From the NCBI RefSeq assembly GCF_902626525.1, contig NZ_CACOFR010000010.1, positions 1 to 64,000 on the forward strand: a stretch of 64,000 bases of DNA. Direction: 5' to 3'. This stretch comes from an uncultured Prochlorococcus sp. GTDB lineage: Bacteria; Cyanobacteriota; Cyanobacteriia; PCC-6307; Cyanobiaceae. Shown in pieces: positions 1-64,000 of the stretch. Below the pieces are notes generated by a model. It was given only the letters and a program-made list of their open reading frames with translations, ran no database searches and had not been told where the DNA came from. The position numbers and the translations under genes are program-made. How positions within the stretch are numbered: the stretch's first letter is position 1; every line of letters begins with the position of its first letter.

Positions 1-171
1 TTCCCTCTTCGCATCACAAAAAACTTTGGCAAATCTTTTACCTACAGATGTTTGAGCACTCGATAAATCTAAATTACCTTGGATAGCTTTTACATTTATT
101 GGTGCAATAAAAATAATTATTGGAAGAAAAATAGATAATAATATAAACAAGAAAAAATTCCCTTTTTTAAT
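1..171 (-). CDS. Small secreted protein, N-terminal part (runs off left edge)
   Basis: An open frame on the minus strand continues through the window edge. It begins with a basic-then-hydrophobic stretch (KKGNFFLFILLS...) typical of a signal peptide, followed by a hydrophilic part containing SVGKRFAKVFCDAKRE. No ATG or GTG is available after the in-frame stop at 178-180. The possible starts are ATT at 169-171, which keeps the lysine pair of the signal peptide, or TTG at 148-150. The ORF track omits it, probably because it is cut and lacks ATG. Function unknown; the export signal is the only supported statement. It could be related to the small Cys-containing secreted protein at 12477-12743, but that is a guess. 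Confidence 0.55.
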   Translation of the reverse strand, partial: MKKGNFFLFILLSIFLPIIIFIAPINVKAIQGNLDLSSAQTSVGKRFAKVFCDAKRE

Positions 172-241
172 TGCAACTCAATATAAACTAACAAAAAAAG
201 TAGTGAATTAGGCCTTTTTAAGTAAAAGCACCTATAAAATT

Positions 242-258
242 AAAAAAAAAAAAAAAAA
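242..258. repeat. Poly-A tract of 17
   Basis: Seventeen consecutive A residues lie in the intergenic stretch between the truncated secreted gene and the 106-residue gene. They are followed by two imperfect copies of an aaatataatttt-type element (259-300). This is AT-rich spacer, probably slippage-prone. On the minus strand it becomes a T-run lying just downstream of the 297-617 gene, so it could help end that transcript, although no GC stem precedes it. Confidence 0.6.
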
Positions 259-296
259 GAATATAATTTTTTAAAAATATAATTTTCTAAAAATAT

Positions 297-617
297 TTAT
301 GTACTGGTGTCTTGATTTATCTGGTTCACTAAAGAGTCGATATCTAATTGATTATAGGGTTGTTTTTGGATTGTCTCACGATAATCATTTTTGACATTAT
401 TTAACCAATTTTGTTCAATCTTCATAAGATTTTTTGCAATGTTAAAAATACCTCCTTTTTTATATAATTCTTTGATTTTTAAAATAATTTCAGAGGTCCT
501 ACTCGATTTAATATTTAATTCAAATGCCAAATCTTTTTGATTAAATCCATGAGATTTCAACCAATCCTTAATAAAGGATATTAGTTCTTTTTCTTCCTGT
601 TGGGATAATTTACTCAT
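297..617 (-). CDS. Small conserved protein with HTH-like segment
   Basis: A 106-residue protein with no signal peptide or membrane segment. Residues about 12-50 (WLKSHGFNQKDLAFEL through IILKIKELY) read as consecutive amphipathic helices in the spacing of a helix-turn-helix, suggesting DNA or protein binding; the C-terminal half is polar. Its ATG (615-617) overlaps the TAA stop of the upstream DUF1232 gene in a TAATG junction, so the two are probably translationally coupled and share a transcript. I do not recognise a characterised family; a regulatory role is only inferred from the predicted helices. Confidence 0.7.
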   Translation of the reverse strand: MSKLSQQEEKELISFIKDWLKSHGFNQKDLAFELNIKSSRTSEIILKIKELYKKGGIFNIAKNLMKIEQNWLNNVKNDYRETIQKQPYNQLDIDSLVNQINQDTST

Positions 618-985
618 TAATAAAAAGGAAATAACTTATTAAGTTTTTTTTCTGCTCTTGCTCTTATTGAAGGTGTCATATACTTACTCCATAAAGTAAG
701 TACTGCGGTGAGAGCTACAAAATCATCACTAAAACCTACTAATGGCATGAAGTCTGGGAAAAGGTCAAATGGCATAATTAGATAGGCCAGCGCAGCCATT
801 AAGGAGACTCTCACTTGTGCTGGTGTAAGTGGGTCTATTGCCATTTCCCACACTTCTAAAGCAGGTTTGGCAATTGTTCTTCCCGCTTTAATAAGAATCT
901 TTATAATGATATTCTCATCAAATGTTGAACTTTCTAAAACTTCAGCATCATAAATCTTTTCTTGGTTTTTTTGATTCTCTTTCAT
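617..985 (-). CDS. YkvA/DUF1232 family membrane protein
   Basis: A 122-residue protein. The central part (about residues 55-105) contains the hallmark of the YkvA/DUF1232 family: a helix (VSLMAALAYLIMPFDLFPD) followed by a second hydrophobic segment with the conserved D-x-x-P-D-x-x-P-x-x-G-x-x-D-D pattern (DLFPDFMPLVGFSDD). Members are small proteins of unknown biochemical role, often with one or two membrane helices. It is the first gene of a two-gene unit with the 106-residue HTH-like gene, linked by a TAATG overlap. The sigma factor gene ends upstream at 1026, 40 bases away, so all three may be co-transcribed. Confidence 0.85.
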   Translation of the reverse strand: MKENQKNQEKIYDAEVLESSTFDENIIIKILIKAGRTIAKPALEVWEMAIDPLTPAQVRVSLMAALAYLIMPFDLFPDFMPLVGFSDDFVALTAVLTLWSKYMTPSIRARAEKKLNKLFPFY

Positions 986-1025
986 CCTTATAAATGAAAT
1001 TTTGAAATGGATTGTTTGGAAATAT

Positions 1026-1949
1026 TTAGCTTATACTATCAACTAATCCATTCTGAATTCCTGCCTTTTTTAGTTTTCTTAAAGCTCTTTGAACGACTTG
1101 TCGACAATATTCTCTGCTGCAACTCATATGTCTTGCAACTTCAGCTAAAGTTCTCCATTCATTTGAACCGTCCAAACCAAATCTAAGGCTTACTATCTTT
1201 CTTTCTTTTTCAGTTAAATTTGCTTTATCTAAGAGTTTCCAAGCAGAGGCTGACCTTTCGGCTAATTCTGCTAACTCCATTGGAGGAGTTTGATCGCTTG
1301 GAAGAATATCAACTAACTCAGATGGATCTGATTTTGATTTAACAGTACCTTGAAGACTTACAGTAATACTTCTCAATTCACAAGAGAGGAGTTCATCAAT
1401 CTCCTCCTTAGTTATTTTCATTTCTTCAGCCAGCTCACCGCTAGTAGGGGGAATACCCTTAAGTTGCATAAGCTTTGATTTCGCTGATCTTAATTTTGTA
1501 AGTTTCTCATTGATATTTACAGGTATCCTAATTGTTCTACTTTGAGTTGATAATGCTCTATTTAATCCTTGTCTAATCCACCAATAAGCATATGTGGAAA
1601 ATCGGTGCCCCCTTGAGGGATCATATTTTTCTACAGCTCTAGTGAGGCCTAATGTTCCTTCCTGAATCAAGTCAAGTAACTCTAGCCCTTTCCCTTGATA
1701 TCTCTTGGCAAGATTAACAACTAACCTTAGGTTAGCTGTTATCATTTCATTTTTGGCTTTTTCGCCGATTCTGATCTTTTCCCTCTCGGCTTCGGAATAT
1801 TCACAAGCAGAACCTTTACCACCTGCTTCTTGACATCTATTAACAAGGAGAACCATCTCTTGGACTTTTCTGCCCATAGTGAGTTCTCTTTCAGGAGTTA
1901 AAAGTTGGTGACGCCCTATTTCACCAAGAAAATCGCTTAATGAACTCAC
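1026..1949 (-). CDS. Group 2 (type II) sigma-70 family RNA polymerase sigma factor
   Basis: At 307 residues it is shorter than the primary RpoD because it lacks the long N-terminal region 1.1. A region 1.2-like start (LGEIGRHQLLTPERE) is followed by region 2 at about residues 75-145, with the core-binding and -10 recognition/melting signature (LIQEGTLGLTRAVEKYD, then FSTYAYWWIRQ). Region 3 follows, and region 4 at about 240-295 has a C-terminal helix-turn-helix (TLAEVARHMSCSREYCRQVV). Such group 2 factors in cyanobacteria recognise primary-like promoters and tune responses to light, circadian or nutrient state. Which paralog this is cannot be decided here. The upstream spacer holds a tandem TTAATAATTA motif that may lie in its promoter. 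Confidence 0.95.
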   Translation of the reverse strand: MSSLSDFLGEIGRHQLLTPERELTMGRKVQEMVLLVNRCQEAGGKGSACEYSEAEREKIRIGEKAKNEMITANLRLVVNLAKRYQGKGLELLDLIQEGTLGLTRAVEKYDPSRGHRFSTYAYWWIRQGLNRALSTQSRTIRIPVNINEKLTKLRSAKSKLMQLKGIPPTSGELAEEMKITKEEIDELLSCELRSITVSLQGTVKSKSDPSELVDILPSDQTPPMELAELAERSASAWKLLDKANLTEKERKIVSLRFGLDGSNEWRTLAEVARHMSCSREYCRQVVQRALRKLKKAGIQNGLVDSIS

Positions 1950-2018
1950 GATTTACCTCTTTATTGATATATTAAACTTATAGTTAATTCATTAATAAGC
2001 CATACATGTAATAATTAA

Positions 2019-2044
2019 TTAATAATTAGTTAATAATTATTAAT
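2019..2044. repeat. Tandem TTAATAATTA repeat ahead of sigma factor gene
   Basis: Two perfect copies of TTAATAATTA (2019-2028 and 2030-2039) are separated by one base and followed by a partial third TTAAT. They lie 70-95 bases upstream of the sigma factor start on the minus strand. The motif is near-palindromic and AT-only, so chance in this genome is a real possibility. The placement would suit an upstream promoter element or operator. Confidence 0.4.
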
Positions 2045-2105
2045 CAGATTTATTAAATATTTTACTTAAGTTTTTAAATATAATATTTAAAAATTAGAAT
2101 TTTTA

Positions 2106-2768
2106 TTATTTTATTTTTTTTCTTGATTCTAGAACAGCAAGAACATCTCTCCACTCGACACCATTGTGCATAAGGGCTACTTGCAAATGATAAATTAAAT
2201 CAGCAGCTTCATTTGAGATTGAATTTTTGTCATTATCTTTACAAGCCATTATAAATTCAGCGGATTCTTCTCCTATTTTTTTTAATATAGTATTACTACC
2301 TTTAGTTAATAAGTAATTTGTGTAACTTTTCTCTGAAGGATTTATTGATCTTTTATAAATTGTATTGAATAATTCAGAGCAAATATTTGTAAATGGAGTT
2401 GTTCTTTTCTCTTTTTTATTATTTTGATTAATTTGGATTTCGTTGAAGAAGCAACTTTTTTCGCCGGTATGGCATGCTCCTGAACCATTTTGTTCAATTA
2501 AAAGTATTAGTACATCATTATCGCAATCGAATCTTATCTTCTTAAGCAATTGGGTACTTCCACTTGTTGCGCCCTTTCTCCAAATTTCTGATCTTGATCT
2601 GCTCCAGTAATGAACGTTCTTTGTTTCAAGAGTTTTTGTCAATGATTCTCTATTCATCCAAGCAAGCATAAGAATTGATCCATCTAGCCAATCTTGTGCT
2701 ATTGCAGGGATTAATCCATAATTATCAAAGCGTAGATCTTCTATCGAAAAATTAGTTGAATAAGTCAT
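2106..2768 (-). CDS. hisIE: Bifunctional phosphoribosyl-AMP cyclohydrolase / phosphoribosyl-ATP pyrophosphatase
   Basis: Catalyses the second and third steps of histidine biosynthesis in the cytoplasm. The N-terminal HisI domain (about 1-115) shows DGSILMLAWMNRESL, HYWSRSRSEIWRKGATSG, the metal-binding DCDND and the cysteine pair in GACHTGEKSC. The C-terminal HisE domain (about 125-220) shows the MazG-like GEESAEFI and NEAADLIYH helices that bind magnesium and pyrophosphate. Length of 220 residues matches the fused enzyme of many bacteria. It is a single gene, divergent from the QueD-like gene with only 60 bases between the starts, so both promoters must sit in that short spacer. Confidence 0.97.
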   Translation of the reverse strand: MTYSTNFSIEDLRFDNYGLIPAIAQDWLDGSILMLAWMNRESLTKTLETKNVHYWSRSRSEIWRKGATSGSTQLLKKIRFDCDNDVLILLIEQNGSGACHTGEKSCFFNEIQINQNNKKEKRTTPFTNICSELFNTIYKRSINPSEKSYTNYLLTKGSNTILKKIGEESAEFIMACKDNDKNSISNEAADLIYHLQVALMHNGVEWRDVLAVLESRKKIK

Positions 2769-2831
2769 TATGTTCAGTATGCTAAATCCTACTCAAAGTG
2801 TTTCACTAAAAATCATCCTAACAGTTTATTG

Positions 2832-3302
2832 ATGTGTATTCATTCTCTGAAATTTTCATGCAGCAAAAGTTATGAGGATTTTCCCTGTTCGCATAGGCAA
2901 TGGCGCCATAAAGGCCACTGCAGATTTGTGCATGGATATTCAAGATCCTTTACCTTTTGGTTTACTACAAAAAAATTAGACACAAATGGTTTTGTTGTTG
3001 ATTTTTCAAGTCTCAAGCCTCTTGAGAATAGACTAAAAGAGCAATTTGATCATACATTTTTGATAAATAAAGATGATCCTTTATTGAATTACTGGGAAAA
3101 ATTACATAAATTAGATGCTTTAGATTTGAGAATTATGGAAAATGTGGGGATGGAGTTCACTTCTGAACTGATTTGGAATTGGGCTAATGAATACTTGAAG
3201 GATAAGGATAAAGGAAGAACATGTTGTTGGAAAACAGAATCAAAAGAAAATAAATTTAATAAAGCAAGTTATGAGAAAATCCCTGAGTGGTTCGAATCTT
3301 AG
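2832..3302 (+). CDS. 6-pyruvoyl-tetrahydropterin synthase / QueD-like protein
   Basis: A 156-residue protein of the T-fold PTPS/6-carboxytetrahydropterin synthase superfamily. Visible hallmarks are a first zinc-type histidine (CSHRQW), the catalytic-cysteine segment (GHCRFVHGYSRS), the VVDFSSLK motif, the catalytic FDHTFL, and a late acidic KTES. In standard QueD the cysteine segment reads C-x3-H-G-H; here the last histidine is tyrosine (HGY), which would alter the zinc site. The product could therefore be a divergent pterin enzyme rather than a queuosine enzyme. The track start is a TTG at 2829; the ATG directly following it at 2832 is more likely. Confidence 0.85.
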   Translation: MCIHSLKFSCSKSYEDFPCSHRQWRHKGHCRFVHGYSRSFTFWFTTKKLDTNGFVVDFSSLKPLENRLKEQFDHTFLINKDDPLLNYWEKLHKLDALDLRIMENVGMEFTSELIWNWANEYLKDKDKGRTCCWKTESKENKFNKASYEKIPEWFES

Positions 3303-3351
3303 ATTAAAGCTTTAAAATTGCAAGTCAATTGAAATTCTTTAATTAAGATCT

Positions 3352-5934
3352 TTAATCAACAATTATTTCTCCATTAAGCAAATAGATATTAACCTCATCT
3401 TTATAAAGATAATTATTATTCAATATATTATTTGAAATTCTTGTCTCAATTTGTTTCTGAATGATTCTTTTTAAAGGCCTTGCGCCATAGACATAATCAA
3501 AACTATTTTGGACCAGTTGATTAATGGCCTCGTCCGTGATTTTAAATTTCAAGTTTTTTTTATTAAGTCTTTTTTCTAAATTTTGAAGCTGAATTTTTGC
3601 AATTTTTTTTATATCATTTAATTCTAAATTATTAAAAATTACTATTTCATCAAGTCGATTTAAAAACTCAGGCTTGAAAAATTTTTTAAGTTCAGAATCT
3701 ATAACTTTCTTGATTTCATTTGTATCTTCTTTTCTAACAGATAAATCATTTATTGATTGACTCCCTAAATTACTCGTGAGAACAATGATTGAATTTTTGA
3801 AATTGATTGTGCGACCTTGACCATCCGTAATGATTCCATCATCAAGAACCTGCAAAAGAATATCTAAGATATCTTTGTGAGCTTTTTCTATTTCATCAAG
3901 AAGTATCAATGAATAAGGATTTTTTCTCACAGCTTCTGTTAATTGACCACCTGATTCGAAGCCTAAATATCCAGGAGGTGCACCTATAATTTTGCTAACT
4001 GAATGCTTCTCCATATATTCAGACATATCCAATCTTGTAATAGAAGAATTTGAATCGAATATAATTTTTGCTGTTACTTTACTAAGCTCTGTTTTCCCAA
4101 CACCAGTTGGACCTAAAAAAAGGAAACTGGCTAATGGCTTGCTTGGGTCATTTAGCCCCGTCCTTGATCTCTTAATGGAATCGGCAACTGCACTAATTGC
4201 ACTATCTTGACCAATAATTTTTTCTTTAAGGATAGACTCGAGGCTTAAGAGCTTATCTTTTTCTGACTGATTTAAGTTCTGCACTGGAATAGAGGTCCAC
4301 TTTGAGACAACTTCTGCAATATCGTCAAAAGTTACCTCTTGCCTTAAAAGATTAGTTTCTCCTTTTTTATGAGAATTAACTAAGGACTCACTTTTTTCTT
4401 TCAATTTTTTTTGCAAAGAATTTAAAGTTCCAAATTCTAATTCTGCTGCTTTATTCAGGTCAAAACTCCTTTTAGCTTGATCTATTTGTAATTGAATAGA
4501 TTCAATATCTTCTTTTATGGTGCTAATCTCATCAATTTCATCTTTTTCTTTTTTCCATTGAGCGCTTAATTCGGACTGTCTATCCTTAAGAGAAATAAGT
4601 TCATTATTAATTTTTTTTAATCTTTCTATAGAAAAATCATCTGTTTCTCTTTTTAAAGATAATTTTTCCATCTCAAATTGTAAAACTTTTCGATCAATTT
4701 CATCAATTTCTTCAGGTTTGGAAGTTATTACCATATTCAATCTTGAGGCTGCCTCATCGATTAGATCTATTGCTTTGTCAGGAAGAAATCTATCATTAAT
4801 ATATCTTTCGCTAAGGGTGGCAGCTGCAACCAATGCATTGTCAGAAATTCTTACACTATGATGAACTTCGTATCTTTCTCTCAATCCTCTTAATATTGAG
4901 ACAGTATCATCTATTGAAGGAGCATCGATTTTTATTTTTTGAAATCTGCGTTCTAGAGCGGGATCTTTTTCTATATTTTGTTTATGTTCATTAATGGTTG
5001 TAGCACCAATACATCTAAGTTCACCCCTTGCAAGCATAGGTTTTAATAGGTTGCTTGCATCTAAAGAGCCTCCACTGGCGCCTGCACCAACTACTGTATG
5101 AATTTCATCAATAAAAAGAATGATTTTACCTTCTGATTCCTTGACTATCTTTAGGACATTTTTTATTCTTTCTTCAAATTCTCCACGGTATTTTGCCCCA
5201 GCTAAAAGCGAACCCATATCTAATGAAATTAGTTGCCTATTTTGTAGTGAAGAAGGTACATCTCCATTTATTATTCTTTGAGATAACCCTTCCACTATTG
5301 CCGTTTTACCAACCCCAGGTTCTCCAATAAGAACTGGATTATTTTTTGTTCTTCTACTTAATATTTGAATTGTTCTTCTAATCTCTTCATCTCTACCAAT
5401 TACTGGATCTAAAATTCCATTCTTTGCTGATTGGGTTAGATCAATACCATATTTATCTAAAGACTCATTAGAGGTATCAAATTCACTTTTAACTGCTGGA
5501 TCAGACTTCATTTTCTTTATTGTTTCAAGAAATTCTGGAATATCTTTTTGATTTAAGAGTTTAAATCCATATTTATTATCATAAGTGAAACCGTAAATTA
5601 AGTGTTCTGTTGATATCACTACATCATTTAAAGTGTTTTTAATATCATTCGCTTTTGAAAATATTTTATATAAAGTATCACCAACATATAAATTATCTTG
5701 TTTGGCTTTCATTTTTGCCTTCGAATTTAATGAAGACATTATTTCTTCTTCTATCTCTTTAATATTTACATTATTTTTTTCTAATATCTTTTGTGAAACG
5801 TAGTCTTTTTTTATAAGAGCTAATAATAAGTTGTCAGAGTCTACGTTCTGTTGGTGATTTTTATAAGAAATTTCTTTAGCAAAAATAAAACAGTCCCAAG
5901 CAGAATTTGAAAATTCGCTTGGAACTATTTTCAT
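3352..5934 (-). CDS. clpB: ClpB-type AAA+ disaggregase
   Basis: An 860-residue, double-AAA+ chaperone that threads aggregated proteins through a hexameric ring. The Clp N-domain spans about 1-145. The first AAA domain has Walker A GEPGVGKT (about 204-211), pore loop KYRGEFEER and Walker [10 protein letters not shown] long charged coiled-coil middle domain (about 400-520) marks ClpB rather than ClpC or ClpA and is the DnaK-interaction region. The second AAA domain has GPTGVGKT, pore loop GYLGFESGG and the sensor NRLDEIVIF. The N-domain looks diverged from the usual ClpB start. Cyanobacteria often carry two ClpB proteins; which one this is cannot be told here. petE lies upstream on the same strand. 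Confidence 0.96.
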
Positions 5935-5997
5935 TAATCAAATTTTAAGTATGAATTTAGGAAGTATTAAGTTAAAAGATAAATTAATTTAAAAAAT

Positions 5998-6348
5998 TTA
6001 TTCAACAATAACCTTTCCTACCATTCCAGCACCTCTATGAGGCTCACAATAGAAGTCATAAGTTCCAGCAGTATCAAATGTTTCTTCCCAAGATTCTCCT
6101 GGCGCAAAGGCTAAGTCTGCATGACTTAATTCTTCATGTCCATCAAAAACAGCATTGTGAGGAGCAAGTTTATTATTGATAAATTTAACTGTATCTCCAG
6201 CACTTATCGTTAATGTACTTGGTTCAAACGCCAGCATTCCAGCATCTGTACCAAGTTTGACTTCAACAGTTTTAGCTGAAACTGTTGAAATACCTAGACT
6301 TAGAGTTAAAACTATTGCGAAAAATCCCGCAAAGATTGAACGTAACAT
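5998..6348 (-). CDS. petE: Plastocyanin precursor
   Basis: Soluble type-1 copper protein that carries electrons from cytochrome b6f to photosystem I in the thylakoid lumen. Of 116 residues, the first 25 form a Sec-type signal peptide ending near STVSAK. The mature part shows all four copper ligands: His64 in APHNAVF, then Cys101, His104 and Met109 in [12 protein letters not shown]. Length is normal for the family. The gene stands alone between the epimerase and clpB. A perfect 6-base inverted repeat with promoter-like AT sequence lies 13-36 bases before the ATG. Confidence 0.98.
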
Positions 6349-6360
6349 AATTAAAATTTA

Positions 6361-6384
6361 CTTGTATACATAATATATTACAAG
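6361..6384. promoter_or_regulatory. Perfect inverted repeat CTTGTA-N12-TACAAG ahead of petE
   Basis: CTTGTA at 6361-6366 and its exact complement TACAAG at 6379-6384 flank a 12-base AT-only centre containing promoter-like TATATT (minus strand). The element is 13-36 bases upstream of the plastocyanin ATG and downstream of the end of the epimerase gene. The half-site spacing and overlap with a possible -10 box would suit an operator. No regulator can be assigned from the sequence, and chance is not excluded. Confidence 0.45.
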
Positions 6385-6410
6385 GCTTTAGTAACCTAAC
6401 TGCGAGAGTT

Positions 6411-7394
6411 TTAATTGTTATTACAGCTTGGTAACTTTGACAACCTAAAAATATCATTTAGTGACTTGGCATAACTTTTAAGTTTGAAAGTCTCAGGATT
6501 AGTGATGGGAACATGATTAAAGTCATATTTTTTGATACTAAAGCTATCCCATGGAGTGGTTTGGATGGGAAGAATTCTTAATAATATTTTTAGAATTTTT
6601 TTGGTAAGTGGTATTGCAAAATATCTCTTCATATTATTTCTTCTTAAAAGAGTAATTATGACTTCGTCAATTGAAATGAATTTTTGACCCAGTACAAATT
6701 TTTTGAAGCCTTTGTATTGCTCTTTTTTATAATTTTTAATTAGAAACCCACAAATTTGAGCGATATCATTTGCGTGTATAAAATGAAATTTGGAATCAAT
6801 TTTTAAAAATCTAGCTAACCAAAGCCACTTCCCAATTTCATTGAGTCCACTAGTTAAATAGCTCACTGGATATTTACTTTTATTACCAAGATTTCCTCCA
6901 AATACTAAGGTGGGAAAAATAGTGAATGTTTTTTCTGCAAATGAGCTTTCTTTTAGTCTCTGGAAACATTCATATTTTGTTTGTATGTATTCTGTTCCAT
7001 AAATCAAAGATTCCCTCATTAATTCTGTTTTTGTATCAAGAATGCTTGCTGTTGAAAAATAAATAATCTTTTCTAACTTTTTAACATCAAGCATTTCAAG
7101 TAATTTCTCAAAAGCTTTAATATTTACTTCATAGGCTCTTCTTGGATCTCCCCATGCAGTAGCTGTATGTATTAGATAATTAATTTGTCTAATTTCCTTT
7201 TTATATCTATTTGATTCTCTGATATCACATACTATTAATTTGACTTTTTTATTCTCTTGAATAGAAATTGGTAACTTACTTTTATCTCTTACCATAAGAT
7301 AAAGCCTGAATTTTGTGTTTTTCAAAAACCAATCAACTAAATAACGGCCAACACATCCATTTGCACCTGTTATTAATAAGTTTTTATATGCCAA
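6411..7394 (-). CDS. NAD-dependent epimerase/dehydratase (extended SDR)
   Basis: A 327-residue extended short-chain dehydrogenase/reductase. The N-terminal Rossmann motif is TGANGCVGRYLVDW, matching the GxxGxxG cofactor loop, and the catalytic Y-x3-K is visible as YIQTK near residue 130. Members act on nucleotide sugars, flavonoid-type ketones or sterols, so the substrate cannot be assigned. It lies 8 bases downstream of hemE on the same strand and may be co-transcribed with it. That neighbour gives no firm link to tetrapyrrole chemistry. Start chosen at the ATG just before the Rossmann strand. Confidence 0.88.
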   Translation of the reverse strand: MAYKNLLITGANGCVGRYLVDWFLKNTKFRLYLMVRDKSKLPISIQENKKVKLIVCDIRESNRYKKEIRQINYLIHTATAWGDPRRAYEVNIKAFEKLLEMLDVKKLEKIIYFSTASILDTKTELMRESLIYGTEYIQTKYECFQRLKESSFAEKTFTIFPTLVFGGNLGNKSKYPVSYLTSGLNEIGKWLWLARFLKIDSKFHFIHANDIAQICGFLIKNYKKEQYKGFKKFVLGQKFISIDEVIITLLRRNNMKRYFAIPLTKKILKILLRILPIQTTPWDSFSIKKYDFNHVPITNPETFKLKSYAKSLNDIFRLSKLPSCNNN

Positions 7395-7402
7395 GATTTT
7401 TA

Positions 7403-8443
7403 CTAGTAAGTGAGTTTTTTTCCATGTTCAAAAAACGTTTGGGCATTTTCTTCTGGAGTGCCTGGCAAAATCCCATGACCTAAATTAAGAATATATTTTC
7501 TGTCTTTGATTTTATTAAAAGTATTATCTATTCTTTCTTTTATTGATTCTTTGTTTCCGAATAAAATTCCAGGATCAACATTGCCTTGTATTCCAATCTC
7601 CTTAGGAATTCTTTTACAAGCCTCCTCAATATCTACTGTCCAATCTAATGAAATTATATCTACGCCAGTTTTTGCCATTCTTTCGATTACTCCAGCACTA
7701 CCTGAAATATAGAGAATAACTGGCGTTTCAGGGTATTCTTCTTTTACAATTTCAATAACTTTTTTTTGATATGGGCCTGCAAAGATATCATAATCCTGTG
7801 GGCTTAGTTGACCTGCCCATGAATCAAAAATTTGTACTACTTGCGCTCCAGAGTTTATTTGATATTTGAGATATTCACCAATAGATTTTGCAAAATGATC
7901 AAGAAGTTTGTGAAGCAAATTTGGTTCTTTAAAAGCCATTGATTTTATTAAAGAGTAATTTTTACTGCTTTTACCTTCAACTACATATGCAGCAAGAGTC
8001 CAAGGTGCGCCAACAAAACCTAAAACTGTTGCTTCATTATTCACATCTTTTTTTAATGAAGAAAGAACTTTCCCCACAAAGCTCAAACTCTCACTTGGAT
8101 TTAATTCTTCTAAATTTTCTATCTGGCTAAGTGTTCTTATTGGTTCCTCAATTATTGGACCTTTACTTTCTATTATTTCAAAATTTATGCCCATCCCTGG
8201 AAGAGGTGTGAGAATATCTGAAAAAAGGATAACACCATCTGGTTTGAAAGCATGAAAAGGCTGCATTGATATCTCATATGATAGTTCTGGATTCTCAGAC
8301 CTCTCTCTAAAGCTTGGGTAACGCTCCCTCAAATCTCTATAGATTTTCATATATCTTCCTGCTTGCCTCATCATCCATACTGGAGGCCTGTTTACACTTT
8401 TACCTAATGCGGCAGAAAGTAGTAGTGGTAAATTTTCTCCCAT
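7403..8443 (-). CDS. hemE: Uroporphyrinogen III decarboxylase
   Basis: Removes four carboxyl groups from uroporphyrinogen III to give coproporphyrinogen III, on the shared route to heme, chlorophyll and bilins. At 346 residues it is full-length. The N-terminal signature [14 protein letters not shown] carries the substrate-binding arginines, [13 protein letters not shown] holds the catalytic aspartate, and [14 protein letters not shown] is the conserved C-terminal loop. The epimerase gene follows closely downstream; glgB lies upstream after a 119-base AT-rich spacer in which I see no gene. Confidence 0.98.
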
Positions 8444-8562
8444 TTTTCAATTCGATATGTTTTTTAAAAATTAAAAATTCCAACTTAAAAATCTTACAAT
8501 GTAAAGCAGATCAAAAGCGTTATATGAACATTTATATGAAGCACTAAGTTAAATGAAACTTC

Positions 8563-10839
8563 TTACTTATTTATTTTTTGGATTGATTGATGTTTAAAGA
8601 TACTTACGCTTAATGGAGGTAAAGCAATATCTAGGGCATTTTGATAATTATGAATATTGTAATTTATAGTTTCTTTACCTCCCATATTACCTTTGTTACT
8701 GCCTCCGTATCTCGAGCTATCTGAATTAAATATCTCTTTATAGAATCCTTCTACAGGAACACCCACTTTATATGATCCATGTGTATTAGGTGTAAAGTTC
8801 GCAACTATAACAAGCCACTCGTTGGTGTCGTTTTCTCTTCTCATGAAACTTATTACTGAATTAGATTTGTCATTACAATCAATCCATTGGAATCCATAAG
8901 GATCAAAGTCATTTTTCCATAACGCAGGTTCATTTTTATAAAGTAAATTAAGATCATCAACCAAGTTTCTTATACCTTTATGAGGTTCAAATTCCAATAA
9001 TTCCCATTGAAGATCATCCCAAACATTCCATTCTTGTCTTTGTCCAAATTCCATTCCCATAAATATCGTTTTTTTACCTGGATGGGTCCACATATAGGAA
9101 AGTAAAGCTCTAGTATTTGCGTATTTTTTCCAGTCGTCGCCTGGCATTTTATGTAGAAGATGACTTTTCCCATGGACAACTTCATCATGACTGAGAGCAA
9201 GCATAAAGTTCTCTGTATAGTTATATGTTATTGAAAAAGTCACGCTATTTTGATGGAATTGTCTAAACCAAGGATCTATCTCAAAATAATCGAGCATGTC
9301 GTGCATCCAGCCCATATTCCATTTCAAATTAAACCCTAATCCTCCCATGTCTGTTGGTTTGGTTACCATTGGCCAAGTGGTTGACTCTTCAGCTATGGAT
9401 AGTGCACCAGGGAAATGTTGGAAGAGTACATGATTAGCTTGTTGGAGAAATTTAACAGCTTCTATATTTTCATTTCCACCATTCTCATTAGGTATCCATT
9501 CTCCATCAGGGCGTAGATAGTCTCTGTACAGCATTGAAGCTACAGCATCTACTCGTATACCATCAATATGAAATTCTTCAAACCAATAAATTAGGTTGGC
9601 TACTAGGAAATTTCTTACTTCGTTTCTGCTGTAATTAAATATTAAAGTTCCCCATTCTTTGTGTTCACCTATGCGTGAATCTCCATGTTCATAAAGGTGA
9701 CAACCATCAAAAAAGGCTAGACCATGTTTATCTTTTGGGAAATGACCAGGTACCCAATCAAGAATTACACCTATGCCCTCTTTATGACATTTATTTACAA
9801 ACTCTCTAAATTCATTTGGAGTGCCAAATCTGCTTGTAGGAGCATACCACCCAGTAACCTGGTATCCCCATGAACCATCGAAAGGATGTTCAGATATTGG
9901 CATTAATTCAATATGAGTGAATCCTCTCTCTTTTACATAAGAGATAAGTTTTTCGGTTAATTCTGGATAAGTTAAAAATCTTGTTCCAGGTTTTAACTCT
10001 GCAGCGGGTACTGGTTCTCTAGGATCCCCGTTTTCTTCAAAATATTTATTATCTGTTGATTCATGGAGCCAACTTCCTAAATGCATCTCATAAACTGATA
10101 TTGGCTTGTCAATTTGACTAGAAGAATCTCTGTTTGTAATCCAAGAACTATCTTCCCAATTAAAGTTATTCAATTTTGAAACTATTGAACCATTTTGAGG
10201 CCTAATTTCATGAAGGAAACCATATGGATCAGCTTTTTCATAAATATGACCTTGTTGTGTTCTTATTTCATATTTATAAGTATCTCCTTCTTCCATTATT
10301 GGCATGAATAGTTCCCAAATACCCCCTAATCTTTTTTGCATTGGATGATGTCTTCCATCCCACGAATTTATATCTCCAATTATCGAGATTGATTTTGCAT
10401 TTGGAGCCCAAAGGCAAAACATGACTCCCTTTTTATTCTTTGTTTCAATAAGATGTGCGCCCATTTTTTTCCAAATATGATGATGATTTCCTTCCGCAAA
10501 AAGATGCCTATCAACCTCTCCCATCCACTCCTCTCCATAAGACCAAGGGTCTTGTTGTGTATGAGTGATCCCTCCTCTTGAAATATTTATTTCGTAATTA
10601 GAATTTGGATTTTCAGGCAGGATTGCTTCAAAAAGCCATTTATGGTTTATGCTTTTAGCTTTATAAACATTATTTTTAAATTTAATTTTAACTTCATCTG
10701 CTTCAGGCATCCATACCCTTATTACCCATTGCTGTTTATAAAAATGAGGACCTAATATTTTTAATGGATTATCATTACAACAATTTTCTAGGTTGTCAGC
10801 TTCTGATTTGATCCAGTCTGCTTGATTTGTCTCTATCAT
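8563..10839 (-). CDS. glgB: 1,4-alpha-glucan (glycogen) branching enzyme
   Basis: Introduces alpha-1,6 branches into glycogen. A 758-residue GH13 enzyme with two N-terminal CBM48-type beta modules (about 20-115 and 125-225), then the catalytic barrel. The nucleophile aspartate sits in [13 protein letters not shown], the acid/base glutamate in [10 protein letters not shown], and the third acid in [10 protein letters not shown] beta domain closes the protein. glgA lies in the same window at 38 kb, so the two glycogen genes are not clustered. The hydrolase gene upstream (start near 12469, end 10898) is on the same strand and could share a transcript. Confidence 0.98.
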
Positions 10840-10897
10840 TACACTAAATATTAAGGGTTTATAATATCAAATTATTAATCAAAAAAATAATTATTTA

Positions 10898-12469
10898 TTA
10901 AAAAAAAGGGGTCATTTTCATAAATGTTTTATTAAGGATAAAACTAAGAGTAATAATTCTATGATTTGCTGAAGGTGCTCCAACATTACACGCTCCAAAT
11001 CCAGGATTAACTCCAATAGCAGGATAAGCTGCTGCGGATATAGATAATCGAAGCTTGCTACCTTTTATTAAACAAATATTTGTTGGCTGCATTTTGATTT
11101 GATAAATGCATCCTTCACTTATTTTGGAGTTTTTAACTCTTAAAAATCCAGTTGAGAACTGATTCACCTTCTCATTGTCTTCAACTAGAGATAAAGCAAG
11201 GCAAATATCGAAGTTGGGCTGATCACTTTTTGCAAGGATTTCTAATGTGGGAACTCCTTTGAAATATTGATCTTCTTTAAAAGAATTGGTTTGAAAAACA
11301 CCTACATCCAAACGTTTATCGATAATATTTCTATCAAATTTTCCTGGATTTGGACCTAAATGACCACCGTCGGATGGAGTGGGTCTCCAAGGGTCATTAA
11401 CAATTGTGAACCATCCGGATCCTTTTGAATCTATGGTCAGACTTCCATCTTCAATTTCTACATTTGCTGCGCCATCGCTTTTGAGCCCGAAAATAAATTC
11501 AGGGTAAAATCTATTATCTAATTCGTCCCATTTATTTAATGAAATATTCCATATTTTCTGCTCTGTTTTATTATTCTCAAAGTTTAATCCTTTATCTAAT
11601 TTTAAATGTTTATTAAAAAAATTTAATAAAGATTTTTGTGAACCCTCCCACCAATTTAGATGAGTGGCATTTCCAACAAGTATCTCTGGACTACCTCCTG
11701 CCTCTTTAGATTTTTTATAAAGATCAAATGCACCTTTTAAATGTGGATCCCAAAGTCCTCCAATAATCAACATAGGTTGTTTAATCCATGTTGAAATCGG
11801 CTTGAATTCTTCAAAAGGGTAATCTTTTTCCAAATCTTTAAGCCATAGCAAAACAAAGTTATTAGGATCATATTTTTTTAAAATATCAATTCCTTCAATT
11901 AGATAGCTTTTATTTTCTAGGGCTAATCTTATCTTTTTCCACTCAAATAAATTATTTTCTTTTTTCATTTTTAATGCTGCTATTTGCAATCCCCAAGCAA
12001 TATTGTTATGCCACCAATATGCTCCTCCATCTGAGCACCAATGATCTTTAACACTCATCCCAGTCATTGCTGGAGATAAACAGTCGGGGGGATTTGAATT
12101 TGATTCACCGGTTAGTTGAGTAAATCCTTGATATGAAAAACCATATAAGCCAAGTTTTCCATTACATTCTTTGAGGGACCTTACCCATTCGTGTGTTTCT
12201 GAAGTATCGCTCGCTTCTTGTGTGAAACCATTAAAGTCTCCTTCAGAAGCGCCCATCCCTCTAACATCTTGAATTACTACCATATACCCTTTTGAAGCCC
12301 ACCATTCAGGGTGAGAATAGGTTATTGTTGAAGCTATCTCTCTTCCATAAGGTTGTCTCATTAATAATGCAGGCCATGGCCCATTACCTTTAGGTAACCA
12401 AATCCTTGAAATCAGTCTGATCCCATCTCGAAGTTCAAGAGACTTGTCAAACCATCGTGAACCATACAT
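10898..12469 (-). CDS. CocE/NonD-type alpha/beta hydrolase (X-Pro dipeptidyl-peptidase family)
   Basis: About 523 residues. The alpha/beta hydrolase core shows the nucleophile elbow GLYGFSYQGFTQL and an upstream strand with VVIQDVRGMGASEGDF, both typical of the CocE/PepX S15 family; the C-terminal half is the jelly-roll found in this family. Members hydrolyse X-Pro peptides or acyl esters, and the true substrate here is unknown. The track begins at 12511, which overlaps the preceding small gene by 35 bases. The internal ATG at 12469 (MYGSRWFDKSL) starts 7 bases after that gene's stop and is preferred. Confidence 0.88.
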   Translation of the reverse strand: MYGSRWFDKSLELRDGIRLISRIWLPKGNGPWPALLMRQPYGREIASTITYSHPEWWASKGYMVVIQDVRGMGASEGDFNGFTQEASDTSETHEWVRSLKECNGKLGLYGFSYQGFTQLTGESNSNPPDCLSPAMTGMSVKDHWCSDGGAYWWHNNIAWGLQIAALKMKKENNLFEWKKIRLALENKSYLIEGIDILKKYDPNNFVLLWLKDLEKDYPFEEFKPISTWIKQPMLIIGGLWDPHLKGAFDLYKKSKEAGGSPEILVGNATHLNWWEGSQKSLLNFFNKHLKLDKGLNFENNKTEQKIWNISLNKWDELDNRFYPEFIFGLKSDGAANVEIEDGSLTIDSKGSGWFTIVNDPWRPTPSDGGHLGPNPGKFDRNIIDKRLDVGVFQTNSFKEDQYFKGVPTLEILAKSDQPNFDICLALSLVEDNEKVNQFSTGFLRVKNSKISEGCIYQIKMQPTNICLIKGSKLRLSISAAAYPAIGVNPGFGACNVGAPSANHRIITLSFILNKTFMKMTPFF

Positions 12470-12476
12470 ATAAGCT

Positions 12477-12743
12477 TTAGATAATATCTGGACAGTGCAG
12501 TCCGATGACATAAATAGAAAAGATCTCTGCGTTCACTGGAGTTAAATTATTTTTTTTTGATACAAACTCTATAGCTTTATCTGAACTAGCTGAAATACCT
12601 TTTGAATTAAACTCTCTAAACTTATTACAAATATTCATTGCTTCATCTGGATTCTTTTTTACGCTTTCTAATAAGTTAGATTGACCAAAAACTGGATATA
12701 AAGAGTTTGAAAATAAAAATAATAAAAATAAGAAAGATTTCAT
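12477..12743 (-). CDS. Small secreted conserved protein
   Basis: An 88-residue protein with a clear signal peptide (MKSFLFLLFLFSNSLYPVFGQ, cleavage near residue 20). The mature part of about 68 residues is helical in character, has one cysteine near its start (MNICNKF) and one near its end (GLHCPDI), which could form a disulfide in the periplasm or lumen. Function unknown. It immediately precedes the CocE-type hydrolase, and their likely operon arrangement is the only context. Confidence 0.75.
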   Translation of the reverse strand: MKSFLFLLFLFSNSLYPVFGQSNLLESVKKNPDEAMNICNKFREFNSKGISASSDKAIEFVSKKNNLTPVNAEIFSIYVIGLHCPDII

Positions 12744-12795
12744 TATTGCTCACTTTTTTTAAATTCTACATTAAAAAAATTTTTTAACCACAATT

Positions 12796-13203
12796 TCAAA
12801 TGGATTTATAAATTTGTTTGGCTCTTGTAATCCATTTTTTTAAGAGGGTAAAAGTTATATCTGTCTTAGTTTTTACTCTAAGGCTTCTTTCTAGTCTCCC
12901 AATTTTAAGTTCTAATTCGTAAGGAGTAGATAGTGATAATGATTTTGTAGAACTAATACCGCAATGTAAAAGTAGATATGCTTGCGGTGGAGAAATTCCA
13001 ATTTCCTTTTTAAAAATAGCTATAGCTCTAATTTTTTTTAAATTATTTAATGTACATAGTGGAGATTTTCTTTGAATCTCATTTATGTCTATGTCTGAAA
13101 GATTACCAAGTACCTCGAAATCAATTAAATTATTTTGAATAAAAAAAGATTTCTCATGCCTAAAGTTTATTGGCAAAAAATCTAAAAAGGTTTTGCTTTG
13201 CAT
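12796..13203 (-). CDS. Conserved protein with helix-hairpin-helix-like (DUF4332-type) region
   Basis: A 135-residue soluble protein. Residues about 55-110 (LKKIRAIAIFKKEIGISPPQ, then YLLLHCGISSTKSLSLSTP) resemble paired helix-hairpin-helix units of the kind seen in DUF4332 proteins, in which a LL-x-x-G-I-x-S pattern recurs. Such modules often bind nucleic acid or proteins, but no catalytic residues are seen. It lies 12 bases downstream of the Ycf51-like gene on the same strand, suggesting co-transcription. Family assignment is by eye and moderate. Confidence 0.7.
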   Translation of the reverse strand: MQSKTFLDFLPINFRHEKSFFIQNNLIDFEVLGNLSDIDINEIQRKSPLCTLNNLKKIRAIAIFKKEIGISPPQAYLLLHCGISSTKSLSLSTPYELELKIGRLERSLRVKTKTDITFTLLKKWITRAKQIYKSI

Positions 13204-13214
13204 TATTTTAGAGA

Positions 13215-13658
13215 CTAATTCATTTTGACATTTTTCTGAACTTCTCCAATTACAACAGGTTTACTTATACCATCTGAAATTTTTTCAAGTTTTCTTATCT
13301 TTATTTTTACATTCGCACCCGACCTGCTACCTTTTCTGAGGTTCTCTGATAATTCCTCTAAAGTTGGTTGAATAGACTCTTTTGGAAAGTCTTCCTCTGC
13401 TTTAGCGATAATCAAATCGAACCCGTTGTCATAAACAATTGGGACGTATCTTGCATCTTCTATTACTACTTTTTCAGTATAACTTTGTATAAATGCCCAA
13501 CTACTTAAAGAGAGTAATAATGAGAAAATTGTTGCTCCTATTATTCGGAATTTAAACCCAAAATTAAAGATAAAAGCAGTTATTGAGCATATGAAAAGGA
13601 ATATTCCAATGAGTCCAAAAATTTTGGGCGTGTTCTCTAATAGTTCAAAAAAAGACAT
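13215..13658 (-). CDS. Ycf51-like (DUF2518) membrane protein
   Basis: A 147-residue protein with two N-terminal membrane helices (about 10-32 and 36-55) separated by a short basic loop, followed by a soluble domain (PIVYDNGFDLIIAKAEEDFP, RKGSRSGANVKIKI). This layout matches the DUF2518/Ycf51 family found in cyanobacteria and some plastid genomes, whose function is not established. It is divergent from the TamB-like gene with 52 bases between starts. Confidence 0.75.
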   Translation of the reverse strand: MSFFELLENTPKIFGLIGIFLFICSITAFIFNFGFKFRIIGATIFSLLLSLSSWAFIQSYTEKVVIEDARYVPIVYDNGFDLIIAKAEEDFPKESIQPTLEELSENLRKGSRSGANVKIKIRKLEKISDGISKPVVIGEVQKNVKMN

Positions 13659-13710
13659 TTACTGGCTTTGACCTAATTAATTTCTTATATTTTGTAAGCC
13701 TACCTTATTT

Positions 13711-16700
13711 TTGGGTTCTAACTTGAAAAAAATTAGATCTCTAAATTTAAATATAAAAATTCTATTTTTAGGGATGTTTTTATCCTTAGGATTTATTGGC
13801 ACACTTTTATTAAATGATTTTTTAAGAGTAAACTATAGTTCAAGGAAATCAGATCTTGAAGATAGTGTTGAGAAATTTTTAAATAAAAAGATTTATTTAG
13901 GCGATTATTCAGGGATTAGATTTCTAGGTATTGCTATTGGTAATTCAAAAATTATTGATAAAAAAAATATAGATTCTGAAATTACAGCTAAAAATGTATA
14001 TATAGGTATTATGCCTTTTAGATCTTTTTTAAAACAAAAATGGATTTTTAAAGTAATACCAAAGCAAACTGAAATTAATATAGATAGTGATTTTTTAAAA
14101 AGGGATAAAAAAAATAAAAAAGCAAGAATACAAAAAAAATCAAAATCAAATTTTGACTTAAATATTAAGTTAAATAAATATGCAATTCTAAATTTTAAAA
14201 ATTCAGGATTGAAAATAAAAGTAAAAGGTAATGTGATCTATAAGAAAAATAATAGACAAATAATTGCAAATCTTAAATCTAAATTTGATGAAAAAGGTTT
14301 TTTAAAATTTAAATTTAATACAAATTTAAAGCAAGACTTCTTAAAGCTTGAATTATTTTCTAGGGGATTAGATCTTCAGAATTCAGAATATATTATTGGG
14401 AACAGAAAAATTAGTTTTAAAAAAGGGATTTTTAAGTCAAACATTAAATTTAATAAATCATCAACGCAAACATTTTGTAAAGGAAGATTTTCTTTTAATA
14501 ATCTAAAAATAAAATCTGAAGCTTTATCGGAGAATATAAACTCAGCCTCAACAAGTTTTTTTTGCAAAGATAATAATTTAGTAGGAATTTCAGAAAAATT
14601 AAATTATGGAACTTTAACCTCAAATTTCAATCTAAATGTTCCATTAAGCAAAAGTTCAAATAATATTGATTTTAAAGGAAGTGTTGGATACATTAATAGT
14701 CTTAACCCAGATATCAAATTATCAGGAAATATTCCTTATTGGTTTGATAAGAGAGGTGTTAATTTTGGGAATATTTATTCTAGTTTCAAAATAAATAGAA
14801 CTCAATTATCTAATCTAAATATCTTTCGAAAAAATGATATAAGGGGTTTCATTACTGCTAAAGGAGAATTAAAAGGGAAAATTAGTGATCCTGATATTTC
14901 GATCAACTTTAATGTTGATTATCCGCACTACAAAGGGATTCGTATTAGAGAAATATGGGAGGGTGAGATCATAAATGATAATAATGATTTTCTATTAAAT
15001 ATGAGAAATAGATATTCTCCAATTCCTTCATTCCTCTCAGTGAAGTTTAATTCTGAACTTAAATTAGATAATTTAACTTTTAGTAGGGTATTCAACTCTA
15101 GTAAAGGGAGTATAGGAATATTTAAAGAGGATAATAAGTATATTTGGAGCGCTGATAATTTCCCTATTGATGAACTTGAATTGTCTTTAAAAAATAATCA
15201 ATTCGATAGAATTAATGGAATTATTAATGGTGCAGGATCAATATCTTATGATCAGTCTTATCTTGAAGGGCGACTAGCTTGGAGTTTAGGTAAATATAGA
15301 AATATAAAGTTAGCCAATTCATTATTTGACTTTAGCTTCCAAGATAATTCTTTTTATGTCAACTCATCACTTTATCCAATTGATGGGGGAGTTATCGAAG
15401 TCGAATACAATCCAAATAAAAATGATTCAATTAATTTAGACTTCAAGAATATAACAACTAGTTGGACGATCCTTACGGCAGTTGATATTTTTAATTTTGA
15501 TAATAAGAAAGTTATTCCAACAAAAAGATCGAATATCTTGGAAGATTTGGAGATAAATAAAAATAATTATTCTTTTAAAGAGAGGATCGACTTTATAAAT
15601 AACTTTATTGAAAATAATATCGCTTTAGATGACAAATTCAACTTGCGAAAGTATTTCAATAAATTCAGTAGTAGATATAATGCAAAAGTAACTATTAAAG
15701 GGGATAGACCAAAAAACTATAAATTAAACGCAAAACTAAATGGCTATCTAACTGTCTCTAAAGACGATAACAAAAATAATAAAGAGGAATTTTCTATAGC
15801 TTTGGAAGGAGGTTTATTAAAAGGTAATGGTTCTTTAAGAATTAAAAAAATTCCATTAAGTACTGCAAATATATTTTTAAAACGTCCAATAGATTTCATT
15901 GGTGGGTTGGATATGAATTTAATTTATAATCTTGATACAAAATCTTTTTCTAGTGAAATTTACTCAAATAATTCATCAATAAAAAACAACAAAATATTTT
16001 TTGATAAAGGACTTATTGAATTTAACAAATCTATTTTTGATATTGATTTTTCCTTGCTTGTAAATGACTCAGAAATCCCAATAAATATTCAAGGCAAAAT
16101 ACCAATAAACAAAAAAGATAACTTGGATTTAAGATTGATTGGAAATGGAAAATTTATTGATTTAATTGATATTTTTGCTGATGATTACTTTTCCTTTAAA
16201 GAAGGTGATATTAATCTTAGATTGATAATAAAAGGTAAGATTAATAAACCAATACTAAATGGATTTATCGTAATAAAAGATTCTGAAATTGATTTTTATA
16301 ACAATATAATAAAAGATATTAATAGCTTGATAATATTTGATTTTGATTATTTAGAGATTAAAAATCTAAAGGCAAAATCCAAAAATTCTGGAAATATTTT
16401 TATTAAAGGTTCTTTGCCTTTTTATAAAAAGAATGAATTTAAGAATTCAGAAATTAATTTGATAGCAAATAAATTAAATATAAACTCAGATAATTTTAAT
16501 TTTTCAGTTGATTCAGATATAAGCTTAAGTGGGTCATTTGAGAATCCTGTTTTGGGAGGTAATTTATCCCTTAATAATGGATTCATTAATTTTAATAGCC
16601 CTAATCAAAATAATAAAATAGATAATAATATTGAAAGAAAAGAATATAAACAGGATTGGCCAGAACTCTTTTGGAATAAGAATAATAATATTGAAATAAT

Positions 16701-17670
16701 CTCAAATGAAACAATTTTGAATTCTGTTCTATTAGGTGAAACTTTACCAAATTATTTTGATAATTTGAGCTTTAATAATCTCAAATTAAAACTTGGACCA
16801 GATTTCAAACTTCAATATTCCGAGATAATTCAAGCTTATTTAGATACCAAGTTAGATCTTAATATAAATGGAGGTGTAGGAAAAGATTTAAATGCTAGAG
16901 GCCTTATTTACCTTGAGAAAGGTAGAGCAAATTTATATACTACCCCGTTTAAGCTTGATAAAAACAAAGATAACTATATCTTATTTGCATCAAGAAGTGG
17001 TGTAGTACCATTTATTAACTTTTCACTAGTTAGTAAAGTTCCAGATTCAATAATACCTATAAGTCAAAATAATCAGGATTCAAATATCGCAAGTGATCTT
17101 GATGCAGATGAGACTTCACGTGTTTTTGGATCATTTGGAATTGGAAATACAAGGCTTATTAAAATTGAGGCTTCTTATGAAGGATTTTTAGATCAATTAT
17201 CTTTTGAAGATGAAAATAAAAGAATTCAATTAAGGAGCACTCCAAGTTACAATAGATCACAAATTATTGGTTTAATTGGAGGTAACTCTGCAAATTTAAT
17301 AAATAGGGCATTTATTTCGCAACTTAATAATGCAAATGCTTTTAGTGAAAGATTTCAATTGTCTTTATATCCAGCTTTAATAGAAAATAATGATTCTCTT
17401 AATAATATTTTTTCCAATGAAAATTTAGATATTGAGAATGATCAACAGTCATCTTCTAATAAGAAATTCTCTTCTCAAGCTTGGGTCGCTGAACTAGGAT
17501 TTGATATTACCGATGCAATAAATTTTGCTTTTCAAACCGTTCCAGGTAGAGATGACCTTTCTCCTTTAGGAATTCTGACTTTTCAGGCCAATCCAAACTT
17601 GGAATTATTAGGTTCTTATGACTCTGATGGGGATTGGAAAAGTCAAGTTCAATTATTTTTTAGATATTAA
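13711..17670 (+). CDS. TamB-like (DUF490) translocation/assembly protein
   Basis: A 1319-residue protein. One N-terminal membrane anchor (about 15-35) is followed by a very long, asparagine- and lysine-rich region of repeated beta strands, then the conserved TamB C-terminal domain ending in DSDGDWKSQVQLFFRY. TamB/YdbH-type proteins form a hydrophobic groove spanning the periplasm and are tied to outer-membrane protein assembly and lipid transport; plant TIC236 is a relative. The ending in an aromatic residue (RY) is typical. No ATG fits the N-terminus: TTG at 13711 is used here, but TTG at 13723 (MKKIRSLNLN) is equally plausible. Confidence 0.92.
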   Translation: MGSNLKKIRSLNLNIKILFLGMFLSLGFIGTLLLNDFLRVNYSSRKSDLEDSVEKFLNKKIYLGDYSGIRFLGIAIGNSKIIDKKNIDSEITAKNVYIGIMPFRSFLKQKWIFKVIPKQTEINIDSDFLKRDKKNKKARIQKKSKSNFDLNIKLNKYAILNFKNSGLKIKVKGNVIYKKNNRQIIANLKSKFDEKGFLKFKFNTNLKQDFLKLELFSRGLDLQNSEYIIGNRKISFKKGIFKSNIKFNKSSTQTFCKGRFSFNNLKIKSEALSENINSASTSFFCKDNNLVGISEKLNYGTLTSNFNLNVPLSKSSNNIDFKGSVGYINSLNPDIKLSGNIPYWFDKRGVNFGNIYSSFKINRTQLSNLNIFRKNDIRGFITAKGELKGKISDPDISINFNVDYPHYKGIRIREIWEGEIINDNNDFLLNMRNRYSPIPSFLSVKFNSELKLDNLTFSRVFNSSKGSIGIFKEDNKYIWSADNFPIDELELSLKNNQFDRINGIINGAGSISYDQSYLEGRLAWSLGKYRNIKLANSLFDFSFQDNSFYVNSSLYPIDGGVIEVEYNPNKNDSINLDFKNITTSWTILTAVDIFNFDNKKVIPTKRSNILEDLEINKNNYSFKERIDFINNFIENNIALDDKFNLRKYFNKFSSRYNAKVTIKGDRPKNYKLNAKLNGYLTVSKDDNKNNKEEFSIALEGGLLKGNGSLRIKKIPLSTANIFLKRPIDFIGGLDMNLIYNLDTKSFSSEIYSNNSSIKNNKIFFDKGLIEFNKSIFDIDFSLLVNDSEIPINIQGKIPINKKDNLDLRLIGNGKFIDLIDIFADDYFSFKEGDINLRLIIKGKINKPILNGFIVIKDSEIDFYNNIIKDINSLIIFDFDYLEIKNLKAKSKNSGNIFIKGSLPFYKKNEFKNSEINLIANKLNINSDNFNFSVDSDISLSGSFENPVLGGNLSLNNGFINFNSPNQNNKIDNNIERKEYKQDWPELFWNKNNNIEIISNETILNSVLLGETLPNYFDNLSFNNLKLKLGPDFKLQYSEIIQAYLDTKLDLNINGGVGKDLNARGLIYLEKGRANLYTTPFKLDKNKDNYILFASRSGVVPFINFSLVSKVPDSIIPISQNNQDSNIASDLDADETSRVFGSFGIGNTRLIKIEASYEGFLDQLSFEDENKRIQLRSTPSYNRSQIIGLIGGNSANLINRAFISQLNNANAFSERFQLSLYPALIENNDSLNNIFSNENLDIENDQQSSSNKKFSSQAWVAELGFDITDAINFAFQTVPGRDDLSPLGILTFQANPNLELLGSYDSDGDWKSQVQLFFRY

Positions 17671-17736
17671 GTCACTTACAAAATTAGTTTAAAGAATCTT
17701 TAATCTGAATTACTATTAAATTAATTAATAATTATC

Positions 17737-19047
17737 ATGGCTAATACCTTTGAAGTCCCTCAACCAGGGAATGAACTTTTAAAAAAAGCTGATCAAGTTC
17801 GTTTTGCATCAATAAAAGTTAGTCAAACTGAAAATCATATTAGAATTAAAGCCTTAAATTTTATGGCTGATTATCTAGAAAAAAATACTAAAGAAATTTT
17901 AGATGCTAATAATGAAGACTATAAAAATGCAGAAAGGAAAGGAATTTCAAATGCTTTACTCTTTAGATTAAAATTATCAAAAGAAAAATTAAATTTAGGA
18001 ATTGAAGGAATAAGAAAAGTTGGAGAATTGGCTGATCCTGTAAATCAAATACAAATTAAAAGAGAGCTTTCTAAGGGACTTGTCCTAGAAAGAAAAACTG
18101 TTCCAATTGGAGTCCTTGGGGTCATTTTTGAATCGAGACCAGATGCCGTTATGCAGATTAGTGCTTTAGCAATAAGATCAGGCAATGGAGTAATACTAAA
18201 GGGCGGTAGTGAAGCAAATTTAACAAATACTGCAATAGTTAATGCACTGCAAGAGGGTTTATTTGAATCAGGGATTGATAAGAATGCAATATGCTTACTT
18301 AAAAGTAGAAAAGATAGTATGTCGATGTTGAATCTTGAGAACTATATTAACTTAATAATTCCGAGAGGAAGTAATGAATTAGTTAAATTTATTCAAGAGA
18401 ATACAAGAATTCCTGTCCTAGGACATGCTGATGGAATTTGTCATTTGTTCATAGATAATGAGGCAAATCTTGAAGTAGCTTTATCAGTCGCTCTAGACAG
18501 CAAAATTCAATATCCTGCAGCGTGTAATGCTATTGAAACTTTATTAGTGCATAAAGAAATTGCACCAGTTTTTCTTGAAAAAGCTATACCTTTATTTAAT
18601 TCTAATAAAGTTAAATTAATTGGAGATAAAAGATCAGTTGAATTAGGTTTAAAGTATGAGGCTACTTTAGAAGATTGGCAAACTGAATATTTAGATTTAA
18701 TTTTATCGATAAAAATTGTTGATGATCTTGATGAGGCAATTACCCATATTAGAAAATTCAGTTCAAAACATACAGATGGAATAATTACTGAAAATTTAAG
18801 TGCTGCGAATAAATTTATGAATGAAGTTGATAGTGCAGGTGTTTTTCATAATTGCTCTACAAGGTTTGCCGATGGATTTAGGTATGGATTTGGAGCTGAA
18901 GTTGGAATATCTACTCAAACTCTTCCTCCAAGAGGACCTGTAGGTCTGGAGGGTTTGGTAACTTATAAATATTTCTTAAAAGGCAATGGGAATATAGTTA
19001 AAGATTTCTCATATGGAAAAGCTATATATACTCATAAAGATCTTTGA
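17737..19047 (+). CDS. proA: Gamma-glutamyl phosphate reductase
   Basis: Reduces glutamate 5-phosphate to the semialdehyde in proline synthesis using NADPH. At 436 residues it is full-length in the aldehyde-dehydrogenase fold. The conserved VPIGVLGVIFESRPDA and SGNGVILKGGSEA cofactor segments are present, as are the catalytic cysteine region YPAACNAIETLLVH and the C-terminal PPRGPVGLEGL. Its stop codon sits 5 bases before the preferred folB start, so translation of the two is likely linked. The proline partner proB is not in this window. Confidence 0.98.
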   Translation: MANTFEVPQPGNELLKKADQVRFASIKVSQTENHIRIKALNFMADYLEKNTKEILDANNEDYKNAERKGISNALLFRLKLSKEKLNLGIEGIRKVGELADPVNQIQIKRELSKGLVLERKTVPIGVLGVIFESRPDAVMQISALAIRSGNGVILKGGSEANLTNTAIVNALQEGLFESGIDKNAICLLKSRKDSMSMLNLENYINLIIPRGSNELVKFIQENTRIPVLGHADGICHLFIDNEANLEVALSVALDSKIQYPAACNAIETLLVHKEIAPVFLEKAIPLFNSNKVKLIGDKRSVELGLKYEATLEDWQTEYLDLILSIKIVDDLDEAITHIRKFSSKHTDGIITENLSAANKFMNEVDSAGVFHNCSTRFADGFRYGFGAEVGISTQTLPPRGPVGLEGLVTYKYFLKGNGNIVKDFSYGKAIYTHKDL

Positions 19048-19052
19048 AATTT

Positions 19053-19421
19053 ATGAATATGGAAACATTTTTAAAAATTGAAAAAATAAAACTTTGGGCT
19101 AGAGTTGGTGTCCTTGATGAAGAGAGACAAACAGGACAACTGTTTAATTTGGATGTATTTTTGTGGACTGATTTTGAAAAGTGCACTTCAAATGATGATA
19201 TAAAAAAAACAGTTGACTATTCAAAATTAGTTGAAATTTTAAAAGATCAGTCAAGAGAAATATATTGTTTAACAATCGAAAAATACTCAAATGCAATTTT
19301 AGAAATAATTGATAAGAAATTTAAGCTCTCTAAAATAAAAATTATTTTGACAAAATGTCATCCTCCAATTGCTGGCTTTGATGGGAAGGTTTCAATAATA
19401 AGAATTCTTGAAAATAAGTAA
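19053..19421 (+). CDS. folB: Dihydroneopterin aldolase
   Basis: Cleaves 7,8-dihydroneopterin to 6-hydroxymethyl-dihydropterin in folate synthesis. About 122 residues, the usual length. Visible features are the start IKLWARVGVLDEERQTGQ with the active-site glutamate, VDYSKLVEILK, the LTIEKYSNAI segment and the conserved C-terminal KCHPPIAGFDGKVS. The track starts at a TTG (19044) inside the end of proA. ATGs at 19053 and 19059 avoid most of that overlap and one of them is probably used; 19053 is chosen without proof. It sits between proA and a lipase-like gene, all co-directional. Confidence 0.93.
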   Translation: MNMETFLKIEKIKLWARVGVLDEERQTGQLFNLDVFLWTDFEKCTSNDDIKKTVDYSKLVEILKDQSREIYCLTIEKYSNAILEIIDKKFKLSKIKIILTKCHPPIAGFDGKVSIIRILENK

Positions 19422-19426
19422 AAGTT

Positions 19427-20020
19427 TTGGAAAATAGGAATCCCATTATATTGATTCATGGGCTTTGGAATACTTCAAGTATTTTTTCTTCTATCACTTC
19501 AAAACTTGATGATATTGGAATTGAATATTTTGCCCCAACGCTTAATCATTCATATGGAATGACTTCAATTATTGATTTATCTCATGTATTAAATGATTTA
19601 ATTTTAGAGAAGTATGGTTTATATAAAGAAGTAGATATTTTGGGCTTCTCTATGGGAGGAATAATTGGTAGATATTGGCTTCAAAATTTTTATGGTTATA
19701 AAAGAACAAGAAGATTTATGTCTATAGGTTCCCCTCACAAAGGAACATTAATTGCACAATTAGTACCCAAATACCCTTTTAGAGGAATCTCAGAGATGAA
19801 AATAAAGAGTAAATTTTTGAGTGAACTTGAAAAAAATGATGTTTTTCTTAAAGATATCGAGTGTATAAGCTTCTTCACTTACTGGGATCTTATGGTTTTC
19901 CCCAGCTGGTGGACTAATTTAGATATTGGGGAAAAAATATCACTAAACGTATATAAACATAGAAATTTAGTGAGAAATAAATTTTCTGTTGAAAAAATAA
20001 TCGGAAAAATTATGATGTAG
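19427..20020 (+). CDS. Lipase-like alpha/beta hydrolase
   Basis: A 197-residue alpha/beta hydrolase of the class-2 lipase/PGAP1-like type. It opens with the oxyanion-hole motif IILIHGLWN and has the nucleophile elbow GFSMGGIIGRYWL; a later SIGSPHKGT matches lipase families. No signal peptide is seen, so it is probably cytoplasmic or membrane-associated from inside. The start is TTG at 19427, 5 bases after the folB stop; no ATG is available before the catalytic core. The 3' end overlaps the convergent prlC gene by 11 bases. Substrate unknown. Confidence 0.82.
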   Translation: MENRNPIILIHGLWNTSSIFSSITSKLDDIGIEYFAPTLNHSYGMTSIIDLSHVLNDLILEKYGLYKEVDILGFSMGGIIGRYWLQNFYGYKRTRRFMSIGSPHKGTLIAQLVPKYPFRGISEMKIKSKFLSELEKNDVFLKDIECISFFTYWDLMVFPSWWTNLDIGEKISLNVYKHRNLVRNKFSVEKIIGKIMM

Positions 20021-22100
20021 CTCTTGATAAGCCTAAGTGTCTTATTAAGGATTCTGTTTTTGGTTCTCTACCTCTGAATAGTTTGAATATCTCTAATGGA
20101 GGTAAGCTTCCTCCTAAGCTAAGTACTGTATCTTTAAATTTCTTCCCTATTAACTTTAAATTTTCAATATTTTCAAGATCAGCTTCCTCAAACATAGAAA
20201 AAGCATCAGCACTTAGAACTTCAGCCCATTTATATGAGTAATATCCAGCTGAATAGCCTCCTGCAAAAATATGACTAAAACAACAAAGAAATTGATCTTC
20301 TTGGATTGGTGCAATTACAGTAGTTTCTTCTGCAACTTCTCTTCTGATCTCATCAGCAGTTTTAACTTTGTTTTTTTCAATATTACTGTGTAATCTCAGA
20401 TCTGTAATCGCAAAATGCAATTGTCTAAGTGTAGCCATACCACAATTAAAAGTTCTATTCTTTAATAGCTTTTCAAAATTCTCATCGGATAATTTTTCTC
20501 CTGTTTTATAGTGTCTAGCAATATTTAAAAGAGTGTTTTTATGGAAACACCAGTTTTCCATAAATTGACTAGGAAGTTCGACTGCATCCCACTCTACGTT
20601 GTTAATACCAGCCGCTTGAGGAAGATTTACAGTAGTAAGCATATGTTGAAGACCATGACCAAATTCATGAAAAAGTGTCTGAACTTCCTCGAAACTCATC
20701 AAACTAGGTTTATCTTTAGATGGTGGAGTCTGATTGCAAACAAGATAAGCTACAGGTAGAGTATTTTTACCAAGATTATTTTTATTTAAACATTCATCCA
20801 TCCAAGCTCCTCCTCTTTTTGTCTCTGGACGAGAATATGGATCGAGGTAAAAAGATGCTATCTTTTCTTCTCGTTTATCGAGGATATTGAAAAACAATAC
20901 TTCATCATTCCAAGAAGGTGCTCCACTAGTCGCTTCGACAACTTTAATTTCAAATAACTTTTCGCTTAGTCTAAATAAGCCTTTTAAAACATCATTTAGT
21001 GGGAACCAAGGCCTCAATGACTCTTGGTCTAAATTAAGCTTTTCCTTTCTAAGAAGTTCGGACCAATAACTTATGTCCCATGGCTCTATATTCTGAGATT
21101 GCGGAAAGCCATTTGATTTGGCAAATTTATCAAGCTTTTTTAATTCATTTTTTGCTGTTTTAAATGCTGGTTCTCTCAATTCCTCTAAAAGGTTTTCAAC
21201 ATTTTTAATTTCTTTGGCCATTTTCGTTGACAAACTCAATTCTGCCCAACTTTTATATCCAAGAAGATTAGCCTGTTTTGTTCTAAGAGATAATATCTCT
21301 TCAATAATTTGAGAATTATTTTCTTTTCCTTGCGAAGCCCTCCCCACAAAGGATTTGTAAAGTTTTTCTCTGAGGTTTCTGTCAGTAGCATATGTCATAA
21401 ACGCCGTGTAAGTTGGAATATCTAGACTTAGTTTCCATGGCCCATTTTTGACATTAACTTCTCCATCTTTTTTTAAATGATTGCGAGCAGATATTGCCAT
21501 TAATTCAAGAACTCGCTCAGGTAGACCATCAACTTCAGATTTTTTATTTAATATTAAAAACCAATTATTAGTTGCATCAAGAACATTGTTGCTAAAGTCA
21601 GTTGATAGCTTCCCAAGCTTTTCTGAAATATTGTTGAAATCTTCCTGATCTTTCTTTTTTAAAGAAATTCCTTTATGCTGCATCTCAAGAATTTCCTTAT
21701 CTAAAATTCTATTTCTTATTTGATCAAAGTTATTTGTCTCTTTAAGCTTGACTAAAGATTTATAAATTATTTTACTTTGTCCAAATTTGTTACTCAAGCT
21801 AATAATCTCCGGAAGAAATTTTGAATAAATATGTCTAAGACTTTCGGAGTTATTTACGGCATTTAGGTGGCTGATTACTCCCCAGCTCCACCTAAGAATT
21901 TCATTGACTTCATTTAAAGGATTTATTACTTTATCCCAGTTCAAATCATTTTGAATCAAATAATCAGATAAGTTATTCTCTATATTTTCAAAATCTTTGC
22001 CTATTTTGTCTATTACCTCTGGAAATTGTTGACTGATATTTTCTGGAGTAAATTTTTTAAATTCTGGTAATTCTCCATATTTAAAAATTGAGGTTTGCAT
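20010..22100 (-). CDS. prlC: M3-family oligopeptidase (oligopeptidase A type)
   Basis: A 696-residue zinc metallopeptidase of family M3, which degrades short peptides and cleaved signal peptides in the cytoplasm. The zinc motif H-E-x-x-H is visible as FHEFGHGLQHML near residue 477, with the downstream glutamate region NVEWDAVELPSQ. The late FAGGYSAGYYSYKWAE is the conserved substrate-binding segment of oligopeptidase A. Length fits the family. Start ATG at 22100 is 20 bases downstream of ndhD's stop, so the two may share a transcript. Confidence 0.96.
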   Translation of the reverse strand: MQTSIFKYGELPEFKKFTPENISQQFPEVIDKIGKDFENIENNLSDYLIQNDLNWDKVINPLNEVNEILRWSWGVISHLNAVNNSESLRHIYSKFLPEIISLSNKFGQSKIIYKSLVKLKETNNFDQIRNRILDKEILEMQHKGISLKKKDQEDFNNISEKLGKLSTDFSNNVLDATNNWFLILNKKSEVDGLPERVLELMAISARNHLKKDGEVNVKNGPWKLSLDIPTYTAFMTYATDRNLREKLYKSFVGRASQGKENNSQIIEEILSLRTKQANLLGYKSWAELSLSTKMAKEIKNVENLLEELREPAFKTAKNELKKLDKFAKSNGFPQSQNIEPWDISYWSELLRKEKLNLDQESLRPWFPLNDVLKGLFRLSEKLFEIKVVEATSGAPSWNDEVLFFNILDKREEKIASFYLDPYSRPETKRGGAWMDECLNKNNLGKNTLPVAYLVCNQTPPSKDKPSLMSFEEVQTLFHEFGHGLQHMLTTVNLPQAAGINNVEWDAVELPSQFMENWCFHKNTLLNIARHYKTGEKLSDENFEKLLKNRTFNCGMATLRQLHFAITDLRLHSNIEKNKVKTADEIRREVAEETTVIAPIQEDQFLCCFSHIFAGGYSAGYYSYKWAEVLSADAFSMFEEADLENIENLKLIGKKFKDTVLSLGGSLPPLEIFKLFRGREPKTESLIRHLGLSRATS

Positions 22101-22119
22101 TTATTTAAGTAAATAGGAC

Positions 22120-23658
22120 TTAATTAATGTTTGAGATTAATCCTATTAATTTAGCTAAAGTAAGCTGCTGACTGAGAGCATTAGTTGAAGATTCATATAA
22201 ATTTATGGCAATTTTTGGCCAAAAACCTATTACTAAAGTAGGTAACAATAAACTGAAACCAATTGTCAATTCTCTGCCATTCATTTCTTTAACTGTTGCA
22301 AGTGCTGGAATTCTAGGTCCAAAAAATACTCTTCTACACATTGATAGTAGATATATTGGAGTTAGGACTAAACCAATAGCTGCTACAAGAATTGTGATTG
22401 ATCTAAAGAGAGAGCTGAATCCCTCTTGACTAGTGATGCCTAGAAATATAGTTATTTCGCTAATAAAGCCGCTCATGCCAGGTAATGCCAAAGAAGCTAA
22501 AGAGCTTGCTAAGAAAAAAGCAAAAGTTATTGGCAAGACTTTTGCTAAACCACCCATATTTGGAATTGAAAGAGTATTTGTTCTTTCATAGAATGAACCT
22601 GTAACAAAAAACATAGCTGCTGCGATAAGTCCGTGACTTATCATTTGAAGCATTGCTCCGCTTATACCTAAAGCGTCCACTGCACCTATTCCAAGCAGGA
22701 CGAAACCCATATGGCTTACAGAGCTACATGCAATTCTCCTTTTGACATTATCCTGTGCAAATGCATTTAGTGCACCGTAAATTATATTAATGATTCCAAG
22801 GATAATTAATGCAGGTGCAATTTGCAGATGAACTTCAGGTAATATTTGAACGTTGAATCTTAATAAGGCGTAGCCTCCCATTTTTAAAAGTATTCCCGCC
22901 AGTAACATTGATACTGGAGCATTTGCTTCTCCATGCGCATCCGGTAACCAAGTATGAAGTGGAAAGATAGGTAGTTTTACTCCAAAGCCAATTAAAAAGC
23001 CTAAATAAGATAGTAATGCTAGGCTACCTGTTACGTGTTTATTGGTTAAGTCGGTAATATTTAAAGTAAAAGTTTCACCACTCAATGCAAGGGCTAACCC
23101 ACTTATTAATATTAATAAAGAAGCTAAAGCTGTATAAAGTATAAATTTAGTTGCTGCATATAATTTCTTTTTCCCTCCCCAAATGGCTATAAGAAGATAA
23201 ACAGGCACCAATTCGAGTTCCCAAGCCAAGAAAAATAATAGGAAATCTTGAGAGAGGAAAACTAATGCTTGAGCTGATGCTTGAACTAATAACAGGGCAA
23301 AATATAAATTAGATTTTTTCTTTATTTTCCAGCTTGCTGCAGCTGATAAAAAAGTAATTAACCCACTCAAAGCTACTAAAGGAGCAGATAGCCCATCTAT
23401 ACCAAGAGACCATTCTAAGCCTATTGAGGGCAACCAAGTTGATCTTTCCACAAGTTGCAAAGAGCTATTTGCAGTATTAAATTTTTGAAAAAGTACGCCT
23501 ATTATCAGTAAAAAATCTACAAATAAAAAACTTAATGAGATATTTCTAGGTAGTTCATTGTCTTCACCTTCCTTTGAACTCAAAAAAGGCATTATTAATG
23601 CTCCAATTAAAGGGAGTAAAACAATACAGGATAGCCAAGGAAAAGATTCTAAATTCAT
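22120..23658 (-). CDS. ndhD: NAD(P)H-quinone oxidoreductase (NDH-1) subunit 4
   Basis: Antiporter-like proton-pumping subunit of the cyanobacterial NDH-1 complex in the thylakoid membrane, used in respiration and cyclic electron flow, or in CO2 uptake depending on paralog. The 512 residues form about 14 membrane helices. The conserved core includes [21 protein letters not shown] with its key glutamate, [19 protein letters not shown] and [16 protein letters not shown]. The sequence reads like the NdhD1-type respiratory subunit, but paralog identity is not proven. No other ndh gene is adjacent. Confidence 0.95.
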
Positions 23659-23737
23659 TTATGTAATGAATAATTTTTTTATTCTAGTTGAAGTAGTACT
23701 AGCTTGAGACTATAACATTAAAAATGCCTAAGTAAAA

Positions 23738-24685
23738 CTACTTACCTGAGATAGTACTGAATTGACTGCCTGTTGTTTGTAAGTTTAAAAATGGAGCTCT
23801 ACTTGCTACACCTAATTTCTCCCAAGCTTTTACCATCGCTTGACTAACAAATTTGCCATTTTCTTTCTTACACAAAGCTAAAATGCTTGGCCCAGCACCA
23901 CTAATTGCACAACCTAAAGCCCCTGCTTGTAGTGCTGCATCTTTAACTTCCTCTCCTCCTTTAATAAGTTTCCATCGATATGGTTCATGCAGCTTATCAA
24001 ACATTCCCTCTTTTATTAATTCATCATTTCCAGCTTTTAAGCCATTTAGTAATAAAGTAAGTGCTCCCATATTTATAACTGCATCAGATATCGAAACATT
24101 CTTAGGCATTACTTTCCTTGCTTCACTTGTGCTTAATCGAATGGCAGGTATTGCAACAACAACCTTGATGGAATCGTGCCAATCACATCTTATTATTCTC
24201 CATCTTTGAGAAGATGACCTGGCTGTTAAACAAAGCCCTCCCAAGAGTGAGGGCACTACATTATCAGGATGACCTTCAATATCAATTGCAAGTTCTAGGA
24301 GTTTCTCTTTGGGCAGGGGAGAATCCATTATTGCATTTGCTCCAATTAATCCAGCAACTATTGCTGTAGCACTACTTCCAAGTCCGCGTGCAGGGGGAAC
24401 GGCAAGTTTAACTCTTGCTTCAAGTGCAAAAGAAGACACATTTGCACTCTCCCATACTTTCTGAGCCGCTCTAAAAACTAAGTTTTCCGGTCCTCCTCTT
24501 AAATGATTTCCATCTGTACTTTCCATTATTAAATCAAATCTATCTCCCACTCCATCAATTCTTGTAAAAATAAATTCATTAGACAAATCTAATGCTGCAC
24601 CAAGGCAGTCAAAACCAGGCCCTAAATTTGCAGTTGTCGAAGGTACTGTCACTTTTATTTTTTTTCCAACTTCAGGAATAGACAT
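23738..24685 (-). CDS. thrB: Homoserine kinase
   Basis: Phosphorylates homoserine in threonine synthesis. A 315-residue GHMP kinase: the start has VTVPSTTANLGPGFDCLG, the ATP-binding motif is PPARGLGSSATAIVAG, and the C-terminal glycine-rich GCAISGAGPSILAL is intact. It is six bases downstream of glk and close to thrS, so threonine biosynthesis and threonyl-tRNA charging genes sit in one co-directional group. Confidence 0.98.
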   Translation of the reverse strand: MSIPEVGKKIKVTVPSTTANLGPGFDCLGAALDLSNEFIFTRIDGVGDRFDLIMESTDGNHLRGGPENLVFRAAQKVWESANVSSFALEARVKLAVPPARGLGSSATAIVAGLIGANAIMDSPLPKEKLLELAIDIEGHPDNVVPSLLGGLCLTARSSSQRWRIIRCDWHDSIKVVVAIPAIRLSTSEARKVMPKNVSISDAVINMGALTLLLNGLKAGNDELIKEGMFDKLHEPYRWKLIKGGEEVKDAALQAGALGCAISGAGPSILALCKKENGKFVSQAMVKAWEKLGVASRAPFLNLQTTGSQFSTISGK

Positions 24686-24691
24686 TTTTTA

Positions 24692-25726
24692 CTAAGTTTT
24701 TAAAAGCATTTTTGCTCTGCAGGCTGCACTAAAAAGTCCAAACTCTTCATCTAAAATTATTTTGATAGGTATTGTTTTAAGAATATCTTTTAATCTTCCT
24801 TTATCAAAAAAATGTTTCATAAATAAATCTGATTTAAAGTTTTTGAAATGTTTTGGTGCGGTCCCTCCAGAAATCCATAATCCGCCAAAGCACAATTCTT
24901 GAAGAGCAACATCTCCCAATAAAGAGGCATAAGCGCCTAACCATATCCTCTCAACTTCTATCATTAGCTGATCACCTTCTCTAGAAAGATTGCAAATTTT
25001 TTCAGGTAGTTCTTTTCTTATTCCATCAGAAAATTTAATTTCTTTAAAATATTTTTGTAATGGATGGTTTTTGGCATCAGGTTTGCTTAGTCTCCATTCG
25101 GCAATTCTTGATAAACCAGTGCCGCTAACAATTCTCTCGCAAGATATCCTCTCAACTTTTAGGTAATTCCTTACCCAAATCTTTAATTCCCATTCTAATT
25201 TTGACTTTGGCGAGTATTCAACATGACCTCCTTCACTAGCTAAAACCTTTACATTTCTTCCTGATATTAAGCCTCTTGCAATGCCTAAACCAGTACCTGC
25301 TCCAACAATGGCGTGCAAATCACTATTAGCTCCCTCATAATGGGTTCCATTTTTGATAGTAGAATATTGATTTTTTTTTAAATAAGGGATTCCATAGATT
25401 TGCACAGCAAAATCATTAATTAGCTCGCAGCTCTTAAAATTAAATTTGTTTTGTAATGCCTTTCCAGAAATATTCCATGACAAGTTTATGATTTTTGCGT
25501 TGTTGTTCGATAAAGGACCAGCTACGGCGAAACATGCAGAAGAAGGGTGAGTAATATTTTTACATTTATTTTTAAGAAAATCTTCTAGGATGTTTTCAAA
25601 AGATTCCCAATCGGAAGATATATATTTTTTTTTTAAAATTAAGATGGGAGAATCATCGTTTAAATCTTTTTTGAAAATTCCCAATAGAACCTTCGTCCCC
25701 CCTAAGTCACAAGCGAGAAAATTCAT
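24692..25726 (-). CDS. glk: Glucokinase
   Basis: ATP-dependent kinase making glucose 6-phosphate. About 344 residues of the Glk family. The phosphate-1 motif is CDLGGTKVLLGIF, the catalytic region ELINDFAVQIYGI holds the aspartate, and AIVGAGTGLGIARG plus SEGGHVEYSP follow. The track's start at 25762 reaches 26 bases into thrS; the ATG at 25726, giving MNFLACDLGG, starts 10 bases after the thrS stop and matches the family's N-terminus. In a photoautotroph it would act on glucose from glycogen or imported sugar. Confidence 0.95.
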   Translation of the reverse strand: MNFLACDLGGTKVLLGIFKKDLNDDSPILILKKKYISSDWESFENILEDFLKNKCKNITHPSSACFAVAGPLSNNNAKIINLSWNISGKALQNKFNFKSCELINDFAVQIYGIPYLKKNQYSTIKNGTHYEGANSDLHAIVGAGTGLGIARGLISGRNVKVLASEGGHVEYSPKSKLEWELKIWVRNYLKVERISCERIVSGTGLSRIAEWRLSKPDAKNHPLQKYFKEIKFSDGIRKELPEKICNLSREGDQLMIEVERIWLGAYASLLGDVALQELCFGGLWISGGTAPKHFKNFKSDLFMKHFFDKGRLKDILKTIPIKIILDEEFGLFSAACRAKMLLKT

Positions 25727-25736
25727 ATATTTAAAA

Positions 25737-27653
25737 TTATGCTGTTCTCCCTTTCTTTTCAATTAATTCGTCCATTAATTTATAAAGATTAGGTAAATTA
25801 AAAATTCCTAAATTCCTTCCATCTAAAGCTCTCAAGGCAACTGAATCAATCTCTTGTTCTTTATCTCCAATAACTGCAATTAATGGAAATCTCGCGAGAG
25901 TTGCCTCCCTAATTTTATATCCTATTTTTTCATTTCTAATATCAACTTTTGATCGATAACCATATTTATTTATTATTTCATTAAACTTTAAACATTTTTC
26001 ATTATTTCTATCGGTAATGCTCAATAAAATTATTTGATATGGTGCAAGCCAGATTGGAAATTTAGCTTCATATTGTTCAATTAAAATTCCAATAAATCTT
26101 TCAAAGGATCCAAGAATTGCCCTGTGAAGCATTACTGGATTTCTTTTCTCATTATCTATATCTACGTAAGTTGCATCCAATCTTATAGGCATTGAGAAAT
26201 CAACCTGAATAGTTCCACATTGCCAGACTCTATTAAGACAATCTTTTAGAGAGAATTCTATTTTTGGACCATAAAAAGCACCTTCTCCTGGTTGAAGTTC
26301 CCATTTTAGATTCTTATTATCTAGAGCTTTGGTAAGTGCCTCTTCTGATTTATCCCAAATCTCTTCACTGCCAACCCTTTTTTCAGGACGAGTTGATAAT
26401 TTAATGATGATTTCATCAAAACCAAAAGTTTTGTAAACCTCGAAAACGAGATCTATAAAAGTAGATACCTCATTTTGAATTTGATCTTCTGTGCAGAAGA
26501 TATGTGCATCATCTTGAGTAAAGTTTCTTACTCTCATAAGTCCGTGTAATGCACCAGACGGCTCATTTCTATGACAAGAACCAAATTCAGCAAGTCGAAT
26601 AGGTAAATCCTTATAACTTTTTAACCCTTGATTAAATACTTGTATATGGCATGGACAATTCATTGGTTTAATTGCATAAGTTCTATTTTCTGATGCAGTA
26701 GTAAACATATCGTCTCTAAATTTTTCCCAATGACCTGATTTTTCCCAAAGAGATTTATCAACCGCTTGTGGGGTTTTTATCTCTAGATAATCATTTTTAT
26801 TTAGTATTTCTCTAATGTATTTTTCCAGGACTTGGTAGATCGTCCATCCATTTGGATGCCAAAAAATCATACCTGGTGACTCTTCTTGTATGTGAAAGAG
26901 TGAATGTTTTTTCCCAAGTTTTCTATGATCTCTTTTTTCAGCTTCTTCAATTTTTTTCAAGTAGTCACAAAGCTCTTTCTCTTTTGCCCATGCAGTTCCA
27001 TATATTCGCTGCAATGATTCATTTTCACTTTTACCTCTCCAGTATGAACCGGATAATTTAAGTAACTTAAAATGCCTCAAATGTCTTGTATTAGGGACGT
27101 GAGGTCCTCTACACATGTCAATATATTCTTCGTGTTTATAAAGGTTGATAAGGCCTTCATCAGGAATTTCTTCAATTATGCGTAATTTAAAAGTTTCATT
27201 TCTTTCTTTAAAAGTTTTAATTGCTTCCTCTTTGGAAACTTGCAAAATTTTTATATGATAATTTGTTCTGATTAAGTTATTAATTCTTTCTTCAATTTTT
27301 ATTAAGTCTTCAGGTATAAATCTGTATTCTGAAAAAATATCGTAATAAAAACCATCTTCAATTACAGGACCTATGGCCATTTTTGTTTTGGGGTAAATTT
27401 GTTTAACTGCATGACCAATAAGATGTGCGAAAGAATGTCTAATTATCTCAATTCCTTCTTTATCTTTAGATGTAATGATTACAACTTTGGAATCAGTTTT
27501 TATAGGAAGCGTTGCATCGATAAGAATATCATTTACTTTACCGGCAATTGTTGCTTTAGCTAATCCAGTTCCTATACTTTGTGCAATTTCCAGAACAGTT
27601 ACAGATTTTTCAAAAACCTTTTTTGAACCATCAGGTAAGGTAATTATTGGCAT
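25737..27653 (-). CDS. thrS: Threonyl-tRNA synthetase
   Basis: Class II synthetase of 638 residues. The N-terminal TGS domain (about 1-65) is followed by the editing domain with [16 protein letters not shown] (the H-x3-H) and [13 protein letters not shown]. The catalytic domain shows motif 2, [20 protein letters not shown] with FTQDDAH, and motif 3 around [17 protein letters not shown]. The anticodon domain closes the protein. All pieces are complete. Three bases separate it from the trpS stop upstream, so trpS, thrS, glk and thrB look like one operon. Confidence 0.98.
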
Positions 27654-27656
27654 AAT

Positions 27657-28673
27657 TTAGTTCTCCATTTCAAAAAATCCAAGTTTAGATTTAACTCTTT
27701 TTAGAGTTTTATTTGCTAAATCTTCAGCTTTTTCTTTCCCTTCTTTGAGAATATTATTTAATTGATATGGATCATTTATTAAGACTTTATATTTTTCCTG
27801 AATAGGTTCTAGAGATTCTATAAGTTGTTCAGTAATTAATTTTTTAAATGTCCCCCATCCCGTTCCTGAGAATTCTTGTTCACATTTAGAAATTTCTTTG
27901 CCAGATAATATTGAATAAATCATCAGAAGATTTTTAGATTCTGCTCTCTCTGGATTATTAAATTCTATTCCAATAGAACTATCACTTTTTGCTCTTTTTA
28001 TTTTCTTAGTGATTATTTCAGGAGTATCTAATAAATTGATCCTACTACCTTCGTTAGGATCACTTTTACTCATCTTTTTTTTACCATCAATTAAACTCAT
28101 TATTTTTGATCCATTCTCCATAATTATTGGCTGAGGTATTTTTAAAATATTTTTATCTTTACTAAATTTGGCATTAATTCTTTGTTGTGCAATATCTCTG
28201 GCAAGTTCAAGATGTTGTTTTTGATCTTCTCCTACTGGTACGAAGTCAGCGTCGTAAAGAAGGATATCTGCAGCCATTAAGATTGGATAATCAAATAATC
28301 CTATAGATACATTGTTCCCCTGTTGTATAGATTTTTCTTTAAATTGAATCATTCTCTCCATCCAGTTTATAGGGGTCAGGCAATTTAATATCCAACATAG
28401 TTCTGAATGCGCAGAAATTTGACTTTGGACAAAAATTGAGCATATTTTGGGATCTATCCCACAAGCAACATACAAGGCCGCAGTAGAGATAGTGTTCTTA
28501 GATAATGCATTTGGATCATATGCGGCAGTTATTGCGTGCAAATCAACTACACATAGAAATGTTTCATATTGCTCTTGAAGAGTCACCCAATTATTAATTG
28601 CTCCAAGCCAATTTCCTATATGTAAGTCACCAGTTGGCTGAACACCCGAAAGAATCCTTTTTTTATTTGTCAT
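27657..28673 (-). CDS. trpS: Tryptophanyl-tRNA synthetase
   Basis: Class I synthetase that charges tRNA-Trp. About 338 residues. Both signature sequences are visible: GDLHIGNWLG (HIGH) near residue 17 and KKMSKSDPN (KMSKS) near residue 200. The track begins at 28679; an ATG two codons later (MTNKKRIL) at 28673 is the more usual N-terminus. Either way the start lies inside the end of the upstream low-complexity gene, giving an overlap of about 11 bases and suggesting translational coupling. Confidence 0.97.
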   Translation of the reverse strand: MTNKKRILSGVQPTGDLHIGNWLGAINNWVTLQEQYETFLCVVDLHAITAAYDPNALSKNTISTAALYVACGIDPKICSIFVQSQISAHSELCWILNCLTPINWMERMIQFKEKSIQQGNNVSIGLFDYPILMAADILLYDADFVPVGEDQKQHLELARDIAQQRINAKFSKDKNILKIPQPIIMENGSKIMSLIDGKKKMSKSDPNEGSRINLLDTPEIITKKIKRAKSDSSIGIEFNNPERAESKNLLMIYSILSGKEISKCEQEFSGTGWGTFKKLITEQLIESLEPIQEKYKVLINDPYQLNNILKEGKEKAEDLANKTLKRVKSKLGFFEMEN

Positions 28674-29175
28674 CCTCATCTACTTCGCTTAATTTAATTT
28701 CTTTATCTTCTGCTTTGCTTGATTGAACTTCTTCCTCATTTACTTCGCTTGTTTGAATTTCACTCTCTTCTACTTCGCTAGATTCAGTTTTTTCATTTGA
28801 TGGATTTTTCATAGGTCTCGCAAATGGGTCAGGAGCTGTTTTGGTCTTTCCTTCAAACTGATTTTGTGGTTGTCTATTCGAAGAGGAGTTTTTGTTATTT
28901 TTTGCATATTCTGAGATTGATTTAATTAATTTTTCATCTTTGATCATTTCGCTAAGTGTTCTAACAGAGAAACCCAGAACTGCAACGGTAGACTTTAGCT
29001 GAAAGGTCTCTTGTATTGATTTAACGGCTTTCATTTCGTTATCACTCAATCTTATGCGGAATCCTCCTCCATCTCTTCTGCCACCTGTTCTATCTCTGAA
29101 ATTAGATCTTTCATTATATGATCGTCCTCTGTAATTTTCTTGTCCAGGATTATTGCTGAAATTTGAATTAGACAT
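28663..29175 (-). CDS. Conserved protein with Arg/Gly-rich N-terminus and acidic repeat tail
   Basis: A 170-residue protein of three parts. The N-terminal 40 residues are Arg/Gly/Asn-rich and disordered in character (GRSYNERSNFRDRTGGRRDGGG), reminiscent of RNA-binding RGG tails. Residues about 40-90 form a compact predicted helical domain (RLSDNEMKAVKSIQETFQ, SVRTLSEMIKDEKLIKSI). The last 40 residues are acidic repeats (SEVEESEIQT / SEVNEEEVQS / SKAEDKEIKL / SEVDEDDK) encoded by 30-base tandem units. It lies directly upstream of and overlaps trpS. I do not recognise a characterised family; nucleic-acid binding is inferred only from composition. Confidence 0.8.
   Translation of the reverse strand: MSNSNFSNNPGQENYRGRSYNERSNFRDRTGGRRDGGGFRIRLSDNEMKAVKSIQETFQLKSTVAVLGFSVRTLSEMIKDEKLIKSISEYAKNNKNSSSNRQPQNQFEGKTKTAPDPFARPMKNPSNEKTESSEVEESEIQTSEVNEEEVQSSKAEDKEIKLSEVDEDDK
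28681..28789. repeat. 30-bp tandem repeat (3.6 units) in coding sequence
   Basis: Units begin at 28681, 28711, 28741 and 28771. Each starts tacttcgct or tgctttgct, and units 1 and 3 are the most alike. The period is in frame and encodes the acidic decapeptide tail of the gene at 28663-29175. It has no unique spacers, so it is not a CRISPR array; copy number could vary between strains by slippage. Confidence 0.85.
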
Positions 29176-29341
29176 CTTGATGTTTCTTAAATTATTTAAA
29201 TAGTCTATTAACTTAGCATCTAGTTATGCAATAAGTCTTTTTAAAACCCTTAAATTTTTATCTTTTGATTAACGACTCATGAAATTTTACTTTTCTCATT
29301 CACAACTTGCATTAAAATAAAACTAGATAAATAAAAGTATT

Positions 29342-30673
29342 GTGTTTGATATTAGAAAAGAAAACCTTTTAAAGGATTTCATAAAGTTTCCTAAAAAGAA
29401 TCTTTTTATAATTTTATTTTTATTAGGTTTTGGGGAATGGTTTGTCAGTGACTTAATTAATTTTGCAGGAGGTTCAATAGGATTTTTTGCGTTGTGTTTG
29501 GGTGGATATTTTTACTTGAAGAATGATAAGCCTAAATTTTATGAGCCAAATAATTTAGATGGTTGGATAAATCTATGTAATGAAGATTTAAATTTTTTTG
29601 AAGAACTTGAATCAACAAATGAATTAGAGAAACAGAATTCAAAAAGACAAAAAATACTTGAATCGATACTTAAAAGATGTAATAAGGAAAAAATAAGTTG
29701 TATTGGACAAAAAGATTATCAAAGTTGTCAATCTGTTTTGAAAAGTCATTTTAAAGCAGATAAGTTTGACTTTGATTTATACGAAAAACTACCAAAATAT
29801 AATTCTTCTGAAATTATTCCTAAAGATGCTTTAAATAGTGATGCGATCTTGTATTTTTTAGAGTTGCCTTTGTCGGCGAATGATTTTTTGTGGCTGGAAA
29901 AGTTTCCTAAAAATATGCCAATTTGGTTGGTAGCTTTAACTTCCAATGAAATAAAAGCAAAAAATCAGATAGAAGACCTAAAGTCTCAAATTTCAAGTGA
30001 CTTTACAAACAAAATTATTACTTTTGATCTAAATAAAAAAGAAACAATAAATATACCTTTTTCTTTAAGGAGGTTTTTTATAAGTTCATCAAAAAATATT
30101 GAAAATACAAAAAAAAGGCTCTTGAGAGAACTTCATGTTACTTGGCAATCTGAAATTGAAGGGATAAGAAGAATGCAGTTAAAAGGAATACAAAGAAAAA
30201 GTCAAATTCTTGTTGCTACAACTGTTTTCTTTTCTCCTATCCCATCCATTGATGTTATGGCAATGACAGTACTAAATTCTCTAATGATTAAAGAAATTAA
30301 GTCTGTATGGGGATGTAATTGGTCTCCTGAAATTTTAGATAAAGTATCTAAAGAGATTTTAAAGACTGCAATTGCTCAGGGAGTTATTGAATGGAGTGGA
30401 CAGACTCTAATTGGCATAACAAAATTACATGGCCCAAATTGGATTGTCTCTGGAACATTTCAGGCTGTCAGTGCTGCTTACTTAACAAGAGTAGTATCAT
30501 GTTCTTTGGCAGATTTTATGGCAATAACGAAAGGAGTAGAAGAACCTGATTTGGATTTTATAAAGAAAAATTCTGAGAAAATTGTTGAAAAAGCATTTGA
30601 AAAAGAAAAGATAAATTGGAAAGGATTTATTTCTGATTTTAGAAAACCACTTATAAAAGTATCTTTTGGTTGA
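29342..30673 (+). CDS. DUF697-containing membrane protein
   Basis: A 443-residue protein. Two N-terminal membrane helices (about 20-38 and 40-57) are followed by a soluble region of about 200 residues. A C-terminal DUF697-type domain (about 285-400) contains FFSPIPSIDVMAMTVLN and a second helical hairpin. DUF697 is often coupled to a GTPase domain; here I see no P-loop, so the soluble middle part is either a degenerate GTPase or something else. Start is GTG at 29342; no ATG fits. It precedes the metal ABC transporter genes on the same strand, with the next gene's first in-frame codons touching its stop. Confidence 0.82.
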   Translation: MFDIRKENLLKDFIKFPKKNLFIILFLLGFGEWFVSDLINFAGGSIGFFALCLGGYFYLKNDKPKFYEPNNLDGWINLCNEDLNFFEELESTNELEKQNSKRQKILESILKRCNKEKISCIGQKDYQSCQSVLKSHFKADKFDFDLYEKLPKYNSSEIIPKDALNSDAILYFLELPLSANDFLWLEKFPKNMPIWLVALTSNEIKAKNQIEDLKSQISSDFTNKIITFDLNKKETINIPFSLRRFFISSSKNIENTKKRLLRELHVTWQSEIEGIRRMQLKGIQRKSQILVATTVFFSPIPSIDVMAMTVLNSLMIKEIKSVWGCNWSPEILDKVSKEILKTAIAQGVIEWSGQTLIGITKLHGPNWIVSGTFQAVSAAYLTRVVSCSLADFMAITKGVEEPDLDFIKKNSEKIVEKAFEKEKINWKGFISDFRKPLIKVSFG

Positions 30674-30696
30674 TAATCTCAGGATTAATATTAATT

Positions 30697-31596
30697 ATGA
30701 AAAAAAATATTCTTTTTTTAAGTTTTATACTTCTCATTACTCTTTTTGCAGGCTCCTGTAAAAAAATATCAAATAAAAATGAAAGTAAAGAAGTAATACT
30801 TGCAAGCTTTACAGTTTTGGCGGACATGATTAGAAATGTTGCTAATGATGATTTTATTGTTAGATCAATAACAAAACCTGGAGTTGAAGTTCATGGTTAC
30901 CAACCAACTCCAAGCGATTTGGTAAAAGCATCTAGTGCTTTTGTCTTTGTTGACAATGGATTTGGATTTGAATTATGGGCAGAAAAATTTGTTTCAAATT
31001 TAAAAGTTAAAAGAATTACTGTTGCAAAAGATTTAGATCCTGTTTTTATTAGTGAAGATTTTTACAAAGGTAAACCCAACCCTCATGCCTGGATTTCACC
31101 AAAAAGAGGGATGCTATATGTTGATATTCTCGTGGATTCTTTATCAGAATTGAGACCATCTAAAAGGAAAGTTTTTGAAGAAAATGGAAAAATATATAAA
31201 GATAAACTCTCAAAGATTGATAAAGAATTTTCACTTTTTATTAACAACTTAAATAAAGACAGAAGGTATCTAGTAAGTTGTGAAGGAGCTTTTTCCTATT
31301 TAACAAATGATTATGGATTAGAGGAAGTTTATTTGTGGCCAGTTAATGCTGAGAGTCAAATTACTCCCAAAAAAATGGCACAAACAATCTCAATAGTTAA
31401 AGATAAAAATGTTCCATCTGTATTTTGCGAAAGTACTGTAAGTAATGAATCTCAAATGGTTGTTGTAAACGAAACTGAAGCTAATTTTGGAGGGAATCTT
31501 TTCGTTGATTCATTATCTGATGATAGTGGTCCTGCCAGTTCTTATATAAAAATGCTTGAGCATAATTTGGATCTAATTAAAAAAGGGCTTTTTTGA
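30697..31596 (+). CDS. mntC: Metal ABC transporter substrate-binding lipoprotein (Mn/Zn type)
   Basis: About 299 residues of cluster A-I solute-binding proteins. The N-terminus is a signal peptide ending in a lipobox-like FAGSC. The metal ligands read H (VEVHGYQPTP), H (PNPHAWISP), E (SCEGAFSYL) and D (LFVDSLSD). The H-H-E-D set matches manganese- or iron-binding members such as Synechocystis MntC, whereas zinc proteins have a third histidine at the glutamate position. The symbol is therefore an inference. The track start (TTG 30670) overlaps the previous stop; ATG at 30697 gives a clean signal peptide. ATPase and permease follow. Confidence 0.9.
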   Translation: MKKNILFLSFILLITLFAGSCKKISNKNESKEVILASFTVLADMIRNVANDDFIVRSITKPGVEVHGYQPTPSDLVKASSAFVFVDNGFGFELWAEKFVSNLKVKRITVAKDLDPVFISEDFYKGKPNPHAWISPKRGMLYVDILVDSLSELRPSKRKVFEENGKIYKDKLSKIDKEFSLFINNLNKDRRYLVSCEGAFSYLTNDYGLEEVYLWPVNAESQITPKKMAQTISIVKDKNVPSVFCESTVSNESQMVVVNETEANFGGNLFVDSLSDDSGPASSYIKMLEHNLDLIKKGLF

Positions 31597-31599
31597 ATT

Positions 31600-32364
31600 A
31601 TGGAAACAACTAATTATCAAAATTTTAGGATTGATGCAGAGAATATTTGCGTAGATTACAACGGTAAGGTTGCTTTGTATGATGCAAATTTAAAATTGAA
31701 ACCTGGTCAGATATGTGGGTTAGTTGGGATGAACGGAGCTGGTAAAACAACTTTTTTTAATGCTTTGACTGGTTTTGTAAATATTTCAAAGGGAAAAATT
31801 AGAATTAATGGAGAGTCAGTAAGAGCTGCTCAAAAAGATCAGTCAATTGCTTATGTTCCTCAAAATGAGGGAATTGATAGTCAATTCCCAATAAATGTTT
31901 GGGATGTAGTAATGATGGGAAGATATGGCTCGATGAATATTTTTAGGTGTCCTAGAGAGTCTGATGTTCAGGCGGTTAAAGATGCTATTGAGAGAGTTGA
32001 TCTTACTGATCATTTATCTACACCCATTGGAAACTTATCTGGAGGTCAGAGAAAACGAACTTTTTTAGCTAGAGCAATTGCGCAAAGAGCTTCAATACTT
32101 CTCCTTGATGAGCCTTTTTCAGGTGTTGATATAAGAACTGAAAAACTTATCTCAGAATTATTTATTCAATTTAAAAATGAGGGAAAAACTATCTTATTAT
32201 CAACGCATGATATGATTCATGTCCGTGAATTTTGTGATTTGGTCCTTTTAATAAATAAAACTGTTGTAGCTTATGGCGAGATGTCTGAAGTCTTCACTCC
32301 TGAAAATATTACAACCACTTTTGGTGGGATCTCACCTGATTTCTTATTTGGACCTGAATCCTAA
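31600..32364 (+). CDS. mntA: Metal ABC transporter ATP-binding protein
   Basis: The 254-residue ATPase energising the importer. Walker A is VGMNGAGKTTFFN, the Q-loop is in YVPQNEGI, the ABC signature is LSGGQRKRTFLARA, Walker B is ILLLDEPFSGVD, and the switch histidine is in LLSTHDMIHV. It begins three bases after the substrate-binding protein gene and is followed 11 bases later by the permease, so the three form one operon. Family subtype is that of Mn/Zn/Fe (MntA/ZnuC) transporters; the exact metal is not proven. Confidence 0.94.
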   Translation: METTNYQNFRIDAENICVDYNGKVALYDANLKLKPGQICGLVGMNGAGKTTFFNALTGFVNISKGKIRINGESVRAAQKDQSIAYVPQNEGIDSQFPINVWDVVMMGRYGSMNIFRCPRESDVQAVKDAIERVDLTDHLSTPIGNLSGGQRKRTFLARAIAQRASILLLDEPFSGVDIRTEKLISELFIQFKNEGKTILLSTHDMIHVREFCDLVLLINKTVVAYGEMSEVFTPENITTTFGGISPDFLFGPES

Positions 32365-32375
32365 ATTTTAATCAT

Positions 32376-33242
32376 ATGGCCCTCTGTTCTTTTTTAACTT
32401 TAGATTCGTTGATAACAGATCCTTTAACTCATGAATTTATGAGAAAAGCACTTCTTATAAGTTCGTTAGTGGCAGCTGTTTGTGGTTTTTTATCTAGCTA
32501 TTTGACTCTTAAAGGATGGGCTTTAATGGGAGATGCAGTGTCACATTCAGTAATGCCCGGTGTCGTGGTTGCTTATGCACTAGGTCTTCCTTTCTCTTTT
32601 GGAGCATTTATTTTCGGAGTTGGTTCTGTAGCATTGATAGGATTTATCAAGCAGAAATCCAGAGTTAAGGAAGATACTGTTATTGGTTTGGTATTTACTG
32701 GATTTTTTGCTCTCGGAATCGTATTGGTTTCTAAGATTAAAAGTAATATTGACCTGCACTCTATCCTTTTTGGTAGTCCATTAGGAATATCTCTTTCAGA
32801 TGTCAAGCAAACCATATTCATTTCGTTCTTGGTAGTAATTCTTTTATCAGTTTTTAGAAAAGATTTAATGCTTTATTGTTTTGATCCTAGGCATGCAAAA
32901 ACAGTTGGGATTAATGTATTTTTTCTTCATTATTTACTCCTTACATGTTTATCGTTGGCAGCAGTTGTGGGACTGCAGTCTGTTGGAATTATTTTGGTAG
33001 TCGCAATGTTGATTACACCAGGCGCTACGGCATATTTACTTACTGATAAGTTTGATAATATGACCATAATTTCAGTATTCAGTGCAATTACCTCAAGCCT
33101 TATAGGAATCTACGTTAGCTTTTGGTTTGATCTTGAAACAGGTGGATCAATTGTCTTGGCACAAACTTTTATATTTTTATTCGCGTTTTTATTCGCTCCA
33201 AGATATGGAATATTTAAGTTAAAAAAAATATTTGCTGGGTAA
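32376..33242 (+). CDS. mntB: Metal ABC transporter permease
   Basis: A 288-residue membrane protein of the ABC-3 family with about eight to nine membrane helices. Conserved segments include KGWALMGDAVSHSVMPGVV near the start and VGIILVVAMLITPGATAYLL later, both typical of ZnuB/MntB permeases. It completes the importer with the two preceding genes. The DUF4336 gene begins just after it, and its more likely ATG at 33250 lies 7 bases past this stop. Confidence 0.94.
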   Translation: MALCSFLTLDSLITDPLTHEFMRKALLISSLVAAVCGFLSSYLTLKGWALMGDAVSHSVMPGVVVAYALGLPFSFGAFIFGVGSVALIGFIKQKSRVKEDTVIGLVFTGFFALGIVLVSKIKSNIDLHSILFGSPLGISLSDVKQTIFISFLVVILLSVFRKDLMLYCFDPRHAKTVGINVFFLHYLLLTCLSLAAVVGLQSVGIILVVAMLITPGATAYLLTDKFDNMTIISVFSAITSSLIGIYVSFWFDLETGGSIVLAQTFIFLFAFLFAPRYGIFKLKKIFAG

Positions 33243-33249
33243 AATAATA

Positions 33250-34416
33250 ATGGTTGAAGAAACTTTAAATAAAAATTGGTATTGGTGGCCATTATTTCCT
33301 TTATATCCTTACGGGAAAAAGAAAACAATTTTAAGAGAACTAATTCCTGATCAAATATGGTCTTTGGAGCAAATACAGGGACTTTATTATGTTGCGGTTC
33401 CAATAAGAATGACGGTAATAAAGGTTGATGATGGATTGATGCTAATAAATCCACTCCCTCCTACAAAAGAATTAATAAATGAGTTAGAAAAATTAATTGC
33501 TATTCACGGAAAAGTAAAAACAATAATTCTCCCAAATGCCTCTGGACTAGAACATAAAATCGGACTTCCAGCTCTTTCAAGAATCTTTAAAGATGCAGAA
33601 ATTTGGCTTTGTCCAGGACAGTGGAGTTTTCCATTAAATCTACCACTAGATTTTTTAGGAATCCCATCAAAAAGAACAAGAATACTTTTTGAGGAAGGTA
33701 CTCCATATACAGATCTTTTTAGATGGTCTTCATTAGGCCCTCTGAATTTAGGACTTGGAAGATATCAGGAGATAAGTTGTTTTCATTATTCTACGAAAAC
33801 TCTTCATGTTACAGACGCAATAGTTGGAATAGACTCAACTCCACCTGAGATATTTGATTTTGATCCAACTCCACTTCTTTTTCATTCTAGAGAGAGAGGG
33901 GATGAACCTTTGATTGACTCTATCGAACAAAGAAAAAAAGGATGGAAAAGGTTAGTCTTATTTTCATCTTTTTTGAAACCAGGTAAATTAAATATTCCAC
34001 CATTAGGAGAAGTCTTTAAGTATTCATTCAAAAAAGAGCTTAGAAATTGGAAATCGCATTTCGGGATCTATCCCTTTTTATGGGACAAAGATTGGGAATC
34101 CTCTCTTGTTGAAATAATGGGTAAAGATATTCCTAAGATTCAAATTGCACCAGTTTTACAAAAATTAATTTTTCCACGTTCAAAAGAAGTTTTACTTAAA
34201 TGGCTAGAAAATATCAAATCTTTAGAAGATATGGAATATTTAATTCCAGCTCATTTTACGGCACCTGTTAAATTTACAATAGTAGATTGTCAAAATTTAA
34301 TTAATGAAATTAATTCCCAAAAGTGGGACAAACTCCCAGAAGATAATAAATTTTTGATGGATCTATATAAAAGGTTGTATGAACTAGGAATAATTCCTGA
34401 AAAAGTTAATATTTAA
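33250..34416 (+). CDS. DUF4336 family protein
   Basis: About 388 residues matching the DUF4336 family of cyanobacteria and plastid-bearing eukaryotes. It starts NWYWWPLFPLYPYGKKKT, then shows a strand-rich region (MTVIKVDDGLMLINPLPP, KTIILPNASGLEHKIGL) resembling a metallo-beta-lactamase-like fold, with HVTDAIVG and a C-terminal YLIPAHFTAPV. The full metal-binding HxHxDH is not evident, so catalysis is doubtful. Track start 33232 is TTG within the permease gene; ATG 33250 is preferred. It ends 5 bases before the convergent DUF760 gene. Position after the metal importer may or may not be meaningful. Confidence 0.85.
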   Translation: MVEETLNKNWYWWPLFPLYPYGKKKTILRELIPDQIWSLEQIQGLYYVAVPIRMTVIKVDDGLMLINPLPPTKELINELEKLIAIHGKVKTIILPNASGLEHKIGLPALSRIFKDAEIWLCPGQWSFPLNLPLDFLGIPSKRTRILFEEGTPYTDLFRWSSLGPLNLGLGRYQEISCFHYSTKTLHVTDAIVGIDSTPPEIFDFDPTPLLFHSRERGDEPLIDSIEQRKKGWKRLVLFSSFLKPGKLNIPPLGEVFKYSFKKELRNWKSHFGIYPFLWDKDWESSLVEIMGKDIPKIQIAPVLQKLIFPRSKEVLLKWLENIKSLEDMEYLIPAHFTAPVKFTIVDCQNLINEINSQKWDKLPEDNKFLMDLYKRLYELGIIPEKVNI

Positions 34417-34421
34417 AACTA

Positions 34422-34757
34422 TTATTCTTCAATAGACATGTTTTCATCATTTTTAAGAGTTTGTTCCAACTCTTTTCTTTGCTCCATTTGTCTTAAGAAA
34501 TATCCTGTCATCATGGCCGAAGATAATAAATTGGCAATGTTGTCTTTTGAAGAGGTTATTTTTACATCAAATTGATCTGAAGGGAGCATTCCAAGAAGAC
34601 CTTGAACATTATGTCTAATAATTTCTTGAATATCTTCACTAGCTGATTTTGCTACTCTTTGTAAAACTTCCGGGGATTGTTTTTGTAAATATTGGATTAA
34701 ATCATTCTCATCATTCGGATCATTATTTTCAGTAGCAAGAAATTCTGGATTAAACAT
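34422..34757 (-). CDS. DUF760 family protein
   Basis: About 111 residues (120 in the track). The central region contains the family's conserved LIQYLQKQSPEVLQRVAKSA and a segment with IIRHNVQGLLGMLP, followed by NLLSSAMMTGYFLRQMEQR. DUF760 proteins occur in cyanobacteria and chloroplasts; some plant members have been tied to regulated protein turnover, but no role can be assigned here. The ATG at 34757 (MFNPEFLATEN) is preferred over 34784. It lies just downstream of lepB on the same strand. Confidence 0.83.
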   Translation of the reverse strand: MFNPEFLATENNDPNDENDLIQYLQKQSPEVLQRVAKSASEDIQEIIRHNVQGLLGMLPSDQFDVKITSSKDNIANLLSSAMMTGYFLRQMEQRKELEQTLKNDENMSIEE

Positions 34758-34808
34758 TTCTACATCTTCTAGATATAAAAACATTACAACATCATGTACC
34801 CAATAATC

Positions 34809-35387
34809 TTAATTATTAAGGTCAGGGAACCGAATAGGGCCAATTTTATTTAAAGGCCAGTATCTAAATATTGCTTTACCAATAATCTTCTCATAGGGTA
34901 AATATCCCCAAATATGAGAGTCCATACTATTATTTCTGTTATCTCCCATCACCCATAAGGACTCATCAGGAACAATAAAAGGACCTATCGAATAATTAAT
35001 ATTTTGGTCAAAAACGTTATTATCTTGGACGATATCATTTATGTAAAGGTTGCCTTGTCTTACTTCTACCTTGTCCCCTGGGATTCCAATTACTCTTTTG
35101 ATTAATGCAGTATTTGATTCATAACCAGCATTAATTAATTGCTCGGGAACATTAAAAACCACAATTTTATTTTTTAATTTTGAAAGATTTGATTTGGATA
35201 TGATTTTAGGTGTTATTTTCTCAACTAGAATTTTGTCTTGTATTTGAAGAGTGGGAAGCATTGAGCCAGATGGGATCCATCTTGGTTCTATAACTTGCCA
35301 TCGTATAATTAAAGCAATTGATATCCAAATTAAAAGATTTTTTAAATCCTTGATGATTGAATTTCTTTTTTCTTCAGTTGTGGACAT
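34809..35387 (-). CDS. lepB: Signal peptidase I
   Basis: Membrane-bound serine protease that removes signal peptides from exported proteins. Of 192 residues, a single N-terminal anchor (about 15-32) is followed by box B with the catalytic Ser42 (WIPSGSMLPTL), box D with the lysine base K97 (ALIKRVIGIPGD) and the late VMGDNRNNSMDSHIWG. Length is typical of cyanobacterial LepB. The menD gene lies divergently upstream with about 50 bases between starts. Confidence 0.97.
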   Translation of the reverse strand: MSTTEEKRNSIIKDLKNLLIWISIALIIRWQVIEPRWIPSGSMLPTLQIQDKILVEKITPKIISKSNLSKLKNKIVVFNVPEQLINAGYESNTALIKRVIGIPGDKVEVRQGNLYINDIVQDNNVFDQNINYSIGPFIVPDESLWVMGDNRNNSMDSHIWGYLPYEKIIGKAIFRYWPLNKIGPIRFPDLNN

Positions 35388-35438
35388 TTTTTATTTAATT
35401 CAGTTATAAGGAAAAATCCCAAAGCATTTATATAAATT

Positions 35439-37202
35439 ATGACATCATCTATTGAATGCAAAAATTTTCTTAGAAGTTTACAACTTTTAAATCTTCTTAT
35501 AAAAATAGGAGTTCAAAATTTAATCCTATGTCCAGGTAGTAGATCAGCACCTTTGGCTATAGCTGCAGGAGAATTAAATAAGTTAGGACTGGTAAATATT
35601 TTTAATTCAATTGATGAGAGATCTGCAGGATTTCACTCTCTTGGGATCTCTGCAGCATCTGGTAATCTTTCTTTGGTTATCACAACTTCTGGAACTGCAG
35701 TAAGTAATCTATTGCCAGCAGCAGTTGAGGCTGACCGATCTTGTAAAGGTCTTATATTAATTACAGCTGATAGACCTTCAAGGTTAAAAGATTGTGGAGC
35801 TAATCAAACAGTAAATCAAGAAGAATTTCTGAGTTCAGTCTGCAGAAGAGTTTTAAGTACAAATCTTAATGGGCTCCATGAAACAGAAGATAATGAAATT
35901 TTAAATTTAGTACGAATTGTTGAGGAACAAATATCTACATTTCCTGGACCTGTCCATTTAAACATTCCTATCGATAAGCCTTTAGATATTCCTTTTTTAG
36001 ATAAAAAAAATGTTTTAGAGATTTTTAAAAGGATTTATTTAAAGAAACAATATTTTTTTCAAAAAAATGCAATAAAGGCTCATAAAAACAAATTCTTAGA
36101 AATTTCAAAAAGTTTAAATTTAGATCAATCAGGCATTATTTTGGTAGGTCCCTATCAAGGTTCCATAAATGATTTGTCTTCTTTCAATAAATCTCTGGAA
36201 AAAATACAGGAAATTACTGGTTGGCCAGTTTTTGCTGATCCTGTTTCAGGTGTTGATTCTTCTTTAAGAGGATTAGTTGTGAATTGGGAATTAGTCTTAA
36301 GAAAAAATAAGAATTTACTCAATTGTCACCAACTTTTGAGACTTGGTCCAATATCAACTTCAATTGATTTGGAGAAGTTTATAACAATCTTCGAAGGGAT
36401 GCAGATTCTTATTAAAGAAAAAAATTATAGAAATTTAGATCCAATAAAAAAATCATTTGAATATGAGTTTGGGCTGACAAATTTTGTTAATCAATTCTTA
36501 CCTGAATTATCAATTAACCAAATAAGCAAAAAGTCATTAACTTCTTTAGCCCTAGATCTAATAGAGGAAGGTGAAAAAATTAAGGCAATTTTAAAAGAGA
36601 AAATTAACGATAATAGTCAAATTACTGAGTATAAGCTTGCAAATCTTGTTCCAAAAATATGGCCAGCTGAAGATCCAATTATGCTCTCTGCAAGCAGCCC
36701 AATTCGAGATTGGCTTACATTTTCTGAGAATGGTACTTTAACAAGAAATTGCTTCAGCTTCAGAGGAGCTTCGGGAATAGATGGCACTTTATCTCTTGCA
36801 TTAGGAATTTCTAGAATTAAAAATCCCTTACTTCTTGTAACTGGAGATTTGGCTTTTGTTCATGATATAAATGGCTGGCTTATTGAAAATTCAACAGACT
36901 TGAATTTAACAATCCTTCTAATAAACAATAATGGTGGAAATATATTTAATCGTATTTATAAAAATAATTTAAAAGAAGATGAATTAAAAAAACTATTTCT
37001 TATGCCTAAAGATATAAATTGGGCAAAACTCGCTGACGGTTATAAAGTAAAGTTTAAAACTATTACAAATTTTAAAAAATTAAGAGAGGCATTCGAATGG
37101 AGCATTTCTATCCGGAAATCTGTAATAATTAAAGTTGATATAGATTCGGATAATGAAATTAATGAAAAAAATATTCTGCTAAAAAAAATTATTGGCAGTT
37201 AA
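35439..37202 (+). CDS. menD: 2-succinyl-5-enolpyruvyl-6-hydroxy-3-cyclohexene-1-carboxylate synthase
   Basis: Thiamine-diphosphate enzyme of the menaquinone pathway, which in cyanobacteria makes the phylloquinone of photosystem I. The 587 residues show the N-terminal [16 protein letters not shown] with the ThDP glutamate downstream in [28 protein letters not shown], and the C-terminal ThDP-binding [18 protein letters not shown] and [14 protein letters not shown]. menB follows 37 bases later, forming a two-step pathway pair. Confidence 0.97.
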
Positions 37203-37239
37203 ATTTATTAATTTTTTTATTTTCGAATAATTATGATAC

Positions 37240-38097
37240 ATGAAAATTTTACCTGGGAAAACAACTTTAATCTGGTCACAATGCAAATCTTATAAAGATA
37301 TATTATTTCATAAATCAGATGAGGGAATTGCGAGAATCGCAATTAATCGCCCTGACAAAAGAAATGCATTTAGACCAAAAACTGTAGATGAGCTTATTGA
37401 TGCATTTAATATTGTGAGAAATGATGAAAGTATAGGAGTAGTTCTTTTTACAGGAGCGGGACCTGATAAGAAGGGCATCTATTCTTTTTGTTCTGGAGGA
37501 GATCAGAGTGTAAGAGGTAATAATGGATATGAAAATGATGAGGGAAAGCAGAGACTAAATGTACTTGAATTACAAAGATTAATTAGAAGTTTACCAAAAG
37601 TTGTTATTGCCTTAATCCCAGGCTTTGCGATCGGTGGAGGTCACGTTCTTCATTTAATTTGTGACCTTAGTATTGCCTCTGAAAACGCAATATTTGGTCA
37701 AACAGGCCCAAGAGTTGGTAGCTTTGATGCTGGATTTGGATCTAGTTATTTGGCCAGACTTGTTGGTCAAAGAAAAGCCAAAGAAATTTGGTTTTTATGT
37801 AGAAAATATAATTCCAATGAGGCTCTAAAAATGGGCTTGATAAATGCAATTACAAAGATTGAAGAATTAGAAGCTGAGGGTGTAATCTGGGCAAGAGAGA
37901 TTTTACGAAATAGTCCAACTGCTATTCGTATTCTTAAAGCTTCATTTAATGCGGAGAATGATGGAATTGCAGGTATCCAAGAATTATCTGGATACACAAC
38001 GCAACTATTTTATTCGACTAAAGAAGCTCAAGAAGGCAGAAATGCCTTCCTTGAAAAACGTCCACCTGATTTTTCAGACTACAAGTGGACCCCCTAG
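37240..38097 (+). CDS. menB: 1,4-dihydroxy-2-naphthoyl-CoA synthase
   Basis: Crotonase-fold enzyme that closes the naphthoquinone ring in phylloquinone synthesis. The 285 residues contain [15 protein letters not shown], the oxyanion-hole region [26 protein letters not shown] and [14 protein letters not shown] near the C-terminus, the last being the MenB-specific ending. It lies between menD and glgA on the same strand. Other men genes are not in the window. Confidence 0.97.
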
Positions 38098-38133
38098 TTG
38101 ATTTTTTCAAAAGAACTTTTTAAATAACTATCA

Positions 38134-39591
38134 ATGAGAATTCTTCTTGCGGCTGCTGAATGTGCTCCAATGATTAAAGTTGGAGGTATGGGAGATGTAG
38201 TTGGTTCGTTACCTCCATCTTTGATAAAACTTGGTCACGATGTAAGGGTTATAATTCCAGGGTATGGGAAATTGTGGAGTCTTTTAAAGATATCTAATGA
38301 ACCAGTATTTAGAGCAAATACTATGGGGACTGATTTTGCTGTATTTGAGGCAAAACATCCAATACATAATTATTTGATTTATCTAGTTGGTCATCCAACA
38401 TTTGACTCTGACCAAATATACGGAGGTGAAAACGAGGATTGGCGCTTTACATTTTTTGCTAGTGCCACTTCTGAATTTGCCTGGAATTGTTGGAAACCTC
38501 AAGTTCTCCATTGCCATGATTGGCACACTGGAATGATTCCAGTTTGGATGCATCAAGATCCTGAAATCAGTACTGTTTTCACAATTCATAATTTGAAATA
38601 CCAAGGTCCTTGGAGATGGAAGCTAGAAAAAATGACTTGGTGTCCCTGGTATATGCATGGAGACCATACAATGGCTGCAGCAATGTTGTATGCAGATAGA
38701 GTAAATGCTGTTTCTCCGACTTATGCGGATGAGATTAAAACTCATGAATATGGGGAAAGCCTTGAAGGATTACTTAATTACATTTCAGGTAAATTACGGG
38801 GAATTCTTAATGGCATAGATTTAGAAGAATGGAATCCAGCTAAAGATCCTGTTTTGCCCGTGAAATTTAGTCTTAAGACTTTAGAAAATAGAGTAGAAAA
38901 TAAGAAAATTCTACAGAGAGAAATGGGTCTTGAAGTTGACACTAAAAAATATCTTTTAGGTATGGTTAGTAGGTTGGTTGATCAGAAAGGAGTTGACTTA
39001 CTTTTGCAGGTTTCAAGAAGACTTTTATCATATACAGATTCGCAAATAGCTGTATTAGGGACTGGAGATAGATATTTAGAATCTGGACTATGGCAACTGG
39101 CCTTAGATTATCCGGGAAGATTTTCAGTATTTCTCACCTATGATGATTCTCTATCAAGGCTTATTTATGGTGGTTCTGATGCCTTCTTAATGCCTAGTAG
39201 ATTCGAACCTTGCGGAATTAGTCAACTCCTTGCTATGAGGTATGGCTCTATTCCAATAGTAAGACGAGTTGGAGGTTTAGTTGATACAGTTTTGCCTCAT
39301 GATCCAGAAAATAATTGTGGTACAGGTTTTTGTTTCGATCGCTTTGAACCTATAGATTTCTACACTTCTTTGGTAAGGTCTTGGGAGGCATTCAGACACA
39401 AAGATAGTTGGCAACTCCTACAAAAAAGAGCCATGAGTCAAGAGTTTAGTTGGCAAAGATCAGCTCGCGAATACGAAATAATGTATAAAGATGTTTGCGG
39501 AATAAAGGAACCATCACCAGACGTTGCTGAAGTTGAAAAGTTCTCTTATGGACAATCAGCTGATCCATCTTTAAAAAAAAGTGTGACTTAA
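38134..39591 (+). CDS. glgA: Glycogen synthase (ADP-glucose type)
   Basis: GT5 glycosyltransferase that extends glycogen from ADP-glucose. Of 485 residues, the N-terminal K-x-G-G motif is [13 protein letters not shown] (methionine rather than leucine after GG), with [13 protein letters not shown] following. The C-terminal Rossmann half has [15 protein letters not shown] and the nucleotide-binding [18 protein letters not shown]. It lies 36 bases after menB. Its partner branching enzyme lies at 8.5-10.8 kb. Confidence 0.98.
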
Positions 39592-39598
39592 CATCTTA

Positions 39599-40969
39599 AT
39601 GGATCTTTCTTTATCAGAAGTAAACGAAGTTCTGGGTGATATTAAAAATCTTGGCGAGGGGGGGGATTTTCTAAATTTTAAAAATATAAGTATTGACAGT
39701 AGAACTTTATTGAAAAATGATCTTTTTATAGCTATAGAAGGTAATAATTTTGACGGACATGATTTTCTTCCTGAGGTTCTAAAGAAAGGAGTTAAATCAG
39801 TAGTAATAAAACAAGGTATGGAAAAATTACTTCCAAGTAATTTCCCTTTTTGGGTTGTAAATGACACTTTAGAGGCATTTCAAAAATTAACGTTGCTTAA
39901 GAGAAAAAAATTAAATATCCCATTGGTTGCAATTACTGGTTCAGTTGGTAAAACAACTACAAAAGAAATGATTGGTGAAGTTTTAAAGAAACTTGGAAAA
40001 ATTAATTTATCCCATGCAAATTTTAATAATGAGATTGGCGTTGGCCTTACTATTCTTGCTACAGATAAAGAAGATAAAGTTTTGGTCCTTGAGATGGGTA
40101 TGAGAGGCCTTGGACAGATCGAAAATTTATCAAAATATAGTGAACCTGATATCGCTATTATTACTAACATTGGGACAGCGCATATTGGATTATTAGGCTC
40201 TAAAAAAAATATTACTTATGCAAAGTGTGAAATAACTAAGTTTCTGAATCCAAATGGAGTTGTAATAATCCCAGCAAATGATCATTTTCTGGCGAAAACT
40301 TTAAAGGAATATTGGAGAGGTAGAGTCATAAAGGTTGAGTTATTAAATATAGAAAATTGGAAAAGAAATTCTAATAAAGATAATAATTTGCAGGGACTTT
40401 ATAATCCAACTAAAAATACAATCTTAATAGAAGAAAAAATTTTTAAAATTTCATTTGACGGATTTCATAACGCTTCTAATTTCTTATTTGCTTATGCAGT
40501 TGCAAAAGAGCTAAAGATTGATTTTGCAAGTTTTAATAAGTTTGATTTTGCAATTTTAGAAGGAAGGAATAAAATTCTCAAATCGGTTAAAACGACAATA
40601 TATGATGAATCATATAATGCCTCTCCAGAATCAGTAAAAGCTTGTATTAAAAATCTACTAGAAAAACCAAGAAATCATTTTTTTATATTTGCAAGTATGA
40701 AAGAATTGGGGAACGAATCTGCACGATATCATAAAGAAATATTCAACTTAATAAATAATTCAGATATAAAAAAATGTTTATTTATTTGTGATAAAGATAA
40801 CGAAATTTTTTACTCAAATTATCTTAAAGATAAGAAAAAATTTTTAGTCTTTAACAACATAAGAGATGTCCCAGAAGAGATTAACAAATTCACAAAAAAA
40901 GGTGATTCTATCCTCATTAAAGGAAGCAGATATTGGCAACTTGAAAAAATTATTAAATTAATTAATTAA
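39599..40969 (+). CDS. murF: UDP-N-acetylmuramoyl-tripeptide--D-alanyl-D-alanine ligase
   Basis: Adds D-Ala-D-Ala to the peptidoglycan precursor in the cytoplasm. The 456-residue Mur ligase shows the ATP loop [31 protein letters not shown], the central [10 protein letters not shown] and the C-terminal [14 protein letters not shown]. The N-terminal part is coded through a run of eight G residues (39658-39665). It starts 7 bases after glgA. Its stop codon shares a TTAA with the stop of convergent glmU. Confidence 0.96.
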
Positions 40970-42315
40970 AGTTTCTTTCTTTCCCAATTTTCGATATTTA
41001 CTTGCTTAGATCTTGAGATCGCTAGTGAATTATCTTTGGAGTCTTTAGTGATTACTGATCCTGCACCTGTGGTTACTGATTCACCGATATTGATGGGTGC
41101 TACAAAAACTGTATTTGCTCCAATACTAGAATTTTTCCCAATTTTTGTTTGATGTTTTTTCTGACCATCAAAATTGGCAGTAATAGTTCCTGCTCCTATA
41201 TTTGTAGAACTTCCAATAATAGAATCACCAATATAGCTTAAATGGTTTACTTTAGAATCTTCATCTATACGACTATTTTTTATTTCGACAAAATTACCTA
41301 TTTTGCTATAAGAAGATATTTTTGATTTAGGTCTTACATGACTATAGGGACCAATTTTTATATGATCCATTATTTGAGAATCATAAACAGTGGAATTTGA
41401 GATTTCACAATGTAATCCTACATGTGAATTTTCAATAAAAGTATTTGGACCAATAACGCAATTATTAAATATTTTGGTGCTCCCTCTTAAATGAGTATTG
41501 GCCTCTATGATTACATCTTTGCCAATCTGCGCTTCTTCACTAATTGAACAACTTGCTTTATTTATAAAAGTTACGCCATTAAGCATATGTTTTTCTTTAA
41601 TTGAATTCTGAATAATTTCTTCGCACATTGATAATTGTATTCTGTTATTGATTCCTTGAAGCTCTCCATTATCCTCTACCTCTAAACTAAAGGAATTTTT
41701 TAGCAAAGATAATGAATCCGTTAAGTAAATTTCTTTCTGGTTATTATTGCTTTGCAAGTCATCTATTATCTTTGATAAATTTTTCCAGTTAAAGCAGTAA
41801 ATACCAGCATTTATTAATAAATTTTGTCGTTCTTGATCGTTGCAATCTTTTTCTTCAACAATTCTCTCTATAAATCCATCCCTCAAAAAAACTCTGCCAT
41901 ACCCAAATGGATTTATTTTTTTAGTTGTTAATAAAGAAACATCTGCATTTTTTGAATCATGTAAATTTAAAAGTTTTTTTAGAGTTTCAGGCTTGATTAG
42001 TGGCACATCACCATTCAATATCAAAAGTTTACCTTCATTTTTCTTCACTACTTTGCAAAGTACCTGGATGGCATGACCAGTTCCTGATTGAGGTTTTTGA
42101 ATAATAAAATGGATTTTTTTATTTTTCGGGATTGAGTCTTGCACTTCTTTGGATTTATGTCCTGTAATTACGAAAATTTGGTCAGGATTTAATTCAATAC
42201 ATGAATTAATTACTCTTTGCAAAAGACTTTTGCCAGAAATCTTATGCAAAACCTTTGGCAATGAGCTTTTCATCCTAGTGCCCTTTCCTGCAGCCAATAT
42301 CGCAACACTTAACAT
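40966..42315 (-). CDS. glmU: Bifunctional UDP-N-acetylglucosamine pyrophosphorylase / glucosamine-1-phosphate acetyltransferase
   Basis: Makes UDP-GlcNAc for peptidoglycan and envelope sugars. The N-terminal uridylyltransferase domain (about 1-225) begins [19 protein letters not shown]. The C-terminal part is a left-handed beta-helix of hexapeptide repeats, with the acetyltransferase site around [18 protein letters not shown] and [14 protein letters not shown]. At 449 residues it is complete. murF and glmU, both envelope genes, face each other with overlapping stops. Confidence 0.98.
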
Positions 42316-42340
42316 ATTTTTTTGAAATATATTTCTAAAT

Positions 42341-43246
42341 CTAACTCTTAAAGGCCGACTTCGTCATTCCCCATTTTTCTCTCCATTTCTTTGTAGATAA
42401 TAGATTAGAGGATAATTGCTCATTTAATCTTTTCTTAATGATATCCTCTGTACTTGAGTTTAAATCTTTATCTCTATAAGGAATACTCGCTTTGGTTAAG
42501 AGATGTTCCTCTTCCATTAAAGATAAATTTTTAAAATTTAAATTTGGTTTCAATTTATTTTTATCAAATTTTGCTATTGCTACAGTTCCCCAACTCCAAG
42601 ATGTTTTGGAATCTAAACTTGGTTTGATAGTAAATATCTCTAAACCAAGATTTCTTAATGTTTTTCTCACTGCAGCTGAAGAGGAATAAGTTATTAAATA
42701 ACCTTGATGATTAAGTTTTTGAGTTACCTTTGATAAAAATTCAATAGTCCAAACTTGTGGGCATTTTTGAGGAGAAAAACCATCTAAATAAATAATATCG
42801 AATTTATTATCTGCAGGAATAATATTAATTTTTTCTCTAGCGTCACCCCATAAAATCCTACATTTAAAAAATTCATCCTCAAAGTAATCGTTTTGGTTTA
42901 ATGATAAAAATATTTTTTTAACTTTTGGGGACCATAAATTCTGGAAAGATTTATTTTTGAGCACATATTCAAGAGGCTTTTTATCTATCTCCAAGGCATA
43001 CCAATTTAAATGCGATTTTTGTTTAATTAATTCGTTTAATAAAGAAGCAGAATTATATCCTAAACCAAAACATATATCCAAAACATTAAGAGACTTGCCC
43101 TTAAATCTCTGCAAATCAGAGGGAGCTGTAAACTTTATTTTTGTTTCCTCCAATGCTCCCAGTAAACTATGAAAATTCTCTTGGAATAAGGTACTTCTTA
43201 AGGAGTAACTCCCATCTTTTGTAAAAACTTCTATTAATTCAGACAA
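42341..43246 (-). CDS. MnmC-like tRNA-modification methyltransferase (DUF752/Methyltransf_30)
   Basis: A 301-residue SAM-dependent methyltransferase. The SAM loop is [15 protein letters not shown] and the acidic motif is [19 protein letters not shown], the latter diagnostic of the MnmC N-terminal methyltransferase family, which methylates 5-aminomethyl-2-thiouridine in tRNA wobble positions. The FAD oxidoreductase half of bifunctional MnmC is absent, as in other bacteria with a stand-alone methyltransferase. It lies 15 bases after aroA on the same strand. Confidence 0.88.
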
Positions 43247-43261
43247 AAAATTTTTAGCAAG

Positions 43262-44578
43262 TTAGTTAGTGAGTTTGGCAAGGTCTTCCCAAAAAGCAGG
43301 ATATGAGACGCTAGATGCATCTGCTCTCAAGATTTTTGAAGTCCCTTTAGCTAGTAGTGAAGCGATAGCAAGACTCATTGATACTCTATGATCTGTCTCA
43401 CTGTCTACCTCTGCAGAATTAAATTTTGATTGACCTTTAATTATTAATCCATCCTCTTTTTCTGATATTTCTGCTCCGAATTTTCGCAATTGCCTAGCCA
43501 TAACCTTTAACCGATCTGTTTCCTTAACTCTTAATTCCTGTGCATCCTTAATTTCAGTAACACCATTACAAAAACATGCGGCTACGGTTAGGATAGGAAT
43601 CTCATCAATAAGTTTTGGCAGAATATCTCCCTCTATATTGAATGATCTTAAATTTTTTGCAGTCTTCACTTTAATAGATCCTATAGGTTCTCCAGCAATT
43701 ATTGATTTATCTAAAATTTCATAATTGCATCCCATTAAGTTCATTACATTTAATATCCCTGTTCTAGTTGGGTTCAGTCCGACATTTTTAACTAAAACCT
43801 CTGAATTTGGAACAATAGATGCAGCAATCATCCAGAAAGCCGCTGAGCTTATATCTCCAGGGATTAATATTCTCTGACCAATTAGGCTAGCTCCTGGCTT
43901 TATTACTACATTCCTTCCTAATTCCCCTCTAATACTTATATCTGCTCCAAATGCTTTTAACATTCTTTCAGTATGGTCTCTTGAAGATGCAGGCTCAATT
44001 ACCGTAGTGGTTCCTGAAGCCATAAGACCAGCTAATAATAATGCCGATTTCACTTGAGCACTTGCTACAGGGGTTCCAATCACGCAACCCTTAAGTTTAT
44101 TTCCATCTATTGAAATTGGAGCTTTGTTACCGCTTTCCCTACCAAAAATTTTTCCACCCATCAAAGATAATGGTTTGCCTACTCTCCCCATTGGTCTCTC
44201 ATTTAATGAACGATCTCCAGTTAAGATAAAATTTTTACCCTCTTGACCGGCTAATAAACCCATTAATAACCTCATAGTTGTTCCCGAATTTCCACAATTG
44301 AGAATTTCTCTAGGCTCTTTTAATCCATTAAGACCCAATCCTGATATTACAAAAGTCTCATCCTCTTTTATGTTTGGAATATTTGCACCTAATTTTCTGA
44401 GACAATCAGCAGTTGAAAGTGGATCTTCAGAATGTAAAAACCCCTCAATAGTCGTTTCACCTTGAGCAATGCTTCCTATTATCAAGGCTCTGTGAGAAAT
44501 AGATTTATCACCAGGTACTTTTATTATTCCTTTTAAATTCGCTCCACCTTTTATTGTGCGGATATTATTCATTTTCAA
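43262..44578 (-). CDS. aroA: 3-phosphoshikimate 1-carboxyvinyltransferase (EPSP synthase)
   Basis: Shikimate-pathway enzyme joining PEP to shikimate 3-phosphate. The 438 residues show the substrate loop [13 protein letters not shown], the PEP-binding [15 protein letters not shown] followed by [10 protein letters not shown], and the C-terminal [12 protein letters not shown]. The first loop and the GNSGTTMR segment correspond to the class II form rather than the plant/enterobacterial class I. It is divergent from comB with a 101-base spacer. Confidence 0.98.
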
Positions 44579-44679
44579 ATTAATAAATTGATAATGTTTT
44601 AGGGATTTAAATTAGATATATCTTATCAATAAGTTTGTTTTTTAAAAAAAATATTCAAAGTCAGTAACTGTTTTCTATA

Positions 44680-45432
44680 ATGGTGTTAGAAATAGATCCA
44701 ATCATTAATCTTACCTATTATCACGTTGCAAATGATGTTCCAGAAATAAGTCCTAATATTGCAGTAGTAATTGATGTTCTAAGAGCTACAACTACAATTT
44801 CTTGGGCCTTGAAAAATGGAGCTGATTCAATTCAAGTTTTTGCAGATTTAGATTCACTAAAAGAATCTGCATTTAGATGGAATGCAGATCAGAGAGTAAT
44901 GATTGGAGAGAGAGGCGGAAAGAAAATTGAGGGTTTTGATTTAGGAAATTCTCCTTTATCTGTTACTAAAAAAGCTGTTTATGGTAAAAGATTATTTATG
45001 AGCACGACTAATGGGACTAGATCATTGGAAAAAGTTCAACATGCAAATCATTTATTTGCTATGGGACTCCCAAACAGAAGGGCAGTTGCCGAAAAGATTA
45101 TTTCATTAAAAAGTAAAAATGTTTTAATCCTTGGTAGTGGTTGGGAAGGATCATACTCGCTTGAAGATTCTCTAGCTGCTGGTGCTTTGGCATCATATTT
45201 AAAAAAAAATTATCATTCTGAAGTCAATATTCTCAACGATGAATTACAGTCTGCTTTAGCACTATGGCAGATATGGGAAAATGATATTTTAGGATGTTTA
45301 AAAACTGCAACCCATGGCAAAAGATTGACAAGTCTTGGCGATTATGAGGAAGATTTTAAATGTTGTGCGCAACTTGATTGCTTAGATATCGTTCCTGCTC
45401 AAGTTGAAAGAGGTGTGATTCGTGCCTCATAA
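44680..45432 (+). CDS. comB: 2-phosphosulfolactate phosphatase family protein
   Basis: A 250-residue ComB-family phosphatase. The N-terminal VVIDVLRATTTISWAL is the family hallmark, with MIGERGGKKIEGFDLGNSP and STTNGTRSL following. ComB removes phosphate from phosphosulfolactate, a step toward coenzyme M in archaea. Many bacteria, including cyanobacteria, have ComB without making coenzyme M, so the product may be free sulfolactate or the substrate may differ. A TATAAT-like sequence lies only a few bases ahead of the ATG, so the annotated start or the promoter choice deserves care. The nitrilase gene follows after 30 bases. Confidence 0.88.
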   Translation: MVLEIDPIINLTYYHVANDVPEISPNIAVVIDVLRATTTISWALKNGADSIQVFADLDSLKESAFRWNADQRVMIGERGGKKIEGFDLGNSPLSVTKKAVYGKRLFMSTTNGTRSLEKVQHANHLFAMGLPNRRAVAEKIISLKSKNVLILGSGWEGSYSLEDSLAAGALASYLKKNYHSEVNILNDELQSALALWQIWENDILGCLKTATHGKRLTSLGDYEEDFKCCAQLDCLDIVPAQVERGVIRAS

Positions 45433-45462
45433 TTTACGAATTGGTTCTCTTGGAGTAAGGTC

Positions 45463-46287
45463 TTGACTGATTTTTTGGTAGCTGCATTGCAAATTACGAG
45501 TACTTCAAACGTTGAGGAAAATTTTGCTGAAGCTGAAGAACAGATCGAATTAGCCGCCAGAAGAGGTGCTGAGTTGATTGGATTGCCTGAAAATTTTTCT
45601 TTTTTAGGAGCAGATGATGAAAAACTTAGATTGGCCTCTGAATTATCAATAAAATGCGCAAATTTTCTCAAAACAATGTCACAAAGATATCAAGTATTTC
45701 TTTTGGGAGGAGGGTATCCTGTTCCTGCTGGTGATGGCAGTCATACTTTTAACAGGTCTGCACTATTCGGTAAAGATGGACAGGTTTTAGCAAAATATGA
45801 CAAGATACATCTTTTTGATGTTGATTTGCCTGATGGGAATTTATATAAGGAATCATCTACTATCTTATCTGGCGAAGAATATCCGCCTGTTGTAGATATT
45901 CCTGGTCTATGCAAACTAGGATTATCGATTTGTTACGACGTCAGATTTCCTGAACTTTATAGATATTTGTCTTCGAATGGTGCAGAGCTAATTATGATTC
46001 CCGCAGCTTTCACCGCTTTCACTGGAAAAGATCACTGGCAAATCCTTCTACAAGCAAGAGCGATTGAGAATACAGCGTATGTAGTTGCGCCAGCTCAAAC
46101 TGGAATTCATTATGGAAGGAGACAAAGCCATGGCCATGCCATGGTAATTGACCCATGGGGTACTGTTTTATCTGACGCTGGGAAAACCCAGGGTGCCGCA
46201 ATAGCTCCAGCTGATAAAGAGCGAGTAAAAAAAATTAGAGAGCAGATGCCAAGCTTAAAACATAAAAATAAATTGTTTTCAAACTAA
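45463..46287 (+). CDS. Nitrilase-superfamily amidase (Nit1/Nit2-like)
   Basis: A 274-residue carbon-nitrogen hydrolase. The catalytic triad is visible: Glu in GLPENFSFLG, Lys in KYDKIHLFDVD and Cys in LSICYDVRFPELYR. The HLFDVD and RFPELYR segments resemble Nit1/NitFhit amidases, which repair deaminated glutathione; omega-amidase is an alternative. The start is TTG at 45463 (LTDFLVAALQ by codon), with no ATG nearby. Its TAA overlaps the ATG of the next gene (TAATG at 46285-46289). Confidence 0.9.
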   Translation: MTDFLVAALQITSTSNVEENFAEAEEQIELAARRGAELIGLPENFSFLGADDEKLRLASELSIKCANFLKTMSQRYQVFLLGGGYPVPAGDGSHTFNRSALFGKDGQVLAKYDKIHLFDVDLPDGNLYKESSTILSGEEYPPVVDIPGLCKLGLSICYDVRFPELYRYLSSNGAELIMIPAAFTAFTGKDHWQILLQARAIENTAYVVAPAQTGIHYGRRQSHGHAMVIDPWGTVLSDAGKTQGAAIAPADKERVKKIREQMPSLKHKNKLFSN

Positions 46288-47372
46288 TGTCAAAGTTTTT
46301 TTGTAATAAACTTTTTCGTTTTTTATCTATTTTTTTATTTTTAAATTCTTTTATATCTCCTGTAAGATCATCAAGTGCTTTAGCAGCATGGGCGTTAAAA
46401 AATAATGGGGTTTTAGAATTAAGAACTAAATCAAACACAAAATTAAAAGCATACTTTAAAAGAGCTAACAACTTGTACGGAGACAGATTCTGGGTGGATT
46501 TTCCAGGAGAACTGCAAAATCCTAGAACACTAAAAGGTAATGGCCCAATAAAGGAAATTAGATTAGGAAAACCTATTAAAGGTAAAACAAGATTAGTAAT
46601 TGAATTTAATGAAAAAAGTGATTTAAAACCTTTGACTTGGCGAATGATTGGTTTAGATGAAAATAGATGGAGAATTAAATTATTTTCATCAAAACTACCA
46701 TTTAATACTATTGGTGAAGGTTTGGTTGGAAAGGGAATAAAAAATATTAATGAAAATAAAAATTCTATTTACTTAAAAAATAGTAATCATGATTACTTTC
46801 AATTGCCAGATGTAAAACAAAATAAATTTTCAGTTATTATTGATCCAGGACATGGAGGAATAGACCCGGGAGCGATAGGTATTGGTGGCATAAGAGAGAC
46901 AGATGTTGTTCTAGAAGTTTCTAAAATAGTCAAAAAATTACTTTCTGAAAAAGGCGTGAAAGTAAGGTTAACTAGAAAAAATGAAGTTTATTTAGATTTA
47001 CCTCCAAGAGTTTCTTTTGCTAACAAAACTGATGCAGATATTTTTGTGAGTATTCATGCAAATGCCTCAAGAGGTAAGAGAAGAGATATTAATGGTTTAG
47101 AAACCTTCTATTATAAAGGGTGGAGAGGAAGGTTTCTAGCCAAAAGAATTCAAAAACAAATCCTTAAAGTTTCTCCTGGAAGTCCTGATCGAGGTGTCAA
47201 ACAAAGTAGATTTTATGTAATTAAAAATACTAAGATGCCTGCAGTTCTTGTTGAAATTGGATTTTTGACAGGGAGAATAGATGCAAGAAGATTAGAAAAA
47301 ACTGCTCATCGAAAAAGAATCGCTTATGCAATTGCAAAAGGGATCATTGAATATCTTTCTAAAGTAGGGTGA
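46287..47372 (+). CDS. N-acetylmuramoyl-L-alanine amidase with AMIN domain
   Basis: A 361-residue exported peptidoglycan hydrolase. A signal peptide (about 1-28) is followed by an AMIN-like beta domain (about 40-135), which targets such enzymes to septal wall. The C-terminal Amidase_3 domain carries zinc ligands in IDPGHGGIDPGA, a glutamate in IRETDVVLEVSK, SIHANAS, and the catalytic glutamate in LVEIGFLTG. It probably acts in daughter-cell separation. Translation is coupled to the nitrilase gene by TAATG and to murI by a GTGA overlap. Confidence 0.94.
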   Translation: MSKFFCNKLFRFLSIFLFLNSFISPVRSSSALAAWALKNNGVLELRTKSNTKLKAYFKRANNLYGDRFWVDFPGELQNPRTLKGNGPIKEIRLGKPIKGKTRLVIEFNEKSDLKPLTWRMIGLDENRWRIKLFSSKLPFNTIGEGLVGKGIKNINENKNSIYLKNSNHDYFQLPDVKQNKFSVIIDPGHGGIDPGAIGIGGIRETDVVLEVSKIVKKLLSEKGVKVRLTRKNEVYLDLPPRVSFANKTDADIFVSIHANASRGKRRDINGLETFYYKGWRGRFLAKRIQKQILKVSPGSPDRGVKQSRFYVIKNTKMPAVLVEIGFLTGRIDARRLEKTAHRKRIAYAIAKGIIEYLSKVG

Positions 47373-48163
47373 GACTCAGAATAGGTATATTTGACAGCGG
47401 TATAGGTGGTTTTACTATCCTTAATCCTTTACTGAGAACTCGAAATGATATGGAAGTTTTTTATTTGGCTGATACAAAAAGATGCCCTTATGGAGTTAAA
47501 AAATATCAGGAGATAAGATGTATCGCAGAAGAAATATGTACGTTTTATGAAGGTAAGAATTTGGATGCTCTACTAATAGCTTGTAATACTACAAATGCTT
47601 GTGCTCTTGACATCTTAGAAAATAACTTAAAAATACCTTGTTTTGATCTTATTAACTCAGTTTCAGAATTAGTTAATAAACAAATAGTTGGAGTTTTAGC
47701 CACTCAAACAACAGTAAATTCCTCATATTACAAAAATGCCATAATTTCAAAGAAAGAGAATCTAAAAATATTTCAACAAGAGTGTCCAGAATTTGTGCCA
47801 GAAATAGAAAAAGAAAAACTAAACTTTATTAAATTAAATTATCTTTCAGATTTATATTTGGGACCACTATTAAAAGAAAATATTCAAGAATTAATACTTG
47901 GATGTAGTCATTATCCTTTAATTTATGACTTTTTAAGGAAAAAAGTTGATCCTAGTATAAAAATTATTGATCCTTCTACTGCCTTAATAAATAAATTTAA
48001 TAAACATTTCGCCATGCCAAAAACTTCCTGCTATGAGTGTATTTCTTACGAAAATGTGAAATTCTTTGTTACTTCAGAAAAAGATAAATTTTCAAAAAAA
48101 GTAAAATTTTGGCTTGAAATTAATAAAGAAATTAGGTTAGTTAACCTCCGAAGCAATGTTTGA
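47369..48163 (+). CDS. murI: Glutamate racemase
   Basis: Supplies D-glutamate for peptidoglycan. The 264 residues begin with IGIFDSGIGGFTIL and contain both catalytic cysteines, in IACNTTNACAL and ILGCSHYPLI. The start is a GTG whose last bases overlap the TGA of the amidase gene (GTGA, 47369-47372), a classic coupling junction. This places a wall precursor gene directly behind a wall hydrolase gene. Confidence 0.96.
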   Translation: MRLRIGIFDSGIGGFTILNPLLRTRNDMEVFYLADTKRCPYGVKKYQEIRCIAEEICTFYEGKNLDALLIACNTTNACALDILENNLKIPCFDLINSVSELVNKQIVGVLATQTTVNSSYYKNAIISKKENLKIFQQECPEFVPEIEKEKLNFIKLNYLSDLYLGPLLKENIQELILGCSHYPLIYDFLRKKVDPSIKIIDPSTALINKFNKHFAMPKTSCYECISYENVKFFVTSEKDKFSKKVKFWLEINKEIRLVNLRSNV

Positions 48164-48190
48164 TTCTTTAATATATAGTTGAGGTCAATC

Positions 48191-49162
48191 ATGAACACAG
48201 TAACAGAACTACTACAACCAGTTGAAAATGATCTTGATGATCTTATTCTCGAACTGAAAAATTTAATTGGAGCTGGTCATCCAATTCTTCAGGCTGCAGC
48301 AGAACACCTTTTTAGCGCTGGAGGAAAAAGACTTAGACCTGGAATAGTTTTATTAATATCAAAAGCAATATCTCCTTCATTTGATCTAACAAGTAAACAT
48401 AAAAGGCTTGCTGAAATTACCGAAATGATACATACAGCATCATTAGTCCACGATGATGTTGTTGATGAAGCATCAACAAGAAGGGGGGTAGATACAGTAC
48501 ATAGCAGATTCAATACTAGAGTCGCTGTTTTGGCAGGTGATTTTTTATTCGCTCAAGCAAGTTGGCACTTGGCAAATCTTGATAATGTAAATGTCGTTAA
48601 ATTATTAAGTAGAGTAATAATGGACTTGGCAGAAGGTGAAATCAAACAAAATTTAAATAGATTCGATTCAGCTCAATCTTTTTCTAAATATATTAATAAA
48701 AGCTATTGTAAAACTGCATCATTAATAGCAAATAGTTCTAAAGCAGCTGGAGTTTTGAGTAATCTTAACGAAGAAAAATTAACCTCATTGTATGATTTCG
48801 GCAAAAATATTGGTTTGGCCTTCCAAGTTGTAGATGACATCCTTGATTTTACTGGAAACGATAAGCAACTTGGAAAACCTGCTGTTAGTGATCTTGCGAG
48901 TGGGTACCTTACAGCTCCTGTTTTATACGCCTTAGAAGAAAATAAGAAATTATCTGTTCTTATAAATAGAGAACTTGCTGAGGAAGATGACTTAGATGAT
49001 GCTCTCAATATCATTATGAATTCTAAAGCTATCGAGAGTTCTAGAAAACTAGCTGAAGATTTTGCAATGCTCTCTAAAGAAGCTATAATTTGGCTTCCTG
49101 AATCCGAATATAAAAGAGCATTGATGGCTCTCCCAGAATTTGTTCTCAGCCGTATTTATTAG
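48191..49162 (+). CDS. sds: All-trans polyprenyl (solanesyl-type) diphosphate synthase
   Basis: Makes the long isoprenoid tail of plastoquinone. About 323 residues, with both aspartate-rich magnesium motifs: LVHDDVVDEASTRRG and FQVVDDILDFTGN, plus GGKRLRPGIVLL. Cyanobacterial genes of this type next to murI are usually annotated solanesyl diphosphate synthase; chain length is not readable from the sequence. The track starts at TTG 48179. ATG 48191 is better, with GAGG seven bases upstream, one of few Shine-Dalgarno-like sites in the window. Confidence 0.94.
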   Translation: MNTVTELLQPVENDLDDLILELKNLIGAGHPILQAAAEHLFSAGGKRLRPGIVLLISKAISPSFDLTSKHKRLAEITEMIHTASLVHDDVVDEASTRRGVDTVHSRFNTRVAVLAGDFLFAQASWHLANLDNVNVVKLLSRVIMDLAEGEIKQNLNRFDSAQSFSKYINKSYCKTASLIANSSKAAGVLSNLNEEKLTSLYDFGKNIGLAFQVVDDILDFTGNDKQLGKPAVSDLASGYLTAPVLYALEENKKLSVLINRELAEEDDLDDALNIIMNSKAIESSRKLAEDFAMLSKEAIIWLPESEYKRALMALPEFVLSRIY

Positions 49163-49258
49163 ATCTATAAAAAATAAAATTTATTCAGCTAAATTAATAT
49201 TAAATTTTTTGAAAACCAATATTTTTTCGTCTAAGTTTATTAAGCATAAAGTCATTTA

Positions 49259-51238
49259 ATGTTAGATAAAAAAAATTCAATCAATAACATCCTTGAAGAA
49301 AAAAGAGTTTTCACTCCTTCAAAAGAATTTTCTGAAAATTCAAATATTAGATCTCAAAAAGAACTACTTAGTCTAAGAAAACAAGCATTAGATAATCCAA
49401 TTCAATTTTGGGAATCTTTTGCAAAATCTGAATTAGATTGGTTCGAACCATTTCAAACTGTATTAGATAGTAATAATGCGCCCTTTTTTAAGTGGTTTAA
49501 AGAAGGGAAACTCAATATTACATATAACTGCTTAGATAGGCACATTAAGAAAGGACTGGGAGGAAAAACTGCATTAATATGGGAAGGTGAACCAGGAGAT
49601 AGCAAAAAATATACTTATGAAGAACTTCTAAAAGAGGTATGCAAGGCGTCTAATGCATTAAAAGCCATTGGAGTAAAAAAAGGAGATTTGGTATGCATTT
49701 ATATGCCAATGATTCCAGAGGCAATGTTTGCGATGTTAGCTTGTGCAAGAATTGGAGCGCCTCATTCAGTTGTCTTTGGGGGATTCTCTTCAGAAGCTTT
49801 AAAGGATAGATTAATTGATGGAAATGCTAAATTTGTTATTACTGCAGATGGTGGTTTTAGGAAAGATAAGGTAATTGAGCTTAAGCAAGCAGTTGATGCG
49901 GCAATTGAAAGTGGAGCAGATAAAGTTGTTGAAAAAGTAGTTGTTGTTCAAAGAACTAAAAAAAACATTCCAATGATTGTTGATAGAGATTTTTGGTGGC
50001 ACGAATTATTGAAAGATCAAAAAGATTGGTGTAACCCAGAAATAATGAACAGTGAAGATAGACTTTTTATTCTTTATACCTCAGGTTCTACTGGAAAACC
50101 AAAAGGTGTAGTTCATACTACAGGTGGTTATAATCTTTGGACCCATTTGACATTTAAATGGATTTTTGATTTAAAAGATGATGATATTTATTGGTGTACG
50201 GCTGATGTTGGTTGGATAACAGGGCATAGTTATATAGTTTATGGGCCATTATCTAATGGCGCTACAACTTTGATGTTTGAGGGAGTTCCAAGGCCCTCTA
50301 ATCTAGGAGCTTTTTGGGATATTGTTCAGAAATATAAAGTTTCTATTTTTTATACTGCTCCAACAGCAATAAGAGCATTTATGAAGTCTGGGCGTGAAAT
50401 CCCTGATAAATATAATTTAGATAGTCTTAGACTTTTGGGCACAGTTGGAGAACCAATTAATCCTGAAGCATGGATGTGGTACAAAGATGTTATTGGTAAA
50501 AACAAATGTCCCATAGTTGATACTTGGTGGCAAACTGAAACTGGTGGTGTAATGATAAGTCCTCTGCCTGGAGTTGTTGCTACAAAACCAGGTTCAGCTA
50601 CATACCCCTTACCTGGAATAGAAGTTGAAGTTGTTGATAAGAATGGAGATAAGGTTAGAGAAAACGAGGGTGGGTATTTAATTATTAAGAAACCTTGGCC
50701 AGGAATGATGAGAACAATTCATGGGAACTCTCAGAGATACTTGGATAGTTATTGGGAATATATCTCATTTAAAGGAGAAAATAATGTATATTTCGCTGGA
50801 GATGGAGCACGCATTGATGAAGATGGATATATATGGATTATGGGGAGAGTTGATGATGTGATAAGTGTTGCAGGTCATCGCTTAGGAACTATGGAAATTG
50901 AATCAGCTTTGGTAAGTCATCAATCAGTAGCAGAAGCCGCAGTTGTGGGAAGAAGAGATGATCTAAAAGGGGAAGTTATAGTTGCATTTGTATCTTTAGA
51001 GAAAGATGAGAAAAGTTCTTCAGAATTAGTAGAGGATTTAAAGAAACATGTTGTTAATGAAATTGGCATTATCGCGAAGCCAGAAAAAATAATAATTTCT
51101 GATTCTCTCCCAAAAACACGAAGTGGAAAAATTATGAGGAGAATTTTGAGATCTTTGGCTGCTGGAGAAAAAATAAGGGGAGATATAAGTACTCTTGAAG
51201 ATAGTTCTGTTTTAGAAAAGTTGAAAGAAACATCCTAA
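49259..51238 (+). CDS. acs: Acetyl-CoA synthetase
   Basis: Activates acetate to acetyl-CoA through acetyl-AMP. The 659-residue adenylate-forming enzyme has the phosphate loop [27 protein letters not shown], the hinge and core motif [16 protein letters not shown], and the C-terminal lysine in [11 protein letters not shown] that is a known acetylation site in the family. It is complete. Its stop shares CTAA with the stop of the convergent DUF1350 gene. sds lies 96 bases upstream on the same strand. Confidence 0.98.
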
Positions 51239-51957
51239 TCTGATTCATCAATTAAACTGGAGATTTTTTTTATGGTATTTTTTTTGAAATAATCATCTGC
51301 CCAGTCCCCCAAAAAATTTTCTCTTATTCCTGCACTAGCAATTATAGTATGTGTTCCTTTTAAAATTATCCCCTTAGAATTGTCCTCTTTTCTTGCTTTA
51401 AGACATGATAATAATTTATCCGTTTGATCTAATTCATCTGAATTAAACTTTATTAGAAAATTATTTTTTTGATTATAAGTTTTTTCAATTATTCTTAAAG
51501 TTCTTTCAGGACTTGGGCTGAATTCACTTTTGAGTTCAAATTTTTGAGTAATTTGTTTTAATAATGGAATTGATTTATTTGCACTAAAGTTATTGAAACT
51601 AATTGATATGAATTTTTCGCAATTTCTTCCACCGTCGGGTGAAATTAAATGAAGTTTACACCCTAGGCTATGGCCAATTCTTATTGAAGGAATTGATGCT
51701 CCTATTCTTTTAGATAAGGATATTCGGCAATTCTTAAAATCCTTCCATGCTTTAATAGCAAGTTGTTGATGATCAAATTGAGGGGTGTATTTGAAAGCAT
51801 GTACTGCATAATTTTTATTTATTAAGCTCTCTATAAATCTCCTATAGCTTAAATCTGGTTTTGAAGCTAGATAACTACCACCTATAAATTCCACAATTTT
51901 TTTTGGGTTTGAAGGCCAATAACAAAAATTATTAAATTGATATTTTGTAAAAGTCAT
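51235..51957 (-). CDS. DUF1350 family alpha/beta-hydrolase-like protein
   Basis: A 240-residue protein matching the DUF1350 family of cyanobacteria and plants. Near the start [20 protein letters not shown] is the characteristic segment, followed by [14 protein letters not shown] and an elbow-like [13 protein letters not shown] that resembles the nucleophile turn (G-H-S-L-G) of alpha/beta hydrolases. Function unknown; esterase or lipase activity is only suggested by the elbow. It stands alone between acs and the exonuclease gene. Confidence 0.85.
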
Positions 51958-52088
51958 GTTTATAAATTCAATTTTTAAATCTAATAATGGTTTAAAAATT
52001 ATCTTTCAATCAAATTTGTTTAATTAATATTAATTTATTAGAAATTTTTATTAAATGCGTCAAGATAAATAAAAGTGTTTGCAAGTAA

Positions 52089-52868
52089 TTGGAACTATTT
52101 AACAAAAAAGAATTAAGTCAATTAAATTTTCTTCAGGATCAACCTAATAGTAACTCCTACGAAAAAAAAGTTACTAATCAAAACAAAAAAATAGAAAAAA
52201 TTTTAATTCTTGATACTGAAACAACAGGTCTAGATGAAAATAAAGATCAAGTAATAGAAATAGGTTGTATTTTATTTGACGTTTCTTTTAAATCTGTACT
52301 ATCACAGGCCTCATTTTTATTCCCAGTTAATAATAATGAAGCTGAACATATAAATGGTATATCTGCAGAAATAACAAATATTTCTCAACCATGGGAAGAG
52401 GGATTGAATTTCTTTTTAAAACTTGTTGATTGTGCGGATTTCATTGTCGCTCATAATGTAGAGTTTGATAAGAAATGGTTTGGGAAAGGAAGATTGCCTA
52501 AACTTAATAAAAAATGGATATGTAGCTTAGAGGATATTAATTGGTCTTTTCAAAAATCATTAAAAACAAGACCTTCAGTAACTGATTTGGCTTTGTCTTT
52601 CTCAATACCAGTATGGAATTTACATAGAGCTTTGTCTGATTGCTTTTACATATCTGAGGTTTTCAAAAAATGCGATAATTTAGATGAAATTTTACTTAAA
52701 GCTATTGAACCTAGGTTTTTATACAAGGCATTGGTTAGTTATGAAGAAAGGTCTTTAGCTAAAAATGCCGGGTTTAGATGGAATAGTCCTGTTCAAGGAG
52801 CTTGGTCAAGAAAATTAACTACTAATGAGGCAAAAAATCTTGATTTTAGAGTAGAGATTTTAAATTAA
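52089..52868 (+). CDS. DEDDh 3'-5' exonuclease (DnaQ-like)
   Basis: A 259-residue exonuclease of the DnaQ/RNase T superfamily. Exo I is LILDTETTGLDE, Exo II is FIVAHNVEFDKKWF, and Exo III is LHRALSDCFYISE, giving the D-E-D-D-h set. A C-terminal extension of about 60 residues (RFLYKALVSYEERSLAKNAG, FRWNSPVQGAWSRKL) is not part of the nuclease fold and may bind substrate. The start is TTG at 52089; no ATG fits before the first motif. Likely a DNA repair or RNA-processing nuclease; the substrate is not assignable. Confidence 0.88.
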   Translation: MELFNKKELSQLNFLQDQPNSNSYEKKVTNQNKKIEKILILDTETTGLDENKDQVIEIGCILFDVSFKSVLSQASFLFPVNNNEAEHINGISAEITNISQPWEEGLNFFLKLVDCADFIVAHNVEFDKKWFGKGRLPKLNKKWICSLEDINWSFQKSLKTRPSVTDLALSFSIPVWNLHRALSDCFYISEVFKKCDNLDEILLKAIEPRFLYKALVSYEERSLAKNAGFRWNSPVQGAWSRKLTTNEAKNLDFRVEILN

Positions 52869-52898
52869 TATCTAATGAATTTTTGACTAAGAAAATAT

Positions 52899-53318
52899 TT
52901 AATGCATTTTACAGGGCATCCATTTATTATCCATTTTATGAGCTCCAATACATCCGTATTTTGAGGCGGCCTTTTCAGCTTCTTTTTTTGTGTTAAATAG
53001 ATCTGAGCTCATTTTTTCCTTTTTTGAATTTGAATTTTGTTTGGAATGATGATGTAGGTTCTGAGGATTTGGAGAATACTCCCATACTCCCATAGTAGTA
53101 ATCCCTGCAGAGATTATTCCCATCCCAACTACTGATAAATTGATTATTCCCATTGCGACTGCACCAAAGGAAAATACACCCATTGGAACTACTCCAATAC
53201 TTATAACTCCCATGGGTACTATACCTATTGAAACTATACCAAGAGGTGCAATTCCAAAAGCAATTTTTTTGGGTTTTGTACCGCAATGCTGAGACTCTTT
53301 ATTTTTATTAATTAACAA
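52899..53318 (-). CDS. Hydrophobic decapeptide-repeat protein with C-terminal DUF3721
   Basis: A 139-residue protein of unusual build. Residues 21-80 are six ten-residue units (FGIAPLGIVS / IGIVPMGVIS / IGVVPMGVFS / FGAVAMGIIN / LSVVGMGIIS / AGITTMGVWE), with glycines at positions 2 and 7 of most units. A polar linker rich in His, Asn and Lys follows. The last 32 residues (FNTKKEAEKAASKYGCIGAH, then NKWMPCKMH) match DUF3721, a short cyanobacterial domain with two cysteines and histidines that might bind metal. The repeat could form membrane hairpins or a small solenoid. Function unknown. Confidence 0.8.
   Translation of the reverse strand: MLINKNKESQHCGTKPKKIAFGIAPLGIVSIGIVPMGVISIGVVPMGVFSFGAVAMGIINLSVVGMGIISAGITTMGVWEYSPNPQNLHHHSKQNSNSKKEKMSSDLFNTKKEAEKAASKYGCIGAHKMDNKWMPCKMH
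53079..53258. repeat. Six 30-bp units encoding hydrophobic decapeptides
   Basis: Six in-frame 30-base units encode residues 21-80 of the DUF3721 protein on the minus strand. The DNA units have diverged (for example actcccat versus attcccat versions), while the amino-acid pattern of paired glycines is kept, which points to selection on the protein rather than recent expansion. Confidence 0.8.
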
Positions 53319-53362
53319 TAGTTTTTCTAAGTGTTAAATTAAAATTATCTCACAAAAACCAA

Positions 53363-53398
53363 TCAAAATTTAATTTCTATTAAAATTAAAAATTTTGA
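53363..53398. repeat. AT-rich hairpin between DUF3721 gene and hisS
   Basis: TCAAAATTT (53363-53371) pairs exactly with AAATTTTGA (53390-53398). Inside it AATTT (53372-53376) pairs with AAATT (53383-53387), leaving a two-base bulge and a six-base loop. The hairpin sits 16 bases before the hisS TTG and 44 bases before the divergent DUF3721 start. Nearly all pairs are A-T, so it is weak. It may be an operator, a leader structure or chance. Confidence 0.4.
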
Positions 53399-53414
53399 AT
53401 TATTATCTAGAACT

Positions 53415-54695
53415 TTGAATAACTTAAAAAATCTTAGAGGAACAGTAGACTTATTGCCTGATCAATTAATAAAGTGGCAAAATGTTGAAAAAATCATATT
53501 GGAGCAGCTTTCAAGATCATCTATCAAAGAGATAAGGACACCTATATTAGAAATGACTGAATTATTTATTAGAGGTATTGGTGAAGAAACAGATGTTGTA
53601 AGTAAGGAAATGTATACATTTATGGATAGAGGGAAGAGATCTTGTACTCTTAGACCTGAAGGAACTGCCTCAGTCGCACGAGCATTAATACAAAATGGAA
53701 TTTCTTCTAATACACTTCAAAAACTTTGGTACATGGGCCCCATGTTTAGATATGAAAGGCCTCAAGCAGGAAGGCAAAGACAGTTTCATCAGTTAGGCGT
53801 AGAGTTTATAGGATACGAATCAGTGAGAAGTGATGTTGAGATTATTACTTTAGCCTGGGATATCTTAGGAAAATTAGGAATAAAAGAACTTAATCTTGAA
53901 ATAAATACTTTGGGTGATATTAACGATAGATTAAATTTCCAAAAATCTTTTATAAAGTGGCTAGAAATTAATAAAAATTCTTTAGATTTAGATTCTCAGA
54001 GAAGAATAAATAAGAATCCCTTAAGAATTTTAGACTCAAAGAATAGTCAAACAAAAAAAGTTTTAGAAAATGCTCCAAAATTATTTGATTTTTTGTCTGA
54101 TAAAAGTCACAAAAGATATACTGACTTAAAAAAGCAATTAGAGTTTTTAAAAATACCTTTTGTTGAAAACTTCAATCTTGTAAGAGGTTTGGATTATTAC
54201 ACCCATACAGCCTTTGAATTTACTAGTGGGAATTTAGGCTCCCAATCTACAGTTTGTGGAGGTGGCAGATATGACAATTTAATAAAACAAATGGGAGGGC
54301 CAAATACTCAGGCAATTGGATTCGCTATTGGTTTAGAAAGATTAATCTTAATATCGGGTAAAGAGCTTGCAGTTCCAAGAAATACTGATATTTATATTAT
54401 TAATCAAGGTTTAATTGCTGAATCATTAGCTATGGATTTATCTAGAAAATTAAGAAATTATGATTTGTTAGTTGAATTGGATTTAAGTGGAGACTCTTTT
54501 TCTAAACAATTTAAAAAGGCTAATAAACTAAAATCTAAAAGTATTATTGTTATTGGTGATAATGAAGCAGCCAATAATGAATTTACTATAAGATTGTTTG
54601 ATAAAGAAAGTTTTGGTAATAAAGAAGAGGTTATATCTCTTGAGAATGATATTAAATTGGAGAATTGGTTAAATAACAACCTACTTTTAAGGTGA
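53415..54695 (+). CDS. hisS: Histidyl-tRNA synthetase
   Basis: Class II synthetase of 426 residues. Motif 2 is TLRPEGTASVARA with MFRYERPQAGRQRQFHQLG, the histidine-specific motifs are LVRGLDYYTHTAFEF and CGGGRYDNL, and motif 3 is AIGFAIGLERLIL; an anticodon domain follows. The start is TTG at 53415 (NNLKNLRGTVDLLPDQ region), with no nearby ATG. An AT-rich hairpin precedes it. Two small genes follow with almost no spacing, starting from a TGATG overlap. Confidence 0.97.
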   Translation: MNNLKNLRGTVDLLPDQLIKWQNVEKIILEQLSRSSIKEIRTPILEMTELFIRGIGEETDVVSKEMYTFMDRGKRSCTLRPEGTASVARALIQNGISSNTLQKLWYMGPMFRYERPQAGRQRQFHQLGVEFIGYESVRSDVEIITLAWDILGKLGIKELNLEINTLGDINDRLNFQKSFIKWLEINKNSLDLDSQRRINKNPLRILDSKNSQTKKVLENAPKLFDFLSDKSHKRYTDLKKQLEFLKIPFVENFNLVRGLDYYTHTAFEFTSGNLGSQSTVCGGGRYDNLIKQMGGPNTQAIGFAIGLERLILISGKELAVPRNTDIYIINQGLIAESLAMDLSRKLRNYDLLVELDLSGDSFSKQFKKANKLKSKSIIVIGDNEAANNEFTIRLFDKESFGNKEEVISLENDIKLENWLNNNLLLR

Positions 54696-54985
54696 TGCTT
54701 TTCAAGTTAATGTTAGTTTTTTTCTTTATAATGGTATTTTTTTATTTGAGAAGTTTTCGTAAATTAAATACAAAAAAAAAAGTTTTTAAAGCTAGAAAGT
54801 TAATAACTTTTAATAAGAAGAATTTAAATAATTGGATGAATTTAACTAAAAAAGAAAGGTACAACTTGTCAAAAGAAGAATCTAATAAATATTTGGTCAA
54901 AAGAAAACTTTTATTGGAAGAAATTAGAAAGGAATATAAAAAGATATCTAGAGAAAATCCTGAGAAAAACATAAAGGGAAAATAA
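54695..54985 (+). CDS. Small basic membrane-anchored protein
   Basis: A 96-residue protein with one N-terminal membrane helix (LFKLMLVFFFIMVFFYL) followed by a strongly basic tail (many Lys, several Arg) including LNNWMNLTKKERYNLSKEES. No family recognised. The ATG overlaps the hisS stop in a TGATG junction; the GTG at 54692 used by the track is one codon earlier. Topology with the basic part in the cytoplasm is likely by the positive-inside rule, and contact with nucleic acid or ribosomes is possible but unsupported. Confidence 0.65.
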   Translation: MLFKLMLVFFFIMVFFYLRSFRKLNTKKKVFKARKLITFNKKNLNNWMNLTKKERYNLSKEESNKYLVKRKLLLEEIRKEYKKISRENPEKNIKGK

Positions 54986-54987
54986 TA

Positions 54988-55287
54988 ATGGATAATTTTT
55001 GGACTTCAAAAAAATCCATAATAGGTTTAAGACATTTTGTTTTAGTAAATAGTACGGTAGAAAAAGGACAAAAATTATTTTTAATGGTCTCGGTTGTTGA
55101 TTGTGCAGTTAACTTGAAAATTACTTACAAAGAATTATTTAATAGTGGTAATTGGGAAAAAGGATGGCTAAATCTCCCCCCCCATAAATCGATTACTAAA
55201 GATTATGCTCGATTCAAATCTTTGAATAAAAATGAGGAAATTATTAAAATTTTTTTAACTGATGATTCTTTGTTTAATATTTCTTAA
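54988..55287 (+). CDS. TIGR02450-like small Trp-containing protein
   Basis: A 99-residue protein. The arrangement WTSKKSIIGLRHFVLVN at the start and FNSGNWEKGWLNLP in the middle matches the TIGR02450 family of short proteins with a conserved W-x-S and RHF pattern, whose function is unknown. It follows the basic membrane protein by two bases and hisS before that, so the three are probably one transcript. A run of eight C residues (55179-55186) codes for part of NLPPHKS and could be a slippage site. Confidence 0.75.
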   Translation: MDNFWTSKKSIIGLRHFVLVNSTVEKGQKLFLMVSVVDCAVNLKITYKELFNSGNWEKGWLNLPPHKSITKDYARFKSLNKNEEIIKIFLTDDSLFNIS

Positions 55288-55420
55288 TTTGAGATATTTT
55301 TTTAATTACTTTTGCAATAAATACTAGGTTTTTTATTAAATAATAATTAATTAAAAGTTTTACCCCTTTCAAAAAAATAAAATTAACGTTATCAAGGATT
55401 AATAATATTTACTTAATGCA

Positions 55421-55654
55421 ATGTTAGGGGATATATGGAGCTCTTCTGAGTTAGCCGCTGAAAAATTAGGGATAACTGAAATTAAACTTTCTTTTTTACG
55501 TGAAAATGGAATACTTAAGCCTGGAATTCATTGGAAAAGCTCTCCTCTTGGTCAGAAAAAACCATGGAAACCAATAGCTCTATACAATATAAATATGTGC
55601 AGAAGTATTATTAATAAATTTTATTTTGAAGAAAATAATAGTATTGCAGCTTAA
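55421..55654 (+). CDS. Small HTH-like (excisionase/MerR-type) protein
   Basis: A 77-residue protein with no signal or membrane segment. WSSSELAAEKLGITEIKLSF followed by LRENGILKPGIHW resembles the winged-helix start of excisionase or MerR-type DNA-binding proteins, where a short helix-turn-helix leads to a basic wing (here SSPLGQKKPWKP). Function unknown; DNA binding is an inference from the pattern. No integrase or att-like repeat is nearby, so there is no reason to call it a mobile-element gene. It lies upstream of the long pcb leader region. Confidence 0.6.
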   Translation: MLGDIWSSSELAAEKLGITEIKLSFLRENGILKPGIHWKSSPLGQKKPWKPIALYNINMCRSIINKFYFEENNSIAA

Positions 55655-55697
55655 AAGTATTATTTTGAAGGTTATTCTCCAAAGATATCTATTATTC

Positions 55698-55874
55698 CTA
55701 CTCAATTAGATTTTCATCCCTACAATCAATTAGAGTGTTTTGCAAAGTTGGATATAAATTAATCATTTTTATATATTGTTGTGATTTTCTATATGATTTT
55801 GCCGCATTTTTGTAATGAACTTCAGATTTCATTTCTAGCGAAATTTTTCTCGAAGATTCTTGAGAAGTTGTCAT
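55698..55874 (-). CDS. Possible 58-residue small protein (absent from ORF track)
   Basis: A complete minus-strand ORF from ATG (55872-55874) to TAG (55698-55700), just under the track's length cutoff. It translates to a hydrophilic, Ser/Lys-rich peptide beginning MTTSQESSRKISLEMK and continuing NAAKSYRKSQQYIKMINLYP. The content looks protein-like, with few rare residues and an amphipathic helix, and it fills part of an otherwise empty stretch. No family is recognised. Conservation of the frame in relatives would decide whether it is real. Confidence 0.5.
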   Translation of the reverse strand: MTTSQESSRKISLEMKSEVHYKNAAKSYRKSQQYIKMINLYPTLQNTLIDCRDENLIE

Positions 55875-56203
55875 GATATTTGATGTCTTACCCCTTTTTA
55901 ATAATTGTTTGTGTATGAGGCAATAATTAGTATGGTTTTATGAAACAAAACAATATTTAATGTCAGCAAAAAGAAATTTATTAAAAATATTTATAGCGAA
56001 AAATACTGATTTCTTTAATTAAACTTTAATCTCAGAGAATAACTTTTCTTCTTAAATCTACATTCTTTGCTGTTCGGTCGCCTTAAGAAAAGTTTTATGT
56101 TTAGTTATGGCTAGGATTAATAACCTTTACAATTTTGTTATGAATGCAACTGATTGATGAAATATAAAGTATTCTCAAAACGTTTAAGCTAATCAATTCC
56201 TAA
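55875..56203 (+). promoter_or_regulatory. Long non-coding leader/promoter region of pcb
   Basis: About 330 bases without a convincing gene precede the antenna gene, the longest gene-free stretch in the window. It contains a perfect 10-base inverted repeat, AACTTTTCTT (56041-56050) and AAGAAAAGTT (56085-56094), with a 34-base loop that holds the region's most GC-rich patch (gttcggtcgcc). A TATAAA-like -10 candidate lies at 56163-56168, about 35 bases before the ATG. It probably holds the pcb promoter and 5' leader, and could encode a small RNA; neither is proven. Confidence 0.5.
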
Positions 56204-57262
56204 ATGCAAACCTATGGAAACCCAGATACTACCTATGGATGGTGGGCTGGTAATTCGGGTGTAGCAAATCGCTCAGGAAAATTCATTGCTGCTCATGTAG
56301 CTCATGCAGGATTAATTGTTTTCTGGGCGGGTGCCTTCACCCTTTTTGAACTTTCACGATTTGACCCTAGTGTCCCAATGGGTCATCAACCTTTAATCGT
56401 TCTTCCTCATTTAGCAACTCTTGGAATAGGGTTCGATGCTAATGGCGTTGCGATGGGAGATACTAAACCTGTTCTAGCTATAGCAATAGTTCACTTAGTT
56501 TCTTCTATGGTTTTAGCAGCTGGAGGACTTTTACATTCTTTACTTCTTCCTGGAAATTTAGAAGATTCTGATGTCGCAAAAGCTAGAAAATTCAATATTG
56601 AATGGGATAATCCAGACAAATTGACATTTATTCTTGGCCACCATCTAATTATTCTTGGTTTCGCAGTTATTGCTTTTGTTGAATGGGCAAGAGTTCATGG
56701 AATTTATGATCCAGCTATTGGTTCTGTAAGACAGGTTGAGTACGAATTAAATTTGGCCAAAATTTGGAATCACCAAACTGACTTTTTGACTATCGATAGT
56801 TTAGAAGAAGTAATGGGCGGTCATGCTTTTCTTGCTTTCGTTGAGATAACAGGTGGTGCTTGGCATATTGCTACTAAGCAAGTTGGTGAATATACCAAAT
56901 TTAAAGGTAAAGGTCTTCTCTCAGCTGAAGCAGTTTTATCTTGGTCTCTAGCTGGAATAGGCTGGATGGCTATTATTGCAGCCTTCTGGAGCGCAGCTAA
57001 CACAACAGTTTATCCGACTGAATTCTTTGGGGAACCACTTGAGTTGAAATTCAGTATTTCTCCATATTGGGTTGATACTGTTGATCTTCCTGATGGTGAG
57101 TATACATCAAGGGCGTGGTTAGCTAATGTTCATTATTATTTTGGCTTCTTCTTTATTCAAGGTCATTTATGGCATGCATTAAGAGCATTAGGCTTTGATT
57201 TCAAGAGAGTTACAAACGCTATCAGTAATATTGATAGCGCAACAGTTACTCTTAAAGATTAA
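56204..57262 (+). CDS. pcbA: Divinyl chlorophyll a/b-binding antenna protein Pcb
   Basis: The 352-residue main light-harvesting protein of Prochlorococcus, a relative of CP43 and IsiA with six membrane helices. It starts [20 protein letters not shown]. Chlorophyll-ligating histidines are spaced along the helices, for example [44 protein letters not shown] and [15 protein letters not shown]. It lacks the large lumenal loop of CP43 (between helices V and VI). It is expected in thylakoids around photosystem II. It is monocistronic by appearance, with a long leader and a strong terminator. Confidence 0.96.
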
Positions 57263-57284
57263 GTCTAAATTACATCACAATTTT

Positions 57285-57312
57285 AAAAAGGCTCCTCTTT
57301 GGAGCCTTTTTT
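57285..57312 (+). terminator. Intrinsic terminator after pcb
   Basis: AAAAAGGCTCC pairs with GGAGCCTTTTT around a TCTTT loop, ending in a T-run. The GC core is GGCTCC/GGAGCC. It starts 22 bases after the pcb stop and is the clearest terminator in the window. The symmetric A and T flanks would let it work in both directions. Confidence 0.92.
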
Positions 57313-57352
57313 ATTTGAAAAATTTTGTTTATTAATTTAGATTTATATTTAT

Positions 57353-58741
57353 ATGTTTTTGAAGTCATTGAATATTTTTTCTCTACAGAATAAAGATTTT
57401 TTTTCAAATTCTCTATTAATTAGTTGTTCTGGATTTTTAATTATATTTTTTTTATTGATTTTTGGTAGGAGATTTAAGTTGGCCGTTCAATTGGAAAGGT
57501 TTGGATTGCCAATAGCAGTCATATCAGGTGTTTTAGGAATATCTATTGGTCCATATGGAGCAATACACTTTTTGCCAAAAGAAACAATCAATGTTTGGAG
57601 TAATTTTCCTACACCTCTTTTATCATTGGTCTTCGCAACCTTAATGATGGGGAGACCCATTCCAAACATAAATGGTTTAGTTAAACCAATCTTTAATCAG
57701 TTTTTGCTTGCTCTTTCTCTAGGTTTTGGACAATTTTTTGTTGGAGGTCTTGTTGTTAAATACTTTTTGTCTCCCTCAATGGATACTAATCCTCTAATGG
57801 GTTGTTTAATAGAGATTGGTTTTGAGGGGGGGCATGGAGCCGCCTCTATCATCGGTGAGAGTTTTAATAGACTAGGTTTCCAAAATGGTTTAGATCTTGC
57901 CCTAGCTATGGCAACAATGGGTCTTTTATCATCTTCAATCTTGGGTAGCATATTCATTTTTCTTGGGAGAACTTTAGGTCTCTCAGATACTGATCAAATT
58001 CTTGAAAAAAAGGATAACCTAAAGGCTAATAATAAGACGGGGATTATTTTCGATTTAAAAATTTTGATAATAAATCTTGGTTTCACTGGTTTGGCTATTT
58101 CTTTTGGTGTTTTGTTACTTAAATTTCTAAGATATATTTCAAGTTCTTTTGGTGATTTCCCCAAAGAAATTATTTTTTCACTCCCCGTATTTCCTTTTAT
58201 CCTTATAGGTTCATTACTTATACGATATATTTTAGAAAAAACTAAAAATACAGAATTCATCTCAAATATTTTGCAAAGGGAGATTGGTATTTTATCTACT
58301 GACTTATTGATTTTTACAGCTATGGCGAGCCTTGATATTGCAGTTGTTTTTGAAAATTGGATAATAATTCTTGTTTTCACCATTTTCGGTTTATTTTGGA
58401 ATTTAATCTGTATTGCTTATTTTGCATACTTTATATTTGATGATTACTGGTTTGAAAAAAGTTTGATAGAGTTTGGCAACTCTACAGGAGTAGTAGCTTC
58501 TGGATTACTTCTACTGAGGCTTGCAGATCCTAAAAACATTTCTAAGACTTTACCAATCTTTACATCTAAACAACTTTTCGCTCAGTTAATTCTATCAGGA
58601 GGATTATTTACAGTTTTAGCACCATTAATGATTTCTAAAATTGGACTAGATTATTGGACAGAAATTTGTGCCCTAATTACAATTGTAATTCTCTTTATTG
58701 CATTGATTTTTAATAAAGTAGAGATGAAAAAAATTCAATAA
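57353..58741 (+). CDS. GltS-like sodium/glutamate symporter (ESS family)
   Basis: A 462-residue transporter with about 11-12 membrane helices. Characteristic segments are FGLPIAVISGVLGISIGPYG, IEIGFEGGHGAASIIGESF in the first half and the matching FGNSTGVVASGLLLLRLADP in the second half, the two inverted-repeat substrate loops of ESS symporters. The family imports glutamate with sodium. Substrate is inferred from family only, and some members handle other carboxylates. It lies after the pcb terminator and probably has its own promoter. Confidence 0.88.
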   Translation: MFLKSLNIFSLQNKDFFSNSLLISCSGFLIIFFLLIFGRRFKLAVQLERFGLPIAVISGVLGISIGPYGAIHFLPKETINVWSNFPTPLLSLVFATLMMGRPIPNINGLVKPIFNQFLLALSLGFGQFFVGGLVVKYFLSPSMDTNPLMGCLIEIGFEGGHGAASIIGESFNRLGFQNGLDLALAMATMGLLSSSILGSIFIFLGRTLGLSDTDQILEKKDNLKANNKTGIIFDLKILIINLGFTGLAISFGVLLLKFLRYISSSFGDFPKEIIFSLPVFPFILIGSLLIRYILEKTKNTEFISNILQREIGILSTDLLIFTAMASLDIAVVFENWIIILVFTIFGLFWNLICIAYFAYFIFDDYWFEKSLIEFGNSTGVVASGLLLLRLADPKNISKTLPIFTSKQLFAQLILSGGLFTVLAPLMISKIGLDYWTEICALITIVILFIALIFNKVEMKKIQ

Positions 58742-58777
58742 TAACTATAGAATAATTTTAAGTTTAATTTTATTTTA

Positions 58778-59035
58778 ATGTCATCTACACCCTACGATAT
58801 TCCACCTCAAGAAAATAAAGGAAAGTGGTTTAGGAGTCATTTACTTGGCAGGGAAATCGAACTTGGTGAATTGTATAGCCTTGGATCAAATGATTTAGAT
58901 TTGCTTATGGCAGAGACAGCAGAAATCAGAAGCGACCTTGATTTTAAGGAAAAAAATATTGGGAAATTTAGAACTGCGGGATATTTTTTGGAATTAGCAA
59001 AAATAATTGAAAAAAGGAAACTACTAGAAAATTAA
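58778..59035 (+). CDS. Small conserved hypothetical protein
   Basis: An 85-residue soluble protein: a proline-containing start (YDIPPQENKGKWFRSHLLGR), an acidic helical middle (SLGSNDLDLLMAETAEIRSD) and a second helix to the C-terminus. I do not recognise a family. It follows the GltS-like gene by 36 bases on the same strand. Its TAA shares TTAA with the stop of the convergent GST-like gene. Confidence 0.72.
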   Translation: MSSTPYDIPPQENKGKWFRSHLLGREIELGELYSLGSNDLDLLMAETAEIRSDLDFKEKNIGKFRTAGYFLELAKIIEKRKLLEN

Positions 59036-59682
59036 CATAAAGGAAAATAATTTTTTTTAGAATTTGGCTCCCATAAGTTGTACTTATACATTAAGGATTT
59101 AAATTTTTTATTATTTTCAAAATAATCTAACCAGTCTTTTATTGGATCTTCAAAATAATTTGTTCTTTTTTGACTTTCGCAAGCTATTTTAAATTGTCTT
59201 ATAAAAGGCCAAATAGACCAGTCAGCAATTGTGGGGTTATCTCCAAAAAAATATTTTTTTTCTACAAGGAGTTCATTCAATATATTAATAAATTTTGTTG
59301 CTTTCTTGAAATGAAATTCTTCATTATTATTTTCATATCTTGTGGAATACTTAAATCGATCCAAATGATATTTGAATTCGTTGTCATTTTTATCAATTAT
59401 TTCAAAAATTTCTTCTTTCTTATTCTTAGGTAAATATAGATGTTCCTTTTTTGTCTCGGAGAGTGCCCATAGAATGATTTCTAGACTTTCTTCAATAACT
59501 TCATTATTTTTTTTTATTAATATTGGAACAGTTTTTGTTATGGATCTATTCATAAAATCAAGTGGTTTATTTTTTAAATCAATTTCTCTTATCTCTACTT
59601 TGATTTCACAAATTAATAGTGCCCATCTAACACGTATTGCGTATGGACATCTTCGAAATGAATATAAAATATCGTTTGTCAT
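59032..59682 (-). CDS. Glutathione S-transferase-like protein
   Basis: A 216-residue protein with the thioredoxin-like GST N-terminal domain (about 1-80): LYSFRRCPYAIRVRWALLIC, with the active-site-type CPYAIR. TVPILI with the conserved cis-proline and VIEESLEIILWAL supply the glutathione-contact residues. An all-helical C-terminal domain follows (DWSIWPFIRQF). CPYA-type members include omega-class and thiol-reductase enzymes, so glutathione-dependent reduction may be more likely than conjugation. Substrate unknown. Confidence 0.85.
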   Translation of the reverse strand: MTNDILYSFRRCPYAIRVRWALLICEIKVEIREIDLKNKPLDFMNRSITKTVPILIKKNNEVIEESLEIILWALSETKKEHLYLPKNKKEEIFEIIDKNDNEFKYHLDRFKYSTRYENNNEEFHFKKATKFINILNELLVEKKYFFGDNPTIADWSIWPFIRQFKIACESQKRTNYFEDPIKDWLDYFENNKKFKSLMYKYNLWEPNSKKNYFPLC

Positions 59683-59756
59683 TTTGTAAAAACTTTTAAT
59701 TTATTTGATTCTTTTAGTATTATTTAAGTAGGAATAGAATTAATTTTACAACTCAA

Positions 59757-60299
59757 ATGTCGGGATATGTTTACCTAATTAGAGTAGGAGATCTTTATAG
59801 AATTGGGAAAACGGATAATCTAGAAAAGAAAATTAAGAAATTAAAACCAGATGAATTGTTAACATCAATTATGACAAAGGAGCCAGCAACTCTTGAAGCA
59901 AGGTTACTAAGAAAATATAAGTCGCAAAGAATTCCTGAAACTGGTTATTTAAATCTTTCTAAAAGACAAATTAAAGAATGCAAAAAGCAATTTGAATTAA
60001 AGGGAAGCTTACCTCACACTCTAGATGCAGAAGTTTCTATTACACTTTTCGCCTCTTTTCTATTATTTACATCAAGCTTCTTGATTTTAAATTATCTAAA
60101 TTTTGGATTTTTAAAAACAATATCATATTCTTTTGGATTAGCATCTCTCCCAATGGTTATTTTATTTATAACAGGAAGTTTTGGGGGATATTTTTCTGAA
60201 GATTTATCTCTATTCTCATTATTAACTAATCGTATAAAAGGGCTATTCATAGCAATTGCAATGCTCTCAATGGCTTACTTAATTTTTAATTTAGGTTAA
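59757..60299 (+). CDS. GIY-YIG-like (T5orf172-type) domain fused to membrane helices
   Basis: A 180-residue protein. The N-terminal 75 residues look like a GIY-YIG/T5orf172 nuclease-fold domain: GYVYLIRVGDLYRIGKTDNL supplies the paired Y-V-Y and Y-R-I-G strands, and LEARLLRKYKSQRIPETGYL supplies a conserved helix with arginine and a later glutamate. Residues about 92-178 are three to four membrane helices. The combination would place the domain on a membrane, probably facing the cytoplasm. Whether it cleaves DNA is doubtful and untested. Its stop overlaps the SDR gene through TTAA. Confidence 0.78.
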   Translation: MSGYVYLIRVGDLYRIGKTDNLEKKIKKLKPDELLTSIMTKEPATLEARLLRKYKSQRIPETGYLNLSKRQIKECKKQFELKGSLPHTLDAEVSITLFASFLLFTSSFLILNYLNFGFLKTISYSFGLASLPMVILFITGSFGGYFSEDLSLFSLLTNRIKGLFIAIAMLSMAYLIFNLG

Positions 60300-61003
60300 A
60301 TTTCATAATTACAATTTAAGGAGATTTCAAATGGAACTGATTGCATCGGTAGCTTTAAAATAGTCGAGCATATCTCAGCAATATCCTCTGGTTGCGTCAT
60401 TTTTGATTTGTCTAAGGAGGAGATGTTTTTGGACATTTCTGTATTAACCCAACTTGGACAAATTGCAGAAATCCTTATGTTTTTTCCCCAACCTTTATTT
60501 CTCATTGTTTGGCATAATCCCATCAAAGCAAATTTTGAAGAAGAATAAGCTGCTAAATCCCCTTTAGATCTTTTCCCACTCATTGAAACCAAAACAATTA
60601 TTCTTCCTCTGCCTGAAGCACATAAATGCTCCCAAGAAAGTCTACATAAATTCCAAATTGCTAAAAAATTTATATTAAGTGTATTCAAAATTTCTTCTTC
60701 ATCACCATCTTTGTATAAGAAAGGTACTTTCGATAACACTCCAGAACAATTAATTATTGAATCAAATCCACCAAATTCATTTACGGTATTTTTTATCCAA
60801 TTGTCGGCTGATTTTTTTTTTAATGCATCATATTTGTTAATTAAAATCCTCCTTTCTGGCCATTTATCTGGATCAATAATGCTTCCTTTTAAAGATTCTA
60901 AATCTCTTATCCCAACACTAATTCTGTTACCTTCTTTTAATTCTTTATATGCAATATTTAGTCCAATGCCTCTATTTGCGCCACTTATTAGTATGGTTCT
61001 CAT
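60296..61003 (-). CDS. Short-chain dehydrogenase/reductase
   Basis: A 235-residue classical SDR. The cofactor loop is ISGANRGIGLNIAYKELKEG (TG replaced by SG), the NAG-type motif appears as INCSGVLS, and the catalytic residues are visible as SMSG followed by YSSSKFALMGL. Substrate unknown. It lies 7 bases downstream of the lycopene cyclase gene on the same strand and is probably co-transcribed, which would permit a pigment- or quinone-related role without showing it. Confidence 0.9.
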   Translation of the reverse strand: MRTILISGANRGIGLNIAYKELKEGNRISVGIRDLESLKGSIIDPDKWPERRILINKYDALKKKSADNWIKNTVNEFGGFDSIINCSGVLSKVPFLYKDGDEEEILNTLNINFLAIWNLCRLSWEHLCASGRGRIIVLVSMSGKRSKGDLAAYSSSKFALMGLCQTMRNKGWGKNIRISAICPSWVNTEMSKNISSLDKSKMTQPEDIAEICSTILKLPMQSVPFEISLNCNYEI

Positions 61004-61010
61004 TCTGAAA

Positions 61011-62294
61011 CTATATATTTGGAAATATTATCCTAAGTAACATTTTAAATTCTCTACCATGCATGAGCATTAAACCTTTCTTTACGCTCCATGGAGCTTT
61101 TATAAACATTATGCACATTGCATATACAATTTCTCTTAAGGATAAAGTATCAGTAAGAAAACCATACCATTGATTTTTGGGTAGTTGGAAAAAACTACCA
61201 AAAAATTCTCTCAATAGTTTTTCATCAAACCTCATCAGTTTCTCCAATCCAAATTGGTAAAGTGATTTCTTTCTGATTAATTCTTTTGACCATAAAGTTT
61301 CCCATCCTCTCCTCGCAATATGATAGGTACTAAGATTTTTGTTTCTAATTGCTTCTGATACTGCTTTTGCGACAAGTGGTGCTCTTCTTAAGACATTACC
61401 AATTAGGTAGCCAGATGCAGGATGCACCATTGAAGCAGCTCCTCCATAACCAAGTATTTGTTGTTTGAAATCTGGTATTGGCATATTCATTGGAAGAAAC
61501 AAACCAAGTTCTTCATGTTGCATACTAGTGATAGATATATTTCGATAAGTTAGCCTTTTCTCAAGTCTCTCTTTCAAATTTTCCATTGTTAAGGGATTTA
61601 CCAAACCAAGTGATGTTTCTTCAAGAAAATATTTGCCATTTCCCATATCCATTGCATATAGAAAAGTGGGAGGTTCTTTTTTTTGTTCTTCATTAAGATG
61701 GTCATTTCTATAGTCCATTAATACAAACTGCCCTTTTTTTAGAGGAGGTTTACTAAAATTCCCCACAATCCCATAACAAGTTTGCACTGCCAGAGGACCA
61801 CATGACTTTAATTTAAGAAAAACAGGATCATACCCTGTTGCATCTACTACTAATCTTGCAGAGTAAGATTTGCCATTATTAGTTGTTACTGTACTTTTAT
61901 ATTTTTCAAAATGTATTTTATCTGCATAGCCTTGATGCCATTTAATAAAAGACTTATTACATTCATTAAGCCAAAAATTATGAAGTTTCTTCTTATCAAA
62001 TAGTCCGTAATCTAATGAATGCTCTGTAGCTTTATTCTCATCATGCTGTTCCTCTAAGGCGCCATGCCCAAAAAAACTCACAGTATTCTTCCATCTATAT
62101 TCCAGTAAATCTTGAAGACCTAGTTCATCAACTTCTTCTCCCCAAATACCATAAGTGTTTGGCCAAGGTTCATCTGGACCATTTGGAGACAGGACTTCAA
62201 CATCTAATTTTTCCTTGCCTAAAGCAGACGCAATTGCCATGCCTGCAGGTCCTGCACCCAAAACAAGAACATCTGGCAGGCATTCTTTTGTCAT
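61011..62294 (-). CDS. crtL-e: Lycopene cyclase (CrtL family, probably epsilon type)
   Basis: A 427-residue FAD-dependent cyclase. The dinucleotide fold is VLGAGPAGMAIASALG, followed by the plant-type NTYGIWGEEVDELGL, ARLVVDATGYDPVF and the C-terminal GYGGAASMVHPASGYLIGN. These place it in the plant/cyanobacterial CrtL family rather than CrtY or CruA. Prochlorococcus carries two CrtL paralogs; the position a few genes downstream of pcb agrees with my recollection of the epsilon-type paralog, but the b/e distinction cannot be proven by eye. It makes the alpha- and/or beta-carotene rings of the antenna pigments. Confidence 0.85.
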   Translation of the reverse strand: MTKECLPDVLVLGAGPAGMAIASALGKEKLDVEVLSPNGPDEPWPNTYGIWGEEVDELGLQDLLEYRWKNTVSFFGHGALEEQHDENKATEHSLDYGLFDKKKLHNFWLNECNKSFIKWHQGYADKIHFEKYKSTVTTNNGKSYSARLVVDATGYDPVFLKLKSCGPLAVQTCYGIVGNFSKPPLKKGQFVLMDYRNDHLNEEQKKEPPTFLYAMDMGNGKYFLEETSLGLVNPLTMENLKERLEKRLTYRNISITSMQHEELGLFLPMNMPIPDFKQQILGYGGAASMVHPASGYLIGNVLRRAPLVAKAVSEAIRNKNLSTYHIARRGWETLWSKELIRKKSLYQFGLEKLMRFDEKLLREFFGSFFQLPKNQWYGFLTDTLSLREIVYAMCIMFIKAPWSVKKGLMLMHGREFKMLLRIIFPNI

Positions 62295-62519
62295 TAAATA
62301 TAAATCTTACTATTACAGGAATTTTTAGAATAAAGTATGATGTTAGCTACTAGATTTTTATTTTTCATCCAATATTTATTATGAAAGTAGGTTAATAATA
62401 ATCAAAATACTCAAATACTAGTGACCAAGTTTTCAGTGTTTTAACAATAATTTATAAGATTACAAAATAAAAAAAAATGATTTTTCTTTTTTATCATGAA
62501 AAATATTAACCATATTTAA
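62295..62519. other. Divergent intergenic spacer, no gene seen
   Basis: A 225-base AT-rich spacer separates the divergent lycopene cyclase and POR-like genes and must hold both promoters. It includes a run of A residues, and ATTTTTC (62479-62485) can pair with GAAAAAT (62498-62504) as a weak hairpin shortly before the POR-like ATG. No ORF above about 15 codons and no RNA-gene signature was noticed. Confidence 0.5.
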
Positions 62520-63521
62520 ATGATTGAGGACAAAAAAATTTTAATCACTGGGGGTAATTCAGGTATAGGATTTTTTGCCATTATTAATTTACTCAAGACC
62601 AAAAATAATTTATACATAGTAATAAAATCTGAACAAAGAAAGAATGAATTCTTAAGAAAAATTGAGAAACATTATGATAAAAATTATTTAAATAAATATA
62701 TCCATATTATTGATAATTGCGATCTTTCCGATTTAGAGAATATTAATAAAATTAAAGAATATATTTTAAAAAAAAAGATTTTTTTAGACGTAATTATTTT
62801 AAATGCAGGATTGCAATATACAGGTTCTTTTTATCCCAAAGTTTCAAAACAAGGAGTAGAACTAACATTTGCAGTTAATCATCTTGCCCATTTTTACTTG
62901 GTAAATATGTTGATAGATTTTGTTAGAGATAAAGAAGAATCTAGAATTATCATTACATCATCTGATGTTCACGACCCCAAAAGTCCAGGGGGAAATATAG
63001 GAAAGAAAGCAGGGCTTGATAATTTTTCTGATTTTAGAAAAAAGGTTACTGGACAATTCTTAAATTTTAATGCGGACGAATCTTATAAAAATAGTAAGTT
63101 ATGTAATATTTTGTTTGCTAAAGAACTTTCAAAAAAATTAAAAATATCTTCAAGTAAGATTACTGTAATTACTTGGGCACCTGGCCTTGTAATACCAGAT
63201 GATGATTTAGGTTTTTTTAGATATAGTAAAAGTTTTAATCTTTTTGGATATATGATTTTTTCTAATGTTGCAAAAAATATTTTAGGAATTTCTGAAAGTG
63301 TAGAAAATGCTGGCGAAATACTTTCTAAGATTGTATTTGATTCAACTTTTAATAATATTGATTACATACATTTAAGTAATAGACTTACATCTTTTAAAAA
63401 ACATAAATTATCTGAAAGTAAGGTTAGTGATGAAGCCAATAATTCTGAATTGGCCTCTAAACTTTGGATTTTAAGTGAAGATATTTGCAGATCATTTGGC
63501 TTTGTTTCTTTCAATATTTAA
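62520..63521 (+). CDS. Protochlorophyllide oxidoreductase-like SDR
   Basis: A 333-residue SDR that resembles light-dependent protochlorophyllide reductase (LPOR) more than generic SDRs. Cofactor loop ITGGNSGIGFFAI is followed by LNAGLQYTG and NHLAHFYLVNML. The LPOR-like segment SSDVHDPKSPGGNIGKK precedes a catalytic Tyr189/Lys193 in SYKNSKLCNILFAKEL, the latter close to the LPOR sequence. The C-terminal part is diverged from LPOR. It may be a second pigment reductase or a relative acting on another substrate. The upstream neighbour on the opposite strand is lycopene cyclase. Confidence 0.85.
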   Translation: MIEDKKILITGGNSGIGFFAIINLLKTKNNLYIVIKSEQRKNEFLRKIEKHYDKNYLNKYIHIIDNCDLSDLENINKIKEYILKKKIFLDVIILNAGLQYTGSFYPKVSKQGVELTFAVNHLAHFYLVNMLIDFVRDKEESRIIITSSDVHDPKSPGGNIGKKAGLDNFSDFRKKVTGQFLNFNADESYKNSKLCNILFAKELSKKLKISSSKITVITWAPGLVIPDDDLGFFRYSKSFNLFGYMIFSNVAKNILGISESVENAGEILSKIVFDSTFNNIDYIHLSNRLTSFKKHKLSESKVSDEANNSELASKLWILSEDICRSFGFVSFNI

Positions 63522-64000
63522 GGTTTGTGTTGGGAATGCAAAATCTATATTATTAGCTTCGAATTCCTCCATGATTTTTAAATTTATAGATTGTTGAGCA
63601 TCCATTGCAGAGAGATAATTATTCGTAGGTATGTAATATACAAGTTCGAAATTAAGACTAAAGTCTCCAAAATCTGTGAAATGACACCTATCAAAAGATG
63701 CATCTTTTGTCTCTTCAACTATTTTTTCAATTATTTTTGGGATCAATTTCATAAGTTTTGGAGAAGTTTCATAAACAACTCCTAATTTATGTACTAACCT
63801 TCTTTTTTTCATTTGTGCGTAATTTGAAATGATTCCATTTGTTAATGCGCTGTTGCTCATAACTATTATTTCGCCATTGATACTTCTTATCCTCGAGGAT
63901 CTTACTCCTACTCTCTCAACCATTCCCAAGATCCCCTCGGATTTTATAAACTCACCTTTTTGAAAAGGCTTATCAAGTAGTATTGTTATGTATTCAAAAA
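63492..64000 (-). CDS. MscS-family mechanosensitive channel, C-terminal part (runs off right edge)
   Basis: The track gives 145 residues from an internal ATG, but the frame stays open to the window edge and adds EYITILLDKPFQKGEFIKSE ahead of it. That is the MscS beta domain following the pore helix, and GILGMVERVGVRSSRIRSIN is its hallmark. The C-terminal alpha/beta vestibule follows. The membrane helices lie outside the window. Such channels release solutes on hypo-osmotic shock. The 3' end overlaps the convergent POR-like gene by 30 bases. Confidence 0.88.
   Translation of the reverse strand, partial: FEYITILLDKPFQKGEFIKSEGILGMVERVGVRSSRIRSINGEIIVMSNSALTNGIISNYAQMKKRRLVHKLGVVYETSPKLMKLIPKIIEKIVEETKDASFDRCHFTDFGDFSLNFELVYYIPTNNYLSAMDAQQSINLKIMEEFEANNIDFAFPTQTLNIERNKAK

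Follow-up and report, generated by a model that had tools for sequence, protein, structure and literature searches.

The open reading frame at 62520–63521 (+) of the Prochlorococcus sp. stretch analysed here (64,000 nucleotides; the window) encodes a short-chain dehydrogenase/reductase (SDR) of 333 amino acids (P0001, ATG start) that resembles light-dependent protochlorophyllide oxidoreductase (LPOR), and we use LPL as a name coined here for the family of this protein, which is conserved and widespread among picocyanobacteria of the ocean. LPL is a relative of LPOR and not LPOR itself; we propose that it is probably a light-independent, NADP(H)-dependent SDR with a bulky substrate other than protochlorophyllide. 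Because the residues with which LPOR holds its pigment are swapped, LPL probably works in the dark as an ordinary NADPH dehydrogenase on a different molecule. A literature search, with most subscription journals outside its coverage, found no account of the family.

An LPOR-related gene and the genome's own por

A sequence-only reading of the window had placed an LPOR-like reductase beside a lycopene cyclase, and both features were recovered. The LPL open reading frame (ORF) lies exactly at its predicted position, and divergent to it is a CrtL-type lycopene beta-cyclase gene (61011–62294, −), which scored 568 bits on NF045687, over the cut-off. A classical SDR, called SDR2 here, is encoded at 60296–61003 (−; PF00106, 119 bits). 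On the 3' side of LPL, the ORF list holds a convergent ORF (63492–63998, −), labelled by us as putative MscS-like, which extends past the window end and overlaps the end of the LPL ORF by ~30 bp. Judging from full-length orthologues and a median dN/dS of ~0.17, the ORF at 62520–63521 is a real gene, and this dN/dS indicates that LPL is under selection. A promoter scan found no more sites than in shuffled sequences.

With Pfam, the window protein matched only the generic short-chain dehydrogenase family (PF00106, over cut-off). Its best NCBIfam match was the LPOR model TIGR01289, at 110.2 bits against a cut-off of 331.35, and its best match in the PDB was the cyanobacterial LPOR 6l1h (E 5e-24, residues 7–322), the likeness spanning the whole length of the protein. 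A profile search again returned cyanobacterial LPORs as the best solved relatives of LPL (E 2e-55).

The source genome (1.53 Mb, 44 contigs) also holds the standard por that had been expected elsewhere, at G000:C4:28586–29563 (L001 1495–2499, −), beside a chlL-like gene. Since this separate LPOR scores 317.4 bits on TIGR01289 and clusters with other LPORs in the tree, the window gene is not por, and we rejected the idea that LPL is the only por copy. The genome's own LPOR, which has a GTG start as read here, falls slightly under the TIGR01289 cut-off (317 versus 331 bits), and the score in another genome of the genus is 331.6. The branch leading to the LPORs of this genus is long, and automatic annotation may leave these proteins unnamed.

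Phylogeny, fold and active site

In a first tree, with retinol-dehydrogenase (RDH)-like SDRs as outgroup, LPL and LPOR formed separate clades (support 99/97 and 100/100, respectively). Each was monophyletic in all three trees, with support of 99/97 to 100/99 for LPL and 100/100 for LPOR. Nesting LPL with picocyanobacterial LPOR was rejected (AU test, p = 0.0086), and with it an origin of LPL as a recent duplicate of that enzyme. RDH-like SDRs (NF004846/PRK06197 type; the genome's own copy is at G000:C3, L003) have the Rossmann core and catalytic tetrad in common with LPL but lack the loop described below, with 24 residues between beta5 and the Tyr versus 40–44 in LPL, and their separate clade disfavours LPL as one of them. 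The window protein scored 86 bits on the PRK06197-type model, under its cut-off of 268, and grouping LPL with RDH-like rows gave an AU p of 0.034 in a tree with one mis-framed Nocardia row. LPL therefore lies outside LPOR and outside the RDH-like clade, the two placements that the sequence-only reading had named as contrary to it. Its view of a diverged LPOR relative distinct from the standard enzyme is upheld by the separate clade and by the score of 110 versus 331 bits.

When further bacterial SDRs were sampled, a third group appeared, made up of proteins from the non-photosynthetic Lichenicola (WP_171837129), Rhizobium and Paenibacillus. Their loop is about as long, and such annotation as they have reads only SDR family oxidoreductase. 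These proteins are 28–31% identical to LPL over full-length matches and have in common with it G92, Q94 (in most), S145, D149, an HDP motif and a loop of 34–43 residues, but their loop and Tyr/Lys helix are less like those of LPL than are those of LPOR. The non-photosynthetic bacterial SDRs L208, L209, L214, L215 and L218 combine an LPOR-like loop (34–43 residues) with the HDP motif. With the heterotroph sequences added, LPL and LPOR were still monophyletic. AU p values of 0.55–0.68 for the sister orders among LPL, LPOR and the heterotroph SDRs mean that the tree does not fix their order; the loop sequence and the YKDSKLCN helix favour a grouping of LPL with LPOR. Given the long branches and skewed composition, the deep branching order is to be read lightly. 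The Gln94, Ser145 and HDP features common to LPL and the heterotroph group may be ancestral.

An AlphaFold model of LPL, built from 86 LPL sequences, had a pLDDT of 92.5 and a pTM of 0.93. The ten solved chains nearest to it were all LPORs (TM 0.70–0.82 by query length), with ordinary SDRs behind. LPOR (PDB 6l1h, 6rnv and 7jk9) counts among the closest known systems, and LPL also has its NADP-binding motif. LPL shows the features of the SDR superfamily: a Rossmann fold in the model, the TGxxxGIG motif (TGGNSGIG in the window protein) and Ser-Tyr-Lys with Asn, the tetrad being N95/N120-S148-Y189-K193 in window protein numbering. Ahead of the catalytic Tyr, LPOR has an insertion loop that was reported to be absent from related SDRs (PMC6761149). 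This loop measures 45–47 residues in LPOR and 40–44 in LPL (approximately residues 149–188 of the window protein), against mostly 24–25 in RDH-like SDRs. Its presence in LPL and in the heterotroph SDRs means that it is not unique to LPOR.

We compared residues across 147 LPL and 41 LPOR rows in T. elongatus numbering; the LPL rows are not independent, many being near-copies from one genus, and the switches were the same in 28 diverse LPL rows. Alignment is partly uncertain at sites inside the loop. Common to both sets are Asn90, Asn115, Phe187, Tyr193, Lys194, Lys197, Cys199 and Asn200, with the catalytic Tyr193/Lys197 pair kept in 147/147 LPL rows. Of the two LPOR landmarks that had been named in the window protein, SYKNSKLCN does match YKDSKLCN of LPOR; SSDVHDPKSPGG, by contrast, is not an LPOR landmark. 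It is typical of LPL and occurs in part in some heterotroph SDRs, the corresponding stretch of LPOR being GTVTANxxELGG, or THNP in some. SSDVHDP is a hallmark of LPL and not of LPOR.

At seven sites, LPOR and LPL have no residue in common (A92G, Y94Q, T145S, T147V, L222W, C226L and L232F, from LPOR to LPL). Six are fixed within each set; the other, position 222, is nearly so, with Leu in 39 of 41 LPOR rows and Phe in two. Cys226 is a conserved LPOR residue with a functional role; it is Cys in 41/41 LPOR rows and Leu in 147/147 LPL rows. Ordinary dark SDRs likewise carry Ser at position 145. A published model of LPOR places Tyr94, Thr145, Thr147 and Asn149 at the pigment's C17 propionate; variants at Thr145, Thr147 and Asn149 lose activity or photochemistry (PMC4970445). 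The first three are Gln, Ser and Val in all 147 LPL rows; position 149 is still Asn in 67 of them. Position 38, where the Arg/Lys of LPOR was placed near the 2'-phosphate of NADPH (PMC4970445), retains Arg/Lys in LPL. Divergence of the C-terminal part from LPOR, noted from the window alone, is confirmed: Y223, C226, F240, Q248, W283 and G284 are replaced, with F240G, Q248A, W283S and G284N in most LPL rows, and F233 is mostly retained.

Distribution and gene neighbourhood

Full-length LPL orthologues occur in most genomes of the window's genus at 68–85% identity (generally 79–85%), with a diverged subgroup near 70%. Within the family, LPL was found in 28 of 34 genera and, among the 121 genomes with a completeness of 90% or more, in 91. 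It was absent from all eight listed genomes of genus g6 (G105, G138, G159, G173, G183, G193, G202 and G210). A class-wide sample outside the family yielded no LPL, only three weak matches that all group with LPOR by protein comparison, and the viral contigs and phages searched gave no match. The best 80 LPL loci in named genomes came from Prochlorococcus, Synechococcus, Cyanobium, an Aphanothece, other cyanobacterial bins and three off-label contigs. The last are MAG contigs labelled Bifidobacterium breve, Pelagibacteraceae and Gammaproteobacteria (L117, L174 and L179) with picocyanobacterial LPL genes, and are probably mis-binned.

For neighbours, we relied on families checked with Pfam or NCBIfam. 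The order SDR2–CrtL–LPL–63492 ORF is kept in the Prochlorococcus lineage; several marine Synechococcus have only SDR2 near LPL, and neighbours of freshwater LPL loci varied. An HpnE/phytoene-desaturase-like FAD enzyme is encoded directly upstream of LPL in Synechococcus L106, L107 and L108 (in L106 with a GTGA stop/start overlap running into LPL) and close to LPL in L109, L114 and L127. We set aside a functional link to this enzyme because it is absent from the window's genus. A link to SDR2 was likewise not adopted, co-occurrence being loose: SDR2 is kept in seven of the eight listed g6 genomes, all eight of which are without LPL. Participation in chlorophyll breakdown by pheophorbide a oxygenase was rejected, homologues of that oxygenase being absent in Prochlorococcus genomes. 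Among SDR2, pheophorbide a oxygenase and the neighbourhoods checked, no gene near or co-occurring with LPL identifies the substrate.

Candidate substrates and the origin of LPOR

As a dark SDR, LPL would probably hold NADPH in its Rossmann pocket, as SDRs usually do, and use the Asn-Ser-Tyr-Lys tetrad for hydride transfer, in either direction, between the cofactor and a carbonyl/alcohol or an activated double bond, with chemistry of the ordinary NADP(H) SDR type that would need no light. The loop and the C-terminal part may form a large predicted pocket, LPOR-shaped but rebuilt so that protochlorophyllide would no longer be fitted or photo-activated. Our tentative guess is a bulky hydrophobic substrate, perhaps isoprenoid- or pigment-related; a pigment is less certain in view of the related SDRs with a similar loop from Rhizobium, Lichenicola and Paenibacillus.

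The sequence-only reading had suggested reduction of a different tetrapyrrole or a carotenoid-type ketone. This is doubtful, given a cyclase neighbourhood limited to the Prochlorococcus lineage, replaced pigment contacts and loop-bearing relatives in non-phototrophs. A carotenoid- or apocarotenoid-type alcohol, aldehyde or ketone would suit the adjoining lycopene cyclase in the Prochlorococcus lineage, the FAD enzyme directly ahead of LPL in three Synechococcus loci and near it in three more, and the membership of retinol dehydrogenases in the SDR fold. Such a role is nevertheless rather unlikely, since we found no lycopene cyclase near LPL in Synechococcus/Cyanobium loci, and the FAD enzyme has no close homologue in the window's genus.

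We also consider it unlikely that LPL is a tetrapyrrole enzyme that still takes up a chlorophyll-type molecule for reduction, whether dark or light-driven. LPOR is the closest fold and loop among solved structures, YKDSKLCN and loop residues are in common, F233 is mostly retained, and among the genomes searched LPL is limited to chlorophyll-making cells. Weak tetrapyrrole binding is possible because the T145-to-Ser change is mild and N149 is often kept. Against a tetrapyrrole enzyme, the LPOR residues for pigment contact and photochemistry are replaced in all of LPL, and relatives with the loop occur in non-phototrophs. Prochlorococcus pigments are divinyl-Chl a/b; LPL occurs both there and in Synechococcus/Cyanobium, and so has no fixed link to the chemistry of divinyl pigments or Chl b. 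That the window gene is the genome's por in diverged form, as might be read from LPOR being its best solved relative, is extremely improbable given another LPOR beside chlL, a distinct LPL clade and the loss of Cys226 and other LPOR-fixed residues.

On our preferred reading as a dark SDR, LPL is a conserved enzyme with a dark-type active site that abundant phototrophs of the ocean have retained in their streamlined genomes. LPOR belongs to the very small set of enzymes for which every turnover requires light; its origin from dark dehydrogenases is an open question, for which LPL gives a natural comparison. A more speculative and doubtful proposal is that LPL is a dark enzyme acting on a pigment (tetrapyrrole or carotenoid) in an LPOR-shaped pocket and that, with the heterotroph loop SDRs, it preserves the pre-photochemical state behind LPOR. 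If so, the few residue changes that lead from a dark SDR to a photoenzyme would be made visible.
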